A stretch of DNA of 64,000 nucleotides from Mycolicibacterium sp. (GTDB taxonomy: Bacteria; Actinomycetota; Actinomycetes; Mycobacteriales; Mycobacteriaceae): NCBI GenBank assembly GCA_020637165.1, contig JACJWN010000003.1, positions 62,001-126,000 of the forward strand. Reading direction: 5' to 3'. The translations under genes were made by a program, and so were the position numbers. Positions 1 to 64,000 of the stretch are shown in pieces. Positions within the stretch are counted from its first letter, which is position 1. Each line of letters opens with the position of its first letter. The notes under the pieces were generated by a model that worked only from the letters and a program-made list of their open reading frames with translations, had not been told where the DNA came from and ran no database searches.

Positions 1-800
1 AGCAGGGTCCCGTAAACCAGTGCGGTCGCCCCGGCGGCGACCTCGACGATCAGGACGCGACGGCGTACCGCGGACTCGGGAGGAGCAGCGGCCCCCACGA
101 TCTTGATTCCGGCCCAGATCGCGATCGCCAGGGCGAAGACGATGACCGAACTCGTCGCGTAGTCGTGATCGGGTCCCTGGCCGGCATCTCCGGAGACCGG
201 AACCGCCACGATTCCCACGACGGCCGGAATCATCAGCGGGAGGTGCCATTCCCACCGCAGCACCAACCGCGAGGTGATCGCCAGAACGGCGGCGCAGACC
301 GTGACGACCACCCAGGCGCGTGCGCTTTCCGATGCGCCCAGCGCATCGGGGAGCCGCCCGCTGACCAACAACCGGGCCGCCGCGACACCGGAATCCACCG
401 CAGCCTGGACGACAACCATCGTCAGCGCCGCCACCAGCCAGAGCGGCGAGAGCCGTTCGATCACGAGGTGGGCGCGGAAGGCGGTGGGGTCGACGACCCC
501 GCGATCGTCGGGCTGCGCGGTGATGATCACCATCACCAGTGCGCCCAGACAGGCCGAGCCGGCCAGCGCGGCCGTGAAATAGCCGACCAACTGCGCGACG
601 ACCGTTGCCGTCGCGGGGGTCGGGACCGCGGGGGACAGGACAGTGAGCGCATAGACCGCGCCGATACCGACCGCGGCGGCGTAGCCGGCCAGCAGAAGCC
701 GGCCCGTCGCGCGGGGTCGGGCCTGCGCTGTCCCGGGCTGTTGTTTCGGGGCCTCCGCCGGTGGGGCGGGGTCAGGATGCGTCGACGTCATTGATTCCAT
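1..800 (-). CDS. CopD/CtaG-type copper membrane protein (C-terminus cut by window edge)
   Basis: The reading frame is open from the ATG at 800 to base 1, giving 266 residues; the rest lies outside the window. After a Pro-rich cytoplasmic head, several hydrophobic segments follow, the first being RLLLAGYAAAVGIGAVYALT. A segment reading GDAGQGPDHDYATSSV, followed by a hydrophobic stretch with a Trp, resembles the CopD half of the actinobacterial CopD-CtaG fusion proteins (Rv0102 type), which are linked to copper uptake and cytochrome oxidase assembly. A second ATG at 791 is possible. It diverges from the next gene, and the 142-bp gap contains a 16-bp palindrome. The family call rests on the pattern of segments and is fairly likely; the CtaG half is not visible. 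Confidence 0.7.
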   Translation of the reverse strand, partial: MESMTSTHPDPAPPAEAPKQQPGTAQARPRATGRLLLAGYAAAVGIGAVYALTVLSPAVPTPATATVVAQLVGYFTAALAGSACLGALVMVIITAQPDDRGVVDPTAFRAHLVIERLSPLWLVAALTMVVVQAAVDSGVAAARLLVSGRLPDALGASESARAWVVVTVCAAVLAITSRLVLRWEWHLPLMIPAVVGIVAVPVSGDAGQGPDHDYATSSVIVFALAIAIWAGIKIVGAAAPPESAVRRRVLIVEVAAGATALVYGTL

Positions 801-850
801 TCTGACTGCGTCATCGCCGAGTGTAGAACCGTCTACTGTGCCGTGCGGTA

Positions 851-866
851 CCGGGAACTTTCCCGG
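851..866. promoter_or_regulatory. Perfect 16-bp palindrome between divergent genes
   Basis: CCGGGAACTTTCCCGG has perfect 7-bp arms around CT. It lies between the divergent copper-type membrane genes, 51 bases from one start and 77 from the other, where an operator would be expected. Each arm also contains GGGAA, which resembles the -35 element of mycobacterial ECF sigma factor promoters. Its function is inferred. Confidence 0.4.
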
Positions 867-942
867 CCACGGCCGCGACCAATGCTGGTGACCAATGCCG
901 GTACCGACCTGTTCGCTCAGCTACCCGCCCAGGAGTGACGAG

Positions 943-1578
943 ATGATTCATGACCTAGCGCTGCGCTGGCTCGTCACCGCGCTGTTCGTTTTCAGCGCCG
1001 CGGTGTGTGTTCGGGCCATATTTGCCGGCCGACACTCGGCGACGAACCTGGTCAGCCACCTTCTGCACGCTCTGATGGCGATCGCGATGGCTGTGATGGC
1101 CTGGCCTCGGGGTGCCGACCTGCCGACCCGGGCGCCGATGGTCTTCTTCGCGCTGGCCGCGCTGTGGTTCGCGGTGATCACCTTCAAAACTAGCGGACAC
1201 CGGGTGGCCAACGGCTACCACACGATCATGATGCTGGCGATGGCGTGGATGTACGCGGCCATGGGCGGCCTGCCGCTTCCGAAGGCGGCTGACCATGACA
1301 TGCCCGCGATGCCGTCGATGGACGCGGCCCCGGCGCATTCCGGGCACGCGGGGCATACCGGGCACGGCTCGCATTCCACCGGCCACGCCACCGCCGACGC
1401 CGCAGTCTGGCCGGGGGTGCTGAACTGGGCGTTCACCATCGGCTTCGCGGTGGCCGCGGTGTTCTGGCTCTACCGCTTCTTCGCCGGGCGTCCCGGCTCC
1501 GAGAACCGCGGTCTGGGCGTGCTGTGCCAGTTCGCCATGGCGACCGGAATGGCCATCATGTTCGGCGTGATGCTCTAA
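943..1578 (+). CDS. DUF5134-like membrane protein with His/Met-rich loop
   Basis: A 211-residue membrane protein with about five hydrophobic segments, resembling the DUF5134 family of actinobacteria. I chose the ATG at 943 because AGGAG sits seven bases upstream; an in-frame ATG at 895 has no such site. Between the last two membrane segments (residues about 118-149) lies a loop packed with His and Met, including HDMPAMPSM and HSGHAGHTGHGSHSTGH. This is the kind of sequence that binds copper ions. It stands head to head with the CopD-like gene and next to an anti-sigma-like gene, so a role in copper handling is a reasonable inference, although the family has no proven function that I know of. 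Confidence 0.7.
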   Translation: MIHDLALRWLVTALFVFSAAVCVRAIFAGRHSATNLVSHLLHALMAIAMAVMAWPRGADLPTRAPMVFFALAALWFAVITFKTSGHRVANGYHTIMMLAMAWMYAAMGGLPLPKAADHDMPAMPSMDAAPAHSGHAGHTGHGSHSTGHATADAAVWPGVLNWAFTIGFAVAAVFWLYRFFAGRPGSENRGLGVLCQFAMATGMAIMFGVML

Positions 1579-1581
1579 GGC

Positions 1582-2286
1582 TCAGGCAGCCGAGCCGTCG
1601 CTGGGCCGCAGGTGTCCGCGCCGGCGCCCGCGGGTAGCGTTCTGCGGCAGCACGATCTCGCCGGGCTCGCCGAGGGCGCTCTGATCCGGATGGCTCCCCC
1701 CGGGGCGGTGCCACCGCCACACCAGCCATCCGAGTACCGCCGCGGCGACCACCGGCACATGGGTCAGGGCGCGGTCCACGGTGACCCGCCCGGCAACGGC
1801 GTCGCCGACCACATAGACCGACAGGACCGCGACGAAGGCGACGAGCACGGTCGTCAGCCCGGCTGCGAAAACGGGCCGAAGCGCCGCGGCAAGCATCGCT
1901 ACTCCCAAGGCCGCCGACCACGCGGTCGACTCGTTGAGGACATGACCGCCCATCGCCGCGTGCGGAACTCCCAGGTGTGCTCCCAGCCCCTGCGCCGTCG
2001 CCAGGATCAACTGCACCACGCCGATCCCGCCGAGCGCCCATCGCGGCCAGCGATCAGCGGATGATCCCTTCCGCGCTGCCGGGTCCGGCTCCAGCGGCCG
2101 CACCGCCGCGAGCTGCGACCGCCCAGCCAGCCGGCGCAACAACTGGGTCTGCTCAACGGCCTCGGCCTGCCACTGGCGGCACCCATCACAGTCGGCGAGG
2201 TGCTCATCGACCCGCGCGGCGGGGATGGGTTCACGCTCCCCGTCGATGCGGGCCGACAGCGCCTCCCGAGCTGTGTCGCAATCCAT
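1582..2286 (-). CDS. Zinc-finger anti-sigma-factor-like membrane protein
   Basis: The first 40 residues form a ZAS/zf-HC2 domain: Cys3, then His29-x3-Cys33-x2-Cys36 in VDEHLADCDGC, the zinc site that anti-sigma factors use to hold ECF sigma factors. About four membrane segments follow (residues about 70-200), ending in a short basic tail. The start chosen (MDCDTAREAL) matches how the Rv0093c-type proteins begin; a GTG at 2304 would add six residues. No sigma factor gene is adjacent, so its partner would be encoded elsewhere. As I recall, Rv0093c lies near Rv0102 in M. tuberculosis in a region tied to SigC and copper acquisition, and this window keeps both types of gene together. It ends three bases after the convergent DUF5134-like gene. 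Confidence 0.75.
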   Translation of the reverse strand: MDCDTAREALSARIDGEREPIPAARVDEHLADCDGCRQWQAEAVEQTQLLRRLAGRSQLAAVRPLEPDPAARKGSSADRWPRWALGGIGVVQLILATAQGLGAHLGVPHAAMGGHVLNESTAWSAALGVAMLAAALRPVFAAGLTTVLVAFVAVLSVYVVGDAVAGRVTVDRALTHVPVVAAAVLGWLVWRWHRPGGSHPDQSALGEPGEIVLPQNATRGRRRGHLRPSDGSAA

Positions 2287-2430
2287 ATGTCCATAGTCGC
2301 GCACGACGGCCGGTTGGTTCCCGTGATCGGACTATCGGCGCGCGGGAACCAGACGCCGCCGCGGGACGACCAATCCTCGTGCGGTTCGCCTCGGGTGAAT
2401 TGACCCGGACCGCGGAAGGAGAAAACACCG

Positions 2431-2916
2431 ATGACTACCAGCACCACGCCGGCAACCGCGCCCGCCGAAATCGACGCGCGGATCCCGCGTTTCACCGCGA
2501 CGATCAACGCGGCCGTGGTCGCCACCGCACTGGCGGTGTCGACCGTCAGCCCCGTCGCGGCGGCGCTGATTCTGGCCGCGCAGGCGGTTGTCTTCGCCGT
2601 CGGAGCTGTGTGGGGACCTCAGCGCCATCCCTACGGCGCGTTCTTCAGCGCCGTGATCGCCCCGCGCCTCGGTCCGGTCACGAAACGGGACTACGTCGCC
2701 CAGTTGCGGTTCTCCATGCTGCTCGGCGTCTGCTTCTGTGTCATCGGCGCGATCGGTTTCGCGCTGGGCGCACCACTGGTGGGCCTCATTGCGGCCGGAT
2801 TTGCCCTGTTTGCCGCTCTCATGCGGGCCGCATTCGGCATCTGTCTCGGCCGTGGGCCCTACATGGTGGTTTCCCGGCTCCGAGGCGAGGTCCCGGTCTG
2901 CTGCCAGAACAAGTGA
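2431..2916 (+). CDS. DUF4395 membrane protein
   Basis: A 161-residue protein with four hydrophobic segments, matching the DUF4395 pattern: an N-terminal ARIPRFTATINA, a short loop GPQRHPYGAFFSAVIAPRLG, and a C-terminal half ending in a Cys pair (VCCQNK). AAGGAG lies ten bases before the ATG. DUF4395 genes often sit beside thioredoxin-like or rhodanese genes, but here the neighbours are the anti-sigma-like gene (divergent) and the PGRS-like gene. The function is unknown. The Cys pair at the C-terminus could take part in metal or thiol chemistry, but that is only a suggestion. Confidence 0.7.
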   Translation: MTTSTTPATAPAEIDARIPRFTATINAAVVATALAVSTVSPVAAALILAAQAVVFAVGAVWGPQRHPYGAFFSAVIAPRLGPVTKRDYVAQLRFSMLLGVCFCVIGAIGFALGAPLVGLIAAGFALFAALMRAAFGICLGRGPYMVVSRLRGEVPVCCQNK

Positions 2917-3035
2917 TTGAACTTCGGCGTCAGTATTTCGTGGTGAGCGGAACTTTTTCCGCCGGGCCGCGACTAACACCCTGACGAACCGTGTGCATGA
3001 GAAGCACGTAACGGGCCAAGGATGGGAGACACGTT

Positions 3036-4880
3036 GTGACCGCTGGAGTTCTGATTGGCAGGGTCGGCGCCTTGGCCGTCGCGCTGGGCGTCGGACTGGG
3101 GTACGCCGCTCCGATTGCCCTGGCCGATGCCGACGACTCCACGTCCTCTTCGCCACGGCAGTCCTCGGCGGGATCACGCGACGCCCGTACCGGGGCTTCC
3201 GGGAGCGCGAACCGGTCACAGCGGGGCAGCAAGTCGCGGGCGGCAGCCGAGGCCGCCTCGCCACAGGCCCGAGGTTCCGCCCCGGCCGCGGCCGCGGCCC
3301 CCGATCGTGACGAGACGATCCCTGTCCCTGTCACTGCCCCGGTCGAGGCGGCCGCCGGCGTTCACTCCTCCGGCCCGTCCCGGGTGCCGGCCGCGATCGC
3401 GGGACCCTCAAGCGACACGGTGTCCGCAGCCGCGTCTATGCCGGTCGGCACCGGCACCGGCATAGCGGCCGTTGCCGCCCCGATCGTGAACACTACGAGC
3501 CCGGCGGCGATCGTCAGCAGTCCCAGCGCCGCGGCCGTTGGTGCCAACCCGATCGCGGACCTGATCCGGACGTTCATCGGTGACGGCACCGCCGACAACC
3601 CGAACGGCGGGATCCTGTTCGGCAACGGCTACAGCTACACGGCTTTCGACGACACCTACTGCACCGCCGCGGCGGCCTGCAACGGCGGCAATGGCGGCCT
3701 GATCGGCAACGGCGGCAACGGCTATAACGGCGGCGCCGGGGGTGCGGCCGGCTGGTTCGGCAACGGCGGTGCCGGCGGCAACGCAATCACTGCCGGCGGT
3801 GCCGGCGGCAACGGCGGGCGCGGCGGCATCTTGTTCGGTAACGGTGGCGACGGTGGCGACGGCGCGGCGGCCCTGGGGATGGCAAGCGGGGGAGCCGGCG
3901 GCCGCGGCGGCATGGCGGGAATGTTGACGACCCTGGGCAGTATGCGGCTTCCCACCAGTCTCTACGGCAACGGTGGGAACGGGGGTGCAGGTGGCAACTC
4001 CGTCATGGGCACCGCGGGTGCCGGCGGCAGCGGTGGAATGGCCGCGATCATCGGCGCCGGGGGCACCGGTGGGAACGGCGGCGACATCACCGGAATGGGT
4101 GGCGGCACCGCCGGCAACGGCGGACGTGGCGGCATGGCCGGCTGGCTGACCGGCGACGGCGGTGACGGCGGCGACGGCGGAAATGTCAACGGGGTCAACG
4201 GTGGTACGGCCGGCAACGGCGGCAACGGCGCCATGGGGATGCTGCTGTTCAGCCCCGGCGGCAACGGCGGCGACGGCGGCAGCTTCGGCGAGGGCGTCAC
4301 GGTCGGCTCGGTCACCGGCGGAACCGGCGGTAACGGGGGCACCGGAGCATGGCTGTTCGGCGGCTCGGGCGGCGCCGGGGGGAACGGCGGTGCCGGCCTG
4401 AGGATGGGCAACGGTGGTGACGGCGGCCGCGGCGGCAACGGCGTCGGCATGACCAACGGCGGTACGGGCGGCAACGGTGGTGAGGCCGGCAGCATGAACG
4501 CCATCGGCGGTGCCGGTGGGCGCGGCGGTATCGGCGGCGTGATGGGCAACGGCGGGGATGGGGGTGTCGGCGGAGCCTCCGAATCCGGTTCCGGTGGCAA
4601 CGGCGGGGACGGCGGGGATTCGATCTTCATCGGCAACGCCGGGAACGGCGGCAACGCCGGCGAAGGAGTTGGGCCCGCCGACGGCGGGAACGGAGGCAAC
4701 GCCACCCCGATCGTGGGCAACGGCGGTAACGGCGGCAACGGAGCCGGTGTCGGTGGTTGCGGCGGCACCGGCGGAATGGGCGGGATGTTGTTCAGCGAGA
4801 TGGGCACCAGCGGATCCCCGAGTTGCGGCGGCGGCATGATGGGCGGAGGAATGCACGGTATGGCGGCATCTCAGCCATGA
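3036..4880 (+). CDS. Secreted PGRS-like (GGNGG-repeat) protein without a PE domain
   Basis: A 614-residue protein. A signal peptide ([14 protein letters not shown] core, probable cut after ALADA near residue 32) is followed by about 100 residues of Ser/Arg/Pro/Ala linker. A short non-repetitive part contains [19 protein letters not shown]. From about residue 215 onward the protein is made of Gly-Gly-Asn-Gly-Gly units (GNGGNGG, GGAGGNGG), like the PGRS part of PE_PGRS proteins. It lacks the N-terminal PE domain that carries those proteins through type VII secretion and has an ordinary signal peptide instead. The extreme C-terminus is Met/His-rich ([17 protein letters not shown]). The start is GTG with GGGAG upstream. 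Likely cell-envelope or secreted; function unknown. Confidence 0.85.
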
Positions 4881-4968
4881 ACCGGCGCAGGGCGACCCCG
4901 CGAACGCACGACATCACGGTGCCGTTCGCGGGTTCGGCATGTCAGCAGTGCAGGGACGGGAGTTGGTT

Positions 4969-6108
4969 ATGAATATCGCGGCGATGGTAGGTATGCCCGG
5001 CGAGGCGCTGCGCGTACCACGGTCACAGTGGCGCCAGTCGTTGATCGGTGCGGTGGGCGAGGCGTTTCGTCACCACTATGACAACAATGACTTCTACCGG
5101 GCGCAGTGTGAGGGGGTGTCACCGGCCGACATCACCGGTTACGAAGACCTGCACAAGATCCCGTTGCTGCCGGTCGGGATGTTCAAACAGGCCGGCGCGC
5201 ATGTGCTGTTGACCGCCGGCCTGGCGGAGATCGAGACCGAGATCCGCTCGACCGGTACCGGTGGAGTGCCGTCGGTGGCCCGACGCGACCCGCTGACTAC
5301 AACGCGGGCTTCTGTCGGCATCCTGGGTGGCTACCGGGACTTCTTCGGGATCTCTAAAGGCGCCGGAATGTTCCTGTGCCCGTCGACGGCCGAGGTTCCC
5401 GAGATGGGCATGGTCAAGGTGTTCAATCTGATGACCGCGATGCTCGACGACCACCGATATCTGGTGCGCGGCTACTCCTTTGACGCCCAGGAAGCGTTGG
5501 ATTACCTGCGCGGCTGGGAGGGTCGGATGACCCGGCACATCATCGGGCCGCCGTTCATCGTGGCCCGGTTCATGCGGTTCCTCGAACTGGAGTCGATTCC
5601 GCTGACCCTCGACCCGGAGTCGATGATCATCATGCTGGGTGGCTGGAAGCAGTACACCGGGCGTTCGATCAGCCGTGACGAGTTCAACGCCAAGGCGCAG
5701 CGGCTCCTCGGTGTGGACCCTTCGAGAATCCGGGACATGTACGGGATGATCGAGTCCAACATGCTCGCGATCGAATGCGAGCACCACCGCAAGCATGTGC
5801 CGCCGTGGTGCTACGTATCGATCCGCGATATCACCGACCCGGCGGTGGAACTCGCTCCGGGCAAGACCGGCGGTATCGCGATCCTGGACGCCCTGAACAC
5901 CGCCTATCCCGGTTTCCTGCTCTCCGATGACGTCGGGGAGGTTGACGAGAGTGACTGCCCGTGTGGCCGTACCGGTCAGACCGTGCGGTTCCGGCGGCGC
6001 CGGCAGGGTGCCGAATTAGGTTGTTGTGCAGTCAGTATCGAGAAATACCTGGATGAGAATCAGCTCGTGGCCGAGTGCGAGCTCGTCGACGCGGCCGGAA
6101 GGCCATGA
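4969..6108 (+). CDS. LuxE-like acyl-protein synthetase
   Basis: A 379-residue member of the LuxE/acyl-protein synthetase group within the adenylate-forming ligases. LuxE itself uses ATP to activate a fatty acid, holds it on a Cys near its C-terminus and passes it to a partner. Seen here: a phosphate-binding loop STGTGG (residues 94-99), a Cys motif (CPCGRTGQ) and a Cys pair in GAELGCCAVS (residues 352-353) close to the C-terminus, where LuxE carries its acyl-Cys. I chose the ATG at 4969 because GGGAG precedes it by six bases; the ATG at 4939 would add ten residues. The stop overlaps the next start (ATGA), so it heads a translationally coupled run. There is no luciferase or LuxC nearby, so a bioluminescence role is excluded. 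Confidence 0.8.
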   Translation: MNIAAMVGMPGEALRVPRSQWRQSLIGAVGEAFRHHYDNNDFYRAQCEGVSPADITGYEDLHKIPLLPVGMFKQAGAHVLLTAGLAEIETEIRSTGTGGVPSVARRDPLTTTRASVGILGGYRDFFGISKGAGMFLCPSTAEVPEMGMVKVFNLMTAMLDDHRYLVRGYSFDAQEALDYLRGWEGRMTRHIIGPPFIVARFMRFLELESIPLTLDPESMIIMLGGWKQYTGRSISRDEFNAKAQRLLGVDPSRIRDMYGMIESNMLAIECEHHRKHVPPWCYVSIRDITDPAVELAPGKTGGIAILDALNTAYPGFLLSDDVGEVDESDCPCGRTGQTVRFRRRRQGAELGCCAVSIEKYLDENQLVAECELVDAAGRP

Positions 6109-6509
6109 CGATGCCGCGGTTCAGCGCAGAGGTGATCGACCACTTCACCAACCCGCGAAGCTGCGGTCGGCTCGATGCCCCCGATGTCGCGGCTTTCGTC
6201 GGAAATCCGGTGTGCGGCGACCAGATTCTGCTCACCGCCCGGGTCTGTGACGGCGCCGTCGCCGAGGTCGCCTTCGAGGCGTTCGGCTGTTCGGCATCGC
6301 TGGCGGTCGCCTCGATACTGACCGAGCGGTTGTCGGGCATGTCCTTGGCCGGCCTGGCCGCTCTGGACGAGGACCGTATCGTCGACTGGTCCGGTGGACT
6401 GGCTCCCGACCAGCGCCACGTTGCCACCCTGGGGGCCGATGTCGCCCATCGGCTCGCGCGGAACTACCGCGACGGCGTCATCGACGATTCCCCGGTGAGC
6501 GCCGGCTGA
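6105..6509 (+). CDS. NifU/IscU-like scaffold protein with one ligand missing
   Basis: A 134-residue protein related to the NifU N-terminal/IscU/SufU scaffold on which Fe-S clusters are built from sulfur supplied by a cysteine desulfurase. Conserved parts: FTNPRSCG, NPVCGDQ (Cys37, Asp39) and FGCSAS (Cys62). The third Cys of the family, normally right after a His, is replaced: the sequence reads QRHVATLG, so His105 is kept but position 106 is Val. The ATG overlaps the LuxE-like stop codon. One base separates its stop from the cysteine desulfurase gene. Because a cluster ligand is lost, it may work as a sulfur carrier or with a different ligand set; this is inference. Confidence 0.85.
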   Translation: MTMPRFSAEVIDHFTNPRSCGRLDAPDVAAFVGNPVCGDQILLTARVCDGAVAEVAFEAFGCSASLAVASILTERLSGMSLAGLAALDEDRIVDWSGGLAPDQRHVATLGADVAHRLARNYRDGVIDDSPVSAG

Positions 6510-6510
6510 G

Positions 6511-7668
6511 ATGTATCCGCAACCGGTGTATCTGGATTATGCGGCGACCGCCCCGCTGCTCCCTGCCGCCGCAGCGGCGATGGCGGTCGGTCAGGGTCTG
6601 GTCGGCAACCCCTCCAGCGATCACGAGGCGGGGCGGGTGGCCGCTGACGCTCTCGGGGCCGCCCGCGGATCCATCGCGCGTCTGCTCGGCGTGGCCCCGG
6701 ATGAAGTCGTATTGACCTCGGGTGGCAGCGAATCCGACACCGCGGCGCTATGGGGAACGTTCGCCGCCCGCGGGTTCTCCGGGCATCTGGTCACCACCGC
6801 CATCGAGCATTCCGCGGTTCTGGAGAACGCGCGTGCGCTTGCCGAACTCGGCGTCGAGCTGACCGTCGTCGATCCGGGACCCTCCGGCCACATCGACGCA
6901 TCCGATATCGCCGCGGCGATGCGTCCACAGACCGTGCTGGTCTCGGTCATGCACGCCAACAACGAGACCGGCGCGATCCAGCCCGTCGGCGAGATCGCCG
7001 AGATCGCCGATCGTGCCGGGGTGGCATTCCACACCGACGCGGTGCACACGGCGGGGAAACTCGATCTCGCCGCGGTGGGGGCGACGATGATCTCGGTGTC
7101 GGCGCACAAGTTCGGCGGCCCGCGGGGGATCGGGGCGCTCGCGGTGCGTGCCGGGCACCGGATCGTGCCGCTCATCCGCGGCGGCTCGCAGGAAAGGGGA
7201 TTGCGGGCCGGAACCGAGAACCTGCCCGCGGCGATGGGGATGGCCACCGCCGCCGAAACCTGCCTGGAGCGGATCAGCCCCGACTACCGGCGGGGGATAC
7301 GCACACTGCGCGAGAGGCTGGTCTCCGGCCTGCTCGAGGTGGGCGGAGTTGAGGCGAATGTCTCCGGGCCGGTCGTGGACGAGACGGTCAGCCTCCGGTT
7401 TCGGGGGATCCGCGGCGACACGCTCGCCGACACTCTCGATCTGCACGGCATCTACGTCTCCACCGGTTCGGCCTGCCATGCCGGAGACGAGACCGTTTCT
7501 CATGTCCTGACCGCCCAAGGCCTGAGCGAGAAGGACGCCCGGTCCGCGGTGCGCTTCTCACTTGGTCCCGGGGTCAGCTCCGCGGACGTCGATCGGGTGG
7601 TCGCGGTGACCGCCTCGGCCGTCGGCAGGCTGCGCCGCATGGCCGGTGCCGTGGGGGCGGATCGTTGA
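6511..7668 (+). CDS. Cysteine desulfurase (NifS/IscS-like)
   Basis: A 385-residue PLP enzyme of class V aminotransferase fold that takes sulfur from L-cysteine as an enzyme persulfide. Visible landmarks: YLDYAATAP at the N-terminus, IEHSAVLE (His100), MHANNETGAIQP, the PLP lysine Lys200 in SAHKFGGPRG, and the catalytic Cys322 in STGSACHAG. All residues needed for activity are present. It directly follows the NifU-like gene and is followed, with overlap, by the permease gene, so its sulfur is probably meant for a product of this cluster rather than for general Fe-S assembly, which mycobacteria normally serve with other genes. That dedicated role is inferred from position only. Confidence 0.92.
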   Translation: MYPQPVYLDYAATAPLLPAAAAAMAVGQGLVGNPSSDHEAGRVAADALGAARGSIARLLGVAPDEVVLTSGGSESDTAALWGTFAARGFSGHLVTTAIEHSAVLENARALAELGVELTVVDPGPSGHIDASDIAAAMRPQTVLVSVMHANNETGAIQPVGEIAEIADRAGVAFHTDAVHTAGKLDLAAVGATMISVSAHKFGGPRGIGALAVRAGHRIVPLIRGGSQERGLRAGTENLPAAMGMATAAETCLERISPDYRRGIRTLRERLVSGLLEVGGVEANVSGPVVDETVSLRFRGIRGDTLADTLDLHGIYVSTGSACHAGDETVSHVLTAQGLSEKDARSAVRFSLGPGVSSADVDRVVAVTASAVGRLRRMAGAVGADR

Positions 7669-8768
7669 TCGCGGTCAAGAATCTGCTGGCCGAGAAGACG
7701 CGCCTGGTGCTCTCGGTGCTCGGGGTTGCTCTCGCCGTGCTGCTGATGCTGGTGATGGCAGGACTGTTCGTGGGGACGACACGCCAGGTCACCACCTACA
7801 TCGACCATTCCCGCAACGCCGTTTGGGTGATGCAGCCCGGGGTCTCTCAGATGTTCAAGGCGGTGTCGTGGCTGCCTGCGGACGGCCGCGAGCGATTGTT
7901 GGGGCTTCCCGAGGTGGCCACCGCTGAGCCGATTCTCGGACTGCCGTCGGATTTCGTCCATAACGGCTCGCACACCGCTTACTTCGTCGTCGGCTACGAC
8001 CTGGCGAGCGGGGTCGGGGGACCGTGGTCGCTATCCGAGGGGCGCAACGTCGGCCAAAGCGGGGAAGTGGTGCTCGACCGCATCCTGGCCAAGAAGAACG
8101 GGATTCGCCTCGGGGACACCGTCGAGATCGTGGATGAGGATTTCACCGTCGTCGGCCTGTCCGACCAGACCGCCGCCGCGACGAACTACTACACATTCAT
8201 CTCGCTGCCGGATGCGGCCCGCCTGCTGCGGGCGGACAATCGCGTGTCCTACTTCCTGGTTCAGCCCAATCCGGGCTACAGCGAGGAGCAACTGGCCGCG
8301 GCGATCCAGGCCGGCGTTCCCGGCATGGATGCGCTCACCTCGCCGAGGTTCGCCGAGAACAGCCGCGACATCATCGTGAAGATGATCGGGCGGCCGCTCA
8401 AGACGATGATCGCCATCGCCGCCCTGGTGGGAGTCGTCCTGGTGGGTCTGACGGTCTGGGCTTTGACCTCCGAGCAGATGGCCGATTTCGGGGTGTTGCG
8501 AGCGCTGGGGGTGCGCCCGAATCAGTTGTGGCGCGCTGTGCTCGGCCAGGCCGGGGTCATCGCGGCGGTGGGGTATCTGATCGGGGCGGCCATCGCTTAC
8601 TCCGCCCAACTTCTACTCGGCGACCGGATGGGTGATGTCACCATCGCGATCACGCCTACCATGCTGGCCGTCGTTGCCATGGGCACCGCGCTCATGGCCG
8701 GCCTCGGATCCATTCTGCCCGCACGACGCGTGTCGAAGATCGACCCTGCGATCGCGTTCCGGCGCTGA
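7665..8768 (+). CDS. ABC transporter permease, MacB/FtsX type (copy 1)
   Basis: A 367-residue permease with one N-terminal membrane helix (RLVLSVLGVALAVLLMLVMA), a large extracytoplasmic domain of about 230 residues and three C-terminal helices, the layout of MacB/FtsX/DevC permeases. The start is TTG, overlapping the desulfurase stop (TTGA). This choice is supported by copy 2 at 10403, which also begins with TTG and the same Leu-Ile-x-Ala-Val-Lys-Asn-Leu reading. Such permeases usually move lipids, peptides or lipoproteins out of the membrane using an ATPase as a mechanical lever. The loop between helices carries GDTVEIVDEDFTVVGL, typical of the family. The ATPase gene follows 18 bases later. 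Confidence 0.9.
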   Translation: MIAVKNLLAEKTRLVLSVLGVALAVLLMLVMAGLFVGTTRQVTTYIDHSRNAVWVMQPGVSQMFKAVSWLPADGRERLLGLPEVATAEPILGLPSDFVHNGSHTAYFVVGYDLASGVGGPWSLSEGRNVGQSGEVVLDRILAKKNGIRLGDTVEIVDEDFTVVGLSDQTAAATNYYTFISLPDAARLLRADNRVSYFLVQPNPGYSEEQLAAAIQAGVPGMDALTSPRFAENSRDIIVKMIGRPLKTMIAIAALVGVVLVGLTVWALTSEQMADFGVLRALGVRPNQLWRAVLGQAGVIAAVGYLIGAAIAYSAQLLLGDRMGDVTIAITPTMLAVVAMGTALMAGLGSILPARRVSKIDPAIAFRR

Positions 8769-8786
8769 AACTCGGAGAGGAATGCC

Positions 8787-9548
8787 ATGCGTTGCCCGAT
8801 CTGTCATCACGACGCATCAGCGCCGCGATGCACCAACTGCAACCGGCCACTACTGGACGAGGCGCCCGACCCGGTGCTGGCACTGGCCGGTGTCACCCAC
8901 CATTACGGGACCGGCGAGGCCGCGGTGCAAGCACTGCAGGGCATCAGCCTGTCGGTCGACCGCGGTGAGGTGGTGCTGATGGTGGGTCCCTCGGGGGGCG
9001 GCAAGACCACCGCGCTGCTGGTGATGGGCCTTCTGCTGACCCCGGATTCCGGCACGGTGCGGATCGGCGGCCGCGACGTCGGTACCCTGGCCGAACGGGA
9101 GCGCGCCGGCATGCGGCTGCTGCGGCTGGGCTTTCTTTTCCAGGACTACAACCTGCTCAACTCGCTGACCAGTGCCGAGAACGTGGCCGTTCCGCTGCGG
9201 TATGCCGGTGTCCGCAAGTCGGCTGCGCTGGCCCGGGCCACCGAACTGCTGGACTCTCTCGGCCTTGCGCACCGGGCCGGCCACCGGCCGACGGAGCTCT
9301 CCGGGGGGGAGAAGCAACGGGTCGCTACAGCGCGCGCGCTGGCAATGGGTCCCGACCTGATTCTTGCCGACGAACCCACCGCCAACCTCGACTCGGTCAC
9401 CGGCCACAAGGTCAGCGAACAACTAGCGTCGGCGGCGCGCGCCCACAACGCGGCGGTGCTCATCGTCACCCACGATTCGCGTCTGGACGATATCGCCGAC
9501 CGGGTGGTTCATCTGGAGGACGGCCGAATCCTCGAGGCGGCGGTCTGA
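8787..9548 (+). CDS. ABC transporter ATPase with N-terminal zinc ribbon
   Basis: A 253-residue LolD/MacB-type ATPase. Motifs: Walker A GPSGGGKTT (residues 67-75), Q-loop FLFQDYN, signature LSGGEKQR (171-178), Walker B LILADEPTANLD and the His of VTHD. Unusually, the first 20 residues form a small zinc ribbon: Cys3-x2-Cys6 and Cys15-x2-Cys18 in MRCPICHHDASAPRCTNCNR. The start has GGAGAGG upstream at normal spacing, so the ribbon is really translated. It would energise the two paralogous permeases flanking it. The ribbon could hold zinc or dock a partner protein; the latter is speculation. Confidence 0.92.
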   Translation: MRCPICHHDASAPRCTNCNRPLLDEAPDPVLALAGVTHHYGTGEAAVQALQGISLSVDRGEVVLMVGPSGGGKTTALLVMGLLLTPDSGTVRIGGRDVGTLAERERAGMRLLRLGFLFQDYNLLNSLTSAENVAVPLRYAGVRKSAALARATELLDSLGLAHRAGHRPTELSGGEKQRVATARALAMGPDLILADEPTANLDSVTGHKVSEQLASAARAHNAAVLIVTHDSRLDDIADRVVHLEDGRILEAAV

Positions 9549-9554
9549 TCGGTG

Positions 9555-10283
9555 TCAGTTCTCCAGTGCACCCGCGGGTACGCGGGTCGTGCGGATCGCC
9601 CCGACCCGCTTGTTCATCGCCTTGCGCATGACGTTGCCGTACAGCCAGCCTTTGATCCCCCGGGCGTTCACGCCGTGTGCCCGGTAGAAGGCGTCGGGAT
9701 CGTCGAAGACCCCGAAGTCCCGGTCGATACCCGATGCCTGGATGAGGGTGTCGGTTCCGGCCCAATCGACCGGGGGATCGCCGATATCCGGGGTTCCGAC
9801 GCCATAGCCCAGGAACGGCCCGGTGTGCTGACCGGTTCGGTTACGAACGCCGTCGAGGTAGCCGCCGTCGAGGATGACACCCTCCAGGCCCACCCACCGG
9901 TCGCCGAGGCGGACCTCGGCCCAGGTGTGGATGATGCTGCGCGGGGCGAACCAGTACAGCGGGGCGACCATGACGCCGTGCTGAAGTCGTTTGTCGATGG
10001 TCGCACCGTGCAGTCGGCAGCCGATCCCACTGGCTCGCAGCAGCGCCATCAACAAGGTGGTTTTGGTATTGCACTGGCCGTACCCGTCGGCCAGCACGGC
10101 CGAGGCCGCAAGATCGTCGGAGGCGTTGTAGCCGAACGGGATTCCTTCCCGGACGAAGTCGTAGACCGCGCCGATCCGCTCCTCTTCCGGGAGTCGGGAC
10201 CAGCCTTGCCGGTCGACGATTCCGGCGATCCGCTGATCGCCGAAATCCAGCAGGGCAGTGGGTTTGAGGTAACGGTCCTCCAT
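9555..10283 (-). CDS. Transglutaminase-like protein inside the acyl/sulfur cluster
   Basis: A 242-residue protein with a transglutaminase-like (papain-fold) core: Cys71 in GYGQCNTKTTLL, His119 in IIHTWAEVRLGDRW, and an acidic third residue in GLEGVILD (Glu134 or Asp139). The class includes peptidases and amide-forming enzymes, and the sequence does not decide between them. No signal peptide is seen, so it is probably cytoplasmic. I start at the ATG at 10283; the longer frame to 10403 would run over the promoter region of the divergent permease. It lies on the opposite strand between the ATPase (convergent, six-base gap) and the second permease (divergent), so it was probably inserted in, or kept with, this cluster for a linked role. 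Confidence 0.75.
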   Translation of the reverse strand: MEDRYLKPTALLDFGDQRIAGIVDRQGWSRLPEEERIGAVYDFVREGIPFGYNASDDLAASAVLADGYGQCNTKTTLLMALLRASGIGCRLHGATIDKRLQHGVMVAPLYWFAPRSIIHTWAEVRLGDRWVGLEGVILDGGYLDGVRNRTGQHTGPFLGYGVGTPDIGDPPVDWAGTDTLIQASGIDRDFGVFDDPDAFYRAHGVNARGIKGWLYGNVMRKAMNKRVGAIRTTRVPAGALEN

Positions 10284-10350
10284 CTCCCGAAGCCTACCGA
10301 CATTGATTCCCCGACTGCCGGAGAGTTCGACCGGTCGTGTCTCGACGCAG

Positions 10351-10372
10351 TGCAGTGCAACGACGCACTGCA
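10351..10372. promoter_or_regulatory. Perfect inverted repeat upstream of second permease
   Basis: TGCAGTGC and GCACTGCA are perfect 8-bp arms separated by AACGAC, 31 bases before the TTG start of the second permease and 68 bases from the divergent transglutaminase-like start. The position and symmetry suggest a regulator binding site shared by the two divergent genes. No regulator gene is seen in the cluster. Confidence 0.45.
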
Positions 10373-10402
10373 ACACAACGATTTTCAGGAGGTCGGGATC
10401 CA

Positions 10403-11509
10403 TTGATTGTCGCCGTCAAGAACCTTGCCGTCGAACGCACCCGCTTGGTGCTCTCGGTGCTCGGCGTCGGCTTCGCGGTGCTTTTGGTGCTGGTGATGGC
10501 GGGGATCTTCGTCGGCACCACGCGTCAGGTCACCACCTACATCGACCACTCCCGCAACGCCGTCTGGGCCGTTCAGCCCGGGGTGTCGCAGATGTTTCGG
10601 GCGGTATCGTGGCTGCCCGCCGACACCCCGAGCCAACTGACGGCGCTGCCGGAGGTGGCCTCGGCCGACCCGATCCTGGGTCAGCCCTCGGACTTCATCC
10701 ACAAGGGCGAGCAGACCGCCTATTTCGTCCTGGGCTACGACCCGGCCACCGGCGTGGGGGGACCCTGGCAGTTGTCATCGGGGCGCGACATCAGTGGCCC
10801 GGGCGAGGTGGTGCTCGACCGTGTGCTGGCCGACAAGAACGATATCGGACTCGGCGACACCGTCCAGATCATCGACGGTGACTTCACCGTGGTGGGGCTG
10901 TCCAATCAGACCGCCGCGCTGGGGAACTTCTACGCCTTCGTCTCGCTGCCCGAGGCCGCGCGACTGTTGCGGGCGGGAAATCGGGTGTCCTACGTCCTGG
11001 TCCAGCCCGCGCCTGGCTACACCCCCGAACAGACCGCAGCCGCAATCCGTGACCGGGTACCCGGGACGGACGCGATGACGTCAGCGCAGTTCGCCGACAA
11101 TAGCCGCGACATCATCATCTCGATGATCGGCCGCCCACTGAAGGCGATGATCGCCATCGCCACCCTGGTCGGCGTCGCCCTGATCGGGTTGACCGTATTG
11201 GCCTCCACCAACGAACAGATGGCCGACTTCGGCGTCCTTCGGGCCGTGGGAGTTCGCCCGGCCCAGTTGCTGCGCGCCGTGGCCGGGCAGGCCGCACTCA
11301 TCGCCGCGCTGGGATATCTGGTGGGCGCCGCGCTGGCCTATGCGTTGCAGTTCCTCATCCGCGACCGGCTCGGCGACGTGACCATCGCGGTGACCCCCGG
11401 GATGCTGGGGTTGATGGCGGTGGCCACCGCCGTCATGGCCGCCCTCGGATCGCTGGTGCCGTTGCTCCGGGTGACCCGGGTCGATCCCGCGACGGCGTTT
11501 CGCCGATGA
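10403..11509 (+). CDS. ABC transporter permease, MacB/FtsX type (copy 2)
   Basis: A 368-residue paralogue of the permease at 7665, aligning along its whole length with the same four-helix layout. Blocks such as FVGTTRQVTTYIDHSRNAVW, NSRDIII and EQMADFGVLRA are identical or nearly so. The start is TTG with AGGAGG ten bases upstream; an ATG-initiated frame from 10337 would run through the inverted repeat and is rejected. The two copies could form a heterodimer around the ATPase encoded between them, or serve as alternatives. Its stop overlaps the ACP start (ATGA), tying export to acyl activation. Confidence 0.9.
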   Translation: MIVAVKNLAVERTRLVLSVLGVGFAVLLVLVMAGIFVGTTRQVTTYIDHSRNAVWAVQPGVSQMFRAVSWLPADTPSQLTALPEVASADPILGQPSDFIHKGEQTAYFVLGYDPATGVGGPWQLSSGRDISGPGEVVLDRVLADKNDIGLGDTVQIIDGDFTVVGLSNQTAALGNFYAFVSLPEAARLLRAGNRVSYVLVQPAPGYTPEQTAAAIRDRVPGTDAMTSAQFADNSRDIIISMIGRPLKAMIAIATLVGVALIGLTVLASTNEQMADFGVLRAVGVRPAQLLRAVAGQAALIAALGYLVGAALAYALQFLIRDRLGDVTIAVTPGMLGLMAVATAVMAALGSLVPLLRVTRVDPATAFRR

Positions 11510-11820
11510 GCCCGGGTCAGGATCGGCCGGCGTTGCCCGAACCAGCCGACGTCGTCTCGGCGATCCGCACCGCGCTGGTCAAACTGTTGCCCGCCGAAGA
11601 CCTCGCCCAGGTGGACCTCGACTCGCTCGATATCGCGACGCCGCTGCTGAGTCTGCCCGTCGACTCGGCGGTCCTGATGGCCATGATGACCGAACTCGAG
11701 GACACCTTCACCGTATTCATAGAGGAGGAGGCGGCGTTCGGGTTCGAGTCGGTGGGTGACGTGGCGGACTACATCCGGAATCGGATCACGGCGCGGGCGG
11801 ACCGGATCGACGGCACATGA
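11506..11820 (+). CDS. Acyl carrier protein
   Basis: A 104-residue acidic protein with the carrier-protein helix pattern. The likely phosphopantetheine attachment site is the Ser in SLPVDSAVLMAMM, read as the usual Asp-Ser-[hydrophobic] motif. Overlaps on both sides (ATGA with the permease before it and with the ligase after it) indicate coupled translation. The natural reading is that the following FAAL loads a fatty acid onto this carrier. A stand-alone ACP next to a FAAL is typical of mycobacterial lipid and lipopeptide pathways; no polyketide or peptide synthetase is present here. Confidence 0.82.
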   Translation: MSPGQDRPALPEPADVVSAIRTALVKLLPAEDLAQVDLDSLDIATPLLSLPVDSAVLMAMMTELEDTFTVFIEEEAAFGFESVGDVADYIRNRITARADRIDGT

Positions 11821-13529
11821 CCCCCTTCTCCGAGGAAGTCCTGGCTCATGTGCGCGCCAATGCCCCCGCACTGGCGGCCGGCGTGCTGGACTATTGCGGC
11901 TTGCTGGACGAGTGCGGCACCCAGTTCGACTTCTTCGACAGCCGCGGGCACCTGGCCACCGTGCCGGGCCCCGAGTTCGCCGATAAGGCCCGGGCCAGGG
12001 CGGGCGCGCTTGCCGCACGCGGTGTGGTTGCCGGCGACCGGATCCTCATGGTGGCCAACAACACCGAGGCATACCTCACCACGCTGGTCGGGGCGCTGCT
12101 TCTCGGCGCGGTTCCCTGCGCGGTCGCACCCCCTCCGGCGCCGTCCCGGTCAGACTCCGCCGGGGTCCGGCACCTGCGGGCGGCGATCAAGGTCCTCGGC
12201 CCCAAACTCGTGGTGGTTCCGGCGGCCGCGGCGGTGGCTGTGCCCGATGACGCTGGCGCTGTGCCCGATGACGCTGGCGCTGTGTCTGATGCCGTTCTGC
12301 GTTACGAAGACCTCTCCGGCGGGCGAGGACGGCCGCTGCCGCCACTGCCGCCCGCCGGTCCCCACGACATCCACCACATCCAGCTCACGTCGGGCTCCAC
12401 CTCTGAGCCCAAGGCGGTGCTGCTGACACATCGCAACGTCGCGCACAACCTCGGCCTGCTCGCCTACTCCATGGCTGTGCGGCCCGGCGGCGACCGCATG
12501 TTCAGCTGGCTACCCCTCTACCACGATATGGGACTCGTCATGGTGCTGGGCGGTTTGTTCTACGGAGCTCCGGTCGCGCTGATGAGTCCCTTGGGCTTCC
12601 TACGCGACCCGCTGTCGTGGGCGCGGCATATGACCAGCCACCGGTCTACGGTTACCGCCGGGCCGACGTTCGCCTACCGAGCCGTCACCGAGGCGTTGCG
12701 GCGCTCCGCTGCCGGCGGCGGGGACATCGACCTGAGCGCATTGCGGCACGCCTTCGTCGGAGCCGAGCCGATCGGGTATCGGACGCTGCGCGACTTCGCC
12801 GAGAGCTTCGGCCCGCTGGGCCTGAGCCCGGATGCCCTCGTCCCGTCCTACGGGATGGCCGAGTCGGTGCTGGCCACCACGTTGGCCACCCGGTCCGCGC
12901 CCGCCGGACCGGGCGACTTCGGTCGGGTGAGATGTCTGAGGGCCGATGCCGGTGATGCGCCGCTGGTCTCCTGCGGCCCTCCGATAGAGGGCATGCGGAT
13001 AGCGATCGTCGACTCCGGCGGATCGGAGGTGAGCCCCGGGAGAGTGGGCGACATCCGGATCAGCGGCTACTCGCTGATGAGCGGATATCAGAACGCCGAC
13101 GGCACCGTGGCTGCACCGCCGGGGGGTTGGCACGACACCGGTGACCGCGGGTTGCTCTGCGACGGAGAGCTGTTCGTCGCCGGGCGAAGCAAAGAGATGC
13201 TGATCATCCGCGGCCGCAACCTGCCGCCCTACGATGTCGAATGCGCGATCGGAGATATCGCCGAGGTGGGGCAGGGCAATGCCGTGGTGTTCTCGGTATC
13301 CGGCGGTAACAGGGGTGTCGAGCGCACTGTGGCCGTCGTCGGGACGGTCGCCGCCGACGACGGGAAGAGCACGAGCCTGCGCGCTCAGGTGGCTGCAGCG
13401 GTGCGCGGGGTCTTCGGGTTCACGCTCGATGACGTGGTCCTCGTGCCGCGCAGGGCCATCCCGCGAACCACCAGCGGGAAGATCCAACGCGTCAAGGTCA
13501 GGGAGCTGTACCTGTCCGGCGGCTGGTAG
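11817..13529 (+). CDS. Fatty-acyl-AMP ligase (FAAL, FadD family)
   Basis: A 570-residue adenylate-forming enzyme. Motifs: the phosphate loop LTSGSTSEPKAVLLTHRN, WLPLYHDMGLV (characteristic of FAALs), a YGMAES region, HDTGDRGLL, and the C-terminal TSGKIQRVKVREL with its catalytic Lys. FAALs make acyl-AMP and hand the acyl group to a carrier protein rather than to CoA; the neighbouring ACP fits that. A 21-bp unit is tandemly repeated in frame near residue 145, in what should be a surface loop. Last gene of the cluster; ATGA overlap with the ACP gene. Confidence 0.9.
   Translation: MTPFSEEVLAHVRANAPALAAGVLDYCGLLDECGTQFDFFDSRGHLATVPGPEFADKARARAGALAARGVVAGDRILMVANNTEAYLTTLVGALLLGAVPCAVAPPPAPSRSDSAGVRHLRAAIKVLGPKLVVVPAAAAVAVPDDAGAVPDDAGAVSDAVLRYEDLSGGRGRPLPPLPPAGPHDIHHIQLTSGSTSEPKAVLLTHRNVAHNLGLLAYSMAVRPGGDRMFSWLPLYHDMGLVMVLGGLFYGAPVALMSPLGFLRDPLSWARHMTSHRSTVTAGPTFAYRAVTEALRRSAAGGGDIDLSALRHAFVGAEPIGYRTLRDFAESFGPLGLSPDALVPSYGMAESVLATTLATRSAPAGPGDFGRVRCLRADAGDAPLVSCGPPIEGMRIAIVDSGGSEVSPGRVGDIRISGYSLMSGYQNADGTVAAPPGGWHDTGDRGLLCDGELFVAGRSKEMLIIRGRNLPPYDVECAIGDIAEVGQGNAVVFSVSGGNRGVERTVAVVGTVAADDGKSTSLRAQVAAAVRGVFGFTLDDVVLVPRRAIPRTTSGKIQRVKVRELYLSGGW
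12243..12284 (+). repeat. Two tandem 21-bp units inside the FAAL gene
   Basis: CCCGATGACGCTGGCGCTGT followed by G is repeated exactly once head to tail, adding PDDAGAV twice; a decayed third unit (SDAV) follows. The unit is a multiple of three, so copy-number change would lengthen the loop without breaking the frame. Confidence 0.85.
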
Positions 13530-13563
13530 CCCTTCCCGGGGCTTTCCTCTGTGGGGCGCAGGC

Positions 13564-14133
13564 TCAGCCGGCGGCGCACCCGGGCAGGAACAGCGATGTC
13601 GGAATCTCCGCGTCGATGGGCGCGGTGCTGCTGGTGGGATCGGTGCCGCAGACCTCGGCCTTGTCCTTGAGCACCCAGAACTGCCCTTGCTGCTCGAAGA
13701 CGAACGAGGTTGGTGCGCCCATCTCCGGGTTGTCCTTGCCGGCCAACAGACCGCTGGTCACCGCCCACCCATTCGAGCAGGTCAGGCCGTCAACGGTGTA
13801 CACGTTGTCCGGGCTCAGCGCCTGGGCGGCCTGGGTCGCAGGTGCTGTCAGCGCTTCCCTCGTGCAATTGGTCATCCCGCCGGCCATCGGGGTGCTCGTC
13901 GCCGCCCTATCCGACTGCGTCGCGCTCGTCGTCGCACTCGCGGTCGAGGTCACGGTCGTGGTCTTGGTAATGGTGGTGGTGCTGGTCGCCGGTGCCGATC
14001 CTGTCTTGGCGCTCGAGGTCGCGGGCGTCGTGTTGGTCTTGGCTGCCGGTCTCGCCCCCTCGGTGGAGCATGCGGCCAGAGCTATGACGGCCAGGCCCGC
14101 CAGGGTGACGGTGATTCGGCTGGGGCAGCTCAT
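13564..14133 (-). CDS. Lipoprotein with Thr-rich linker
   Basis: A 189-residue lipoprotein. The signal peptide ends in the lipobox VIALAAC, so the mature protein should begin with a lipid-modified Cys. About 50 residues rich in Thr, Ser and Ala follow as a wall-spanning linker. A compact C-terminal domain of roughly 100 residues contains Cys at NCTREA, GLTCSNGWAV, AEVCGTD and LPGCAAG, which could form two disulfides. The start has GGAGG five bases upstream. It is convergent with the FAAL gene, 34 bases away, and not obviously part of that cluster. The function is unknown; the C-terminal domain resembles small secreted mycobacterial domains with no assigned activity. Confidence 0.85.
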   Translation of the reverse strand: MSCPSRITVTLAGLAVIALAACSTEGARPAAKTNTTPATSSAKTGSAPATSTTTITKTTTVTSTASATTSATQSDRAATSTPMAGGMTNCTREALTAPATQAAQALSPDNVYTVDGLTCSNGWAVTSGLLAGKDNPEMGAPTSFVFEQQGQFWVLKDKAEVCGTDPTSSTAPIDAEIPTSLFLPGCAAG

Positions 14134-14286
14134 GAGTCCTCCGCATGGGTTGTCTTCAGTTCAACCGCTCGAGGGAATCCTGCCAGTTCCGCACGGCGGG
14201 AGGCGGCAGCGCCACGAGGGCAGTTCACGGACCTCGGATGCCTCGTTTAGGTTCTGCCTTACCCATGACTTCAGCCGAAGGGGACC

Positions 14287-16944
14287 ATGACGATGACCAC
14301 CGCCGAAGGAGACCGGCTCGAGGAGGTCAAGGCCGGCATCGCCGATTGGCGCCGCTGGGGTACCTATCTCAGCGAGCGGGCCTGGGGAACGGTTCGCGAA
14401 GACTACAGCGCCGACGGTGATGCCTGGACCTATTTTCCCTTCGAACACGCCCACAGCCGTGCCTACCGCTGGAGCGAGGACGCCCTGGCCGGATGGTGTG
14501 ACCGCGACCAGACCGTCTGCATGGGAGTCGCGTTGTGGAACGGATGCGATCCGATCCTCAAGGAACGTCCTTTCGGGCTGACCAATGAGCAGGGCAACCA
14601 TGGCGAGGACGTCAAGGAGTACTGGTTCTACACCGACAACTTGCCCACCCATGCCTTCGCGTCGATGGTCTACAAGTATCCCCAGGTGCCCTTCCCCTAT
14701 GTCGACCTGCTCGCGACGAATCGCAACCGTGGTCAGGACGTCGGCGAGTACGAACTGTTCGACGCGCTGCGTGACGAGTGGTTGCAGCAGCGCTATTTCG
14801 ACGTCGGCGTCGAGTACGCCAAGGCGACCCCGGAGGACGTGTACTGCCGCATCGCGGTGACCAATCGCGGGCCCGATGCGGCACCCATCCACGTCCTACC
14901 GCAACTGTGGTACCGCAACACCTGGTCGTGGAACCCGGGGGAGCCTGCACCGCGGATCACCAAATGCGCAGCGGCTTCCGCCCGGACCTCCCATCCCGTG
15001 CTCGGTGAGCGCTGGTACTCGGTCACCTCCTCCACAGGTGAGGAGCCCGCGTTGCTGTTCTGCGAGAACGAAACCAACCGCGATCGGGTTTTCGGGGCGC
15101 CGAACACCTCGGCGACCGTCAAGGACGGCATCAACGACTTTCTGGTGCACGGCGATCGGGACGCCGTCGACACCTCATCGGGCAGCAAGATGGCCGCCCT
15201 TGTGGCGGCTACCCTGCAGCCCGGCGAAACCCTCACGGTGACAGTCCGATTCGCTTCCGCCGAACTCGGACGACCGTTCGATGACGCCGAGCAGGTACTG
15301 GCGATCCGCAAAGCCGAAGCCGACGAGTTTTACCGGGCCGTGGCGGCTGACGATCTGACCGAGGACGAACGGTTGGTGCAAAGGCAGGCGCTGGCCGGGC
15401 TGTTGTGGTCCAAGCAGTTCTACAACTACCGCGTCCGACGTTGGCTCAAGGGCGACTCGGGGCAGCCGCCGCCCCCGGACACGCGCTGGAGCGGCCGCAA
15501 CAGCGACTGGCAGCACTTCGCCGTCACCGATGTGATCTTGATGCCCGATGCCTGGGAGTACCCGTGGTTCGCGGCATGGGACCTGGCGTTCCACTGCGTG
15601 GCGATGGCGCTGATCGACCCGGAGTTCGCCAAGGAGCAGATCCTGGTCCTGCAGCAGTCCACGGCGCAACATCCGCACGGACAGATACCCGCTTACGAAT
15701 GGTCCTTCGGGGACACCAACCCGCCGGTGCTCGCCTGGGCCGCATGGCAGGTCTACCAACTGGACCGACGGCACTCCGGGGCGGGCGACCGGGATTTCCT
15801 GGCCCGGATCTACCGCTCGGCCACGCTGAACGCGATGTGGTGGCTCAACCAGAAGGACAGCTCCGATCGGGGGGTGTTCGGCGGCGGATTCCTCGGCATG
15901 GACAACATCGGTGTCTTCGACCGGGACCAGCCGTTGCCCACCGGGGGAGAACTGGCCCAGGTGGACGGAACGGCGTGGATGGCCGCGCTGATCTTCCATC
16001 TGCTGGAGATGACCATCGAGTTGTCCCGGTACGAGCCGAACTACCTGTTCATGTTCGGCCGGTGGCTGTGGGACGCCTGGCTGGTCGCCAACGCCCTGGA
16101 GAAGGGCAGTGGCCGGGTCAGCTTCTGGGACGACGACACCGGCTTCTACCACGATGTGATCGAAAACCCCACCGGCACAAACAGTTCCCTGCGGGTGTTC
16201 TCTATCCAGTCCATCGTGCCGCTGTTCGCGGCCATCGCGATCCCGACCACGTCCGTCGAGGCGCTGGAGACGATCAACCGATGCCTGGACGACCTCTCCG
16301 AGGCCTACGAACACACCGATGCCGACGTCCGGCTGCGACTGGCCGGCGGAGACGGGTCGCACTTCATGATCGCGATCGTGCACCCCGACCGGCTCTCAGC
16401 CATGCTGGATCGCCTGCTGGACCCCGCGCAGTTCCTCTCCGATCACGGGATTCGGTCACTGTCCCGATTCCACCTCGAGCACCCGTACACCTATCGGACG
16501 AACGGGCGGGAGTACGCGGTCAGCTACCAGCCGGCCGAGTCCGACAGCCGGATGTTCGGTGGAAACTCCAATTGGCGCGGTCCGGTCTGGCTGCCGATCA
16601 ACGTGTTGTTGGTCCAGGCGCTGGATTCATACGCCCGATTCCTCGGTGGCACCTTCACCGTCGCCGACCCCGCCGACTCGGACCGGAGAGTCGACCTGGC
16701 GACGGTGGCCGACGATCTGGCGCGTCGGCTCACCGGACTGCTGGTGCGCGACGGCAGCGGTCGGCGCGCCGTGCACGGTGACAACGAGTACTTTCAGACC
16801 GACCCGAACTGGAGGGACCTCGTACCGTTCTACGAGTACTTCGACGGCGACACCGGGCGGGGTCTGGGAGCCAGCCACCAGACCGGCTGGACCGCGATGG
16901 TGGCACTTCTGCTGCAGTTCCGGGGCAAGCTGCGATTCGACTGA
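14287..16944 (+). CDS. GH63-type glucosidase
   Basis: An 885-residue cytoplasmic protein (no signal peptide) resembling the bacterial members of the glycoside hydrolase 63 family. The N-terminal 200 residues include [10 protein letters not shown]-like text ([19 protein letters not shown]). The C-terminal (alpha/alpha)6 half contains [48 protein letters not shown] and [14 protein letters not shown]. These match the glucosidase/mannosylglycerate-hydrolase-like group, with the general acid Asp expected in the [10 protein letters not shown] block. The natural substrate cannot be read from the sequence; glucosylglycerate, mannosylglycerate or trimmed glucans are candidates. GAAGGGG precedes the ATG. 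It stands alone between a divergent lipoprotein and a convergent secreted protein. Confidence 0.8.
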
Positions 16945-16950
16945 TCCCTC

Positions 16951-16968
16951 GCCCGGGCTGGCCCGGGC
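16951..16968. terminator. GC-rich inverted repeat in convergent gap
   Basis: GCCCGGGC-TG-GCCCGGGC, two copies of an 8-bp palindrome two bases apart, fills most of the 27-bp gap between the glucosidase and the convergent secreted-protein gene. It could act as a bidirectional terminator; there is no T-run, which is usual in mycobacteria. Confidence 0.4.
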
Positions 16969-16971
16969 CGC

Positions 16972-18165
16972 TCAGCGACGGGCCGAGGCCCGGGCGCCCC
17001 CGGAGGCCTTGCCCGTTCCGCCAGTGGCCGCGATGGCTCTGTCGGCTTGCGTCGACCCCGCGGCCGCGGAAGCGCGGCGGGCCGCCGCCGAAGACCGGTT
17101 GATGTTGATCCCGGGCCCGTTCTGCACCACGGCCGCGGAGTCCTGCCCGACAGAGCCGGCGATCGCCAGCGGGCCGGGCGATGCCAGGACCGTGTTTCGT
17201 TGCAGAGCGTCCCGGCCGCTGCTCAGGACGCTGAAGGCGGAGGTGAAATATCCGTCCGCGCCGTCCCCGCCGGCGCGGACGGTGTTGTAGTTGCCATTGA
17301 TCTGCGATGCCGAGTTGGCGGCCCCGTTGGCGGCGATGACGACATTTCCGGTGCCCCCGAACTGTGCTGCGCCGTTGAGGAATCCGTTTTGGGCGTCGAC
17401 TTGATTGTCGGAGCCGCTCATCTGGGCCGCGGCCAGCGCTGATCCGTTTCTGGCGTAGACCGCGTTTCCGGAACCCCCGAGTTGCGCGGCGGCGAGGGCG
17501 GTTCCGTTGAGGGCGAAGGCCCGGTTACCGGTGCCGCCGAATTGGGCGGCGGCGTTGAGGAACCCGTTGCCGGCGACGACGTTGCTGCCGGTGCCCAGCA
17601 TGCTGACCGCCGCGTTGAGCACACCGTTGTCGCCGTTCCGCCCGGCGAGGACAGCGTTGTCGGCCCCGCCGAGGTTACCCGCGAAGTTCAGGATCCCGTC
17701 GGCGATGACCGACAGGCCCTCATCGGGTGGCTGCGTGCCATCGCCGAACAGGTTCAACGCGATGTTGCCGAACCCGCCTTGCGCCCGGACCTCGGACCCG
17801 TTCGGCACAGTTGTGCCCAGCGACACGCTCGCCGCGATGTTCAGGAATCCATCGGCCACCGCGGTGCCGTTTGCGCCCAGCTGGACGGCCACGTTGAGGG
17901 CACCGCCGGAGTTGTCGGCCACGGAGTCCGGTCCGGCGGCGAAGGCGATACCAAGCAGACCGGCCGCGCGGGCTCCCGCGCCCGCACCGATCGCCACGGC
18001 GATACCCAGGGGGCTGCTGGTACAGCGCGCCGGGTCGGTGCTGAACCCGAACAGCGAGGCGCAGGTCGCCCCGGCAGACGGGGCCAGACCTAGGCCGGCG
18101 GTGCCCAGAACTCCGGCGGCCAAGGCCGCCGCCGTCAGCGGTGTCGCTGCGCACTTCCCAACCAT
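16972..18165 (-). CDS. Secreted protein with Asn/Gly/Ala repeats
   Basis: A 397-residue exported protein. I start at the ATG at 18165, preceded by GGGAG; a longer frame to 18231 would add a non-signal stretch. The signal peptide ends around PSAGA, and two Cys follow (ATCASL, ARCTSS). The rest consists of loosely repeated units of about 20 residues of the form ANGFLNAAAQFGGTGN, with Asn and Gly at fixed turns and Ala-rich hydrophobic strands, suggesting a beta-helix or beta-roll. The C-terminal 45 residues are Ala/Arg/Ser-rich and probably unfolded. No enzyme motif is visible. Probably a surface or wall protein. Confidence 0.8.
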   Translation of the reverse strand: MVGKCAATPLTAAALAAGVLGTAGLGLAPSAGATCASLFGFSTDPARCTSSPLGIAVAIGAGAGARAAGLLGIAFAAGPDSVADNSGGALNVAVQLGANGTAVADGFLNIAASVSLGTTVPNGSEVRAQGGFGNIALNLFGDGTQPPDEGLSVIADGILNFAGNLGGADNAVLAGRNGDNGVLNAAVSMLGTGSNVVAGNGFLNAAAQFGGTGNRAFALNGTALAAAQLGGSGNAVYARNGSALAAAQMSGSDNQVDAQNGFLNGAAQFGGTGNVVIAANGAANSASQINGNYNTVRAGGDGADGYFTSAFSVLSSGRDALQRNTVLASPGPLAIAGSVGQDSAAVVQNGPGININRSSAAARRASAAAGSTQADRAIAATGGTGKASGGARASARR

Positions 18166-18315
18166 CGAATGCTCCCGTGTTGCGACCTGGTGTTTCAATA
18201 TCCGCGGAGTCGTTCGACCATCCCACGGCACCGGGCATCGGGCAACCGATCCGGCGATTCCGATGGGGACCAGCTACTTCGTCGGCGGGTCGAGCCAAGT
18301 TCCCGCCGGGCTGCC

Positions 18316-19614
18316 TCAGAGCCCGCCCGCGTGCGCCTCGGCGTTCTGTTCGTCCCGGCGGGCGCGGGCCGCCCGGTCGGCTGCGATCGCCGGCGGCACG
18401 ATGAGCGGAACGGCGATCAACCCGATAAGACCGAACACCCAGGCACCGAGGGTGGTGTCCGCACCGCCCAGTAGTGGACCGGCCAGGCTTGGGCCGAGTG
18501 CCAGTCCGATCGAGGACATGCCGAGCATCAGCGCGACGAGCCGGCCGGAATTGCGATCGAGGTCCGCCGCGACCGACAGCGCCAGTGGCAACGTCACCCA
18601 GTAACCCAGGTTGATCACCAGGTTCCCGGCGATGTAAGCGCCCGGTTCGTGGATCAGCGGGACCACGAGCACACCGAGGCCGGAGAGAAGCAGACCCGCC
18701 GCACCCAGCGGCGCCCGGCCGACCCACCGCCCGAGCAGCCACGGAGCCATGGTCCCGAGCAGGCCGATCAGCTGGGAGAAACCGAGGAAGCTGCCGGTGG
18801 TCCCGGCCGACAAGCCGGCGCTGGTGCCGAGTTCCTGGGCGAAGGTCCACAACCCCGCGACCGCGAACTGGGACAGCGCGATGGCCAGACCCAGCAAAAT
18901 AGGCAGCGGGCTGAACAGACTCAGGGCCGGCGCGTCGCGCCGGAGTTCGGCGGCGACCTCGGGGTCCCGCTCCCGCACGGCGGCTTCGGCCGCTTCCCGC
19001 TGCGCCGCGATCGCCTTCGTGTCGGGAAGTCTCCACCAGATCAGCACCAGGCACAGCAGTTGGACGGCCACCATGGCCGCGTAGGGCAGCACGATCGGAT
19101 AGATCTGGCGCAGATAGGGATTGGCGCTCATCATGACGAAGACGAAGATCATGTACCAGGTCGTCATCAGACCAAACGCGCGCTCGCTGTTGTTGGCGAA
19201 GGACAACGCGGCATTGCCGGCGACGAAGGCCAGACCGCAGCCGAGACCCAGGACGACCATTCCCGCCAACAGCGACCAGAAGCCGTTGTCGCTGACATTG
19301 CTGATGTACAACAGCGCCGCAGAAGCCAGCAAGATGCCGTAGCTCGCGGTGCGCTTGAGGTTACGGGTGCCGATCGAGTGGGCCAGGCTCAGCTCGACGA
19401 CGCCCATCGTGCCCAGCGCCGCGGTGACCAGCAGCCCGGCCTTGGTGTTGCTCAGCCCGAATCCCTCGTGGAACGAGGTCGCGTACAACGGGCTGAGCAG
19501 GTCTGCCATCACGCCGGCGAGGCCGGCGGCGATCCCGCCGACCAGCAGACCCCGCGGCTCTCTGGGACGTCCGGTTCCGGTTGCTACGGGCTGTTGGGTC
19601 GCCATGGGCAACAT
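18316..19614 (-). CDS. Major facilitator superfamily transporter
   Basis: A 432-residue membrane protein with about twelve helices and a charged central loop (TKAIAAQREAAEAAVRERD) between the two halves, the usual MFS arrangement. The first helix region reads GLLVGGIAAGLAGVMADLLS and an early loop has GTRNLKRTASYG. The substrate cannot be inferred. An ATG nine bases further in (19605) is an equally good start; neither has a clear Shine-Dalgarno site. It diverges from the DUF3097 gene with about 70 bases between starts. Confidence 0.85.
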   Translation of the reverse strand: MLPMATQQPVATGTGRPREPRGLLVGGIAAGLAGVMADLLSPLYATSFHEGFGLSNTKAGLLVTAALGTMGVVELSLAHSIGTRNLKRTASYGILLASAALLYISNVSDNGFWSLLAGMVVLGLGCGLAFVAGNAALSFANNSERAFGLMTTWYMIFVFVMMSANPYLRQIYPIVLPYAAMVAVQLLCLVLIWWRLPDTKAIAAQREAAEAAVRERDPEVAAELRRDAPALSLFSPLPILLGLAIALSQFAVAGLWTFAQELGTSAGLSAGTTGSFLGFSQLIGLLGTMAPWLLGRWVGRAPLGAAGLLLSGLGVLVVPLIHEPGAYIAGNLVINLGYWVTLPLALSVAADLDRNSGRLVALMLGMSSIGLALGPSLAGPLLGGADTTLGAWVFGLIGLIAVPLIVPPAIAADRAARARRDEQNAEAHAGGL

Positions 19615-19684
19615 CGTGCACCCGTCGGCGACCCGCCGTAGCCGGTTGCGCCGGAACGCGTCGGGGTTTCCCTACGATCACCGG

Positions 19685-20524
19685 GTGGCCGACCGCTATG
19701 GCACCGATGTGCTCGCCAACGACCCGCACAATGACCGCAAGGTGCGCTCGGTGGAGCACTGCGCGGAGATCGGGACGGTCGTGGAGGATCCGCAGTCGGG
19801 CTTCGTCGGCGCGGTGGTGGGCATCGAGGGCGGCCGGGTCGAACTCGAGGACCGGCATCGGCGCACCCGGGTGTTCCCGCTGGGCCCCGGCTTCCTGATT
19901 GAAGGCCGCCCAGTGATCCTGACCGCCCCGCGCCGCACCGCCGCCCCCTCGACGCAACGCACCGCCTCCGGGTCGATCAAGATCGCCGGCGCCGCCGCGC
20001 GAGTGGCACTGGCCGGGCGCATCTATGTGGAGGGCCGGCACGACGCCGAACTCGTCGAGCAGGTCTGGGGTGACGACCTGCGGATCGAGGGTGTCGTCGT
20101 GGAATACCTCGGGGGTGTCGACGATCTGGCCGAGGTCGTCAGGTCCTTCCGGCCCGGCCCTGGCCGGCGGCTCGGGGTGCTGGTCGATCACCTGGTCAAG
20201 GGGTCCAAGGAGGCCCGTATCGCGGAGTCGGTGAGGCGCGGGCCCGGCGGTGTGAACACCCTGGTCGTCGGGCACCCCTACGTCGACATCTGGCAGGCCG
20301 TCAAGCCGGCGCGGGTCGGCCTGGCGGCGTGGCCGACGGTGCCGCGCACGGTGGAGTGGAAGCATGGCATCTGCGAGGCTCTCGGCTGGCCGCACGGCAA
20401 TCAGGCCGATATCGCCCAGGCGTGGCGGCGCATCCGCGGTTCGGTGCGCGATTGGGCCGACCTGGAGCCGGAACTGATCGGCCGGGTCGAGGAACTCATC
20501 GACTTCGTGACCCAGCCCGATTGA
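19685..20524 (+). CDS. DUF3097 protein
   Basis: A 279-residue soluble protein matching DUF3097 of actinobacteria: ADRYGTDVLANDPHNDRKVRS at the N-terminus, IYVEGRHDAELVEQVWG, VLVDHLVKGSKEARIAE, VVGHPYVDIWQAVKP, and WKHGICEALGWP. Start chosen at the GTG at 19685, which gives the family length; the open frame upstream to 19349 lies over the divergent MFS gene. The EGRHD and LVDHLV blocks resemble the acidic residues of a Toprim-like fold, so a nucleic-acid-related function has some appeal, but no activity is established. Confidence 0.85.
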   Translation: MADRYGTDVLANDPHNDRKVRSVEHCAEIGTVVEDPQSGFVGAVVGIEGGRVELEDRHRRTRVFPLGPGFLIEGRPVILTAPRRTAAPSTQRTASGSIKIAGAAARVALAGRIYVEGRHDAELVEQVWGDDLRIEGVVVEYLGGVDDLAEVVRSFRPGPGRRLGVLVDHLVKGSKEARIAESVRRGPGGVNTLVVGHPYVDIWQAVKPARVGLAAWPTVPRTVEWKHGICEALGWPHGNQADIAQAWRRIRGSVRDWADLEPELIGRVEELIDFVTQPD

Positions 20525-20551
20525 GTGCAGGGTCTGACTGAGAACGGTGCT

Positions 20552-21271
20552 CTACAGCAGGCGCACCTTGGCGCTGGCGATGTCGTAGACCGCACCGACG
20601 ATCTTGAGCTCTCCGGCCTTCTCCGCTTCGGCGAGCAGCGCGCTGTTGCTGCGCACGTGGTCGATCACCGCGCCGACATTGCGTTTCACGGCCTCCTCGA
20701 GGTCGCGCGCGCCGGCGATTCCGGGCCTGATCGCAGCGACGATCGACTCGATGTTTCCCCCCGGCGCGGCGTCACGGTAGGCGGCATCGACCGCCCCGCA
20801 GTCGGAATGCCCCAGCACCATGAGGACTTTCGAGCCGAGGACCTTCTGCCCGTACTCAAGGCTGCCGAGGTTGGTCGGGGACTGGGCGATGTTTCCCGCC
20901 TCCCGGACCACGAAGATGTTGCCGACGAACTGGTCGAAGATGATCTCCGGGGCCAGACGGCTGTCGGCACAACCGAGAACCGTCGCGAACGGGGCCTGCC
21001 CGCGGTCGATACCGCGGGTCCAGATGGCGTCGATCTCCGCGGTGTTGCGGATCGCCGGCGTACGGGCGGCGAAGCGGGTGTTGCCCTTCATCAGGACCTC
21101 GAGCGCATCTTCGGGCGTTGCGGGCTGGGGTGCGGGGGGCCGGTCCGGCGTGGGCGATGCGGGAGAGGACTCGGCTGCCGGAGGGGATTCCGTGGAGCCG
21201 CAGGCGGCCGCGGTGACTGCGAGGGCCGGAAGTGCGGCCAGGACATATCGGCGGGTGCGATTCTCGGGCAT
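20552..21271 (-). CDS. Exported beta-carbonic anhydrase
   Basis: A 239-residue beta-class carbonic anhydrase, interconverting CO2 and bicarbonate. Zinc ligands are Cys in LGCADSRLAPE and His/Cys in GHSDCGAVDA; the Asp-Arg pair of CADSR is intact. Unlike most bacterial beta enzymes it is exported: the N-terminus MPENRTRRYVLAALPALAV is Tat-like (twin Arg) and ends in AAACGS, a plausible lipobox, then a Ser/Pro-rich linker of about 35 residues. It would therefore work outside the membrane as a lipoprotein. A short 18-bp tandem repeat lies just upstream. Confidence 0.9.
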   Translation of the reverse strand: MPENRTRRYVLAALPALAVTAAACGSTESPPAAESSPASPTPDRPPAPQPATPEDALEVLMKGNTRFAARTPAIRNTAEIDAIWTRGIDRGQAPFATVLGCADSRLAPEIIFDQFVGNIFVVREAGNIAQSPTNLGSLEYGQKVLGSKVLMVLGHSDCGAVDAAYRDAAPGGNIESIVAAIRPGIAGARDLEEAVKRNVGAVIDHVRSNSALLAEAEKAGELKIVGAVYDIASAKVRLL

Positions 21272-21300
21272 CACCGCAATGGTTACACAGCGCGATTGCT

Positions 21301-21345
21301 GACATGGCGACCATTGGTGACATGGCGGCCATTGGTGACACGGCG
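21301..21345. repeat. 18-bp tandem repeat, two and a half copies
   Basis: GACATGGCGACCATTGGT is followed by the same unit with one change (GACATGGCGGCCATTGGT) and by a half unit GACACGGCG. It lies in the 94-bp gap between the carbonic anhydrase start and the ThrE-like stop and may be a variable-number repeat in the carbonic anhydrase promoter region. Confidence 0.8.
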
Positions 21346-21365
21346 CGCGCCCGCACGGCAGGTGC

Positions 21366-22625
21366 TCAGCCGGCCGCCCGGTGCCCCGCGGTGCGAACCA
21401 GCGTCCAGCCGGCCAAGGTGCCCAGCGCAATGGAGATGATCGCGGCGCCGGCGGCGCCGATGCCCGCCTGGTTGAGGTAGTCCCCGGCGGGACCGCGGCT
21501 GACCGACATGAAGGCCAACTGGCCCGGCACCAGGGACCAGAACACGGCCAGCGTCAGGACAATGGCCGGCGGCGCGCCGCGGATCCTGGCGAAGAACATG
21601 GCCAGCGGGATCGCCACGATCGCTCCGGCGAACCCGGAGTGCGTCGAGTTGAGCACCAGTCCCGCGGCGCTCTGGGTCAACATCGCGACGGCGATGATCA
21701 GCAGCAGCCAGACCAGTGATCCCGGGGGCGCCGAGAGGTACAGGTAGAGCCCGACCGCGATCACTGCGATGGACACGGCGTAGGACCACGACCCCATCGG
21801 GGGTGCCGTACCCTGCGGCGACACCTGGCCGGCGATCTGCACTCCCACCACCACGCCGTAGACCATCAGGGCGAGCTGTGTCACGCCGAAGACCAGCCGG
21901 CTCGCACCGGCGATGATCCGGGAACCCGCCAGTTCGATGGAGCCGACGACCAGCGCCATCCCGGGCAGTGTCGCGATCAGGGCGGGGGTGATCACCCGCA
22001 GCAGGCCATCGTGGGCGACGTCGACGACGAACCAGGTGGCCAGCAGCGTGACGACCAGCGCCGAAATGGTCGGCAGGATCGGCCCCAGCCCGGGAAGCGG
22101 CCGGCTGGTCAGCATGATCACGCCCACCACGAGACCCAGGGACAGGTGCGCAAGCATCCCTCGCCAGGAGGGTTCGACGGACATGCCGAATCCGACCGTG
22201 GTCAGCACGTAGCCCAGTGTGGTGGCGACGGCGCCGAAGCGGGGTGGCTGCCGGCGGGCGGCGCGGATGGCCGCGACAGCATCGGTGGGCGCTATCGCGC
22301 CGGCTTCCGCCAGCGCGGCGATCCCGTCGACGCGCGCTGCCATGTCGAACTGGCCGGAGGGCTGCACCGAACCTGCCAGTTCGAAGGCCCCGTTGCCGAT
22401 CTGGAGCATCAGCATGGTGGGCAGCGCCGCCAGCTGGACCGGTTCGCTCGTGTACTTCCCGGCCATATCGCGCAGCCGTGTCTCGACGACCTGGATCGGC
22501 TGGGCCACCTCGATCAGGGCCGTCCCGATCTCGCGAAGCATCGCTGCCACATCACCGATGTCGTGGTGATCCGGCGGGGCCAGCGCCGGGGGAGGGCTTT
22601 TGAACGGCACCGAAACCTTGAACAC
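21366..22625 (-). CDS. thrE: Threonine/serine exporter family protein (ThrE type)
   Basis: A 419-residue membrane protein of the ThrE family, which exports threonine and serine. The N-terminal 100 residues form the soluble domain (DVAAMLREIGTALIEVAQPI, VQLAALPTMLML), and about ten helices follow, including VLTTVGFGMSVEPSW, LPGMALVVGSIELAGSRIIAG and HSGFAGAIVAIPLAMFFARI. I start at the GTG at 22625 (FKVSVPFKSPPP); longer frames run into the promoter region of the divergent gene. The exact start is uncertain because no strong ribosome site is visible. Confidence 0.8.
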   Translation of the reverse strand: MFKVSVPFKSPPPALAPPDHHDIGDVAAMLREIGTALIEVAQPIQVVETRLRDMAGKYTSEPVQLAALPTMLMLQIGNGAFELAGSVQPSGQFDMAARVDGIAALAEAGAIAPTDAVAAIRAARRQPPRFGAVATTLGYVLTTVGFGMSVEPSWRGMLAHLSLGLVVGVIMLTSRPLPGLGPILPTISALVVTLLATWFVVDVAHDGLLRVITPALIATLPGMALVVGSIELAGSRIIAGASRLVFGVTQLALMVYGVVVGVQIAGQVSPQGTAPPMGSWSYAVSIAVIAVGLYLYLSAPPGSLVWLLLIIAVAMLTQSAAGLVLNSTHSGFAGAIVAIPLAMFFARIRGAPPAIVLTLAVFWSLVPGQLAFMSVSRGPAGDYLNQAGIGAAGAAIISIALGTLAGWTLVRTAGHRAAG

Positions 22626-22748
22626 CGGGCCATCATGACGCTCTCGGCGGCGCGGGTGTCGGGACGTCTGCGACGTCGGCGAAATTTTTGCCGAACCGAT
22701 AGCGCTGCTACCGTCGAACACGAGGTGAACGACTTTGCGGGGGAGGAC

Positions 22749-24173
22749 ATGATGGCGGCCTCCAAGCACATCGGACGTATCGGGGGACTGGCGATAGCGC
22801 TGGGCCTGGGCACGGCGGTATTCGGGCTCGGGCAGGGTGTCGCGGCCGCGGCCCCGGCGCAGGGTGTCTCCGACGGTGGGGAGTCGGCATCGTCATCGGG
22901 TTCGCGGGAAGCCGGGCCTTCCCGCAGCGGGCCCGGGCGCCGGCCGGCGCGTGCCGCGGCGGGTCTCGGTGCCGCCGATTCCATGGTGAGCACGGTGCCC
23001 GCGGTGAGCACGGCTTCATCGGTGGAGGGTCGGCCTTCCCGGCCCGGCAGGGCGAGCCGCTCGGCCCGGGTCGGCGAGCCGGTTCCCGTGGTCCCGATAC
23101 CTGCTGAGATCACGGCTACCGCCGAGACAACGGCCCTCACCGCCACCGCCGCGGCAACACAGCCGGCGTCGACCGCCGACGGCCTCGCCGCCGGGTCAGT
23201 CAGCGTCGTCCTTCCGCGGATGCCGGTGGAGAACGGCTGGTCGTTCACCGTCTCCCAGGATGAGATCGCCGAGGCGGCCGCCGACTACGTCGCCGGCGGC
23301 GGCGACCCGGCCGACGGTGCCCGGTTCTTTTTCGGCGACCTCGCGGTCGGCAGCCTCGATGCCTTGGCCGGCGTGGACCTGACGCCGGAGGATGCCCGTG
23401 TGCAACTGGGCAATCTGGCCGTCTCGGGCTATTTCGGCGGAATCTGGTTGCGCGACAACCTGCGCGAGGCGCCGGATGCGGCGGCCCCTGATGTGACCGC
23501 AGGGGATATGACGGCAGGGGTCGACCTCACCGCTTCGACGATCGGTATCCGCATCTTTGACGCGCTGGCGACCGGACTGATGGGGGCGGCCAGTTCGCCC
23601 GGCTTCCTCGCCCGCACCGCCGCGCACGCGTCGGTGCCGGTCCTGCTGGCCCTCTACGGGTACAACCGCGGCTATCTGGATGTCCTGCTCGAGAACCCCC
23701 CGCCGGGTGTGCCGTCGATGCGGGACACCTTGACCTGCGAGGGTTTCCTGGATTGCAATTCCACCGCCTTCCCGGTGGACATCGGCACGCGCTACGACGC
23801 CGCCCTCGGACTGCTCGACAACCCGCCTAGCTTCGCCTGGCAGGAGATGCGGCTGTGGACCGCGCTACTGGAAGGTGCCACCGGCGCCGGCCGTGGGGTG
23901 TGGGAGGCCATCGCCGGCGTCGGCGGGTTCTCGCCGGCTTCCTACCGGGCGCTCGTCGAACTGAGTTCGGCCTACCTGATGATCAGCAAGGGCGCCGTGC
24001 TCGCCAGCATGCTCGGATACGCCGGCGGTGACACCGCGGTGGCCCGCAGTTCGCTGCGCCTGCAGGCCGGTCTGTGGATCTGGTCGGGCGCCTACTTCGC
24101 CGGGCTGGCCTCCAATGCACCCGCCGGAACCATGCCGGAGATCATCGTCGATCCGGACCAGACCAGTCTCTAA
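22749..24173 (+). CDS. Secreted protein with shared signal/linker N-terminus, unknown C-domain
   Basis: A 474-residue exported protein. The N-terminus KHIGRIGGLAIALGLGTAVF is a signal peptide almost superimposable on those of the proteins at 3036 and 52973, followed by about 130 residues of Ser/Arg/Pro/Ala/Thr linker. The C-terminal 320 residues look folded, alpha-helical and non-repetitive (DEIAEAAADYVAGGGD, FFFGDLAVGSLDALAGVDLT, ARTAAHASVPVLLALYGYNRG) with one Cys pair (TLTCEGFLDC). I recognise no family. Two ATGs in a row compete as start; the second (22752) has the better spacing from GGGGAGG. Its end overlaps the convergent phosphatase gene by four bases. Confidence 0.8.
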   Translation: MMAASKHIGRIGGLAIALGLGTAVFGLGQGVAAAAPAQGVSDGGESASSSGSREAGPSRSGPGRRPARAAAGLGAADSMVSTVPAVSTASSVEGRPSRPGRASRSARVGEPVPVVPIPAEITATAETTALTATAAATQPASTADGLAAGSVSVVLPRMPVENGWSFTVSQDEIAEAAADYVAGGGDPADGARFFFGDLAVGSLDALAGVDLTPEDARVQLGNLAVSGYFGGIWLRDNLREAPDAAAPDVTAGDMTAGVDLTASTIGIRIFDALATGLMGAASSPGFLARTAAHASVPVLLALYGYNRGYLDVLLENPPPGVPSMRDTLTCEGFLDCNSTAFPVDIGTRYDAALGLLDNPPSFAWQEMRLWTALLEGATGAGRGVWEAIAGVGGFSPASYRALVELSSAYLMISKGAVLASMLGYAGGDTAVARSSLRLQAGLWIWSGAYFAGLASNAPAGTMPEIIVDPDQTSL

Positions 24174-25333
24174 CCCGAACCCAGCTCGGTGCCGACCTCG
24201 GTGAGGGTCTCGGCGTCGCACAGCTTGAGCTTGTGGGCGATCGCCGCTGCGCTCGACGCGTCGGGAACCAGATGCAGCGGAATCCCCTCGTCGCGCAGAG
24301 TCTCTGCGTGCGAGAGCAACTCGGTGTTGCGCTCGTCATCGTCGTCCCCGACCTGCCGGATCAGGATCAGCTTGACCCGGCCCGGGAACTCACGCGCCAT
24401 CTCCTCGTAGGTCAGCGGATCGCGCTGGCCGCTATCGCCGATGAGCACGAACGGCATGCGCGGGTAAGCCTCCATCAGTCGCCGGATGGCGGTCCGCTTG
24501 TGCTCGGGTCCGCTGCGTTGCAGGTACCGTTCGGTCGGCCCCCAGTGGGTGAGGAACATCGGACCCACCGGGAACCCGCGCAACTGCACGAACTCCTGCA
24601 ACGCCGGGTAGAACGACCAACTGCCGGTGGACACGTAGAAGAAGGTCGGCGCCGGCTTGCGATTGCCGGCACGGGTGGCGATGCCGCGAACCAGCCCGCG
24701 GTACAGCGAGGCCATCCCGGGAATGGCCGACCGCTCACTGGCCTCGCGCAGAACCGTCCGCACCACCATCGCCGCCCCCTCGGTCAGGCCGGTGAGCAAA
24801 ATGGTGTCGTCGATATCGGAGATGACCAGGAACGGTGCCTTCGGCGACGGTTTAACGACTCGGCCGGTACCCGAGGCGCACTCGCCGTCCTCGATCGGGG
24901 TGATCACCGCCCGTGCCTCGTGCCAGCCCGCCGGCAGGTCCGGGACCGGCAGCGAGAAGTTCGCGAACCCGTTGCTGTCGGTGACCTCGGTAGCACTGTG
25001 CTCACCGATGCGAAGTTCAACCTGGGCGCCGACGATGCGCAACGCGGCGTGCCGGTGCAGATTGGCTTGGGCGACATCCCAATACGGCAGGCGGCTACCG
25101 CCGGGCAGTTCAGGAGTTTCGGTCACCCGCACCCGCACCTTGGCGACACCGTCGGCGGCCACGAAGCCGCGGTAGACCTCCACGTGCATGCCGCGGAAGA
25201 TCCCTGACTTCATCTTCTGCTCGCGGCGGCGCCTGGTGAGGCTGCTTTCGATACCTGCCACGAACGCAGCGGTTTCGCTGCTGCGCAGTCTGGAATTCAA
25301 CTCCGAGGCGATCCAGCGGGGAAAACCGTCCAT
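24170..25333 (-). CDS. APP1-type phosphatase (DUF2183 family)
   Basis: A 387-residue protein. The C-terminal half carries the HAD-like catalytic motif ISDIDDTIL (DxDxT), followed by PTFFYVSTGSWSFYP, THWGPTERYLQRSGPEHKR and VLIGDSGQRDPLTYEEMA, matching the APP1/DUF2183 family whose yeast member is a phosphatidate phosphatase. The first 170 residues form a beta-rich domain often found before it. No signal peptide is seen. The ATG at 25333 follows a GGAGGG directly, so spacing is unusually short; the longer frame to 25546 overlaps the next gene and is rejected. Lipid phosphatase activity is inferred from the family. Confidence 0.82.
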   Translation of the reverse strand: MDGFPRWIASELNSRLRSSETAAFVAGIESSLTRRRREQKMKSGIFRGMHVEVYRGFVAADGVAKVRVRVTETPELPGGSRLPYWDVAQANLHRHAALRIVGAQVELRIGEHSATEVTDSNGFANFSLPVPDLPAGWHEARAVITPIEDGECASGTGRVVKPSPKAPFLVISDIDDTILLTGLTEGAAMVVRTVLREASERSAIPGMASLYRGLVRGIATRAGNRKPAPTFFYVSTGSWSFYPALQEFVQLRGFPVGPMFLTHWGPTERYLQRSGPEHKRTAIRRLMEAYPRMPFVLIGDSGQRDPLTYEEMAREFPGRVKLILIRQVGDDDDERNTELLSHAETLRDEGIPLHLVPDASSAAAIAHKLKLCDAETLTEVGTELGSG

Positions 25334-25412
25334 CCCTCCAGCATGGACCGCGGGAAGCGGGGCCGCACCCGATCCGGGCCGATCTGCAGCGCCGGTGCCA
25401 CGCCGGCCCGGC

Positions 25413-26132
25413 TCAGCGCGGCCACGCCTCGTGGATGTCGATGGCGACCAGTGTTGGGAACGCGAGCGGCCGTCCCAGCGGCCCGCGCGGGTAGACGCGC
25501 CGGCGGGTGGGAATCGACAGGCCGCCGAACTGGCGGTATTTCTCACACAGGTGCGCCGCCCTGGCCCATGAGCCGATCACCTCGGCGGTGTAGTCGTGTC
25601 GGCGCAGCAGTCCATCGCGGTCGAACCAGAAGTCCTGGACAGGACAGTGGGTGGGAAGCTCGGACGGGAAGCGGGCCCGCAGCCGGGTCTCACCGTCGGG
25701 GGAGGGCTCGCCGATCGTGTCAACCCTGACCCCGGGATGTGTCAGCAGGAACGGCAGGGTCAGGTAATTCCACATCGCGTAGCCGCAGAAATACGTGAAA
25801 TCCAGGGCGTCCCAGTACAGCGAACGTCGCCACTGGCCGAACTTCGCGCGCGGATCGGTCCGGGAGGAAAGGACGTTTCCGGCGAGATCCCGGATCTCGA
25901 CGCGGTTGGCGCCGTCGAGCACCGCGATCTGACCTGGCTCCGGGAAATCCTCAAGGGCCACTTCGGGTTTGCGGACGTTGACCGATATCGCGGCGTTGCG
26001 AAGAACAGGTATTCGCTTGGCGGTGAACAGGAAACCGCGGATTGAGACATTGAGGTCGACGGTGGACAACGACTGCCAGTAGCTCATCCCGCCGTGCGCA
26101 TCGAGGATGCCGCCCATGGCTTCTGCGGTCAT
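25413..26132 (-). CDS. Conserved protein of unknown function
   Basis: A 239-residue protein with no signal peptide if started at the ATG at 26132 (MTAEAMGGILDAHGGMSYWQ); an inner ATG at 26117 is a close competitor. It begins with a helix containing HGGMSYWQSLSTVDLNVSIR and continues as a beta-rich domain with aromatic clusters (SLYWDALDFTYFCGYAMWNY, VQDFWFDRDGLLRRHDYTAEV). It ends in IPTRRRVYPRGPLGRP. The overall plan, a beta-barrel-like fold that describes itself around a hydrophobic interior, is reminiscent of lipid-binding or outer-membrane-lipoprotein-carrier-like folds, but I cannot name a family. It diverges from the DUF6868-like gene, with only 19 bases between the start codons. Confidence 0.7.
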   Translation of the reverse strand: MTAEAMGGILDAHGGMSYWQSLSTVDLNVSIRGFLFTAKRIPVLRNAAISVNVRKPEVALEDFPEPGQIAVLDGANRVEIRDLAGNVLSSRTDPRAKFGQWRRSLYWDALDFTYFCGYAMWNYLTLPFLLTHPGVRVDTIGEPSPDGETRLRARFPSELPTHCPVQDFWFDRDGLLRRHDYTAEVIGSWARAAHLCEKYRQFGGLSIPTRRRVYPRGPLGRPLAFPTLVAIDIHEAWPR

Positions 26133-26151
26133 GTGCAACCACAATAGAGGG

Positions 26152-26394
26152 ATGGATCCGAGCACTCTGCAACATGTCCTGATCTGGGCCCTGGTGATCA
26201 ATTTCGGGATACTGCTGGTCTGGTTCGCCGTCTTCAGCCTGGCCCACGACTGGTTGTACCGCGCCCACACCCGGTGGTTCCAGCTGTCCCGGGAGAGCTT
26301 CGACGCGCTGCACTACGGGGGGATGGCGGTCCACAAGATCGGCGTGTTCGTGTTCATTCTCGGGCCGCTGATCGGTGTGACGCTGGCCGGCTGA
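26152..26394 (+). CDS. Small membrane protein, DUF6868-like
   Basis: An 80-residue protein with two helices (LIWALVINFGILLVWFAVF and IGVFVFILGPLIGVTLAG) separated by a loop HDWLYRAHTRWFQLSRESFD. This resembles the small DUF6868 proteins. The ATG at 26152 is preceded closely by AGAGGG. Function unknown. Its start is only 19 bases from that of the divergent gene, so at least one of the two transcripts is probably leaderless or has its promoter inside the other gene. Confidence 0.7.
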   Translation: MDPSTLQHVLIWALVINFGILLVWFAVFSLAHDWLYRAHTRWFQLSRESFDALHYGGMAVHKIGVFVFILGPLIGVTLAG

Positions 26395-26413
26395 GCCGCC
26401 GGGAGAGCCGGAT

Positions 26414-27328
26414 TCAGGACAGGTACCTGCCGAACCAGCCCTGCAGTCGGCGCCAGGCGTCGGCGGCGGCGACGGGGTTGTAGCGCCGTCCGGTGTCGTT
26501 GAAGAAGGCGTGGTCCGCATCCGGTTCGATGACCAGTTCGTTGACCAACCCGGCGCGGTCGAGGGCGGCTTGGGCGGCCGGTTCGGAGGACGTCACCCGC
26601 TCGTCGAGAGCGCCGTAAAAGCCGAGCACGGCGGCGTCTTTGGAGCCTGCGAAGTCGGGGGCTGCCGGTAACGGACCGTAGAACGGTGCGGCCGCGGCCA
26701 GCCGGGGCTCGCCCGCGGCCAGGAGTTGCCACACCAGTCCGCCGCCAAAACAGAAGCCGACCACGCCCAGCGACTGCCCGGGTGCGCGGCGCTGGAGCTC
26801 GTCGAGACCGGACCTCAGGTCGGGGACGAACTGGTCGGGCCCGATCGCCGCCAGCGCCGCGGTGGCGGCGGCCGGGTCGCTGAAGGTCGCCGTCCCGCCC
26901 CGCGCGGAGAGCAGGTCGATGGCCAGCGAGGAGTATCCGGCGCCGGCGAGTCGGGCCGCCACCGAGCGGACCCAGTCGTTGAGTCCCTTGTTTTCGTGGA
27001 TGACCAGAACCGCTCCGCGCGGGTCCTCCGCCGGTGCCCAAGCGCCTTGGAGCTGTCCGTGTGGACCGGCCCATTCGATCGGTTCGACGGGCCGGGCGGT
27101 CTGCATCCCGGGCGGTGGCGTCTCGGTGGGCGCTGTTTCCGGCGGCGTCGCTGACGAGGTCGAGGATCCGCTCCGCCGGCGGTCACCGCAGGCGGCGATC
27201 AGTGCGCCGGCCGCCGTCGTTCCTACGCCCAGCAGCGCTAGCCTGCGCAACGCCTCCCGGCGCGACAGCAGGCCGTCGACGTGATCGGTGGCGATCTCCT
27301 CGGCGATGTAGCGCTGCAGGGGCGTCAT
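26414..27328 (-). CDS. Dienelactone-hydrolase-family lipoprotein
   Basis: A 304-residue alpha/beta hydrolase of the dienelactone hydrolase family. The catalytic triad is visible: Cys in GVVGFCFGGG, Asp in YGALDERV and His in EPDADHAFFND. The N-terminus has a twin-Arg region (LLSRREALRRLALLGVG) ending in a lipobox (ALIAACGD), so the enzyme is exported through Tat and lipid-anchored. A Ser/Thr/Pro linker of about 25 residues follows. The substrate is unknown; family members act on lactones and esters. It ends 19 bases from the convergent small membrane gene. Confidence 0.88.
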   Translation of the reverse strand: MTPLQRYIAEEIATDHVDGLLSRREALRRLALLGVGTTAAGALIAACGDRRRSGSSTSSATPPETAPTETPPPGMQTARPVEPIEWAGPHGQLQGAWAPAEDPRGAVLVIHENKGLNDWVRSVAARLAGAGYSSLAIDLLSARGGTATFSDPAAATAALAAIGPDQFVPDLRSGLDELQRRAPGQSLGVVGFCFGGGLVWQLLAAGEPRLAAAAPFYGPLPAAPDFAGSKDAAVLGFYGALDERVTSSEPAAQAALDRAGLVNELVIEPDADHAFFNDTGRRYNPVAAADAWRRLQGWFGRYLS

Positions 27329-27378
27329 CTCCGTCGGGTACCCCGCTCAGCGGCTCACAGCAGGTGACCGCCGCCGGT

Positions 27379-28869
27379 TCATCGCTTCTTCTTCCGGTCC
27401 CGGGGCGGAGGGACGTTTGCCACAACCGGGAAGTCCCCGGTGTGGCCGATGCGGTCCTGGGCGATTGCCAGAACCCGCTCGCGGACCAAGAACCAGCCGC
27501 CGATGAGAGCGGGAATGATGACCGCCAGGCTGCCGACGGTCCAGGTGCCGATCGGGTAGTCGAAGGCCATCAGCACCAGGACACTGACGAGGAACACCAG
27601 GGTCAAGTAGCCGGTGTAGGGCGAACCCCACATCCGGAAGGACGGACGCTGCATCATGCCCCGCTGCGACCAGCGGTACAGCTGGATCTGGCAGATGATG
27701 ATGGTGGCCCACGACGCCAGGATGCCCAGCGAGGCGATGTTGAGAACGATTTCGAAGGCCCGGTCGGGCACCACGCCGTTGAGCAGGACGCCGATCAGCC
27801 CGATGGAGGCTGTCAGCAGAATCCCGCCGTAGGGAACGCCTTTGGACGACATCCGGCTGGTGAACTTCGGTGCGCTGCCGCTCATCGCCATGGAGCGCAG
27901 GATCCGGCCGGTGGAATAGAGCCCGGCGTTGAGGCTGGAGAACGCCGCGGTCAGGACCACCAGGTTCATCATCGTGCCGCCGCCGCTGATGCCGACCTTG
28001 TCGAAGAAGGTCACGAACGGGCTCTCGTCGGCCGAGTAGGCGGTGTAAGGGAGAAGCACGGCCAGCAGGAACAGCGAGCCGACGTAGAACAATGCGATAC
28101 GGGCGATGACCGAGTTGATGGCCCGGGGCATCACCTTTTCCGGCTCCTCGGTCTCGCCGGCCGCCGTGCCGACCAGTTCGACTGCGGCGTAGGCGAAGAC
28201 GACCCCGGCGGTGACGACCACCAGTGGCAGCATGCCGACCGGGAAGAATCCGCCGTTGTCGGCGACGACCTTGAAACCGGTGGGATGTCCGTCGATCTCG
28301 TAGCGCCCGGCCAGGAAGATCGTGCCGGCGACCAGGAAGGCGAGCAGCGCGACCACCTTCACCAGGGCGGCCCAGAACTCGAACTCTCCGAAGACCGACA
28401 CCGATACGAGGTTGACGCCGAGCACCACGGCCAGCGCGGCCAGGGCGATCACCCACTGGGGGATGGCATCGAAGGCGCCCCAGAACCGGAAGTAGGTGGC
28501 GATCGCGGTCGAGTCGACGATCGTCGTCATCGACCAGTTCAGGAAGTACATCCACCCGGCCACGTAAGCGGCCTTCTCCCCGAGGAACTCCCGCGCGTAG
28601 GAGACGAAGGAACCCGACGAGGGTCGGTGCAGGACCAGTTCGCCCATCGCACGCAGGATCAGGAACACGAAGACACCGCAGAACCCGTACACCAGGAACA
28701 ACCCGGGGCCGGCGCTGGCCAGCCGGCCGCCCGCCCCGAGGAACAGTCCGGTCCCGATCGCGCCGCCGATGGCGATCATCTGCAGCTGTCGCGGTTTGAG
28801 GCTCTTGTGATACCCGGCGTCCTCACGGGTGAGGGCAGAGGGTTCGGCGGGGCCGGACACGGTGGTCAT
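27379..28869 (-). CDS. ansP: L-asparagine permease (AnsP type)
   Basis: A 496-residue amino acid-polyamine permease with about twelve helices. The text agrees closely with the mycobacterial AnsP proteins I remember: [19 protein letters not shown] near the N-terminus, [58 protein letters not shown] and [16 protein letters not shown]. AnsP proteins import asparagine (AnsP1 also aspartate), used as nitrogen source. The start overlaps the stop of the small membrane gene upstream by four bases, so the two are co-translated. The C-terminus is Lys/Arg-rich (RDRKKKR). Confidence 0.9.
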
Positions 28870-29096
28870 CGCGATGCTCCGCCGTTGCTCTGATCGGTCG
28901 GGCTGTGCGGTGGTGCGGGCATGTCGCGGAATGTGAAGATGAAGCCGAACACCGCGATGGCCGCGGCGATCGCATAACCGATCGCCGAGTACCAGCCGAC
29001 CCGCAGGTAGGCGGTGACCGCCACGACGCCCATCGCGAGGAACACCATGGACATCCCGATGAGGGGTGTCTTGGCCTTGAAGTCGATCAGCCGCAC
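28866..29096 (-). CDS. Small two-helix membrane protein upstream of ansP
   Basis: A 76-residue protein with two hydrophobic segments ([19 protein letters not shown] and [19 protein letters not shown]) and short polar tails. GTG start at 29096 with GGGAG nine bases upstream; longer frames lack a site. It is translationally coupled to ansP by a four-base overlap, so it may be a partner or stabiliser of the permease. I recognise no family. Confidence 0.65.
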
Positions 29097-29254
29097 TATT
29101 CGGATCTCCCACCGGGTAGTCGAGGTAAGGGTCGAAGAAGTCAAGAAAGTAAACAACGCCCGACGGTGCGGTGTCGCCGAACGGCCAAATGATTAGCACG
29201 CCCGTAACAACTCCTCAGGGTGCGAGACCGGTCCTTGTGATGGGATGGGTCGCT

Positions 29255-32200
29255 GTGGGAATCAAAGTGGCGCTGGAGCATCGCACCAGTTACACCTTCG
29301 ACCGACTGGTCGAGGTGCATCCGCATGTGGTGCGACTCAGACCGGCCCCGCACAGTCGCACCCCGATCGAGGCCTATTCGATGGAGGTGGAACCGGCCGA
29401 CCACTTCGTCAACTGGCAGCAGGACGCCTTCGGCAACTTCCTGGCGCGCCTGGTGTTTCCCAACCCCACCCGGTCCCTGACGATCACCGTCGGCCTGATC
29501 GCCGACCTGAAGGTGGTCAACCCGTTCGACTTCTTCATCGAGGACTTCGCCGAGACCTTCCCGTTCGCATACCCCAAGGGGCTGCGCGAGGATCTCGCCG
29601 TCTACCTGCGGCCGGTGGACGAGGGGGAGGAAGGCTCCGGGCCCGGCGAGCTACTGCGATCCTGGGTGCGCGACCACCCCATCAACCCGGGAATTCGCAC
29701 CATCGACTTCCTGGTGGGCCTCAATCAGGCCGTCAACGCCGCGGTGGGCTACAGCGTCCGGATGGAACCCGGTGTGCAGACCCCCGACCACACGCTGCGG
29801 ACTCGGATCGGATCCTGCCGGGACTCGGCCTGGCTGCTGGTGTCGATCCTGCGCGAGTTGGGCCTGGCCGCCCGGTTCGTGTCCGGATACCTTGTTCAGC
29901 TCACCTCCGATGTGGAGGCTCTCGACGGCCCGTCGGGGCCGGCCGCGGATTTCACAGATCTGCATGCCTGGACCGAGGTCTACATCCCCGGGGCGGGATG
30001 GATCGGCCTGGACCCGACATCGGGTCTGTTCGCGGGCGAGGGTCACATCCCATTGGCAGCCACTCCGCATCCGTCCTCGGCGGCGCCGATCACCGGCGCC
30101 ACCGGGTTCGCCGAGACCACCTTCGAATTCTCCAACACGGTGACCCGCATCCACGAGGACCCGCGGGTCACCCTCCCGTACACCGACCGGGGGTGGGCGG
30201 CCATCACCGCGCTGGGCTCAGAGATCGACGACCGTCTGGCCGCCGGAGACGTCCGGCTCACGATGGGCGGGGAACCCACCTTCGTCTCGATCGACAATCA
30301 GGTCGATCCGGAATGGACCACAGATGCCGACGGACCGCACAAGAGGGAGCGCGTCTCAGCGTTGACCGCCCTGCTGAAGTCCGCCTGGGCCCCGACCGGC
30401 TTGGTGCAGTACAGCCAGGGCAAGTGGTATCCGGGAGAGCCGTTGCCGCGCTGGCAGATCGGTCTGCACTGGCGCCGCGACGGCAAACCGCTGTGGAAGG
30501 ACCCTGGGTTGCTCGCCGATCCCTGGGACGGCGGCGACCGGCGGCTGCCCGCCGGTGTCGCCGAGCAGCTGTTGTCCGCGGTGGCCTCCGGGCTCGGGCT
30601 TCCCGCGACGCAGGTCCGGCCGGCCTACGAAGACCCCCTGGTGCGGTTGGAGAAGTCGGTGCGGCAGCCGGCGGGCGCCGCGGTGGAACCCGACGACGAT
30701 CTGGAAAGCGACACCGCGGCGGGGCGGGCCGCGCTGCTGGCCCGGCTCGACGAGCCGACCAGCGAGCCGGCCGCCTGGGTGCTGCCGTTGCACCGCCGCG
30801 ACGACGACTCTGGCTGGGCCAGCGCGGACTGGCGGCTGCGTCGCGGCCGGATCGTGCTGCTCGACGGTGATTCCCCGGCCGGACTCCGGTTGCCCCTGGA
30901 CTCCATCAGCTGGCGGCCGCCGCGCCCGACCTTCCAGGCCGATCCGCTGACGGCCGACGATGAGCTGTCCGTCGGCGCCGAGCCGGAACCGGCGGTCCTC
31001 GAGGATGCTGAAACCGCGCCCACCACGGCCCTGGTCGCCGAGGTCCGCGATGGTGTGCTCTACGTGTTCATGTCCCCGACCGACGCCCTCGAGCACTTCG
31101 TCGACCTGACCGCCCGGATCGAGTCGGCCGCGGCGGCGGTGGGTGCGGCGGTGGTGATGGAGGGATACGGGCCGCCGCCGGACGGGCGATTGCAGTCGCT
31201 GTCGATCACCCCGGACCCGGGCGTCATCGAGGTCAATCTCGCCCCCTCGGCCAGCTTCGCCGAGCAGAGCGAGCAGTTGCAGACCCTCTACGCGAAAGCT
31301 CGGTTGGCGCGGTTGTCCACCGAGAGCTTCGATCTCGACGGGACCCACGGCGGGACCGGGGGAGGGAACCACATCACCCTCGGCGGGATCACCCCGGCGG
31401 ACTCGCCGCTGCTCCGCCGGCCCGATCTGCTGGTCTCGATGTTGACCTACTGGCAGCGCCACCCGTCCCTGTCGTACCTGTTCGCGGGCCGCTTCGTCGG
31501 CACCACCTCGCAGGCCCCGCGGGTCGACGAGGGGCGGTCGGAAGCCCTCTACGAACTGGAGATCGCCTTCGCCGAGATCGCCCGGCTGAGCCGATCCGGA
31601 AACCCCGATCCCTGGGTCACCGACCGGGCGCTGCGTCACCTACTGACCGACATCACCGGCAACACGCACCGCGCGGAGTTCTGCATCGACAAGCTCTACA
31701 GCCCCGACAGCCCCCGGGGTCGACTCGGACTGCTGGAACTGCGGGGTTTCGAGATGCCGCCGCACTATCAAATGGCAATGGTCCAGTCGCTGCTGGTGCG
31801 CGCCTTGGTGGCCTGGTTCTGGGAGGAGCCGCTGCGCGCGCCGCTGATTCGTCACGGGTTGAATCTTCACGGCCGTTTCCTTCTGCCGCACTTCGTCATT
31901 CACGATATCGCAGCCGTTGCTGCGGACTTGCGTGCGCGCGGTATCGGCTTCGACACCAGCTGGCTCGACCCGTTCACCGAGTTCCGGTTCCCGCGGGTCG
32001 GTACGGCGGTGTTCGACAACGTCGAGATCGAGCTACGCGGTGCGATCGAGCCTTGGTACACCCTCGGCGAGGAGTCGACCGCCGGCGGGACCGCGCGCTA
32101 CGTCGACTCCTCGGTTGAACGCCTGCAGGTGCGCACGATCGGTGCGGACCGCCAGCGCCATATCGTCACCTGCAACGGTCACCCCATTCCGATGCTGGGC

Positions 32201-32566
32201 ACCGACAACCCCGATGTGCAGGTTGCCGGAGTCCGGTACCGGGCCTGGCAGCCTCCCAGCGCGTTGCACCCCACCCTCACGGTGGACACCCCCCTGCGCT
32301 TCGAACTGGTCGACATCGGCACCGGGACCTCGCGTGGCGGCTGCACCTACCACGTCTCACACCCGGGCGGGCGGGCCTATGACGCCCCGCCGGTCAATGC
32401 GGTGGAGGCCGAGTCGCGGCGCGGCCGGCGGTTCGAGGCGCACGGGTTCACCCCCGGTCGCATCGACATCACGACGCTGCGGGAGAGACAAGCCCGCCAG
32501 TCCACCGATGTCGGTGCCCCAGGAATCCTGGATCTGCGCCGGGTGCGTACGGTTCTGGAAAGCTGA
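29255..32566 (+). CDS. Large transglutaminase-like/DUF2126 protein
   Basis: A 1,103-residue cytoplasmic protein of the Rv2566 type. N-terminal part: the bacterial transglutaminase N-terminal domain (VALEHRTSYTFDRLVEVHPH), then a transglutaminase-like core with Cys in RIGSCRDSAWLLVS, His in TDLHAWTEVYIPG and Asp in GLDPTSG. The remaining 750 residues are DUF2126, with LTMGGEPTFVSIDNQVDPEW, EGYGPPPDGRLQSLSITPDP, HGGTGGGNHITLGG and TGNTHRAEFCIDKLYSPDSP. DUF2126 has a glutamine-synthetase/amidoligase-like flavour in published predictions. I start at the GTG at 29255, giving the usual family N-terminus; an ATG at 29240 is possible. First gene of a four-gene operon. Confidence 0.9.
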   Translation: MGIKVALEHRTSYTFDRLVEVHPHVVRLRPAPHSRTPIEAYSMEVEPADHFVNWQQDAFGNFLARLVFPNPTRSLTITVGLIADLKVVNPFDFFIEDFAETFPFAYPKGLREDLAVYLRPVDEGEEGSGPGELLRSWVRDHPINPGIRTIDFLVGLNQAVNAAVGYSVRMEPGVQTPDHTLRTRIGSCRDSAWLLVSILRELGLAARFVSGYLVQLTSDVEALDGPSGPAADFTDLHAWTEVYIPGAGWIGLDPTSGLFAGEGHIPLAATPHPSSAAPITGATGFAETTFEFSNTVTRIHEDPRVTLPYTDRGWAAITALGSEIDDRLAAGDVRLTMGGEPTFVSIDNQVDPEWTTDADGPHKRERVSALTALLKSAWAPTGLVQYSQGKWYPGEPLPRWQIGLHWRRDGKPLWKDPGLLADPWDGGDRRLPAGVAEQLLSAVASGLGLPATQVRPAYEDPLVRLEKSVRQPAGAAVEPDDDLESDTAAGRAALLARLDEPTSEPAAWVLPLHRRDDDSGWASADWRLRRGRIVLLDGDSPAGLRLPLDSISWRPPRPTFQADPLTADDELSVGAEPEPAVLEDAETAPTTALVAEVRDGVLYVFMSPTDALEHFVDLTARIESAAAAVGAAVVMEGYGPPPDGRLQSLSITPDPGVIEVNLAPSASFAEQSEQLQTLYAKARLARLSTESFDLDGTHGGTGGGNHITLGGITPADSPLLRRPDLLVSMLTYWQRHPSLSYLFAGRFVGTTSQAPRVDEGRSEALYELEIAFAEIARLSRSGNPDPWVTDRALRHLLTDITGNTHRAEFCIDKLYSPDSPRGRLGLLELRGFEMPPHYQMAMVQSLLVRALVAWFWEEPLRAPLIRHGLNLHGRFLLPHFVIHDIAAVAADLRARGIGFDTSWLDPFTEFRFPRVGTAVFDNVEIELRGAIEPWYTLGEESTAGGTARYVDSSVERLQVRTIGADRQRHIVTCNGHPIPMLGTDNPDVQVAGVRYRAWQPPSALHPTLTVDTPLRFELVDIGTGTSRGGCTYHVSHPGGRAYDAPPVNAVEAESRRGRRFEAHGFTPGRIDITTLRERQARQSTDVGAPGILDLRRVRTVLES

Positions 32567-32579
32567 TAGCCCCCGGAGA

Positions 32580-32597
32580 CCGCCGGACGTCCGGCGG
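32580..32597. promoter_or_regulatory. Perfect 18-bp palindrome between operon genes
   Basis: CCGCCGGACGTCCGGCGG lies 14 bases after the DUF2126 stop and 62 before the next start. It is nested inside CCCCC/GGGGG arms, and a second GC-rich self-complementary stretch (GCCCCGGGCCCGGGCCCC) follows at 32611-32628. In RNA this would be a very stable hairpin: a terminator, an attenuator or an mRNA-stability element that would change the dosage of the next genes. Confidence 0.5.
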
Positions 32598-32659
32598 CGG
32601 GGGGCTTGACGCCCCGGGCCCGGGCCCCAGAATGAAGGTGCAGACAGGAGGTTGATTCG

Positions 32660-35329
32660 GTGTCGTTGTCGATCACCGGAACCGGCCTCAGCGGCCCCGG
32701 GTATGACCCGATGCACCTGCTCGAGCAGTATCGGACCGCCAGCGAGCGCCGTCGGATGACCAGTGACCAGACATCCGGCCCCCCGGCGTTCGGGTGCACC
32801 GGTTATGACGAATTGATCGACGGCGACGGGAAGGTCCGGCCCGCGTGGCGCGAGCTCGCCGAGCTGCTCGACGAGCGTGGCGAGGCCGGGTTGGACCGGT
32901 TGCGCGAACTGCTGCGCGGTCTGGTCGACAACAACGGGATCACCTATATCGAGGTGGACCGGCACGGCGAGACGGTCACCGACGGCCAGGGTATGGCGAT
33001 GCCGGGCCCGTGGCACCTCGACTGCATCCCACTGTTGCTGGCCGACTCGGACTGGCAGACCCTGGAAGCCGGTATGGCCCAGCGTTCCCGGCTGCTCGAC
33101 GCGGTGCTGCGCGATCTCTACGGTGAGCGGCGCTCGCTCACCAGCGGCGTTCTTCCCCCGCGTCTGCTGTTCGGCCACCCCGGCTATCTCCGGACCGTCC
33201 GCGGTATCCGCAACCCGGGCCGCCATCAGCTGTTCATGCTGGCCTGCGATGTCAGCCGGGGCGCCGACGGACGGTTCCTGGTCAACGCCGACTGGACGCA
33301 GGCCCCCTCCGGAGCCGGGTACGCGCTGGCCGACCGTCGGTTGGTGGCTCGGTCGAATCCGGACGTCTATGAACGGATCCGGCCCCGGTCGGCCTCCCCG
33401 TTCGCACAAGCGCTGCGATTGGCCCTGATCGAGGCGGCTCCGGAAGCGGCCGAGGATCCGGTTGTCGTGGTGCTCAGTCCGGGCATCCATTCCGAAACCG
33501 CCTTCGACCAGGCCTACCTGGCAAGTGTGCTGGGTTTTCCGCTGCTCGAGAGCGACGACCTGGTGGTTCAGGACGGCAAGCTGTGGATGCGTTCGCTTGG
33601 CACGCTCAAGCAGGTGGACGTCGTCTTCCGAAGGGTCGACGCCGAGTACGCCGATCCGCTCGATTTGCGGCCGGACTCCCGCCTCGGGGTGGTGGGGCTG
33701 GTCGAGACACAACGGCGAGGCGCCATCAGCGTGGTCAACAGCCTGGGCAGCGGAATCCTGGAGAGCCCCGGACTGCGGCGCTTCCTGCCGGAGCTGTCCG
33801 AACTGCTTCTCGGTGAATCGCCGCTGCTGGAGAGCCCGCAGCACTACTGGGCCGGAATCGACGCCGAGCGCTCGCACCTGCTGTCGCGTCTGGAATCACT
33901 GCTGATCAAGTCGACGGTGGGCGAACAAACCATCGTGGGGCCGGTCCTTTCGGCAGCCGAGCGCGCCGAGTTAGGCGCTCGTATCGAGGCGGCGCCCTGG
34001 CAGTGGGTGGGACAGGAGCTCCCGCAGTTCTCCACCGCCCCGACCGGGCATTTCGCGGGCGGCATGTCGGCGGCCGGCGTCGGTCTGCGGCTGTTCACAG
34101 TGGCGCAGCGAAGCGGTTACGCGCCGATGGTCGGTGGGCTGGGCTACGTGCTCAGCCCGGGGCCCGGCGCGTTCAAGCTCAACCAGGTAGCGGCCAAGGA
34201 CATCTGGATCCGGCCGCCCGCGCGGGCTGCGGCCGCCGTGACGGTGCCGTCGGTGAAGCTGCCCAGCGGCACCCCTTCGATCAGCTCACCCCGGGTTCTG
34301 GCCGATCTGTTCTGGATCGGCCGCTACGCCGAACGCAGCGAGGCATTCGCGAGGCTGCTCATCGTCGCCCGCGAGCGCTACCACGAATTCCGCAACCGCC
34401 GCGATGTCGAGGGCAGCGAATGCCTGCCGGTGCTGGTCAACGCTCTGGACAGACTCGCCGACGCCGACGTGACCGCGGGAAAGCCGGATGACGAGGCGGT
34501 CCGGTCCGCACCCCACACCCTGTGGTCGCTGACCGCCGACCGGGCGCGGGCCGGGTCGCTGGCCCAATCGGTGGAGGGACTGGGCCTGGCTGCCCGCGCC
34601 GTGCGGGACCAGATGTCCAACGACACCTGGATGGTGCTGGGCGTGGTGGAACGGACGCTGGCACGGCTGGCCGACACCGACCCCGGCGACGGACCTGGCG
34701 CCGTGTTGTACGACGACACCGCGCTGGCCACCGCACAGCAGCGCACACTGGGCGCGATGCTGGCGCTGTCCGGGATGGCCGCCGAATCGATGGTCCAGGA
34801 CGCCGGGTGGACGATGATGGACATCGGGAAACGCATCGAGCGCGCACTGTCCCTGTGCGCGCTGCTGCGGGTCACGATCACCGCCAAACGCGGCCCGGTG
34901 GTCGAACAGAACATCACCGACTCGGTTCTGGTCGTGTGCGAGTCCTCGGTCATCTACCGTCGCCGCAACCTCGGGCAGGCCAGCGTGGCGGCCATCGCGA
35001 GGCTGCTGCTCTTCGACGGGCGGAACCCGAGATCGCTGGCATTCCAGCTTGACCGGCTTCGCTCGGACCTTCGCTCCCTGCCCGGTGCGTCCGGGGCCAC
35101 GCGACCGGAACGGCTGGTCGAGGAGGTCAGCGCCCGGCTGCGGCGGATTGACCCCGAGGACCTCGAACAGGTGGATGCTCGCGGCCGGCGCCTCCAACTC
35201 GTCGAATTGCTGTCCGAGGCATATGACACGTTGCGCGAGCTCTCCGACGTCATCACCCGGACCCAACTCTCGCTGCCGGGCGGTATGCAACCGCTCTGGG
35301 GTCCCGACCAAAGGCGTGCGATGCCATGA
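32660..35329 (+). CDS. Fused circularly permuted ATP-grasp and alpha-E protein
   Basis: An 889-residue protein of the Rv2567 type. Residues about 60-510 are a circularly permuted ATP-grasp (DUF404/407), with DNNGITYIEVDRHGETVTDG, VVVLSPGIHSETAFDQAYLA, LKQVDVVFRRVDAEYADPLD and NSLGSGILESPGLRRFLPEL. Residues about 540-880 are the all-helical alpha-E domain, with SSPRVLADLFWIGRYAERSE, LVDGL-like segments and LAIAR-type helices. In many bacteria the two are separate genes; here they are fused. ATP-grasp enzymes ligate carboxylates to amines, so peptide or amide synthesis is the family-based prediction. GTG start with ACAGGAGG upstream. Confidence 0.9.
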   Translation: MSLSITGTGLSGPGYDPMHLLEQYRTASERRRMTSDQTSGPPAFGCTGYDELIDGDGKVRPAWRELAELLDERGEAGLDRLRELLRGLVDNNGITYIEVDRHGETVTDGQGMAMPGPWHLDCIPLLLADSDWQTLEAGMAQRSRLLDAVLRDLYGERRSLTSGVLPPRLLFGHPGYLRTVRGIRNPGRHQLFMLACDVSRGADGRFLVNADWTQAPSGAGYALADRRLVARSNPDVYERIRPRSASPFAQALRLALIEAAPEAAEDPVVVVLSPGIHSETAFDQAYLASVLGFPLLESDDLVVQDGKLWMRSLGTLKQVDVVFRRVDAEYADPLDLRPDSRLGVVGLVETQRRGAISVVNSLGSGILESPGLRRFLPELSELLLGESPLLESPQHYWAGIDAERSHLLSRLESLLIKSTVGEQTIVGPVLSAAERAELGARIEAAPWQWVGQELPQFSTAPTGHFAGGMSAAGVGLRLFTVAQRSGYAPMVGGLGYVLSPGPGAFKLNQVAAKDIWIRPPARAAAAVTVPSVKLPSGTPSISSPRVLADLFWIGRYAERSEAFARLLIVARERYHEFRNRRDVEGSECLPVLVNALDRLADADVTAGKPDDEAVRSAPHTLWSLTADRARAGSLAQSVEGLGLAARAVRDQMSNDTWMVLGVVERTLARLADTDPGDGPGAVLYDDTALATAQQRTLGAMLALSGMAAESMVQDAGWTMMDIGKRIERALSLCALLRVTITAKRGPVVEQNITDSVLVVCESSVIYRRRNLGQASVAAIARLLLFDGRNPRSLAFQLDRLRSDLRSLPGASGATRPERLVEEVSARLRRIDPEDLEQVDARGRRLQLVELLSEAYDTLRELSDVITRTQLSLPGGMQPLWGPDQRRAMP

Positions 35330-36225
35330 CCAATCGGCGCTACCGAATCACCCATCACACTCAGTACCGCTACTCGGATGTGGTGACCAATTCCTACGGC
35401 CGCGGTCACCTGACTCCCCGGGACACCGCCGGCCAGCGGTGCCTGTCCTTCGATCTGGACATCGATCCCGAACCCGCCGATCGCTCCACCAGTCTTGACG
35501 GGTACGGCAACATCAGCACCTACTTCCAGGTCACCCGCCCGCATCGGGAACTCTCGGTGCTGGGCAGGTCAATCGTCGAGGTGGCCCCGCCGCCTGCGGG
35601 GCGTTATTCCTCCGGCGCGGCGCTCGAACCCTGGGAGTCGGCCCGCCCGGACGGTTCCGGCGGCGTGCTGGCCACGGATTTCTGCCTCGACTTCAGCCCC
35701 CCGGAGATCACCGGCGACGTCATCGGGTACGCCGCGCCGAGTTTCGCTCCCGGGCGTCCCCTGATCGAGGCGCTGCGGGACCTGAACGCCCGGATCTTCG
35801 CGGACTTCACCTACCGGTCGGGTTCAACCACGGTCTCCACCCAGGTCACTCAGGTGCTGGAGGCCCGAGAGGGCGTGTGCCAGGATTTCGCCCGGCTGGC
35901 GGTAGCCTGCCTGCGGGCCAACGGCCTGGCCGCCAGTTACGTCTCCGGATACCTCGCGACCGATCCGCCACCGGGCAGGGAACGGGTGTTCGGGATCGAC
36001 GCCACCCATGCCTGGGCCGCGGTGTGGACTCCCGGCAACGGTTGGCTCGGCCTGGACCCGACCAACGACCAACTCGTCGATGAGCGTTATGTCACAGTGG
36101 GGTGGGGGCGGGACTACTCGGACCTGCCGCCGTTGCGCGGGATCATCTACACCGACTCCGAGTGCAGCGTGATCGACGTGTCTGTGGACGTGGAGCCACT
36201 CACCGGAGATCCTGCCGGTGCGTGA
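35326..36225 (+). CDS. Transglutaminase-like protein (Rv2569c type)
   Basis: A 299-residue protein with the bacterial transglutaminase N-terminal domain (RYRITHHTQYRYSDVVTNSY) and a core with Cys in AREGVCQDFARLAVACLR, His in IDATHAWAAVWTPG and Asp in GLDPTNDQ. It has no signal peptide. Its start overlaps the previous stop (ATGA) and its end overlaps the zinc-peptidase gene by eight bases. It is a second transglutaminase-fold enzyme in the same operon; published genome-context predictions suggest such proteins act as peptidases on a peptide made by the ATP-grasp partner. Confidence 0.92.
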   Translation: MTNRRYRITHHTQYRYSDVVTNSYGRGHLTPRDTAGQRCLSFDLDIDPEPADRSTSLDGYGNISTYFQVTRPHRELSVLGRSIVEVAPPPAGRYSSGAALEPWESARPDGSGGVLATDFCLDFSPPEITGDVIGYAAPSFAPGRPLIEALRDLNARIFADFTYRSGSTTVSTQVTQVLEAREGVCQDFARLAVACLRANGLAASYVSGYLATDPPPGRERVFGIDATHAWAAVWTPGNGWLGLDPTNDQLVDERYVTVGWGRDYSDLPPLRGIIYTDSECSVIDVSVDVEPLTGDPAGA

Positions 36226-37267
36226 CTTCACCTGCCCGAACTGCGGCCGGCACCTGGCCTTCGAGGACGCGGCGTGTCCGTCCTGCGGCAGTCAGGTGGG
36301 GTTTTCCCTCGACGCGATGGCCTTGTTGATCCTCGCGCCGGGGGGAGGCGAAGGTCAGGACGGTACCGTCGATTCGCGCGTGTATCAGATTTGCGCGAAT
36401 CGCGTTCTGGCGGAATGTAACTGGCTGGTCGAGGTCGAGCCGGTCCATCGGCTGTGCAGCTCCTGCTCGCTCACCCGAACCCGGCCGCACGACGGCGAGA
36501 CCGCGGCGCTGACCGCCTTCGCCGAGGCCGAGAAGGCCAAGCGCCGGCTGATCGCCGAACTTCACGAATTGCGACTACCGATCGTGGGACGCGACCGGGA
36601 TCCCGACCACGGGCTGGCCTTCGATCTTCTGTCCAGTGCCGACGAACCGGTGGTCACCGGACACGACAGCGGTGTGATCACCCTCGATCTGGCCGAGGGG
36701 GACGATGTGCGGCGCGAGCAGTTGCGGGTCGAGTTGGACGAGCCGTACCGCACCGTGCTGGGACACTTCCGTCACGAGATCGGCCACTACTACTTTTACC
36801 GGCTTGTCCAGCCCACAGCGGAGCGCGGCGAGGAGTTCCACCGGATCTTCGGCGATCCGGGCGCCGACTACCAGGCGGCGATCGACCGCCATTACAGCCA
36901 GGGGCCGCAGCCGGGATGGCGACAGGATTTCGTCTCCTCCTACGCCACCATGCATCCCGCCGAGGACTGGGCGGAGACCTTCGCGCACTATCTGCACATC
37001 CGCAGCACGCTGGACACCGCGGCCTCCTACGGTCTGGCCCCGGCCAGCGCCACCTATGAGCGGCGGGTCCTCGGTCCCAGCGCCTTCGACACCCTGATCG
37101 AGGTGTGGCTGCCACTGTCCTGGTCGATGAACATGGTCAACCGATCGATGGGCAAACCCGATCTCTACCCATTCACGCTGTCCGGCCCCGTCCTGGACAA
37201 GATGCGTTTCGTGCACGCCGTGGTCGACGACCCCGGCAACGATTCAACGGCGTCAGTTCCGGGCTGA
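36218..37267 (+). CDS. Zinc-ribbon, zinc-binding metallopeptidase (Rv2568c type)
   Basis: A 349-residue protein. The first 25 residues form a zinc ribbon (Cys6-x2-Cys9 and Cys20-x2-Cys23). A second Cys set follows at residues 80-83 (LCSSCS). The peptidase motif is HEIGH (186-190) within LGHFRHEIGHYYFYRL, with candidate further ligands in the Glu of PAEDWAETFAHYLHI. This matches the putative zinc-binding metallopeptidase family found with the alpha-E/ATP-grasp/transglutaminase genes. Start GTG at 36218, overlapping the previous gene. Last gene of the operon; its 3' end overlaps the convergent gene at 37253 by 15 bases. Confidence 0.9.
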   Translation: MRDFTCPNCGRHLAFEDAACPSCGSQVGFSLDAMALLILAPGGGEGQDGTVDSRVYQICANRVLAECNWLVEVEPVHRLCSSCSLTRTRPHDGETAALTAFAEAEKAKRRLIAELHELRLPIVGRDRDPDHGLAFDLLSSADEPVVTGHDSGVITLDLAEGDDVRREQLRVELDEPYRTVLGHFRHEIGHYYFYRLVQPTAERGEEFHRIFGDPGADYQAAIDRHYSQGPQPGWRQDFVSSYATMHPAEDWAETFAHYLHIRSTLDTAASYGLAPASATYERRVLGPSAFDTLIEVWLPLSWSMNMVNRSMGKPDLYPFTLSGPVLDKMRFVHAVVDDPGNDSTASVPG

Positions 37268-37846
37268 CCCCGGGGTGAAGCTCATCGGGGTGCGGGTGAC
37301 GTTGATCCGCGGGCCGGGCGAGTTCTGCGTCCCACGCTCGGCGGCCGCCGGGGCGGGGACGTCGTCGGCCGCCGGCTGCGGCTCTGCCGTTGTGCTCTGG
37401 AGGTCCTGGTCGGATTCGGGCGGTTCCGTCGGCGAGGGCTCCGGTCGAGCTTCGGCGGGCGACGGAGTCTCGGCACTGGGTGTGCCACTCGGGGTGGGCA
37501 GCGCGCTCGGGGTCGGCGGGGTCAGCCTACTCGGATGCGGTTTGTCCGGGGTCCGGCCGAGGCCGTCATTCGCGATGAGTAGGGCCAGGGCGACCACCAG
37601 TGCCGCGGCGGCGATCATGATCAACGACAGGATCAAGCCCGGGCGCCGGTAGAACGGTGGACCGACCGGGTGCTGCGTGCCGGCGCCCGGATCTCCGTCC
37701 CAGCCGCACCATTCGTCCTGGTCGCGCCACTCGTCCCAGGCGCCCCACTCGTCCCAGGCGGCGCAGTCGTCTACGACCGTATCGCCATGTTGGTCGATCA
37801 GCCAGTCGGAGAGGTCGCCTTCCGGCGGCGCCTCACGGTCGGTCAT
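37253..37846 (-). CDS. Single-pass membrane protein with Trp/Asp-rich head
   Basis: A 197-residue protein. The cytoplasmic head (residues 1-68) is very acidic and carries a run of WDEW-like units: AAWDEWGAWDEWRDQDEW, then CGWDGD. One membrane helix follows (LILSLIMIAAAALVVALALL, about 72-91), then a 100-residue Pro/Ser/Thr/Glu-rich outer part ending in PMSFTPGSARN. No family is recognised. The spaced Trp-Asp-Glu-Trp units look like a binding surface for a partner. No ribosome site precedes the ATG at 37846, so the transcript may be leaderless. Confidence 0.75.
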   Translation of the reverse strand: MTDREAPPEGDLSDWLIDQHGDTVVDDCAAWDEWGAWDEWRDQDEWCGWDGDPGAGTQHPVGPPFYRRPGLILSLIMIAAAALVVALALLIANDGLGRTPDKPHPSRLTPPTPSALPTPSGTPSAETPSPAEARPEPSPTEPPESDQDLQSTTAEPQPAADDVPAPAAAERGTQNSPGPRINVTRTPMSFTPGSARN

Positions 37847-38015
37847 GGACGTTGATGGTAGTTCGGACCGTGGGTCCAGCGCCCGGAAACCCGTCAGGGG
37901 ATATCAGTCCCCTGCCGCGGGAGTCTGCGGGAGCGCTGGGCGAAGGGTGGTGGTTCGCTGTGAATTCCGCTGCCGTGCAATCCGATCAGAGCCCCGGCTC
38001 GTTACAGTCGGGCCC

Positions 38016-38267
38016 ATGCGCAGCAAAAGAGTGATGGTCACGGCGGCCGTTGCGGCCGCACTCGCGATGGGGACTTGTCCGGCCGCCGCGGCCGCCGGCA
38101 TGCAGATCACGGCCACGGGGGGCAGTGGGACGGCCGTCGACCGGGACGGCACCCAGGGCGAGTTGATGCCGGCGGTCCAGGGAACCACCGACGACGATGG
38201 GGACCAGGACGCCTACCTCAGCATGTCCGAAATGGCCGAACCGCAGTTCAAGGCCGTGCAGAAATAG
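38016..38267 (+). CDS. Small secreted acidic protein
   Basis: An 83-residue protein: signal peptide (VTAAVAAALAMGTCPAAAAA, cut near residue 27) followed by about 55 acidic residues with no Cys. The mature part contains GTTDDDGDQDAYLSMSEMAE and ends in AVQK. No family is recognised. The start ATG has no clear ribosome site. It ends nine bases before the convergent stop of the next gene. Confidence 0.6.
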   Translation: MRSKRVMVTAAVAAALAMGTCPAAAAAGMQITATGGSGTAVDRDGTQGELMPAVQGTTDDDGDQDAYLSMSEMAEPQFKAVQK

Positions 38268-38276
38268 TCCGGTCGG

Positions 38277-39491
38277 CTAGGCGGCGGTTTGGGGCGGGGC
38301 GCTGCGGTACGGCCGGGAGACTCCGATCGGCAGATCCAGGCCGAGCACGATCGCCATGCCGTCGGAGTCGCCGGTGGAGTAGTCGGCGGTGTTGTAGGTG
38401 TTCGCCATGTCGATGTAGCCGAGGTTGGTGGCGCCCTTGTCGACCATGGCGGTCAGCAGAGCGTCGCGTGCCTCGTTGAACGACTCGTGCCCGTGGGTCA
38501 GGTTGGCGATGTCGAGGTTTTCCTTGCTCCATGCGCCGATCCACACATATCCGGGCCCGCTCGGATTGGGGTAGGGCCCGAAAGCCCGGCCGTGGGAGTT
38601 GGTCAGCAGGAAGAAGGCGTCCCGGTAGGCCTCGTTCGCGCCGGTCGGTTCCTGGCTGTAGGTCGTGTCACCGATGATGCCCTGATATCCGGTGCTGCTG
38701 AACGGCCAAGCGCCGAAGGCCGCCCTCCGCATCCACACGTTGAGGTTGCGGGCCGACAACCGGGCACTGGTGGCCGTGGAGTCCACGAAGACCACGTTGA
38801 TGCCCTCCAGCAGGGTCTTGCCCTGGTAGGGCAGGCCCACCCAATCGGCGATCTGGCCGTCGGGCTGCAACATCCACTGTCCCAGGTCGCCGTACTGGGT
38901 GGCGACGGTGCCGTCCGGGTCGGGGCCGGCCGCGACCGCCGCGGCCACGCTCTGCGGAACCTCGGCGGCCGGCGCGACGGCGACGGCGGCGCCGGGATCG
39001 CGGCGCAGCGGGGCCAGCAGCGCTTCCAGGGGCGCAGGGGCGACCGGGGCGGCGGGGGAGGGAACGACCGCGGCGGAGCCGGCAGCGGCCGTTCCGGGTG
39101 GACTCGCGACGTCCACGGCGAGGTCATCGGCGGTCGGTGCGGAGGTGATCTCGGGTGCGGCGCCCGTCGTCCTTCCGGCCGGTACCGTCTGGGCCACCCT
39201 CGCGAGCGTCGCGGCCGGGGGTCCCGCCGGCACCCTGGCCCGGCCGGCGGCGGTGCCGCCGGGGCGTGGGCCGGACGCGGCACGGGAATTCGCTGGGCCG
39301 GCTGAACGCTGGGTACTGGTAGCGGCGGAGTCGTTGTCGGCATCGGCACTGTCCGCGTTCGCCACGCCAAGGGCCTGCGGCCCGGCGACCGCCATCCCAA
39401 GGGCGAATGCGGCCACACCGATACGGACACGGTCGATGCGCACCGCCCCGCTAGCCGACTCCCTGATTCCCACCGTCTCGTTGATCGCCAC
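38277..39491 (-). CDS. Secreted protein, long Ala/Pro linker and conserved mycobacterial C-domain
   Basis: A 404-residue exported protein. GTG start with GGGAGG five bases upstream. The signal segment RVRIGVAAFALGMAVAG ends around GVANADSA; about 140 residues of Ala/Pro/Thr/Gly linker follow. The C-terminal 190 residues are folded: GDLGQWMLQPDGQIADWVGL, GKTLLEGINVVFVDSTATSA, FLLTNSHGRAFGPYPNPSG and SWSKE-like AWSKENLDIANLTHGHESFN. I associate this pattern with mycobacterial exported proteins of unknown role. The clustered His (THGHESFNEARD, TNSHGR) might bind metal; no enzyme is proven. Confidence 0.75.
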   Translation of the reverse strand: MAINETVGIRESASGAVRIDRVRIGVAAFALGMAVAGPQALGVANADSADADNDSAATSTQRSAGPANSRAASGPRPGGTAAGRARVPAGPPAATLARVAQTVPAGRTTGAAPEITSAPTADDLAVDVASPPGTAAAGSAAVVPSPAAPVAPAPLEALLAPLRRDPGAAVAVAPAAEVPQSVAAAVAAGPDPDGTVATQYGDLGQWMLQPDGQIADWVGLPYQGKTLLEGINVVFVDSTATSARLSARNLNVWMRRAAFGAWPFSSTGYQGIIGDTTYSQEPTGANEAYRDAFFLLTNSHGRAFGPYPNPSGPGYVWIGAWSKENLDIANLTHGHESFNEARDALLTAMVDKGATNLGYIDMANTYNTADYSTGDSDGMAIVLGLDLPIGVSRPYRSAPPQTAA

Positions 39492-39575
39492 CGTTGCCTC
39501 CCACGTGCGCGTGTGCGATAAAACGGTAGGTGCCGCGAGGGCGGCGCGTCGCCAAACGGCGGAAAACCGATCCGA

Positions 39576-39923
39576 TCAAAGCGGAACGGAGCGTTGCTCG
39601 ACGGGTGACTCGACCACCAGGGTGGGGGCCGCCGCCCCGCCGGAGTGCGCGGGTTGGCCCGGTTGGCCCGGCTGGCCCTGACGGCTGGGCCGCATTGCCC
39701 ACAGCACCACCAGCAGGACCAGAACCACGGCACAGACCGTCGCGATCACCCATCCGCGCCGATTGCTGTCGCGCCGGGCTGCGGGTGCGCCGCCGGCCGG
39801 CACCGGAGGACCCGCTGACCACGCCGCTCCGTCCCAGTAGCGCTGCGCCGGGGCTCCCGACGGATCCGGATACCAGCCGGGGGGCGGCGTTCCGGTCGGG
39901 CGGTGACCTTCGGCAGGATGCAT
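39576..39923 (-). CDS. DUF2510 single-pass membrane protein
   Basis: A 115-residue protein. The DUF2510 motif is at the N-terminus (PPPGWYPDPSG, RYWDGAAWS), a small Trp-rich domain that faces the cytoplasm and is common in actinobacteria. One membrane helix follows (VIATVCAVVLVLLVVLWAM), then a short Gln/Gly/Pro outer part (QGQPGQPGQPAHSGG). It lies between two exported-protein genes on the same strand. Function unknown; DUF2510 probably mediates contacts at the membrane. Confidence 0.85.
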   Translation of the reverse strand: MHPAEGHRPTGTPPPGWYPDPSGAPAQRYWDGAAWSAGPPVPAGGAPAARRDSNRRGWVIATVCAVVLVLLVVLWAMRPSRQGQPGQPGQPAHSGGAAAPTLVVESPVEQRSVPL

Positions 39924-39954
39924 AGCGGCGATGATACGCAGGGGTCGGAGCGCT

Positions 39955-41814
39955 TCAGTCCCGCCGGCGCCTGCGCCGGATGAGGACGACGCCGATCAGG
40001 GCCCATGCCACCGAACCCGTTCCCGGAGCCAACGTGTAGCCGAGATCCTCGAGGATGGCCACCTCGACCGGGCTGATGACCCTGACTCCCAAACCGAGGT
40101 CGACCACCGCGTTCATCAACTTCTGGTTGGAGCCGGTGAAGGTGCGGTCGTTCAGGTGGGAGATGGAACTGCCGGAATCCCAGGAACTGGGAGTGAACAA
40201 CGGAACGGGGCCGCCGTAGACCCCGACCGCATTCGGTCCGCCGAAGTACAAACCACCCCCGCCGCCGAGGAGGTTGGCGTTGTAGGCGGTATTCCACCGG
40301 TAGTCGCCGCCGATCACCGCGGTGCCACCGGAGGTCACCAGATAGCTGTCGTAAACGGTCCAACTCAGCCCGGTGTTCGCCCCGGGGCGTTCGGTGTAGG
40401 ACAGGAAACCGAGCGTGTGCAGCAGCTCGTGCATTGCGGTGGATTGGAAGTCGTACCGGTTACCGGCCACGTTGCTCCCGTAATCCCATACCCGGCCGAA
40501 GTTCCAGCTGATCGTCCCGTCAGCGTCCAGTCCGTTCGCGTCCTGGCCGGTCAGAATCTTGTTCTGTACGACGGTCTGCAGGAATCCGGGATCGGAACCG
40601 ATCAGATCGCTGCCCGCTGAGGCCAGGGTCGCCGACATCGACGAGGATTCGCCGGTGACATCAAAAGTCACCGTTACCGGAGCATCGACGACCAGCACGG
40701 ACGACAGGGCGGTCGCGACCGACTCCAAGGTGGCGCGGGCCTCCGAGGACCAGAACTGCGCGCCGTAGCGGTAGACGAATTCGAACTGCACCCTGGGGAC
40801 GGAATCGCCCTGGGAGACAGCCACGTTTCCCGAGGTGCCGGCGGCGCGGAACAGGTCGAGTAGGTTGATGTGAAGACCGGTGTCAGCGGCCTCCACGATG
40901 AACGAGTCAATGCCGGTGAAGCCCGGTCCCGGGGTGTAGGTGTAACTGCCGTCGGCGTTGACCACGGCACTGCCGTAGCGGGGAGCCTGACTGATGCTGT
41001 AGACCAGCGGGTCGCCCTCGGGATCCACCGCGTTGATGACGCCGGTGATCGGTCCCTCGCTCTGGCCGGTCAATTGAACCGGGTCGACGGTGGGCGCCTG
41101 GTTGAAGAAGGTGCGCCGCACCAGCAGTGCCGCCCCTTCGAAGAACTCGCGGATGGGGGCCAGCAAATCGGTGAGGAGGTCGGCCACCGATGTTGCGGCG
41201 GCGGTGCCGGCAGCCGCGGCCATCGCCGCCGCCGACACCGCACGCACGGGCGCAGGGTCGGTTGGTAGGGCGTTCACCTCGGCGGCGACCGGTAGCCCGG
41301 CGGACCCCGGGCCGGCGGGCTCCGCCGGGGCTGCGGCGGGGTAGTCCGGAATCGCCACTGGGGTCGGATTGCTCGTCGCAATGGGCACCGATTGGCGCGC
41401 CGCGGCGGGATCGGCCGGAACCGTCGACGCGGCCAGGGGCCGTTCACGGCGCTGCGGGCGGGATTTCACCGGCGGTGACGCATCGACCGGGACGTTGAGG
41501 TCGGCCGCCGGGAGGTCGAGAGAGGCAGCGGCGTCCGGAGACGCCGTTCGGGAGGCGGCGGGTTGGGGGGAGGTCACCCCCCGGTGGGCGCCGCGAGCGT
41601 TCGCCGCCGGCCCTCGCACTGCGCGGCCGGGTCCCGAGGTCTTCGGGGCGGCGGTCCTGCCGGAGATCGAAGTGGCGGCGGAGTCGGCTGCCTCTGATGC
41701 CGGGGCCGCCTCCTCGGTTGTGTCCGCCAAGGCGACGGCCGGTGACGCGGTCACCGACAGGCCGAGCACGAACACCGCCGCGGCGGTTCGCGCTGCATGT
41801 TTGACGGCCGACAT
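39955..41814 (-). CDS. Secreted metzincin-like zinc protease with Arg-rich C-tail
   Basis: A 619-residue exported protein. Signal peptide (AVFVLGLSVTASPAVALADT), then about 190 residues of Ala/Pro/Ser linker, then a cadherin/Ig-like domain (DPEGDPLVYSISQAP to GFTGIDSFIVEA). The protease domain carries HELLHTLGF (His462, Glu463, His466), a third His at about 553 (ISHLNDRTF) and a Met-turn candidate LMNA at 566-569, in the order seen in metzincins such as the leishmanolysin group, and ends in SPVEVAILEDLGY. The C-terminus is APGTGS, a hydrophobic stretch and six Arg, like a sorting tail. I use the ATG at 41814; a GTG six bases upstream and a TTG at 41838 are possible. A small stem (TTCCCC/GGGGAA, 41829-41845) lies just upstream. 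Confidence 0.8.
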   Translation of the reverse strand: MSAVKHAARTAAAVFVLGLSVTASPAVALADTTEEAAPASEAADSAATSISGRTAAPKTSGPGRAVRGPAANARGAHRGVTSPQPAASRTASPDAAASLDLPAADLNVPVDASPPVKSRPQRRERPLAASTVPADPAAARQSVPIATSNPTPVAIPDYPAAAPAEPAGPGSAGLPVAAEVNALPTDPAPVRAVSAAAMAAAAGTAAATSVADLLTDLLAPIREFFEGAALLVRRTFFNQAPTVDPVQLTGQSEGPITGVINAVDPEGDPLVYSISQAPRYGSAVVNADGSYTYTPGPGFTGIDSFIVEAADTGLHINLLDLFRAAGTSGNVAVSQGDSVPRVQFEFVYRYGAQFWSSEARATLESVATALSSVLVVDAPVTVTFDVTGESSSMSATLASAGSDLIGSDPGFLQTVVQNKILTGQDANGLDADGTISWNFGRVWDYGSNVAGNRYDFQSTAMHELLHTLGFLSYTERPGANTGLSWTVYDSYLVTSGGTAVIGGDYRWNTAYNANLLGGGGGLYFGGPNAVGVYGGPVPLFTPSSWDSGSSISHLNDRTFTGSNQKLMNAVVDLGLGVRVISPVEVAILEDLGYTLAPGTGSVAWALIGVVLIRRRRRRD

Positions 41815-41985
41815 CGTCACACCCCTGTTTCCCCGCAAAGGGGAATTAGCTTGGAATTGAAATCTATCGGGGCCGAGATTGGGCCGTCAACATGGCCACG
41901 CCGGGTGCGGCTGCCCCAAACACCCGTCACAGCCGGGGCGCACCGCGTAGATTGCGTCGCGGCAGCGAGTCGACCGGAGGCCGCA

Positions 41986-42885
41986 GTGAAGACCGAGAAC
42001 ATCAATCACGCGTTCCTCGACGGCGTCCTCGACGGCAGCCACGAGGACGTCTACTACCACTTCGGCATCGCCTCCTCAGATCCGCTCCTGGACAAGCTCC
42101 GCGGGGTGCGGGCGGTGATACTCGCCGGGTCGGGTGGTCGGATCAAGGAGTTCGCGCAGCGGTGGAGCGAGGTGTGCGGCGGATCGGAGATCGTGGCCTT
42201 CCCCAAGGAGGACCGGTTCGTCACCCGGTTCACCGGCGGGGTGCTGTTCGCCTCGCACGGGATGGGTATGCCCAGCGCGTCGATTGCGCTACAGGAACTC
42301 ATGCGGCTGGTGTTCTTCCTCAAGCGCGGCGACCTGGACGCCCTCGACGACGTGTTCTGGTGCCGAGTGGGAACCAGTGGCGGTGTCGGACTGCCCGGCG
42401 GCACGGTGGTGGTGTCCTCGGAGGGAGTGCTCGCCGACCTCAAGCCCTACCGACTGCTGCGCGGCGGCGAGGGGGAGTACTGGTTCGATGGGCATTTCCC
42501 CGCCGCCACCCGCACGGCCATCATCGCGGCCAACGATGACACCGATTTTGAGGTGGTCTCCGGCAGGACGGTGGCGGGCAACGAGTTCTTCCTCGAGCAG
42601 TTCCGGCTCGACGGGGCGGTGTGTTTCGAGACCCCCGAAGCCAAGATGGCGTGGCTTCGGTGGCTGGACGAGAACGGCGTCCGCAATATCGAGATGGAGG
42701 GCGCGATGCTCGCCGGCTATCTCAACCACTGGGGCTTCCCCAAGTTCGCGATGATCTGCTGCACGCTGCTCAACCGCCTCGACGGCGACCAGGTCACCGC
42801 GACACCGGCGCAATTGCACAAGTTCAGCGAGGACTCCGGCGTCGCGTTGTTCAACTACCTCAAGGCCAGCCTGCTCGACAGCTGA
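41986..42885 (+). CDS. Uridine phosphorylase, animal (UPP1) type
   Basis: A 299-residue nucleoside phosphorylase. It cleaves uridine with phosphate to uracil and ribose-1-phosphate. The sequence follows the animal UPP1 family more closely than the E. coli Udp family: YYHFGIAS, LFASHGMGMPSASIALQELM, CRVGTSGGVGLPGGTVVVSS, FFLEQFRLDGAVC, NIEMEGAMLAGY and CTLLNRLDGDQVTATP. GTG start at 41986 with GGAGG six bases upstream; the open frame upstream lies over the promoter region. It is followed 34 bases later by deoC. Together with DeoC and the phosphohexomutase it would let the cell use nucleoside sugars as carbon. Confidence 0.88.
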   Translation: MKTENINHAFLDGVLDGSHEDVYYHFGIASSDPLLDKLRGVRAVILAGSGGRIKEFAQRWSEVCGGSEIVAFPKEDRFVTRFTGGVLFASHGMGMPSASIALQELMRLVFFLKRGDLDALDDVFWCRVGTSGGVGLPGGTVVVSSEGVLADLKPYRLLRGGEGEYWFDGHFPAATRTAIIAANDDTDFEVVSGRTVAGNEFFLEQFRLDGAVCFETPEAKMAWLRWLDENGVRNIEMEGAMLAGYLNHWGFPKFAMICCTLLNRLDGDQVTATPAQLHKFSEDSGVALFNYLKASLLDS

Positions 42886-42919
42886 ACTCGCGCGTTCAAG
42901 GAGACCGTTCAAGGAGATC

Positions 42920-43717
42920 ATGGTGAACAACCCCGCCAACAGCTATGTGCCCGATTACTCCAGCCTGTTCAACCACGCAAACCAGGCGGTGACGGCCGCC
43001 CTGGGGCGGGCCCCCGACGGGGTCGAGGTGCCCAAGGCGCTGCGGACGGCCGAGGACCTGGCCGGACGGATCGACCACACCCTGCTCAAAGCCGATGCCA
43101 CCCTGCCGGCGATCGAGAGGCTCTGTGACGAGGCGATCGAACACGGCTTCGCCTCGGTGTGCGTCAACACCCGCTGGGTTCCGACGGCCGCCGAGCGCCT
43201 GGCGTCCTCGCCGGTGATGGTCTGCACGGTGGTCGGTTTCCCACTCGGGGCGATGACCCGCCTCGCCAAGGCGGAGGAGGCGCGGATCACCGTCGCCGAA
43301 GGCGCCGACGAAGTCGACATGGTCCTCGATATAGGTGGTCTGATCTCCGGCGATCTCGCGGCGGTTTACGACGACATCCTCGGCGTGGTGGGTGCCGCCC
43401 GGCCCGCTCCGGTGAAGGTGATCCTGGAGACCAGCATGCTCAACGACGAGCAGAAGGCCGTCGCGTGCTTGATCGCGCTGCGCACCGGGGCCGCCTACGT
43501 CAAGACCTCCACCGGCTTCGGCGGCGGGGGCGCGACCGCGCACGATATCGCTCTGATGCGCGCGATGGTAGGGGACAGGCTCGGTGTGAAAGCCTCTGGT
43601 GCGGTCCGGACCCGTCAGGATGCCAAGGCGATGCTCAAGGCGGGCGCGGACCGGATCGGCGCCTCGTCCTCGGTAGCCATCGTGGCGGGCGGCGAGGCCG
43701 CGGCGGGCGACTACTGA
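42920..43717 (+). CDS. deoC: Deoxyribose-phosphate aldolase
   Basis: A 265-residue class I aldolase that splits 2-deoxyribose-5-phosphate into acetaldehyde and glyceraldehyde-3-phosphate. Landmarks: IDHTLLKADAT, FASVCVNTRWVP, VVGFPLGAM, the Schiff-base Lys195 in YVKTSTGF, and Lys224 in VKASGAVRT. AAGGAG lies just before the ATG. The stop overlaps the next start by one base (TGATG). Middle gene of the uridine phosphorylase-deoC-phosphomutase operon. Confidence 0.96.
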   Translation: MVNNPANSYVPDYSSLFNHANQAVTAALGRAPDGVEVPKALRTAEDLAGRIDHTLLKADATLPAIERLCDEAIEHGFASVCVNTRWVPTAAERLASSPVMVCTVVGFPLGAMTRLAKAEEARITVAEGADEVDMVLDIGGLISGDLAAVYDDILGVVGAARPAPVKVILETSMLNDEQKAVACLIALRTGAAYVKTSTGFGGGGATAHDIALMRAMVGDRLGVKASGAVRTRQDAKAMLKAGADRIGASSSVAIVAGGEAAAGDY

Positions 43718-45372
43718 TGGCTCTCGATGCCGATCTTGCCGAGACGGCCCGAGCTTGGCTCGCCGATGATCCCGATCCGCAGACCGCCGGCGAACTGTCG
43801 GCGCTGATCGTCGACGCGGAGGCGGGCAAGGCCGATGCGCTCGCCGAGTTGGCCGATGCCTTCGACGGCACCCTGCAGTTCGGCACCGCCGGTTTGCGCG
43901 GGCGACTGGGTCCCGGAAGCAACCGGATGAACCGCGTGGTGGTGGCTCGGGCCGCCGCCGGGCTGGCCGCCTACCTGAGGTCCACCGGGGGGACCTCGAT
44001 AGTGGTGGGCTATGACGCGCGGCGCAACTCCGACGTCTTCGCCCGTGACACCGCGCGCATCATGGCCGGCGCCGGAATCACCGCGATGGTGCTGCCCCGG
44101 CCGCTGCCGACTCCGGTGCTCGCCTTCGCCATCCGGGAACTCGGCTGCGATGCGGGGGTGATGGTGACCGCATCGCACAACCCGCCCGACGACAACGGCT
44201 ACAAGGTGTACCTCGGCGACGGGAGCCAGATCGTCCCTCCCGCGGACGCCGAGATCGCCGCCTGCATCGCTGCCGTCGGCGCGATGGACTCGATCCCTAG
44301 CGCCGACGACTACCGCACATTGGACGGCTCAGTGCTGGATTCCTATGTGGCGCGGGCGGTTTCGCTGCTGGGTGACGGTCCGCGCGAGGTGTCGGCGGTC
44401 TACACCGCCATGCACGGCGTCGGCGGGGAGGTCTTCATGCGAGTGGTGGGTGAAGCCGGTTTCGCCGCTCCGACGAAAGTCGCGGCCCAGTTCGACCCGG
44501 ATGGACGATTCCCGACGGTCAACTTCCCCAACCCGGAGGAGCCGGGGGCCATGGACCTTTCGTTGGCCGATGCCCGGGCGCAGCAGGCCGACGTGATCAT
44601 CGCCAACGATCCGGATGCCGACCGCTGCGCGGCGGGTATCCGGATGGGGGACGACTACCGCATGCTCACCGGGGACGAAGTCGGTGCGCTGCTCGGTTGG
44701 TGGATCGCCGAGCGTGGTCGGCGGGAAGGGGCCCCGACGCGAGGGGTGTACGCGCAGTCCATCGTTTCCGGGACCCTGCTGGAGCGGATCGCCGACGAGG
44801 CCGGTCTCGGGTACGCCACGACGCTGACCGGGTTTAAGTGGATCTCCAAGGTGCCCGACCTGAGGTTCGGTTACGAGGAGGCGCTCGGCTACTGCTGCGA
44901 CCCGGAGGCGGTCAAGGACAAGGACGGCATCACCGCCTCATTGCTGATGCTGGAGATGGTGGCGGTGCTCAAAGCCGAGGGCCGGGGGCCGCAGGATGTG
45001 CTCGACGACTTGGCCCGCCGGTTCGGCCTCTACGCCACCAGCCAGCTGTCGGTGCGGGTCTCGGACCTCGCGCAGATCACCGATGCCATGGCACGGCTGC
45101 GGGCCGCCCCGCCGTCCTCGCTCGGCGGGCGGAAGGTGCTGGCGTTCGAGGACCTCGAAAAGGGCGCCGGCGGACTGCCGCCGACCGACGGGCTGCGATT
45201 CGGCCTCAATGACGCCAGGGTGATCGTCCGGCCCAGCGGCACCGAACCCAAGCTCAAGTGTTACCTGCAGGTGGTGGTGCCGGTCGACGGCGAGATCGCC
45301 CAGGCCCGGGCAGCAGCGCAGGCCGAGCTCGAGGCGCTGCGGGCCGACGTCGCGGCGTCGCTCGGACTTTAG
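43717..45372 (+). CDS. pmmB: Phosphohexomutase / phosphopentomutase family (PmmB type)
   Basis: A 551-residue alpha-D-phosphohexomutase. Features: LQFGTAGLRGRLGPGSNRMN at the N-terminus, the phosphoserine loop TASHNPPDDNGYKVY, the metal loop DPDADRC, the sugar-binding loop near TGFKWISK and the phosphate loop RPSGTEPK at the C-terminus. In H37Rv the PmmB protein is annotated as phosphomannomutase. In this operon, right behind uridine phosphorylase and DeoC, a phosphopentomutase or broad-range role (ribose-1-phosphate to ribose-5-phosphate) is a better fit; the sequence alone does not decide. Stop-start overlap with deoC. Confidence 0.92.
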   Translation: MALDADLAETARAWLADDPDPQTAGELSALIVDAEAGKADALAELADAFDGTLQFGTAGLRGRLGPGSNRMNRVVVARAAAGLAAYLRSTGGTSIVVGYDARRNSDVFARDTARIMAGAGITAMVLPRPLPTPVLAFAIRELGCDAGVMVTASHNPPDDNGYKVYLGDGSQIVPPADAEIAACIAAVGAMDSIPSADDYRTLDGSVLDSYVARAVSLLGDGPREVSAVYTAMHGVGGEVFMRVVGEAGFAAPTKVAAQFDPDGRFPTVNFPNPEEPGAMDLSLADARAQQADVIIANDPDADRCAAGIRMGDDYRMLTGDEVGALLGWWIAERGRREGAPTRGVYAQSIVSGTLLERIADEAGLGYATTLTGFKWISKVPDLRFGYEEALGYCCDPEAVKDKDGITASLLMLEMVAVLKAEGRGPQDVLDDLARRFGLYATSQLSVRVSDLAQITDAMARLRAAPPSSLGGRKVLAFEDLEKGAGGLPPTDGLRFGLNDARVIVRPSGTEPKLKCYLQVVVPVDGEIAQARAAAQAELEALRADVAASLGL

Positions 45373-45383
45373 GCCGCCGGCCG

Positions 45384-46979
45384 CTAAACCTCGGCCGCGT
45401 GCGTCATCTCGATGTGCTCGGGGGTCCGGCGGCGGCCGATGACCACCCAGGCGAAAACCGCCCCGGCCAGGGCGACGAACGCCAGCACCAGCATGGAGAT
45501 GGTGATGGCACCTGCCGAAGCACTGACGGCGGCATTGGTGATGGCGTCGACCGAGTCCTGCGGCAGTCCGGCAAGGGCGTCGGCGGCGCGGCCCATATCT
45601 CCGGCCTGCACGGCGTCGGCGTACTGGGCCGCCAGATCACGTAGTTCGGTGCGCTCGCCAAGCCCTGGACCGACCTTGGAGGCGGTCAGCGTGCCGATGA
45701 TCGAGGTCACCAGTCCCACCCCGAGTGCAGCCGGGATGTTGAAGGTCATCTGCATCAGCCCCGAGCCCATGCCGGCCCGTTGGGCGTCGACGGCCGACAT
45801 GCCCGCGGTGTTGCAGGCCGGCAACGCGATGCCGACGCCGATGCCCATCAGCGCCAACGGGATCACCATCTGCATCAGCGTGGTTCCGGGGCCGAAGGTC
45901 AGACCGATCCAGGCCAGTGCGACCGCCTGCATCAGCAAGGCGACGGTGATCGGGAGGCCGGGTCCGACCTTGTCCACCCACCGGCCGGCGGGCGGTTCGA
46001 ACAGCATGCAGATGCCGGTGGTGATGACGATCACCCAACTGGCCTTGCCGGGGGAGTAATCCAGGACGTTGATCAGATATAGCGAGCCGATAAAGGTCAG
46101 AAACGGGATGTAGACGAAGCCCACCGCGCTTTCCGCGAAGAACCCGCCGGAGAACAGGCGCTCCCTCCAGAGGCTGAAATCGACCAGGGGGTGCGCGATG
46201 CGGTTCTCCACCACGCCGAACACACCGAGCAGGGCGATTCCGGCCAGGATCGAACCCCAGGTCGCCGTCGCCGACCAGCTCGCCGCGGAGTTCTGCAGGC
46301 CGTAGGTGAGCAGGGTGATGCCGCTGCCGCCGAGGATCAGGCCCCACCAGTCGTAGCTGCCCCTCGCGAGCACGCTCTTGTAGCCCCGGGTCGCTGCCAG
46401 CGTCACCACGATGACCAAGGCGGTCAGCGGCAGGGCGACCCAGAACACCCACCGCCAGCTGGCGACGTCCATCATCCAGGCGGCGAACAGCGGACCGACG
46501 AGCAGACCGAACCCATGGGCGAAACCCCACACGCCGACTGCGAAGCCTCGTTGGGCCACCGGGAACGAGTTGACCACGATGGACAGCGTGGCGGGCGCCG
46601 AGATACCGATGCCGATGCCCTGCACGGCGCGGCCGCTGATCATCAGTGGCCCGCCGACGGCGATCGCCGACATCAGCAGCCCGCCCCCGAAGATGACGAA
46701 GCCGACGACGATCATCTTGACCTCGCCCACCAGGTCGCCCATCCGGCCGCCGGCGACCAGGGCGGCGCCGAAGGCCAGACTGTAGGCGGTGATCGTCCAC
46801 GTCTGGGCGGACAGTCCCAACGCCAGATCCTCTTTGATGGTCGGCAGGGCCGGGCCGATCACGGTGGAGAACATCTGGGCGATCAGCGCGCCGAACCCCA
46901 TGGCGGCCAGAATCGCCCACGCCGCCCTGCCGGCCTTCTCCCCGGCCGGAACCGGCGAGGCCACGGTCTCACCGGTCAC
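45384..46979 (-). CDS. Major facilitator drug transporter (DHA2, 14-helix type)
   Basis: A 531-residue transporter with about fourteen helices, like the EmrB/QacA group of drug-H+ antiporters. Landmarks: FSTVIGPALPTIKEDLAL, the motif-A-like loop GGRMGDLVGEVKMIVV, GRAVQGIGIGISAPATLSIV and WRWVFWVALPLTALVIV. I use the GTG at 46979, which has AAGGAAG upstream; it overlaps the cytidine deaminase stop by eleven bases, so the two are coupled. The substrate is unknown; pairing with cdd could mean nucleoside analogue export, but this is a guess. Confidence 0.87.
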   Translation of the reverse strand: MTGETVASPVPAGEKAGRAAWAILAAMGFGALIAQMFSTVIGPALPTIKEDLALGLSAQTWTITAYSLAFGAALVAGGRMGDLVGEVKMIVVGFVIFGGGLLMSAIAVGGPLMISGRAVQGIGIGISAPATLSIVVNSFPVAQRGFAVGVWGFAHGFGLLVGPLFAAWMMDVASWRWVFWVALPLTALVIVVTLAATRGYKSVLARGSYDWWGLILGGSGITLLTYGLQNSAASWSATATWGSILAGIALLGVFGVVENRIAHPLVDFSLWRERLFSGGFFAESAVGFVYIPFLTFIGSLYLINVLDYSPGKASWVIVITTGICMLFEPPAGRWVDKVGPGLPITVALLMQAVALAWIGLTFGPGTTLMQMVIPLALMGIGVGIALPACNTAGMSAVDAQRAGMGSGLMQMTFNIPAALGVGLVTSIIGTLTASKVGPGLGERTELRDLAAQYADAVQAGDMGRAADALAGLPQDSVDAITNAAVSASAGAITISMLVLAFVALAGAVFAWVVIGRRRTPEHIEMTHAAEV

Positions 46980-47394
46980 GGAGGGACTTCCTTTCCACAA
47001 GATCCCACGGGCCGAAGGCCTGGGGAAGAATCTCGGCCATGGTGCGCACGCCCTCCGGCGTCATCACCAGAAGGTCCGGGCCGCCGTGTTCGTAGAGCAG
47101 CTGGCGGCAACGCCCGCAGGGCATCAGCGGGTCGCCGTTTCCATCCACGCAATACACCGCCGTAAGTCGGCCGCCGCCGGTGGCGTAGAGCGCAGAGACC
47201 ATCGAGCACTCCGCGCACAGCGTGATCCCGTAGGAGGCGTTCTCGACGTTCGCGCCGGAGACCAGGCGGCCGTCGTCGACGAAGCCCGCAACTCCGACAG
47301 GGAAATTCGAGTATGGGGAGTAGGAGTTCGCGGTCGCCGCGACCGCGGATTCCCGCAACGTCTCCCAGTCAACGTGTGAGTCGACCTGGCCCAT
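46969..47394 (-). CDS. cdd: Cytidine deaminase
   Basis: A 141-residue enzyme that deaminates cytidine and deoxycytidine to uridine and deoxyuridine. It is the small zinc type with three Cys ligands: Cys60 in LCAECS (with catalytic Glu62) and Cys93/Cys96 in PCGRCRQLL. SYSPYSNFPVGVAGF and GANVENASYG are the substrate-binding blocks. ATG at 47394. It lies downstream of no gene but feeds the uridine phosphorylase gene on the opposite strand, completing pyrimidine nucleoside salvage. Its 3' end overlaps the transporter start. Confidence 0.96.
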   Translation of the reverse strand: MGQVDSHVDWETLRESAVAATANSYSPYSNFPVGVAGFVDDGRLVSGANVENASYGITLCAECSMVSALYATGGGRLTAVYCVDGNGDPLMPCGRCRQLLYEHGGPDLLVMTPEGVRTMAEILPQAFGPWDLVERKSLRDR

Positions 47395-47557
47395 CTGAAC
47401 CGCCTCCCGCGCGTCGGGTACCGACCGGCAGGTGCCCGGCTGACCGCCAAAACTAGCACTGCCCGAACGAGAAATTGCTGGAAATCCCACTGGTCGCGGA
47501 GTGATCGTAGGGGTCTTCGCCGATGTCTTACGATGACCTGATCCGAGAGGGGGCCCG

Positions 47558-49333
47558 ATGACACCGGCTGAACCCGACCCGCTGGAAAAGGCCCTGCTCC
47601 CGTATTACAACCAGGGCCACCGCAACGGACCCATCGAGGTCGATGACTGGGCCGGTGGAATACCCCAGGATCGCGCCGAGCTTCCGTCGGTGCGCCTCGG
47701 ACGGCGGTGGTTCTCCAGCCTGTGGCTGATCCCGCTGGGCATCGTCGCGCTGGTGCTCTCGATCGCCGTGGTGAGGGAGCTGGCCCGCCAGCCGTGGTTC
47801 GCCGACTTCATCGCGCGCTACCCGGGGACCTCGGACAGCTACGTGCAACCGGTCAGCACCGGGTTTCCCTGGTGGCTGCGCTGGCAGCACTTCCTGAACC
47901 TGTTGTTCATGATGTTCATCATCAGGGCGGGCTTGCAGATCCTGGCTGACCACCCGCGGCTGTACCTCAACTCCGGCAGCCGACCAGACAGCGAATGGCT
48001 GCGCCTGCGCGGCCCGGTCCCGGCCGATCGGCGCGACAGCAACGATCCCGAGACGGTCTGGACGGCCAAGGAGGATGCCGTCGCGCTGCCGAAACACTTG
48101 GGAATCCCCGGGTTTCGCCACTCGATCGGACTGGCGCGGTGGTGGCACTTCTCCTTCGATCTGCTCTGGCTGGTCAACGGCGCGCTGTTCTACGTCCTGC
48201 TGTTCAGCACCGACGAATGGAAGCGGCTGATTCCCACCTCTCTCGACGTGTTCCCCAACGCGCTGTCGACGGCGCTGCAGTACCTCTCGCTCAATCTTCC
48301 CGAGAACGCCGGATTCAGCACCTACAACGCCCTGCAGTTGCTGGCGTACTTCATTACGGTGTTCATCGCCGCTCCGCTGGCGCTGGTGACCGGTCTGCTG
48401 CAGGCCCCGTCGGTGGCAGGGCGATTCGGGACGGGGGCGGGTCTGCTGAACCGTCAGGTCGCGAGGTCGGTGCACTTCGGGGTGCTGCTGTGGATGCTGA
48501 TGTTCATCGCGGTCCACACCCTGATGATCTTTGTGACCGGGTTCGTCGGCAATGTCAACCACATGACCCTCGGGACCGACACGAATTCCTGGAGGGGTGT
48601 CGCGCTGTACGTGGCCTGGATGGCCGTCGTCGTTGCCTTCTGGCTGGTGGCCTCCCCGCTGACCACCAGACACCCGCGGGCGATTCAGCGGGCGGGTCGC
48701 TTCGTGGTCGGTTGGCTCAAAGCGATGCTGGAGCGGACCAACCCCACCGCGACGTACTCCGACGCCGACATCTCCGGTTACTTCTGGACCAACGGCGAGC
48801 GGCCGCAGAGCGAGCGCTATGCGGCGCTCAAGGAGGGAGGGTGGGCCGACTATCGGCTGCGGGTCGGCGGACTGGTGGGCAACCCCGTGGAGTTGGGCTA
48901 CGCCGAACTGCTCGCGATGCCCAAACAGGAGCAGGTCACCCAGCATTTCTGCATCCAGGGCTGGTCCGGGGTGGCCAAATGGGCCGGCGTGCCGATGCGT
49001 GAGATCTGCGAGTTGGTGCGACCGGCCGACAATGCCAAGTGGGTGGTGTTCTACTCGTTCTCCGACGGTCCGGTCGGCGGTCGCTACTACGACTGCCACC
49101 CGATCGCGAGCATGTACCACGATCTGACGATCCTGGCCTACGAGATGAACGGCGAGCCGCTCAACGAGTCGCACGGGGCTCCGCTGCGGCTGCGTAACGA
49201 GGTCGAACTGGGCTTCAAGCAGGTCAAGTGGATCGAAGCGATCGAGTTCGTGGAGACCTTCGAACACCTCGGGGCCGGCCAGGGCGGTTACAACGAGGAC
49301 CAGGAGTTCTACGGCTTCCGGATGCCGATCTGA
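47558..49333 (+). CDS. Molybdopterin oxidoreductase fused to cytochrome b561-like membrane domain
   Basis: A 591-residue protein in two parts. The N-terminal 400 residues contain about five helices with paired His (WLRWQHFLNLLFMMF, WHFSFDLLW, RSVHFGVLLW, IAVHTLMI), like a di-heme b-type cytochrome. The C-terminal 160 residues resemble the sulfite oxidase/YedY molybdopterin domain, with the Mo-ligating Cys465 in QHFCIQGWSGVAKW, GRYYDCHPIASM and LNESHGAPLRLR. No Tat signal is visible; the membrane domain comes first, so the catalytic part would emerge after it. It would pass electrons from an unknown substrate to the quinone pool. GAGAGGGGGC lies upstream of the ATG. Confidence 0.85.
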   Translation: MTPAEPDPLEKALLPYYNQGHRNGPIEVDDWAGGIPQDRAELPSVRLGRRWFSSLWLIPLGIVALVLSIAVVRELARQPWFADFIARYPGTSDSYVQPVSTGFPWWLRWQHFLNLLFMMFIIRAGLQILADHPRLYLNSGSRPDSEWLRLRGPVPADRRDSNDPETVWTAKEDAVALPKHLGIPGFRHSIGLARWWHFSFDLLWLVNGALFYVLLFSTDEWKRLIPTSLDVFPNALSTALQYLSLNLPENAGFSTYNALQLLAYFITVFIAAPLALVTGLLQAPSVAGRFGTGAGLLNRQVARSVHFGVLLWMLMFIAVHTLMIFVTGFVGNVNHMTLGTDTNSWRGVALYVAWMAVVVAFWLVASPLTTRHPRAIQRAGRFVVGWLKAMLERTNPTATYSDADISGYFWTNGERPQSERYAALKEGGWADYRLRVGGLVGNPVELGYAELLAMPKQEQVTQHFCIQGWSGVAKWAGVPMREICELVRPADNAKWVVFYSFSDGPVGGRYYDCHPIASMYHDLTILAYEMNGEPLNESHGAPLRLRNEVELGFKQVKWIEAIEFVETFEHLGAGQGGYNEDQEFYGFRMPI

Positions 49334-49353
49334 GTCAGCGCCGGTTTGTCGAC

Positions 49354-49845
49354 TCAGGCGGTGCTGCCGGGGTCGGCCGGCACCGCCGTCAGCGGGATGT
49401 ACACGGTTCCCGCACATGCTCCTTCGCCGATGTTGGTCGCGAACGTTCCGGTGAGCGAACCGTCCGGCTTCGGCGAGTAGGTGGTCACCGAACTCGCCGA
49501 GTCGAAGGTGATGGTGCGGTCCGGCAGCAGGCAATCCCACCGCCAGCTGTTGGTGCGCGACCACTGCGATCCGGTCCACTCGAACCTGGTGGCCTGTTCG
49601 ACGTTGTCCTTGGGGGCGGGACCGTCGACCACCGAAGCCTCGCAGTTTCCCGACGAGCAGTCCGTCTCAAACTTGTACCAGGCGGTGTAGGCCTCTTCGG
49701 CCTGCTCGGCCGCCGCGCTGGTGCCCGATTTCTGATCGGTGTGGAAGGTGATCCGGTACCAACCGTTCCAACTCGGTGGGGGTTCAGCCTGCGCCAGCGG
49801 GGCGCAGACCACCGTGCCGACCGCAACGGCGGCTGCGGCCTTCAT
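49354..49845 (-). CDS. Exported protein with four-Cys beta domain
   Basis: A 163-residue exported protein. The signal peptide is short (KAAAAVAVGTVVCAPLAQA) and is followed by a domain with PSWNGWYRITF, TDCSSGNCEAS, WRWDCLLPDRT and GEGACAGTVYIPL. Four Cys (probably two disulfides) and alternating strands suggest a compact beta-fold. Similar secreted mycobacterial proteins exist, but I recall no known activity. It lies downstream of the small lipoprotein gene (23 bases) on the same strand, suggesting co-expression. Confidence 0.78.
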   Translation of the reverse strand: MKAAAAVAVGTVVCAPLAQAEPPPSWNGWYRITFHTDQKSGTSAAAEQAEEAYTAWYKFETDCSSGNCEASVVDGPAPKDNVEQATRFEWTGSQWSRTNSWRWDCLLPDRTITFDSASSVTTYSPKPDGSLTGTFATNIGEGACAGTVYIPLTAVPADPGSTA

Positions 49846-49868
49846 GGAAACCGGTGGGCGTGGCCGGG

Positions 49869-50138
49869 TCACCGCACACAGACGCCGTTGACAACCTCTT
49901 TGCAGACTGCCCCCGGCGGGGCGGGGTTGATCGACGGCGTGAAGGAGTTGTCGCCCGGCCCGAGGGCCTTTTCCGTAGGGGTCGGGGTGGCCGCCGAGCT
50001 GGTGGCCGGCGAGCTCGGCGTGGTCGACGGCGTTTCCTTCTCGGTGCCGGAACTGCAGGAGGTCAGCGCACCCATGGCGACGATGGCGGCACCGCCGGCG
50101 AAAAGCGCGATTCGGGCCGTCAGGCGAGCAGAGCTCAT
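49869..50138 (-). CDS. Small lipoprotein
   Basis: An 89-residue lipoprotein. Signal ending in the lipobox GALTSC, then a Thr/Ser/Pro linker and a short C-terminal module PPGAVCKEVVNGVCVR with two Cys that could pair. Start ATG at 50138 with AGGGG upstream; an in-frame start 15 bases further upstream is less likely. No function is known. It precedes the exported protein gene on the same strand. Confidence 0.75.
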   Translation of the reverse strand: MSSARLTARIALFAGGAAIVAMGALTSCSSGTEKETPSTTPSSPATSSAATPTPTEKALGPGDNSFTPSINPAPPGAVCKEVVNGVCVR

Positions 50139-50283
50139 GGTTTTTCCCCTCAATATCGTCAGATCGGGCCGCTCGCTCCCGGGTGCTGAACCTGGGGGCG
50201 GCTACCCTTCTGACAACCACCCTAGTCGCCGGCGTGTTCCCGCGCGGCTACGACCTCGGATGTTCCGCTGCCGGCGAACGCGC

Positions 50284-50472
50284 TCAGGGGGCGGTGAAAC
50301 CCTCGCGTTTGTGCGCGCCGTCGCAGAACGGCTTGTTCGCCGAGTGGCCGCAGCGGCACAGGTACGACTTGCTCCCACGCTTCAACGGAGTGCCGTCGGC
50401 GGCGAGGATTTCGACCTCGCCGGACACCTGGAGGGGGCCGTCGGTCAACGGGGTGATGGTGACATCGCTCAT
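50284..50472 (-). CDS. CDGSH iron-sulfur protein
   Basis: A 62-residue protein holding one CDGSH motif: Cys39, Cys41, Cys50 and His54 in CRCGHSANKPFCDGAH, the 3Cys-1His ligands of a redox-active [2Fe-2S] cluster. The N-terminal 35 residues form the usual small beta region. It is cytoplasmic. It lies 51 bases downstream of the AzgA-type permease gene on the same strand; the pairing may be casual. The cellular role of bacterial CDGSH proteins is mostly unknown. Confidence 0.92.
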   Translation of the reverse strand: MSDVTITPLTDGPLQVSGEVEILAADGTPLKRGSKSYLCRCGHSANKPFCDGAHKREGFTAP

Positions 50473-50523
50473 GAGCGGCCATTCTGCCCGTCACCATGCG
50501 GACGCTGAAGCGACGGTCCGAAT

Positions 50524-51936
50524 TTAGGCACCGACCAGCGTCTGGATGCCGTCACGGGCGAAATACACCAGAAATCCGACGGCGACGATCCACAACAGCG
50601 GGCTGACCTCGCGGGCCTTTCCGACGGCCGACCGCAGCACCACCCAGCTGATGAAGCCCACTCCGATCCCATTGGCGATCGAATAGCTCAGCGGCATCAT
50701 GGCCACCGTCAGCACGACGGGCAGCGCAATCGAGAAGTCCGAGATGTCGATGTGGCGCAGATGCGAGACCATCATCGCCCCGACGATCACCAGTGCCGCC
50801 GCGGCGACCTCGGTCGGGACGATCGAGGCCAGCGGTGCGACGAACATAGCGGCGAGGAAAAGCGCCCCGGTGACCAGGTTGGCCAGGCCGGTGCGGGCGC
50901 CTTCGGCGATGCCGGCGCCGGATTCGACGAACACGGTGTTCGACGAGGCGGAGGTCACGCCGCCGGCGACCGCTCCGGCGCCCTCCACGATCAGCGCCGA
51001 TGGCAGGCGGGGGAAGGTCCCGTCCGGAGCCGCCAGTCCCGCTTCCCGGGACAGCCCGGTGAAGGTGCCCAGGGCGTCGAAGAAGTTCGCGAACACCAGC
51101 GTGAACACCAGCACGCTGGCGGCCAGCGCGCCGATCCGTTCGAAGCTGCCCAGGCTGACCGCGCCGACCAGGGAAAGGTCCGGCCATGCAAAGGGCGAAC
51201 CGGACAGCGCCGGCACCGACAGCCGCCAGCCGCCGGGCCGCTCGGCCGCCGATCCCAGATGCAGAACCGCTTCGACGGCGATCGCGATCACGGTGCCGCC
51301 GACAAGCCCGATCAGGATTCCGCCGCGGACCCGCCGGGCGACCAGGACGCCGGTCAGCAGCAGCGTCACCAGGAACACCACGGTCGGGATACCCGAGAGG
51401 GACCCCTGGCCGTTGCCGCCGAGTCCCACCGGCGGCGAGGGCAGCCCGGTAGAACCGACGAACCCGGCATCGACCAGACCGATGAAGAGGATGAACGCGC
51501 CGATACCGGCGGTGATGGCCAACTTCAGCTGAATCGGAACTGCGTCGAACACCATCCGGCGCAGGCCCGAGGCCGCCAGCGCCACGATGATCAGGCCGTT
51601 GATCACGACCAGGCCCATGGCCTCCGGCCAGGTGACGACGCCCACCACGGAGGTGGCCAGGAATGAGTTGATGCCCAACCCCGCGGCGAAGGCGAACGGC
51701 AGCCGCGTGACGAGGCCGAACAGGATGGTCATGAACCCGGCCGCCAGCGCGGTCACCGCCGAGACCTGGGTGAATTGCAGCTGGTTGCCCGCGACGTCCT
51801 TCGGGCCGGACAGGATGATCGGGTTCAGCACGATGATGTAGGCCATCGCGATGAAGGTGACAACTCCGCCGCGGACCTCCGCGCCGGGGGTCGACCCGCG
51901 TTCGGTGATCTCGAAGAAACGGTCGAGGCGACGCAT
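50524..51936 (-). CDS. Purine permease, AzgA type (NCS2 family)
   Basis: A 470-residue transporter with about twelve to fourteen helices. Landmarks of the AzgA/PbuG group: FFEITERGSTPGAEVRGGVV, TFIAMAYIIVLNPIIL, LPFAFAAGLGINSFLA, FFDALGTFTGLSREAGL and SSNTVFVESGAGIAEGARTG. Members import adenine, guanine or hypoxanthine with protons. It is separated from the upstream glpF gene by four bases, so they are co-transcribed. Which purine is carried cannot be read. Confidence 0.9.
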   Translation of the reverse strand: MRRLDRFFEITERGSTPGAEVRGGVVTFIAMAYIIVLNPIILSGPKDVAGNQLQFTQVSAVTALAAGFMTILFGLVTRLPFAFAAGLGINSFLATSVVGVVTWPEAMGLVVINGLIIVALAASGLRRMVFDAVPIQLKLAITAGIGAFILFIGLVDAGFVGSTGLPSPPVGLGGNGQGSLSGIPTVVFLVTLLLTGVLVARRVRGGILIGLVGGTVIAIAVEAVLHLGSAAERPGGWRLSVPALSGSPFAWPDLSLVGAVSLGSFERIGALAASVLVFTLVFANFFDALGTFTGLSREAGLAAPDGTFPRLPSALIVEGAGAVAGGVTSASSNTVFVESGAGIAEGARTGLANLVTGALFLAAMFVAPLASIVPTEVAAAALVIVGAMMVSHLRHIDISDFSIALPVVLTVAMMPLSYSIANGIGVGFISWVVLRSAVGKAREVSPLLWIVAVGFLVYFARDGIQTLVGA

Positions 51937-51940
51937 GGGG

Positions 51941-52774
51941 CTAGCGCAGCGGGGTCGGCTCGACGACGCCGATCTCCGCAGGATTGGTGATCGCCGCCGG
52001 CAGGAACTTCTCGATGCAGAAGACGAAGAGCGCGCCGCCGATCAGTCCGCCGATCAGCGGCGCGATGATCGGGACCCAGAAGTACATCTCGGGACCGTTG
52101 GTGGAGAACCAGGCGTCGTGATACCCGGTCAGCCAGGACGCCAACCGCGGAGCGAAGTCCCTGGCGGGGTTGATGGCGTACCCGGCGTTGGCGCCCCAGC
52201 CCAGGCCGATGCCGACCACCAGCAGCCCGATGATCAACGGTCCGGTGTTGGCCATCGGCGGGTTGTTCACCGCGCTGGTCAGCGCGAAGATGACCGCCAC
52301 CAGGATCGCCGTGCCGATCACCTGGTCGAAGAACGCCGTGAACAGGGTGACACCGATGTCCGGTGAGGTGGAGAAGATGCCCTGGGTTGCTTTGGTGTGG
52401 TCGGGGTCGACCCGGTTGATGGCGTCGGAGTAGGTGAACCGGACCAGCAGCGCCCCGACGAACGCGCCGGCGACCTGGGCGCCGATATACGGCATGATCT
52501 TGCGCACCGGGAAACCCTTGAAGGTCGCGAGTGCGACGGTAACGGCGGGATTGAGGTGGGCGCCGCTGAGACGGCCGGCGACGTAAACCGCCATCGCCAC
52601 CCCGAGGCCCCATCCCCAGGCGATCGAGTTGTAGTCCCCGGTGGCGCCGGTGGTCGTGGGGAAGCCCCCGGTCACCACCTGGGCGACCACACCGCATCCG
52701 AAAAGGATCAGCAGCATCGTCCCGAAGAACTCCGCGGAGCACTCGCCGAGCAAGGGGGTCCGTCTGACAGTCAC
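51941..52774 (-). CDS. glpF: Glycerol uptake facilitator
   Basis: A 277-residue major intrinsic protein with six helices and two NPA half-helices: HLNPAVTVALA and AINPARDFAPRL. The Asp after the second NPA-Arg marks the glycerol-conducting class rather than strict water channels. It should pass glycerol by diffusion through the membrane. No glycerol kinase or dehydrogenase gene lies next to it in this window; instead it heads an operon with the purine permease gene. The ATG at 52774 sits about 200 bases from the divergent hydrolase gene. Confidence 0.93.
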   Translation of the reverse strand: MTVRRTPLLGECSAEFFGTMLLILFGCGVVAQVVTGGFPTTTGATGDYNSIAWGWGLGVAMAVYVAGRLSGAHLNPAVTVALATFKGFPVRKIMPYIGAQVAGAFVGALLVRFTYSDAINRVDPDHTKATQGIFSTSPDIGVTLFTAFFDQVIGTAILVAVIFALTSAVNNPPMANTGPLIIGLLVVGIGLGWGANAGYAINPARDFAPRLASWLTGYHDAWFSTNGPEMYFWVPIIAPLIGGLIGGALFVFCIEKFLPAAITNPAEIGVVEPTPLR

Positions 52775-52972
52775 TGCACGCCGGTCCTTTCCGGAGGGGA
52801 TGCACGGGAAAGTAACAACGTCGCAGCTCCGCTGTGCGGCTTTTGGGACCCGCCGGGAGCGGCGGGGCGCAAATCCCGGTACCGCCCGCCGCCGTGTGGC
52901 ACCGTCGAAAGCTCACCGCGAGGTGCTTCCATCCGGGGAGCCCCTGCTGGAGCGGTTCTCAAGGAGCTGGGA

Positions 52973-55516
52973 ATGGGTGCGGGACAGTGTGTGGGCCGGG
53001 TCGGCGGACTCGCGGTTGCGCTCGGTGTCGGCGCGGCGGTGTTCGGCGGCGTGGCGGTGGCCTGGGCTGAGGAATCGTCAGATACGGGCGGCGCAACCGC
53101 GTCGGCGGGGCCCTCACGCGCGGCCTCGGCGCATGCTCCGATGCGGGGCCCGGCACGCGCCGGCGGTTCGGTTTCGGCCCGCGTCTCGCTGCCGCACCCG
53201 GCGGCCACCGTCGGTTCCCGGTCGCGGCCGACCGCCGAGACCTTTGGGATCGCCCCGGCCGGGTCCGGGGCGGCCGACACGGAGATACCGACCGACATTC
53301 CCGTAGGTATCACCGTGCCGGCCCCCGCCGCCCCTGAACCGGTGGCGATGGACGTGCGTCCGGCGGCGACGGAGCCGACAGCCGGTGCGCCTGCCGGGCC
53401 GGGCCCCGCGGCCCCGGCTCAGGCGCCGCCGTCGCCGGAACTGCCCGCGACCACCCGCCGCCAGCAGTCGGTCGCCCTCTCGACGGCCGGAGCCGCCCAG
53501 CAGGTCGGTGACTCGGCCCTCTCCGGCGACTCGATCACCGTCGACCCGACGGTGGTGTGGAACGAGGGTGTGCTGAGCGGAACGCTGGACGCCAGCACCG
53601 CCTCCGGCGACCGGCTGAGCTACGTCGTGATCTCGAAGCCGAGCCTGGGCGGCAAGATCGGCGGGGGGCCGCTGCTGCCGCTGACCAACTTCGGCCCGGG
53701 CGGCTCGTTCACCTATGTGCCCTACGCCAGCACCCTGACCGATCCCGCGCAGACCGAGAAGTTCCGGATCATGGTTCTGGAGAACTCACCGGTCGTGCAG
53801 TTCGTCGAGAACCTGTTGGGACCGCTGGGCAACCTGCTCGTTCCCCAGGTGCTGGCGGTCATCCACCGTATCCCGATCGTCGGCGAACTGCTGTCACCGA
53901 TCATCGGCCAGGCCAAGATCGTGACGTTCGAGGAGAGCCCCTACAACCTCGCCGCCGGTCGCGCAACAGCGTTCACCTACATGATGCCGTCCTTCGACGG
54001 CACCCCGATCAGCGTCAATTACTTCCCCGCCGTCAACGTCGCCAACGGTGAAGCCGATTCCGCGCCGACCGTCCTGGCCGCGTCGGGTCTGGCCTGCGCG
54101 GCCAACACCGACCCGAACACCGTCTACGGCCAACTCTTTCCGAGTGAGCAGTTCGGCAGCCTGACCCCGGGCATCAAACCGCTGCGGGAAGACGCGTTCG
54201 CCTCGGCGCTTCCGGGTGGCCCGTCCTACGACGGCGGCGGCGGCTACAACGTCATCACCTGGGATCCGCGCGGAGAGTTCGCCTCCGGCGGACAGCTCCA
54301 GATCGACAATCCCTTCTATGAAGGCCGGGACGTGTCGTCGATCATCAGTTGGCTGTCCAGCGCGGCCAACCCGGCGCGCAACCAGGTGATGACGGCGCTG
54401 GACGGCGATCCGCTGATCGGTATGACCGGTGGCTCCTACGGCGGCGGGATCCAGCTGACCACGGTGGACCCGCGGATCGACGCCATCGTCCCGGAGATCG
54501 CCTGGTATTCGCTGCTGAGTTCGCTCTACCCGAACGACAGCCAGTTCAAGACCGGGTTCGGCACGATCCTGGGCGCGGCGCTGGCGTTCACCGGCGCCAG
54601 GGTCAACCCGGCGATCTACCAGGGCATCCTCACAGGGATCCTGTTCGGCTGGCTCAGTGAGGACTCCCAGGCCGTGCTGGCCAGCGTCGGGCCGACGGCG
54701 CTGCTCAATCAGGAGCGTGCACCGACGTTGATGTTCCAGGGCATCGACGACACCCTGTTTCCGCTGTCGCAGTCGGTGGCCGTCGGCGAAACCATCACCG
54801 CCAATCCGTGGGACACGCCCTTCAAGCTGGTCTGGTTCTGCGGTGGGCACGGAACCTGTGACATCGCCAACCCGCCGGTCGAGCAGGACGCGCGTGGGCT
54901 CATCGACAACCTCAAGTGGCTCGACCAGTACGTCGCCGGCACCGGTACCCCGGCCGATGACATCCCGACGTTCCAGTGGTACGACCAGGACGGCCTGTAT
55001 TGGACAGCCGACAAACTCCCCTGGGAGGAGGGTTTCAACACCGACCAGCCCTACAGCACACAGGGCGGCGGCGGAGTTCTGGGCCTCGGCCCGATCATCG
55101 GCGGCTCCGGGCCGGCGCCGATCGGTGACCTGCCGTTCTCCATCACCAACGCAGGAAAGGCGTGGAACGCGTTGAACCTCAGCGCAACTCCGCCCGAGGG
55201 CAGCCAGATCGTGGGTTCGCCGACGCTCAGCTTCAGCTATCGGGGCGTGGGGACCAGCCGGACCGTCTATGCCCAGCTGGTGGATGACGCCACCGGGCTG
55301 GTGCCGGGTAACAACGTCACGCCCGTCCCGGTGATCCTGGACGGTCGCGAGCGCACGGTGACCATCTCCCTGGAGGACATCGCCTACACGGTGGCGCCCG
55401 GGGATTCACTGACTCTGCAGATCACCAGCTCGGCGATCAACTACGAGAACTTCACCACCCTGGGCCTGATCGACGTCTCCGGCATCACCCTCGACCTGCC
55501 GCTGCGCGCGATCTGA
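52973..55516 (+). CDS. Secreted alpha/beta hydrolase (CocE/X-Pro peptidase-like)
   Basis: An 847-residue exported protein. Signal [19 protein letters not shown], cut near AWAEE; about 150 residues of Ala/Pro/Arg/Ser linker; a beta domain (VVWNEGVLSGTLDASTASGD onward, about 190-310); then an alpha/beta hydrolase with nucleophile Ser488 in MTGGSYGGGIQLTT, Asp592 or Asp593 in QGIDDTLFP and His626 in CGGHGTCD. The last 120 residues form a beta-sandwich ending in VSGITLDLPL, as in the CocE/X-Pro dipeptidyl peptidase C-terminal domain. The ATG at 52973 has AAGGAG six bases upstream. Substrate unknown: esters, amides or peptides are all possible. It diverges from glpF. Confidence 0.85.
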   Translation: MGAGQCVGRVGGLAVALGVGAAVFGGVAVAWAEESSDTGGATASAGPSRAASAHAPMRGPARAGGSVSARVSLPHPAATVGSRSRPTAETFGIAPAGSGAADTEIPTDIPVGITVPAPAAPEPVAMDVRPAATEPTAGAPAGPGPAAPAQAPPSPELPATTRRQQSVALSTAGAAQQVGDSALSGDSITVDPTVVWNEGVLSGTLDASTASGDRLSYVVISKPSLGGKIGGGPLLPLTNFGPGGSFTYVPYASTLTDPAQTEKFRIMVLENSPVVQFVENLLGPLGNLLVPQVLAVIHRIPIVGELLSPIIGQAKIVTFEESPYNLAAGRATAFTYMMPSFDGTPISVNYFPAVNVANGEADSAPTVLAASGLACAANTDPNTVYGQLFPSEQFGSLTPGIKPLREDAFASALPGGPSYDGGGGYNVITWDPRGEFASGGQLQIDNPFYEGRDVSSIISWLSSAANPARNQVMTALDGDPLIGMTGGSYGGGIQLTTVDPRIDAIVPEIAWYSLLSSLYPNDSQFKTGFGTILGAALAFTGARVNPAIYQGILTGILFGWLSEDSQAVLASVGPTALLNQERAPTLMFQGIDDTLFPLSQSVAVGETITANPWDTPFKLVWFCGGHGTCDIANPPVEQDARGLIDNLKWLDQYVAGTGTPADDIPTFQWYDQDGLYWTADKLPWEEGFNTDQPYSTQGGGGVLGLGPIIGGSGPAPIGDLPFSITNAGKAWNALNLSATPPEGSQIVGSPTLSFSYRGVGTSRTVYAQLVDDATGLVPGNNVTPVPVILDGRERTVTISLEDIAYTVAPGDSLTLQITSSAINYENFTTLGLIDVSGITLDLPLRAI

Positions 55517-55547
55517 GCCGGTACGAACGTTCGCCGGTGCTAGAAAC

Positions 55548-56336
55548 GTGAGGGTGGCATCCGGCACACCGAGGCGGGCCCGGTGGCGGCGGCGCGCTCT
55601 TGCCTCAGTGCTGTCGGTTCTGGTGGTCGGCGCGGTGGCCGGGGTGCTGTTCTTGCAGCAGAATGCCGCCCGGCAGTCGACGTCCGGGCCGTCGCCGACC
55701 TGGCGTGCCGAACCCGGAGCCTCGGTACCCCCGCTCGCGCCGCCCTCCGAGCCCGGCACCCCGCCATCGCGGTTCGAGATCGCCCGCCGGCAGCTCGCGG
55801 AGCTGAAAGTCCGAGGGTGGGACCGCACCTCGGACTTCCGCCGTGACCAGTTCGGCCAGCCCTGGAGCGACGATGTCGATGTCGAGTTCGGTCACAACGG
55901 CTGCAACACCCGCGACGACATCCTGCGCCGGGACCTGACGAACCTCGTGGTCCGCCCCTTCACGTGTTTCGCCGAGAGTGGGAGGCTGGTCGATCCCTAC
56001 ACCGGATCCGTCATCGACTTCATCCGTGGCCCGCAGACCTCCAACAGCGTGGAGATCGATCACGTCGTCTCGCTGGCCGATGCCTGGTACAAGGGTGCCC
56101 GAGCCTGGGCTGCCCAGCGCCGACTGGACTTCGCCAACGACCCCCGCAATCTTCTCGCGGTGAGCCCCGGGGCCAATTTCGACAAGTCGTTCCGCGACGC
56201 CGCCGGGTGGCTTCCTCCCAACCGGGCATTCCGGTGCGAGTTCGCGGTCCGCCAGATCGAGGTCAAGACCGCCTACGGCCTGTGGTTGTCGGCCAAGGAG
56301 CGCAGGGCGCTCGAGCAGGTACTGGCACGCTGTTAG
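55548..56336 (+). CDS. Membrane-anchored HNH-family nuclease (DUF1524/GmrSD C-like)
   Basis: A 262-residue protein: basic N-terminus, one helix (LASVLSVLVVGAVAGVLFL, residues 18-36) that may serve as anchor or uncleaved signal, a Pro-rich linker, then a His-Asn-Asn domain with EIDHVVSLADAW (Asp171, His172) and FANDPRNLLAVSPGANFDKS, the pattern of DUF1524/HNH nucleases secreted by many actinobacteria. Four Cys (NGCNTRDD, PFTCFAE, RCEFAV, LARC) suit an oxidising location. It would degrade extracellular DNA or RNA. GTG start; an inner GTG two codons later is possible. The stop is two bases before the next ATG. Confidence 0.87.
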   Translation: MRVASGTPRRARWRRRALASVLSVLVVGAVAGVLFLQQNAARQSTSGPSPTWRAEPGASVPPLAPPSEPGTPPSRFEIARRQLAELKVRGWDRTSDFRRDQFGQPWSDDVDVEFGHNGCNTRDDILRRDLTNLVVRPFTCFAESGRLVDPYTGSVIDFIRGPQTSNSVEIDHVVSLADAWYKGARAWAAQRRLDFANDPRNLLAVSPGANFDKSFRDAAGWLPPNRAFRCEFAVRQIEVKTAYGLWLSAKERRALEQVLARC

Positions 56337-56338
56337 AC

Positions 56339-56995
56339 ATGGGGTCACATGAGTGCAGACACAGCGGCCACCCCCGGACACCCGACCCGTCTTGGGCCAC
56401 TTACCGGACAACGATCGGAGACAGATCGGAGCTGTTCGGGAACCTCGCCGCCGCCTGGGCGCCGGCAAGCGCGCTCTATCCCGGCTGCTATCTCGACCTA
56501 TCGCCCTCGACGGCGATTCCCGCAGTCACCTACGTAGACACCGACCGCCGCGCAGCCCGCTACTTCGGCTCTCGCGACCGTGTGGCCGCCGAGCTGCGAG
56601 GTCGCACGCGTGCCGGCATCGACCCGCACATTGAGTTTTTCCACAGCGACTACACGACTGCCTTCGGCCTTGCCGAGGCGGCGTTCGACTTGCTCATTTC
56701 GCTCTATACCGGCCCGCTCTGGGACCACTGCCGAAAATATCTCAAGCCGGGAGGGCTGTTCCTGGCCAACGCCAGCCACGGAGATGCCAGCATCGCGGCA
56801 CTCGACGCACATCTCACATTGGTCGCGGTCGTGCATGAGGCCGCTGCCGATCGCTACCACTTCGACACCGACGAACTCGACAGCTACTTGCAGCCCAAGA
56901 CTCCGGCGGCTGCGGATCCAGATGCAATCAGGCGCAACGGTCGAGGAATCAGCTACACCCGGTCCGCATTCGCATACCTGTTCCAACTTGTATGA
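56339..56995 (+). CDS. Methyltransferase-like protein
   Basis: A 218-residue protein resembling class I SAM-dependent methyltransferases. ALYPGCYLDLSPSTAIPAVT replaces the usual Gly-rich motif I; VTYVDTDRRAARYF would be motif II, and AFDLLISLYTG and YLKPGGLFLANASHGDASI resemble motifs IV to VI. Motif I lacks the typical Gly-x-Gly-x-Gly, so binding of SAM is uncertain. The first 25 residues (GSHECRHSGHPRTPDPSWAT) look like a weakly conserved addition. The ATG lies two bases after the nuclease stop. A competing ATG at 56349 is in another frame and soon loses homology. Base composition near the end drops a little compared with neighbours. Confidence 0.65.
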   Translation: MGSHECRHSGHPRTPDPSWATYRTTIGDRSELFGNLAAAWAPASALYPGCYLDLSPSTAIPAVTYVDTDRRAARYFGSRDRVAAELRGRTRAGIDPHIEFFHSDYTTAFGLAEAAFDLLISLYTGPLWDHCRKYLKPGGLFLANASHGDASIAALDAHLTLVAVVHEAAADRYHFDTDELDSYLQPKTPAAADPDAIRRNGRGISYTRSAFAYLFQLV

Positions 56996-57032
56996 CCACA
57001 GTCCGACGATATGTCGAGGCGGCCGCCCGAAC

Positions 57033-59318
57033 TCAATCCTGCTTGCGGATCAGCTTCTGCAGCGCCACCCGGTCGGGATCCAGCAGTTCGACGATGCGGG
57101 CCTGGTTGACGTCGGCCACGATGATCTCGCCGACGTCCTTGTTGACGCCGCTGAAGATGCCGTGGGCCTTCATCTTCTCGGTCTGGTACTTGTTGTCCTC
57201 GGTGGGCGTGACGTAGTAGACCGCGTCGGCCTTGAACCGGTGCACCAGCCAGAGGTGAATGAGCGTCATGAGACGCTTCTGCCGCAGCTTGGCCGAGTAG
57301 GTGTTCTGGTCCCGGACGGTGAGGATGTTGCGGCCGTGCCGGTCGGTGATCGGATCGAACACCACGTCGGCCAGCTTCTCGCCGGCCGCGTCCCCGATGA
57401 TGGCCAGCTCCAGCAGATCCGAGCCGGCCCGGTGCGGACGAAGCTGCACCCGAAGCCGGTCGCCGAGTTGGTAGTACTCGCTCCACAGCGCCAGCCAGTC
57501 CTCCAGCAGTTTCTTGGGGACCTCGGTCTGCACCAGGTGCTGAACCTGGGTCGAGCCCTTGCCCATCGCCTTGGTGGTTGCCGTTCGGCCCGACGACGCG
57601 GCCAGCGCAGCGTCGCTGCGCGGGCCGCCAACCAGCGTTTGCGGTGTGCGGTAAGGGGATTCGATCAGCCGCATCTTGCGCTGCAGACGCGCCAGCGCGA
57701 GCATGCCGTCCTGGCGCAGGGCGGTGGCGAACTCCTCGGCGGCCACGCCGTCGATCTGGTGGCCGCCGTAGGTCATGAAGTTGAAGACGAACCCCATCTT
57801 CCCGAGTTCGACGGGGAAGGCGCGCATCTCGTCGTCGCTCATTCCGGTGGTGTCCCAGTTGAACGAGGGGGACAGGTTGTAGGCCAGCATCTTGTCCGGG
57901 TAGACCGCGTGCACCGCCTCGGCGAACTCGCGCGCGTCGGACAAGTCGGCGGTCTTGGTCTCCATCCAGAGCAGGTCGGCGAACGGTGCCGCGGCCAGGG
58001 ACTTGGCGATCGCGTAGGGAATCCCGCCCCGCACTTGGTAGTACCCCTCGGGCGTCCTGGACCGTTCGCAGTCCCAGGGTGCCTCGACGCCGAGTTCGCG
58101 GGCCTTCTCCATGGCCGCGTACAGCGATGCCGTCGCGGCGAATTCCGTCCACTCCGCGGGCTTCATCGACAGCGCCTCGCCCTCGGCCTCCTTGAACCGC
58201 AGGATCTCGGCCACGGCGTTGCCGTAGGTATCCAGCCCCGCGTCGGACTGCCAGGCGTCGACGAACCGCGACTCAACGCCGTCGAAGAGGTCGTCGAGGG
58301 ACTGCCCGGGATCCTTGGCCCAGCTCTCGGCGGCCTGGTCGATCAGCACGGTGATTCCCCGGCTCTGCAGCCAGCCGTCAGCGGCCGCGTACTCGCCCTC
58401 GGGCAATGCGTAGAGCAGGTGGCCGTTGAGTCCGGTCACCCCGCGCTCGTAGAACCGGCGCACCATGGCCAGGAAGCAGGCCTTGTACGGCGGAACCTCG
58501 AGGTTGGTCGCCCCGAGCAGGAACGGCTGATCGCGTTCGTCGGAACGGCCGTCGATCAGGTTGGCCGCCTCGGCATCGGTGCGCGCGACGATGATGCCCG
58601 GCACCCCCATGACGTCGAGTTGGAACCGTGCGGCGTTAAGTCTCTTGATCTGCTCATCGGAGGGCACTAGGACCTTGCCGCCCTGATGGCCGCACTTCTT
58701 GGTGCCCGGCCGCTGATCCTCGATGTGGTAGCCGGACACACCCGCCTCGACGAAACGGCGGATCAGGTTGCGCACGTGTGGATCTCCGCCGTGGCCGGTG
58801 TCGGCGTCGGCGATGATGAACGGCCGGTAGTCGATTGCGGGCGTTGCGCTCCGCTGTTCGGGGGTCATCTGCAGCCGCAGGTACTGCTGATTTCGGTCGG
58901 CGGTCAACAGGGCCCGGACCAGCCCCGCCGCCTCGTCGGGCACCTGGCTGAGCGGATAGCTGGCCAGATCCGGTCCGGGGTCCTCAGTAGTCGAACCCTT
59001 CGCCGAGGTCGCCCAACCGCCCAGGTAGATGCCCTCGATGCCGCACCGCTTCATGGTCACCGCCTGGCCCGGCGAATAGGGGCCGAAGGTGGTGATCGAT
59101 GCGCGCTGACCGAACAGCTCGCGCAACCGCGCGTAGAAGGCGGTGGAGGCCTCGCGCGCCACCGTGTGGTCGACCGGAATCGTGCCGCGCTGCTCGACCA
59201 CCTGGCGGGCGGTGTAGAGCCGAGTGATGCCCTCGAAGCGGGCACTTTCGAAATAGTGCTGGGTCTCGGCGACCTGCTGGTCGAACTGCGTGAGTGCCTC
59301 TGATTCGGAGATGGACAT
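57033..59318 (-). CDS. aceA: Isocitrate lyase, long form (AceA type)
   Basis: A 761-residue isocitrate lyase that splits isocitrate into succinate and glyoxylate, the first step of the glyoxylate shunt. The catalytic block KKCGH lies at residues 207-211 (Cys209) in [15 protein letters not shown]. Other blocks: [49 protein letters not shown] and [16 protein letters not shown]. The length matches the long AceA2/Icl2 form; in M. tuberculosis H37Rv the equivalent is split into two reading frames (aceAa/aceAb). Here it is intact. ATG at 59318 with AAGGAG upstream. Confidence 0.96.
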
Positions 59319-59424
59319 GAGTGCTCCTTGTCGACCCTGACCGAGCTTCCGGTGCACTTTTCATCTAACCCTCTGCGGTTCGGTTCGCCCCGGTCGGGGT
59401 CGGGCAGCGGTGTCTGCGACGTCA

Positions 59425-59467
59425 CGGGGCCGGCGGCGTCCTCGTGAAAGGGGTGCCGCCGGCCCCG
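59425..59467 (-). terminator. Strong stem-loop downstream of the NlpC/P60-like gene
   Basis: CGGGGCCGGCGGC (59425-59437) and its exact reverse complement GCCGCCGGCCCCG (59455-59467) form a 13-bp stem with a 17-base loop, 27 bases beyond the stop of the NlpC/P60-like gene. It lies 107 bases before the start of isocitrate lyase on the same strand and probably separates the two transcripts, without a T-run. Confidence 0.65.
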
Positions 59468-59493
59468 CCGTCGTATGTCAGTCCAGAGGTCTG

Positions 59494-60195
59494 TCAGGCC
59501 GGTACCGTCTCGACCACATCCGTACCCGGACCCTCCTGGGAACCTGGCTCGGCCGGGGAGGCCTCGGTGGGCGGCTCGACCTCCGCGGGGGCGTCGGCTC
59601 CGGCGGGCGCCCGCTCGGGGGCTGTCGGCTCGGGGGCTGTCGGCTCGGGGGCCGGGGGCACCCCGTCGACGGGCTCCATCTGAGCCTCCGGGGCAGCCGG
59701 GTCCACCGCGGGGTCCGCTGCTGGAGGGGCGTCCGCGGCGGCGGGGTCAGCCCCGGGCGCAGGGGCGCCCTCGGTCGCGGTATCGGCCTCCGCGGGCTCG
59801 GTGCCGGTGTTCATTTCCCGGGCCTCAACCGGCAGGTACATGTGAACGGTGAACTGCGGCTGGTAGGCGCCCCCGCCGCCGACCCGCACGCCCGAGCCGC
59901 TCTCGCCGCTGGACACCGGGGTGCCGTCGGGCAGCGTCACGGCGGCGTGGGCGCTGTTCCATCCAATGACCACCGAGTTCGGTGCACTGCCGTAGTGGAA
60001 GCCGCGGGCCAGAAGGGCCGACTCCATGTTGCCGGTGTGGAACCTGCTGCCGAAAGCCGGCCTGCCGGAAGCCACATTGGCCACCCAGGACGCCAGCCCG
60101 GAGCAGTCGGTGCCCGCCGGTGTATCGCCACCGGGAATGTAAGGCGTACCCGAAACTTGCGAAATAAGCGACATGAGCGCTGCAAGAGCAAACAT
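59494..60195 (-). CDS. NlpC/P60-like cell-wall peptidase
   Basis: A 233-residue protein. The short N-terminus (MFALAALMSLISQVSG) is followed by SGTPYIPGGDTPAGTDCSGL, the NlpC/P60-like Cys box with Cys31 as nucleophile, and by His83 in GWNSAHAAVTLPDGT. The core (residues 15-125) ends in GGGGAYQPQFTVHMYLP. The last 100 residues are a Pro/Ala/Glu-rich unfolded tail. Such enzymes cut peptide stems in peptidoglycan. A conventional signal peptide is not obvious, so its route outside, if any, is unclear. Its upstream region is the AT-rich patch at 60196-60521. Confidence 0.78.
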   Translation of the reverse strand: MFALAALMSLISQVSGTPYIPGGDTPAGTDCSGLASWVANVASGRPAFGSRFHTGNMESALLARGFHYGSAPNSVVIGWNSAHAAVTLPDGTPVSSGESGSGVRVGGGGAYQPQFTVHMYLPVEAREMNTGTEPAEADTATEGAPAPGADPAAADAPPAADPAVDPAAPEAQMEPVDGVPPAPEPTAPEPTAPERAPAGADAPAEVEPPTEASPAEPGSQEGPGTDVVETVPA

Positions 60196-60521
60196 GAAAA
60201 AAACGCTAACAGCGATTGTTGAATTATCTGCAAGCCTGTGTCTGGGCTCACTTTCGATTGCTTTTGCCCAGTTGGAAAATAAAAACCGCCTTTGTTTCCG
60301 AAGGAATACGAAGCGTGATACTTCTCCGAAACAGCAAATCGACGATTTAGCAGTGAATTCGGCGCTGGCGTTGCCCGGCCGTTACCTTGGGTCGCCGTTT
60401 CGGGTCGCAGTGCCGGCACCCGTTCGGGTTTTGCCGGGGTGTCCTCCCTCACATCGCTGATCGCGATGCGGGTACCGGGCACCCAGCCCCGCACGGCGGC
60501 GCTTTCGGGCAGGATGGCCCC
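60196..60521. other. Intergenic region with AT-rich patch (42% G+C core)
   Basis: The 326 bases between the divergent NlpC/P60-like and aldehyde dehydrogenase genes. Counting bases, 60181-60360 is 42% G+C (76 of 180), far below the surrounding two-thirds. It contains runs of A (ATGAAAAAAACG) and many T-rich stretches. Such patches in mycobacteria are typical targets for the xenogeneic silencer Lsr2. A possible short reading frame on the + strand (60194-60460) starts with a signal-like MKKTLTAIVELSASLCLGSL; I do not accept it as a gene without more evidence. The last 160 bases return to high G+C and precede the aldehyde dehydrogenase start. Confidence 0.8.
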
Positions 60522-61958
60522 ATGCGGGAGTACCTGAAGTTCTACATCGACGGCCGCTGGGTCGAGCCCGTCGAACTACGTGTTCTCGATGTCGAGAACC
60601 CGGCCACCGAGCGGGTGTGCGGCAGGATCGCGATCGGCGCCTCGGCCGATGTGGACCGCGCCGTCGGGGCCGCCCGGGCGGCGTTCGTCAGCTGGTCGCA
60701 GAGCAGCCGCGACGAGCGCCTGGACCTGCTGCAGGCACTGCTGGGCGAGTATCAGCGCCGGGCCGGTGATCTGGCCGAGGCAGTGACCGAGGAGATGGGG
60801 GCGCCTCCGGCTCTGGCGGCCGGTCCGCAGGTGCAGATGGGAATCGGTCATCTGCGCACCACGATCGACGTGCTCAAGAAGTTCAACTTCTCCGAGTCCC
60901 GCGGCGCGACGCTGCTGGTACGCGAACCCATCGGGGTGTGCGCGCTGATCACCCCGTGGAACTGGCCGCTCAACCAGATCGCCTGCAAGGTGTACCCGGC
61001 CCTGGCGGCCGGCTGCACGATGGTCATCAAGCCCTCGGAGATCGCTCCCTTTTCGGGGCAGATCTTCACCGAGATCGTCGAGGCCGCCGGGGTTCCCGCC
61101 GGGGTCTACAACATGGTGCACGGGGACGGACCCGGGGTCGGGGCGGCGCTGTCGAGCCACCCCGGCATCGACATGGTGTCCTTCACCGGATCGACTCGGG
61201 CCGGCGTCGATGTGGCCCGCAACGCCGCCGCGACGGTCAAGCGGGTGACCCAGGAGCTCGGCGGCAAGAGCCCCAACATCGTCCTCGACGACGACTCCCT
61301 GGCCGGCAGCGTGGCGGCCGGTGTGGCCGCGATGATGCTCAACACCGGGCAGAGCTGCAACGCTCCATCCCGCATGCTGGTTCCGGCGAGCCGAATGGCC
61401 GAAGCGGTCGAGGTCGCCAGGGCGGCCGCCGAGCGGGTGCGGGTCCGGGATCCCGCCGATGCCGCCGCGCTGGGCCCGGTCGCCTCGCGGGCCCAGTTCG
61501 ACAAGGTCCAACGGCTCATCCAGGCCGGGATCGACGAGGGTGCCGAACTGGTGGCCGGCGGCACCGGGCGTCCCGATGGGATCGACACCGGTTACTACGT
61601 CCGGCCGACCGTGTTCGCCAACGTCGACAACGGCATGACGATTGCCCGCGAGGAGATCTTCGGTCCGGTGCTGTGCATCCTGGGATATGAGGATCTCGAC
61701 GACGCGGTGGCGACCGGCAACGACACCGACTACGGGTTGTACGGATACGTCTCAGGCGCCGACCTCGACGAGGCCCGGGCCGTCGCACGACGGATCCGGG
61801 CCGGGACCGTCGCGATCAACCACGCCCTGGACATCAATGCCCCGTTCGGGGGGTACAAGCAGAGTGGAAACGGCCGGGAATGGGGCGAATTCGGCCTCGA
61901 GGAGTATTTGGAGACAAAGGGCATCGTGGGCTACGGGACCCCGGGCCCGGGCGACTGA
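60522..61958 (+). CDS. Aldehyde dehydrogenase
   Basis: A 478-residue NAD(P)-dependent aldehyde dehydrogenase. Landmarks: TPWNWPLNQIACKVYPALAA, the general base Glu245 in VTQELGGKSPNIVLDDD, the catalytic Cys279 in NTGQSCNAPSRMLVP, EIFGPVLCILGYEDLDDA and INAPFGGYKQSGNGREWG. It oxidises an aldehyde to an acid; which one cannot be told. ATG at 60522. Four bases separate its stop from the next start, so it is co-transcribed with dtd. Confidence 0.93.
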   Translation: MREYLKFYIDGRWVEPVELRVLDVENPATERVCGRIAIGASADVDRAVGAARAAFVSWSQSSRDERLDLLQALLGEYQRRAGDLAEAVTEEMGAPPALAAGPQVQMGIGHLRTTIDVLKKFNFSESRGATLLVREPIGVCALITPWNWPLNQIACKVYPALAAGCTMVIKPSEIAPFSGQIFTEIVEAAGVPAGVYNMVHGDGPGVGAALSSHPGIDMVSFTGSTRAGVDVARNAAATVKRVTQELGGKSPNIVLDDDSLAGSVAAGVAAMMLNTGQSCNAPSRMLVPASRMAEAVEVARAAAERVRVRDPADAAALGPVASRAQFDKVQRLIQAGIDEGAELVAGGTGRPDGIDTGYYVRPTVFANVDNGMTIAREEIFGPVLCILGYEDLDDAVATGNDTDYGLYGYVSGADLDEARAVARRIRAGTVAINHALDINAPFGGYKQSGNGREWGEFGLEEYLETKGIVGYGTPGPGD

Positions 61959-61961
61959 GCG

Positions 61962-62393
61962 ATGCGGGTGCTGGTCCAGCGCGTCACCTCGGCCGCGGTG
62001 CGGGTGGACGGCAGTGTCGTCGGCGCCGTGCGGCCGGATACCCAGGGCTTGCTCGCGCTGGTCGGTGTGACCCACGGGGATGACCCCGGCGTCGCCCGCC
62101 GGATGGCCGAAAAGCTCTGGCAGCTCAGGATTCTCGACAACGAGAAGTCCGCCTCCGACATCGGCGCTCCGATCCTGGTGGTGAGCCAGTTCACGCTCTA
62201 TGCCAATACCGTCAAGGGCCGGCGACCGTCCTGGAATGCGGCCGCGCCGGCCGCGGTGGCCGAGCCCCTGGTCGAACGCTTCGCCGAGGCGCTGCGCGCA
62301 CTGGGCGCGGTGGTCGAGACCGGGGTGTTCGGCGCGCACATGCAGGTGGAACTCGTCAACGACGGCCCGGTGACGGTGCTGCTGGAGCTGTGA
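61962..62393 (+). CDS. dtd: D-aminoacyl-tRNA deacylase
   Basis: A 143-residue enzyme that removes D-amino acids wrongly attached to tRNA. The family signatures are present: [17 protein letters not shown] at the N-terminus, the [17 protein letters not shown] block, and [15 protein letters not shown] at the C-terminus with the Gly-Pro pair that rejects L-amino acids. It is a dimeric cytoplasmic enzyme. Four bases downstream of aldehyde dehydrogenase. Confidence 0.96.
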
Positions 62394-62460
62394 GAGTCCG
62401 GTGAACTTGTTACCGTTCCGCGCCCCGGCGGGCGCCCTCGGCATGAGAAAGTGAACGCTT

Positions 62461-63021
62461 ATGCACACGCACAATTACGTCACCTATGAGGAATTCGGTC
62501 GTCGGTTCTTCGAGGAGGCGGTGACCGAGGAGCGTGTGGCCGCGGCGTTCGCCGAGATCGCCGGGGGAGACATCCAGATGGGCCCGATGGCCCAGGGGCC
62601 GGCCGGGCTGGCGAAGGTTACCGCCAAGGTCAACATCCAACAGCCGCATGTTCGCCGCAGCCTCGGGGACACCATCACCTTCGCCGTGCGCATCCCGCTG
62701 CTCATCGAGCTCACCGTGGACCTGCGACTGGACAAACAACGCTTCGTCGTCGACGGCGATATCGCGTTGCGGGCCACCGCACGGGCCGCTGAGCCGCTGC
62801 TCATCGTCATCGACGTGGCCAAACCTCGGCCGTCGGACATCGCGGTGCACGTGACATCCAAGTCGCTGCGGGGGGAGATCGTGCGGTTGATCGGCGGGAT
62901 CGACACCGAGATCAGGCGGTTCGTCGCCGCCTACGTCGCCGAGGAGATCGACAGCCCGGCCTCCCAGCAGGCCAAGATCATCGACGTCGCCAACCAGGTG
63001 GAAAGCTCGTGGGACGCTTGA
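62461..63021 (+). CDS. Conserved protein of unknown function
   Basis: A 186-residue cytoplasmic protein, no signal peptide. It begins MHTHNYVTYEEFGRRFFEEA and has a beta-rich middle (MGPMAQGPAGLAKVTAKVNI, DTITFAVRIPLLIELTVDLR) followed by VDGDIALRATARAAEPLLIV. It ends with a helical region (EIRRFVAAYVAEEIDSP). The pattern suggests a lipid- or ligand-binding beta-barrel-like fold. I believe similar proteins are found in other mycobacteria, but I know no function. It is 67 bases downstream of dtd on the same strand. Confidence 0.75.
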   Translation: MHTHNYVTYEEFGRRFFEEAVTEERVAAAFAEIAGGDIQMGPMAQGPAGLAKVTAKVNIQQPHVRRSLGDTITFAVRIPLLIELTVDLRLDKQRFVVDGDIALRATARAAEPLLIVIDVAKPRPSDIAVHVTSKSLRGEIVRLIGGIDTEIRRFVAAYVAEEIDSPASQQAKIIDVANQVESSWDA

Positions 63022-63039
63022 GCCCGAGGTGTTGCGGCC

Positions 63040-64000
63040 TCAGGTGAGGTCCAGCCTCAGGTGCCCGCCCCCCGGCGCCCGGGATACGCAGACCAGCATC
63101 ATCCCGGCTTCCCGTTCGGTGTCGGTGAGCAACGTGTCCCGGTGCTCGACGACGCCGTCGAGAACGCGGGTGCGGCAGGTGCCGCAGAATCCCTGCTGAC
63201 ATGAGTAGGGCACCGGGATCCCCTCGCGTTGCAGCGCGCCCAGCAGAGTCTCGTCGGCGGCCACGCTCACCTCGACGGACCCGACGCCGACGGTGAACGG
63301 CTCGCCGTCGATCACCGGTGCCGCCGCGAATCGCTCGAAATGCAGTTCGACATCGTCGCGGCCGATCAGCCGCTCCCGGATCGCGCTGATCATGTCGGCA
63401 GGCCCACACGCGTAAACGGTTGTCCCATCCGGACATTGGCCTAGGAGGTCATCTGCGGTGGGAACGCCCCGGACGTCGTCGGTGCGGATCTCGATGCGAT
63501 CGCCGAACCGGCGCACCTCGTCGAGAAACGGAATGGAGTCCTCGCTGCGGCCGACGTAGATCATCGACCAGTCCACGCCCAGGCGCTCGGCCAGTGCCAG
63601 CATCGGCAGGATCGGGGTGATGCCGATACCGCCGGCGATGAACCGCACCCGCCGGGTGGGCGAGCCGTAGCCGGGGACACTGAACGGAAAGGCGTTGCGG
63701 GGTCCGCTGGTGGTCACTGTCGCCCCCACCGGCAGTGCGTCGTGGATCTCGATCGAGCCCCCGCCGCCGTCGGGAATGCGCCGGACCGCGATCCGGTAGC
63801 GGTCGGTGCGCCCGGGATCTCCGCACAGCGAATACTGACGCACCCGCCCGCTGGGCAGATGAACGTCCAGATGCGAACCGGGGTGCCACCCAGGCAGCCG
63901 GGCGCCGTCGGGCGCGGCCAGGGTCAGCGCCACCACGTTCTCGTCATGGGCGACCACCTCCCGGCCCATCACGGAGAGAGTCAGCGTGTGGAGATGCTCG
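63040..64000 (-). CDS. Flavin/[2Fe-2S] oxidoreductase, VanB/PDR type (N-terminus beyond window edge)
   Basis: At least 319 residues; the frame stays open to base 64000, and the text before the first ATG (EHLHTLTLSVMGREVVAHDE) continues the family, so the true start lies outside. Order of domains: FMN-binding barrel (GSHLDVHLPSGRVRQYSLCG), NAD-binding domain (RVRFIAGGIGITPILPMLAL, TVYACGPADMISAIRER), and a C-terminal plant-type ferredoxin with VPYSCQQGFCGTCRTRVLDG and a fourth Cys in MLVCVSRAPGG. This is the phthalate dioxygenase reductase/vanillate demethylase reductase layout, which passes electrons from NAD(P)H to a Rieske oxygenase. The oxygenase partner is not in view. Confidence 0.92.
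   Translation of the reverse strand, partial: EHLHTLTLSVMGREVVAHDENVVALTLAAPDGARLPGWHPGSHLDVHLPSGRVRQYSLCGDPGRTDRYRIAVRRIPDGGGGSIEIHDALPVGATVTTSGPRNAFPFSVPGYGSPTRRVRFIAGGIGITPILPMLALAERLGVDWSMIYVGRSEDSIPFLDEVRRFGDRIEIRTDDVRGVPTADDLLGQCPDGTTVYACGPADMISAIRERLIGRDDVELHFERFAAAPVIDGEPFTVGVGSVEVSVAADETLLGALQREGIPVPYSCQQGFCGTCRTRVLDGVVEHRDTLLTDTEREAGMMLVCVSRAPGGGHLRLDLT

Follow-up and report, generated by a model that had tools for sequence, protein, structure and literature searches.

The window (the whole stretch of Mycolicibacterium sp. DNA that was analyzed, 64,000 nucleotides) contains a block of genes on which open reading frames, codon-position GC, and family matches all agree, which confirmed it as real. 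The same evidence upheld the gene identities of the original prediction, including a transglutaminase-like gene on the opposite strand. Its count of seven same-strand genes had to be corrected to eight, as the plus strand encodes a LuxE-type ligase, a NifU-like protein, NifS, a MacB permease, an ABC ATPase, a second permease, an acyl carrier protein (ACP), and a fatty acyl-AMP ligase (FAAL). The features are as follows:

854..879, plus strand: promoter-like motif GGAACTT-N-CGAC, 41 bp before the DUF5134 start at 895
895..1578, plus strand: DUF5134 membrane protein containing a stretch rich in His and Met (PF17197, 3.9e-37)
2949..2973, plus strand: promoter-like motif GGAACTT-N14-17-CGAC, putative operon promoter, 87 bp before the start at 3036
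3036..4880, plus strand: PGRS-like glycine-rich gene between the motif at 2949 and LuxE, without Pfam match
4969..6108, plus strand: LuxE-type acyl ligase with C-terminal Gly-Cys-Cys (PF04443, 3.5e-41; alignment to PDB 7xc6 chain E)
6105..6509, plus strand: NifU-like protein with Val in place of the third scaffold Cys (PF01592, 2.6e-25)
6511..7668, plus strand: NifS-type cysteine desulfurase, active-site Cys region retained (Aminotran_5, 5.9e-57)
7665..8768, plus strand: MacB/FtsX-type ABC permease 1 (PF12704, PF02687)
8787..9548, plus strand: ABC ATPase, DevA/MacB/LolD-like, with a Cys-rich N-terminus (family and NCBIfam models)
9555..10403, minus strand: transglutaminase-like gene (PF01841, 1.2e-14)
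about 10403..11509, plus strand: MacB/FtsX-type ABC permease 2 (PF12704, PF02687; start placed by aligning relatives)
11506..11820, plus strand: ACP (PF00550, PP-binding, 1.2e-7; Asp-Ser site aligned)
11817..13529, plus strand: FAAL (PF00501, AMP-binding, 4.6e-54; best PDB match 3pbk)

The LuxE-type ligase scored 141.8 bits against PF04443 (cut-off 24.9) and failed the LuxE equivalog model NF052244 (134.2 bits, 550 required); its structure prediction from an alignment was poor (mean pLDDT 42.2). For NifS, the top NCBIfam model was NifS itself, with a score under the cut-off, and the FAAL likewise matched NCBIfam FAAL models below theirs; the best PDB match of the latter, 3pbk, is a fatty acyl-adenylate ligase, which places its nearest relative within the ANL fold among the FAALs. 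The transporter resembles the DevBCA, MacB, and LolCDE exporters in that the ATPase is nearest to the DevA subfamily model and the permeases carry MacB and FtsX domains, but the scores of the window's proteins were under the curated cut-offs. A second NifU-like and a second NifS-like gene are present elsewhere in the window's genome.

The PGRS-like gene may head the operon transcript because it lies between the promoter-like motif and LuxE; relatives of it occupy the corresponding place in several related loci. The transglutaminase-like gene has the same position in related loci having two permeases. The DUF5134 gene lies outside the operon proper and belongs to an adjoining metal block (heavy-metal ATPase and DUF5134), which occurs with or without the operon.

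Recurrence of the gene set

Of 297 congeneric genomes, 17 have LuxE, NifU, and NifS together on one strand, with a peroxiredoxin gene standing between NifU and NifS in G029. The set was met again, in a different gene order, in a Kineosporiaceae MAG, as a neighborhood search in other actinobacteria had been proposed to reveal, and Priestia plasmids, from another phylum, carry the trio together with FAAL and ACP and no ABC exporter genes. This joint recurrence bears out the earlier claim that the genes belong together. Pairwise protein distances of six cluster proteins correlated at 0.915–0.988 (13–14 genomes), values that shared vertical descent alone would also raise. Finding the trio without the ABC, ACP, and FAAL genes had been named as grounds for splitting the block into unrelated neighbors; this came about in part, as Priestia lacks the ABC genes and in G029 and G105, both complete mycobacterial genomes, the trio and the ABC genes have neither ACP nor FAAL adjoining, but each of them keeps the other partners. 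No FAAL relative above 36% identity was found anywhere in G029 or G105. Because of these three cases, LuxE–NifU–NifS is the constant core of the set, and FAAL/ACP and ABC genes are its usual yet separable partners. FMO and peroxiredoxin genes are optional in related loci (peroxiredoxin in L039, L048, and L050), and the M. simulans locus and genomes G023 and G249 are decayed. Among the titles and abstract openings returned by searches of open-access literature, none describing such a system was found.

That the loss of one partner or another reflects two unrelated gene groups merely adjoining is scarcely credible, given that they recur jointly in two phyla in differing orders, and that the permease 2 end bears its own copy of the promoter-like motif in L056, L060, and L075.

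A cysteine pair linked to NifU and NifS

The conserved C-terminal Cys of the LuxE family, which we take to be the acyl-accepting residue, is doubled in the window's ligase, and it is the second of the two residues that matches the Cys of PDB 7xc6 chain E in the alignment. Gly-Cys-Cys was present in 27/27 intact LuxE genes linked to NifU/NifS and a single Cys at that site in 27/27 readable unlinked relatives, in a comparison of 54 genes of which many are close relatives of one another. L071 was counted as linked, its C-terminus showing Cys-Cys in another frame past a run of N. Outside both groups stood L027 (no match), L100 (truncated gene), L069 (Cys-Cys with a NifU fragment only and without NifS), and L051 and L072 (C-terminal motif missing from LuxE, NifS present, NifU absent). 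Relatedness alone does not explain the pattern, because the LuxE of Arthrobacter (55% identical, without NifS) has one Cys and that of Priestia (44% identical, with NifS) has two. A scan of viral contigs with the LuxE alignment returned no relative.

A LuxC-like reductase match lay near 22 of the 27 readable unlinked relatives; none was found in the NifS-linked LuxE loci compared. Since the Cys pair goes with NifU/NifS and the single Cys mostly with LuxC, sulfur may take the place of hydride as the acceptor of the LuxE-held acyl group. The locus thus shares with lux and LuxE–LuxC operons a LuxE-family ligase with a conserved C-terminal Cys, but differs from them in NifU/NifS and the second, adjacent Cys, and no LuxC, LuxD, or luciferase was recognized among the ten proteins scanned in the window block, in agreement with the earlier report that luciferase and fatty-acyl reductase are absent.

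The desulfurase and the N-terminal scaffold protein belong to the same families as in IscS/IscU and NifS/NifU assembly, which raises the alternative that they provide Fe-S clusters to a pathway enzyme and that no sulfur enters the product. The retention of all three cluster-binding Cys by the Priestia NifU is compatible with this, as is a U32-family gene in the Kineosporiaceae locus (the U32 family includes Fe-S members). In the actinobacterial loci, in contrast, the genes are tied to LuxE and the scaffold lacks its third Cys: it is Val in 17/17 mycobacterial NifU-like proteins, so that the window's protein does not have the three cluster-binding Cys of an IscU/NifU scaffold, and Val also stands at this site in the Kineosporiaceae protein. 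Moreover, the LuxE Cys pair accompanies NifS, and no Fe-S enzyme was recognized in the window block or in the annotated Priestia operon. Fe-S supply is therefore improbable. Loss of the third Cys as a requirement of the chemistry was rejected, since Priestia keeps that residue.

The promoter-like motif and its copper context

Of 18 non-decayed mycobacterial loci, 13 have the motif upstream of the operon; these sites fall into three contexts and lie within upstream limits set by hand after the sites were already visible. As the motif had been derived from seven aligned Mycobacteroides upstream regions and the window, the fresh test amounts to five of the ten remaining loci. The other 5/18 loci do not have it, nor do the operons of Kineosporiaceae and Priestia or the decayed locus of M. 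simulans. Across the window's genome there were 15 sites, compared with 14 for a reversed control; 3 of the 15 lie within 7 kb, 41–87 bp before the starts of the heavy-metal ATPase, DUF5134, and PGRS–LuxE. In 20 comparison loci, the strict motif preceded DUF5134 in 5 of 18 cases and the metal ATPase in 3 of 15. A looser form stands at the start of 19/20 diisonitrile chalkophore operons. An assumed SigC consensus (SSSAAT-N16-21-CGTSSS) matched neither the operon nor the other upstream regions tried. In M. tuberculosis, SigC is described as driving ctpB and ppe1-nrp (PMC7924339; PMC9147137), and the diisonitrile chalkophore operon has been linked to copper starvation (PMC9600254).

Besides the motif, the operon has in common with the diisonitrile chalkophore cluster (ppe1-nrp, Rv0096-Rv0101) a FAAL-type ligase with a separate ACP, and in relatives that cluster adjoins CtaG/DUF5134 as the operon does here. 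The window block, by comparison, is without NRPS, TauD-type, and FcoT-type genes; in their place it has sulfur-transfer genes, LuxE, and an ABC transporter. No Nrp match was obtained in the window's genome at E 1e-250. The nrp cluster occurs in 64 of the 297 genomes overall, in 7/7 Mycobacteroides-type operon genomes, and in 0/10 intact-operon genomes outside that group, several of which are incomplete; the decayed G023 and G249 carry it, and G031 is without it. The idea that the operon rules out an nrp cluster was tested and fails, both being present in all seven Mycobacteroides-type genomes.

A possible route to an exported acyl-sulfur product

Our best explanation, held tentatively and at just short of an even chance, is that the conserved operon directs the synthesis and export of a fatty-acyl sulfur metabolite, which mycobacteria most likely use to acquire copper. 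FAAL would adenylate a fatty acid and load it onto ACP, and the LuxE-type ligase would take over or re-activate the acyl group and hold it on its conserved C-terminal Cys. NifS would draw sulfur from cysteine and, probably together with the NifU-like protein, deliver it to the neighboring Cys of LuxE, where the bound sulfur could capture the acyl group to give a thiocarboxylate or an acyl persulfide; a LuxC partner would yield an aldehyde instead. In actinobacteria, the MacB-type ABC transporter would then export the product. The mycobacterial operon would be switched on in copper starvation from an ECF-type promoter, with SigC as the candidate sigma factor, that it shares with the metal-ATPase gene and the diisonitrile chalkophore operon. 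The original prediction of an activated acyl group, sulfur from cysteine, and export is the best reading found, to which the Cys pair and the lack of LuxC give a concrete mechanism; it had missed the copper context, the motif, the FMO and peroxiredoxin genes that some loci add, and the absence of the third Cys from the actinobacterial NifU-like protein.

Sulfur metabolites that bind metals include the thiocarboxylate metallophore pyridine-2,6-dithiocarboxylic acid and the copper chelators methanobactin and fluopsin C. The proposed product would resemble them as a sulfur ligand for copper or other metals; to our knowledge, they are made by enzymes other than those described here. A bolder version, somewhat unlikely to hold in full, is that LuxE–NifU–NifS represents an undescribed sulfur-insertion module, in which the paired-Cys LuxE would convert a fatty acyl group to a thiocarboxylic acid or acyl persulfide, and that the exported mycobacterial product is a second, sulfur-based chalkophore, controlled like the diisonitrile one and carried without or beside it.

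The same sulfur-to-acyl chemistry might also serve an antibiotic, a redox lipid, a signal, or an envelope component without a role in copper supply, with the motif part of a wider ECF stress regulon and the position next to the metal block incidental. The operons and mycobacterial loci without the motif would fit such a product, as would the lack of metal genes among the annotated Priestia neighbors shown; peroxiredoxin, CMD, and FMO genes point to redox chemistry. Against it, the motif is common to chalkophore operons and, in the window's genome, to the metal ATPase and DUF5134, and we regard it as an unlikely but serious competitor. Detoxification of copper or oxidants, rather than copper acquisition, would agree with the ABC export genes, the three peroxiredoxin-containing loci, and the adjoining heavy-metal ATPase; it is very unlikely, as the motif is shared with an operon tied to copper starvation (PMC9600254).

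Should the preferred reading, an exported fatty-acyl sulfur metabolite, prove correct, LuxE enzymes would also act as ligases that insert sulfur, and a lipid pathway would be supplied by a cysteine desulfurase. Several mycobacteria, Mycobacteroides chelonae and M. franklinii among them, would then obtain copper also outside the known diisonitrile route. Both the Cys-Cys motif and the promoter-like motif offer easy starting points for tests, and with related core genes on Priestia plasmids, a readily handled laboratory organism is at hand in which to look for the chemistry.

Gene content and distribution of the operon

The operon lies on contig C23 of a 3.85-Mb genome whose named close relatives, in a scan of the species-genome collection, are Mycobacterium and Mycobacteroides. 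The original prediction described its gene content correctly, but counted seven genes; eight are present on the plus strand, with ends mostly overlapping or almost touching.

4969-13529, plus strand: LuxE-type ligase, NifU-like, NifS, MacB-type permease, ABC ATPase, second permease, ACP and FAAL, in this order (eight genes)
9555-10403, minus strand: transglutaminase-like gene

The N-terminus of the ABC ATPase contains a zinc ribbon-like CPIC...CTNC stretch (8787-8870), which an alternative start at 8874 would exclude. Downstream of the block lies the gene for a GH63/MGH1-like glycoside hydrolase (14287-16944; 885 residues), which clustering matched to no gene from the other loci under comparison.

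A LuxE-family match was found in 28 of the 297 sampled genomes of the genus. In 20 of them, the window's LuxE has a close relative (at least about 57% identity); in the remaining eight, BLAST found a distant one or none. LuxE, NifU and NifS genes (the trio) occurred together on the same strand in 17 of these 20 genomes; in one of them (G029), a peroxiredoxin gene separates NifU from NifS. Intact NifU or NifS was missing from the remaining three (G023, G249 and G031). ACP and FAAL genes followed further downstream in 10 of the 17; in five the contig ends too early to show them, and in two complete genomes (G029 and G105) neither ACP and FAAL downstream of the trio nor any FAAL relative of >36% identity elsewhere was found. 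Seven genomes grouped by common gene order (Mycobacteroides type) have one permease only, and in three of these a flavin monooxygenase (FMO) gene directly follows FAAL. In the M. persicum locus (L048, which shares a contig with L068) and that of G105, LuxE comes after genes for a permease, the ATPase and a 1-Cys peroxiredoxin. Genes of this peroxiredoxin type lie within, or head, the operon at three loci.

L039, 10872-11528: 1-Cys-type peroxiredoxin gene
L048, 9013-9675: 1-Cys-type peroxiredoxin gene
L050, 8767-9420: 1-Cys-type peroxiredoxin gene

Just past the operon of G105 (L050, 14286-15018) are a CMD-like gene and one resembling, as judged by reading rather than by search, the CsoR/FrmR family of metal or sulfur sensors. 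Pairwise distances of six cluster proteins were correlated (0.915-0.988). Decayed operons were also seen, retaining LuxE plus NifU and FAAL fragments (M. simulans, L069), LuxE and NifS alone (M. montefiorense, L072; G031, L051), or permease 2 alone behind the promoter-like motif described below (L142-L144; in L144 also ACP and FAAL).

In a wider search, a single scan of the species-genome collection yielded 23 loci, one of them in a Kineosporiaceae MAG. A LuxE profile (E 1e-20) matched 4 of 396 sampled genomes of the phylum and 3 of 397 of the order, both counts including the window's genome and G029. LuxE of the Kineosporiaceae MAG was 64% identical to that of the window, and the plasmid collection contained LuxE of 43-47% identity in 14 Priestia records.

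Kineosporiaceae MAG (L070), one strand: LuxE, NifU, NifS, permease, ATPase, U32-family gene, gene without Pfam match, acyl-CoA dehydrogenase, ACP, FAAL
Priestia plasmids (two of the 14 records read): CMD, FAAL, FMO, ACP, LuxE, NifU, NifS, DinB

The two Priestia operons read, which end in the CMD (AhpD-like) and DinB genes, contain no ABC genes, and in one of them FAAL is split in two pieces.

A cysteine pair in LuxE and the sulfur-transfer proteins

The C-terminal motif was read in LuxE relatives, and NifU, NifS and LuxC were sought within each fetched stretch. All 27 intact LuxE genes linked to NifU/NifS (window and L071 included) encode a C-terminal Gly-Cys-Cys. All 27 readable LuxE genes without NifU/NifS encode a single cysteine with Gly, Ser, Thr, Asn or Asp in front of it; several of these stretches extend only about 1.5 kb past LuxE, and the absence of NifS holds for that span. 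A LuxC-like match was nearby in 22 of the latter 27, two of which were the source of the LuxC queries. The pattern does not simply track relatedness, because the Arthrobacter LuxE (L073, 55% identity), located among NRPS-type genes without NifS, has one cysteine, whereas Priestia, which has NifS, encodes a LuxE (44%) with both cysteines.

Single-Cys LuxE genes 54-55% identical to the window's are found in L073 (Arthrobacter sp. CAU 1506, 5407-11140), L085 and L086 (G304), beside ornithine-cyclodeaminase-type, oxygenase-type and NRPS genes; parts of this set are present twice in L085. They may represent another natural-product use of LuxE.

The second cysteine of the pair aligns with the C-terminal cysteine of the LuxE chain in PDB 7xc6, which we take to be the acyl acceptor. 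On our reading, the extra cysteine would receive sulfane sulfur, which would capture the acyl group. Alternatively, NifS and NifU might serve Fe-S assembly. The NifU-like protein retains Cys, Asp, Cys and His of the IscU site; the third IscU-site cysteine is valine in 17/17 mycobacterial sequences and in Kineosporiaceae, and is retained in Priestia. One further NifU-like and one further NifS-like gene were found elsewhere in the window's genome at the thresholds used.

Promoter-like motif and metal-gene context

Alignment of seven Mycobacteroides-type operon upstream regions revealed a conserved GGGAACTTTTCC...CGAC element, the discovery set being these regions and the window. Of 21 regions upstream of operons, together 5.07 kb long, 13 contain GGAACYT-N14-17-CGAC, compared with 4 matches in 1.71 Mb of first-order shuffled control and 0.027 per strand-kb across all fetched comparison loci. 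The sites precede LuxE (seven, Mycobacteroides type), a PGRS-like gene (five) or, in M. persicum, the first permease. Among ten other non-decayed mycobacterial loci, not used for discovery, five had the motif; it was missing upstream of the operon in L039, L050, L058, L059 and L060, and from the Kineosporiaceae, Priestia and decayed M. simulans loci. L056, L060 and L075 have a copy ahead of permease 2. Across the window's genome, 15 sites were counted vs 14 in the reversed control, so their number is not above chance. Three sites lie within 7 kb, 80 bp before a metal ATPase, 41 bp before DUF5134 and 87 bp before the PGRS-LuxE operon. Just upstream of the last of these sites is a DUF4395 membrane protein gene (window 2431-2916), with relatives in the same position in several related loci.

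In the window's genome, the operon is directly preceded by genes for a heavy-metal-associated-domain P-type ATPase (outside the window; by resemblance probably copper-specific), a CtaG-like protein, DUF5134 and an anti-sigma-like zf-HC2 protein. In 20 comparison loci, the strict motif preceded DUF5134 in 5/18, the metal ATPase in 3/15 and CtaG in 0/20 cases. Of 20 chalkophore operons, 19 have a looser form, GGAAC-N16-19-CGWC, where the operon starts, ahead of the PPE-type or the TauD-type gene; same-strand matches within those stretches number 39 in all. According to excerpts of PMC7924339, M. tuberculosis SigC transcribes ctpB and ppe1-nrp, with near-identical elements ahead of both, and excerpts of PMC9600254 and PMC9147137 link these genes to copper starvation. 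The motif may belong to SigC.

The metal block formed by these upstream genes occurs in genomes without the operon as well, in some of which (L147-L150, recognised by NRPS match; cluster genes read in L148 and L149) the NRPS chalkophore cluster adjoins it. Nrp, the NRPS of the diisonitrile chalkophore cluster, was found in 64 of 297 genomes (E 1e-250), in 7/7 intact-operon genomes of the Mycobacteroides type and in 0/10 outside it; because the base rate is 22% and several genomes are incomplete, the latter is weak evidence.

Proposed pathway

FAAL would put a fatty acid on ACP, and LuxE would accept or re-activate the acyl group, keeping it on its cysteine. NifS and the NifU-like protein would deliver sulfur to the neighboring LuxE cysteine, and an acyl-sulfur product would form and then be exported, in mycobacteria on copper starvation. 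The loci of G029 and G105 would need another source of the acyl group, unless they are eroding. The product could also have no relation to copper. That the operon yields an exported acyl-sulfur product, in mycobacteria for copper acquisition, is a tentative reading, slightly short of an even chance; that LuxE-NifU-NifS is a sulfur-insertion module and the mycobacterial product a second, sulfur-based chalkophore is rather unlikely. Both are kept at these levels because the motif, freshly tested, was found in only 5 of 10 loci.

Every enzyme family involved is already known, as are FAAL/ACP-dependent copper metallophores. No description of this gene combination, or of the LuxE cysteine-pair signature, was found in targeted searches of an open-access library, and there is a real chance that the system constitutes a new pathway class.
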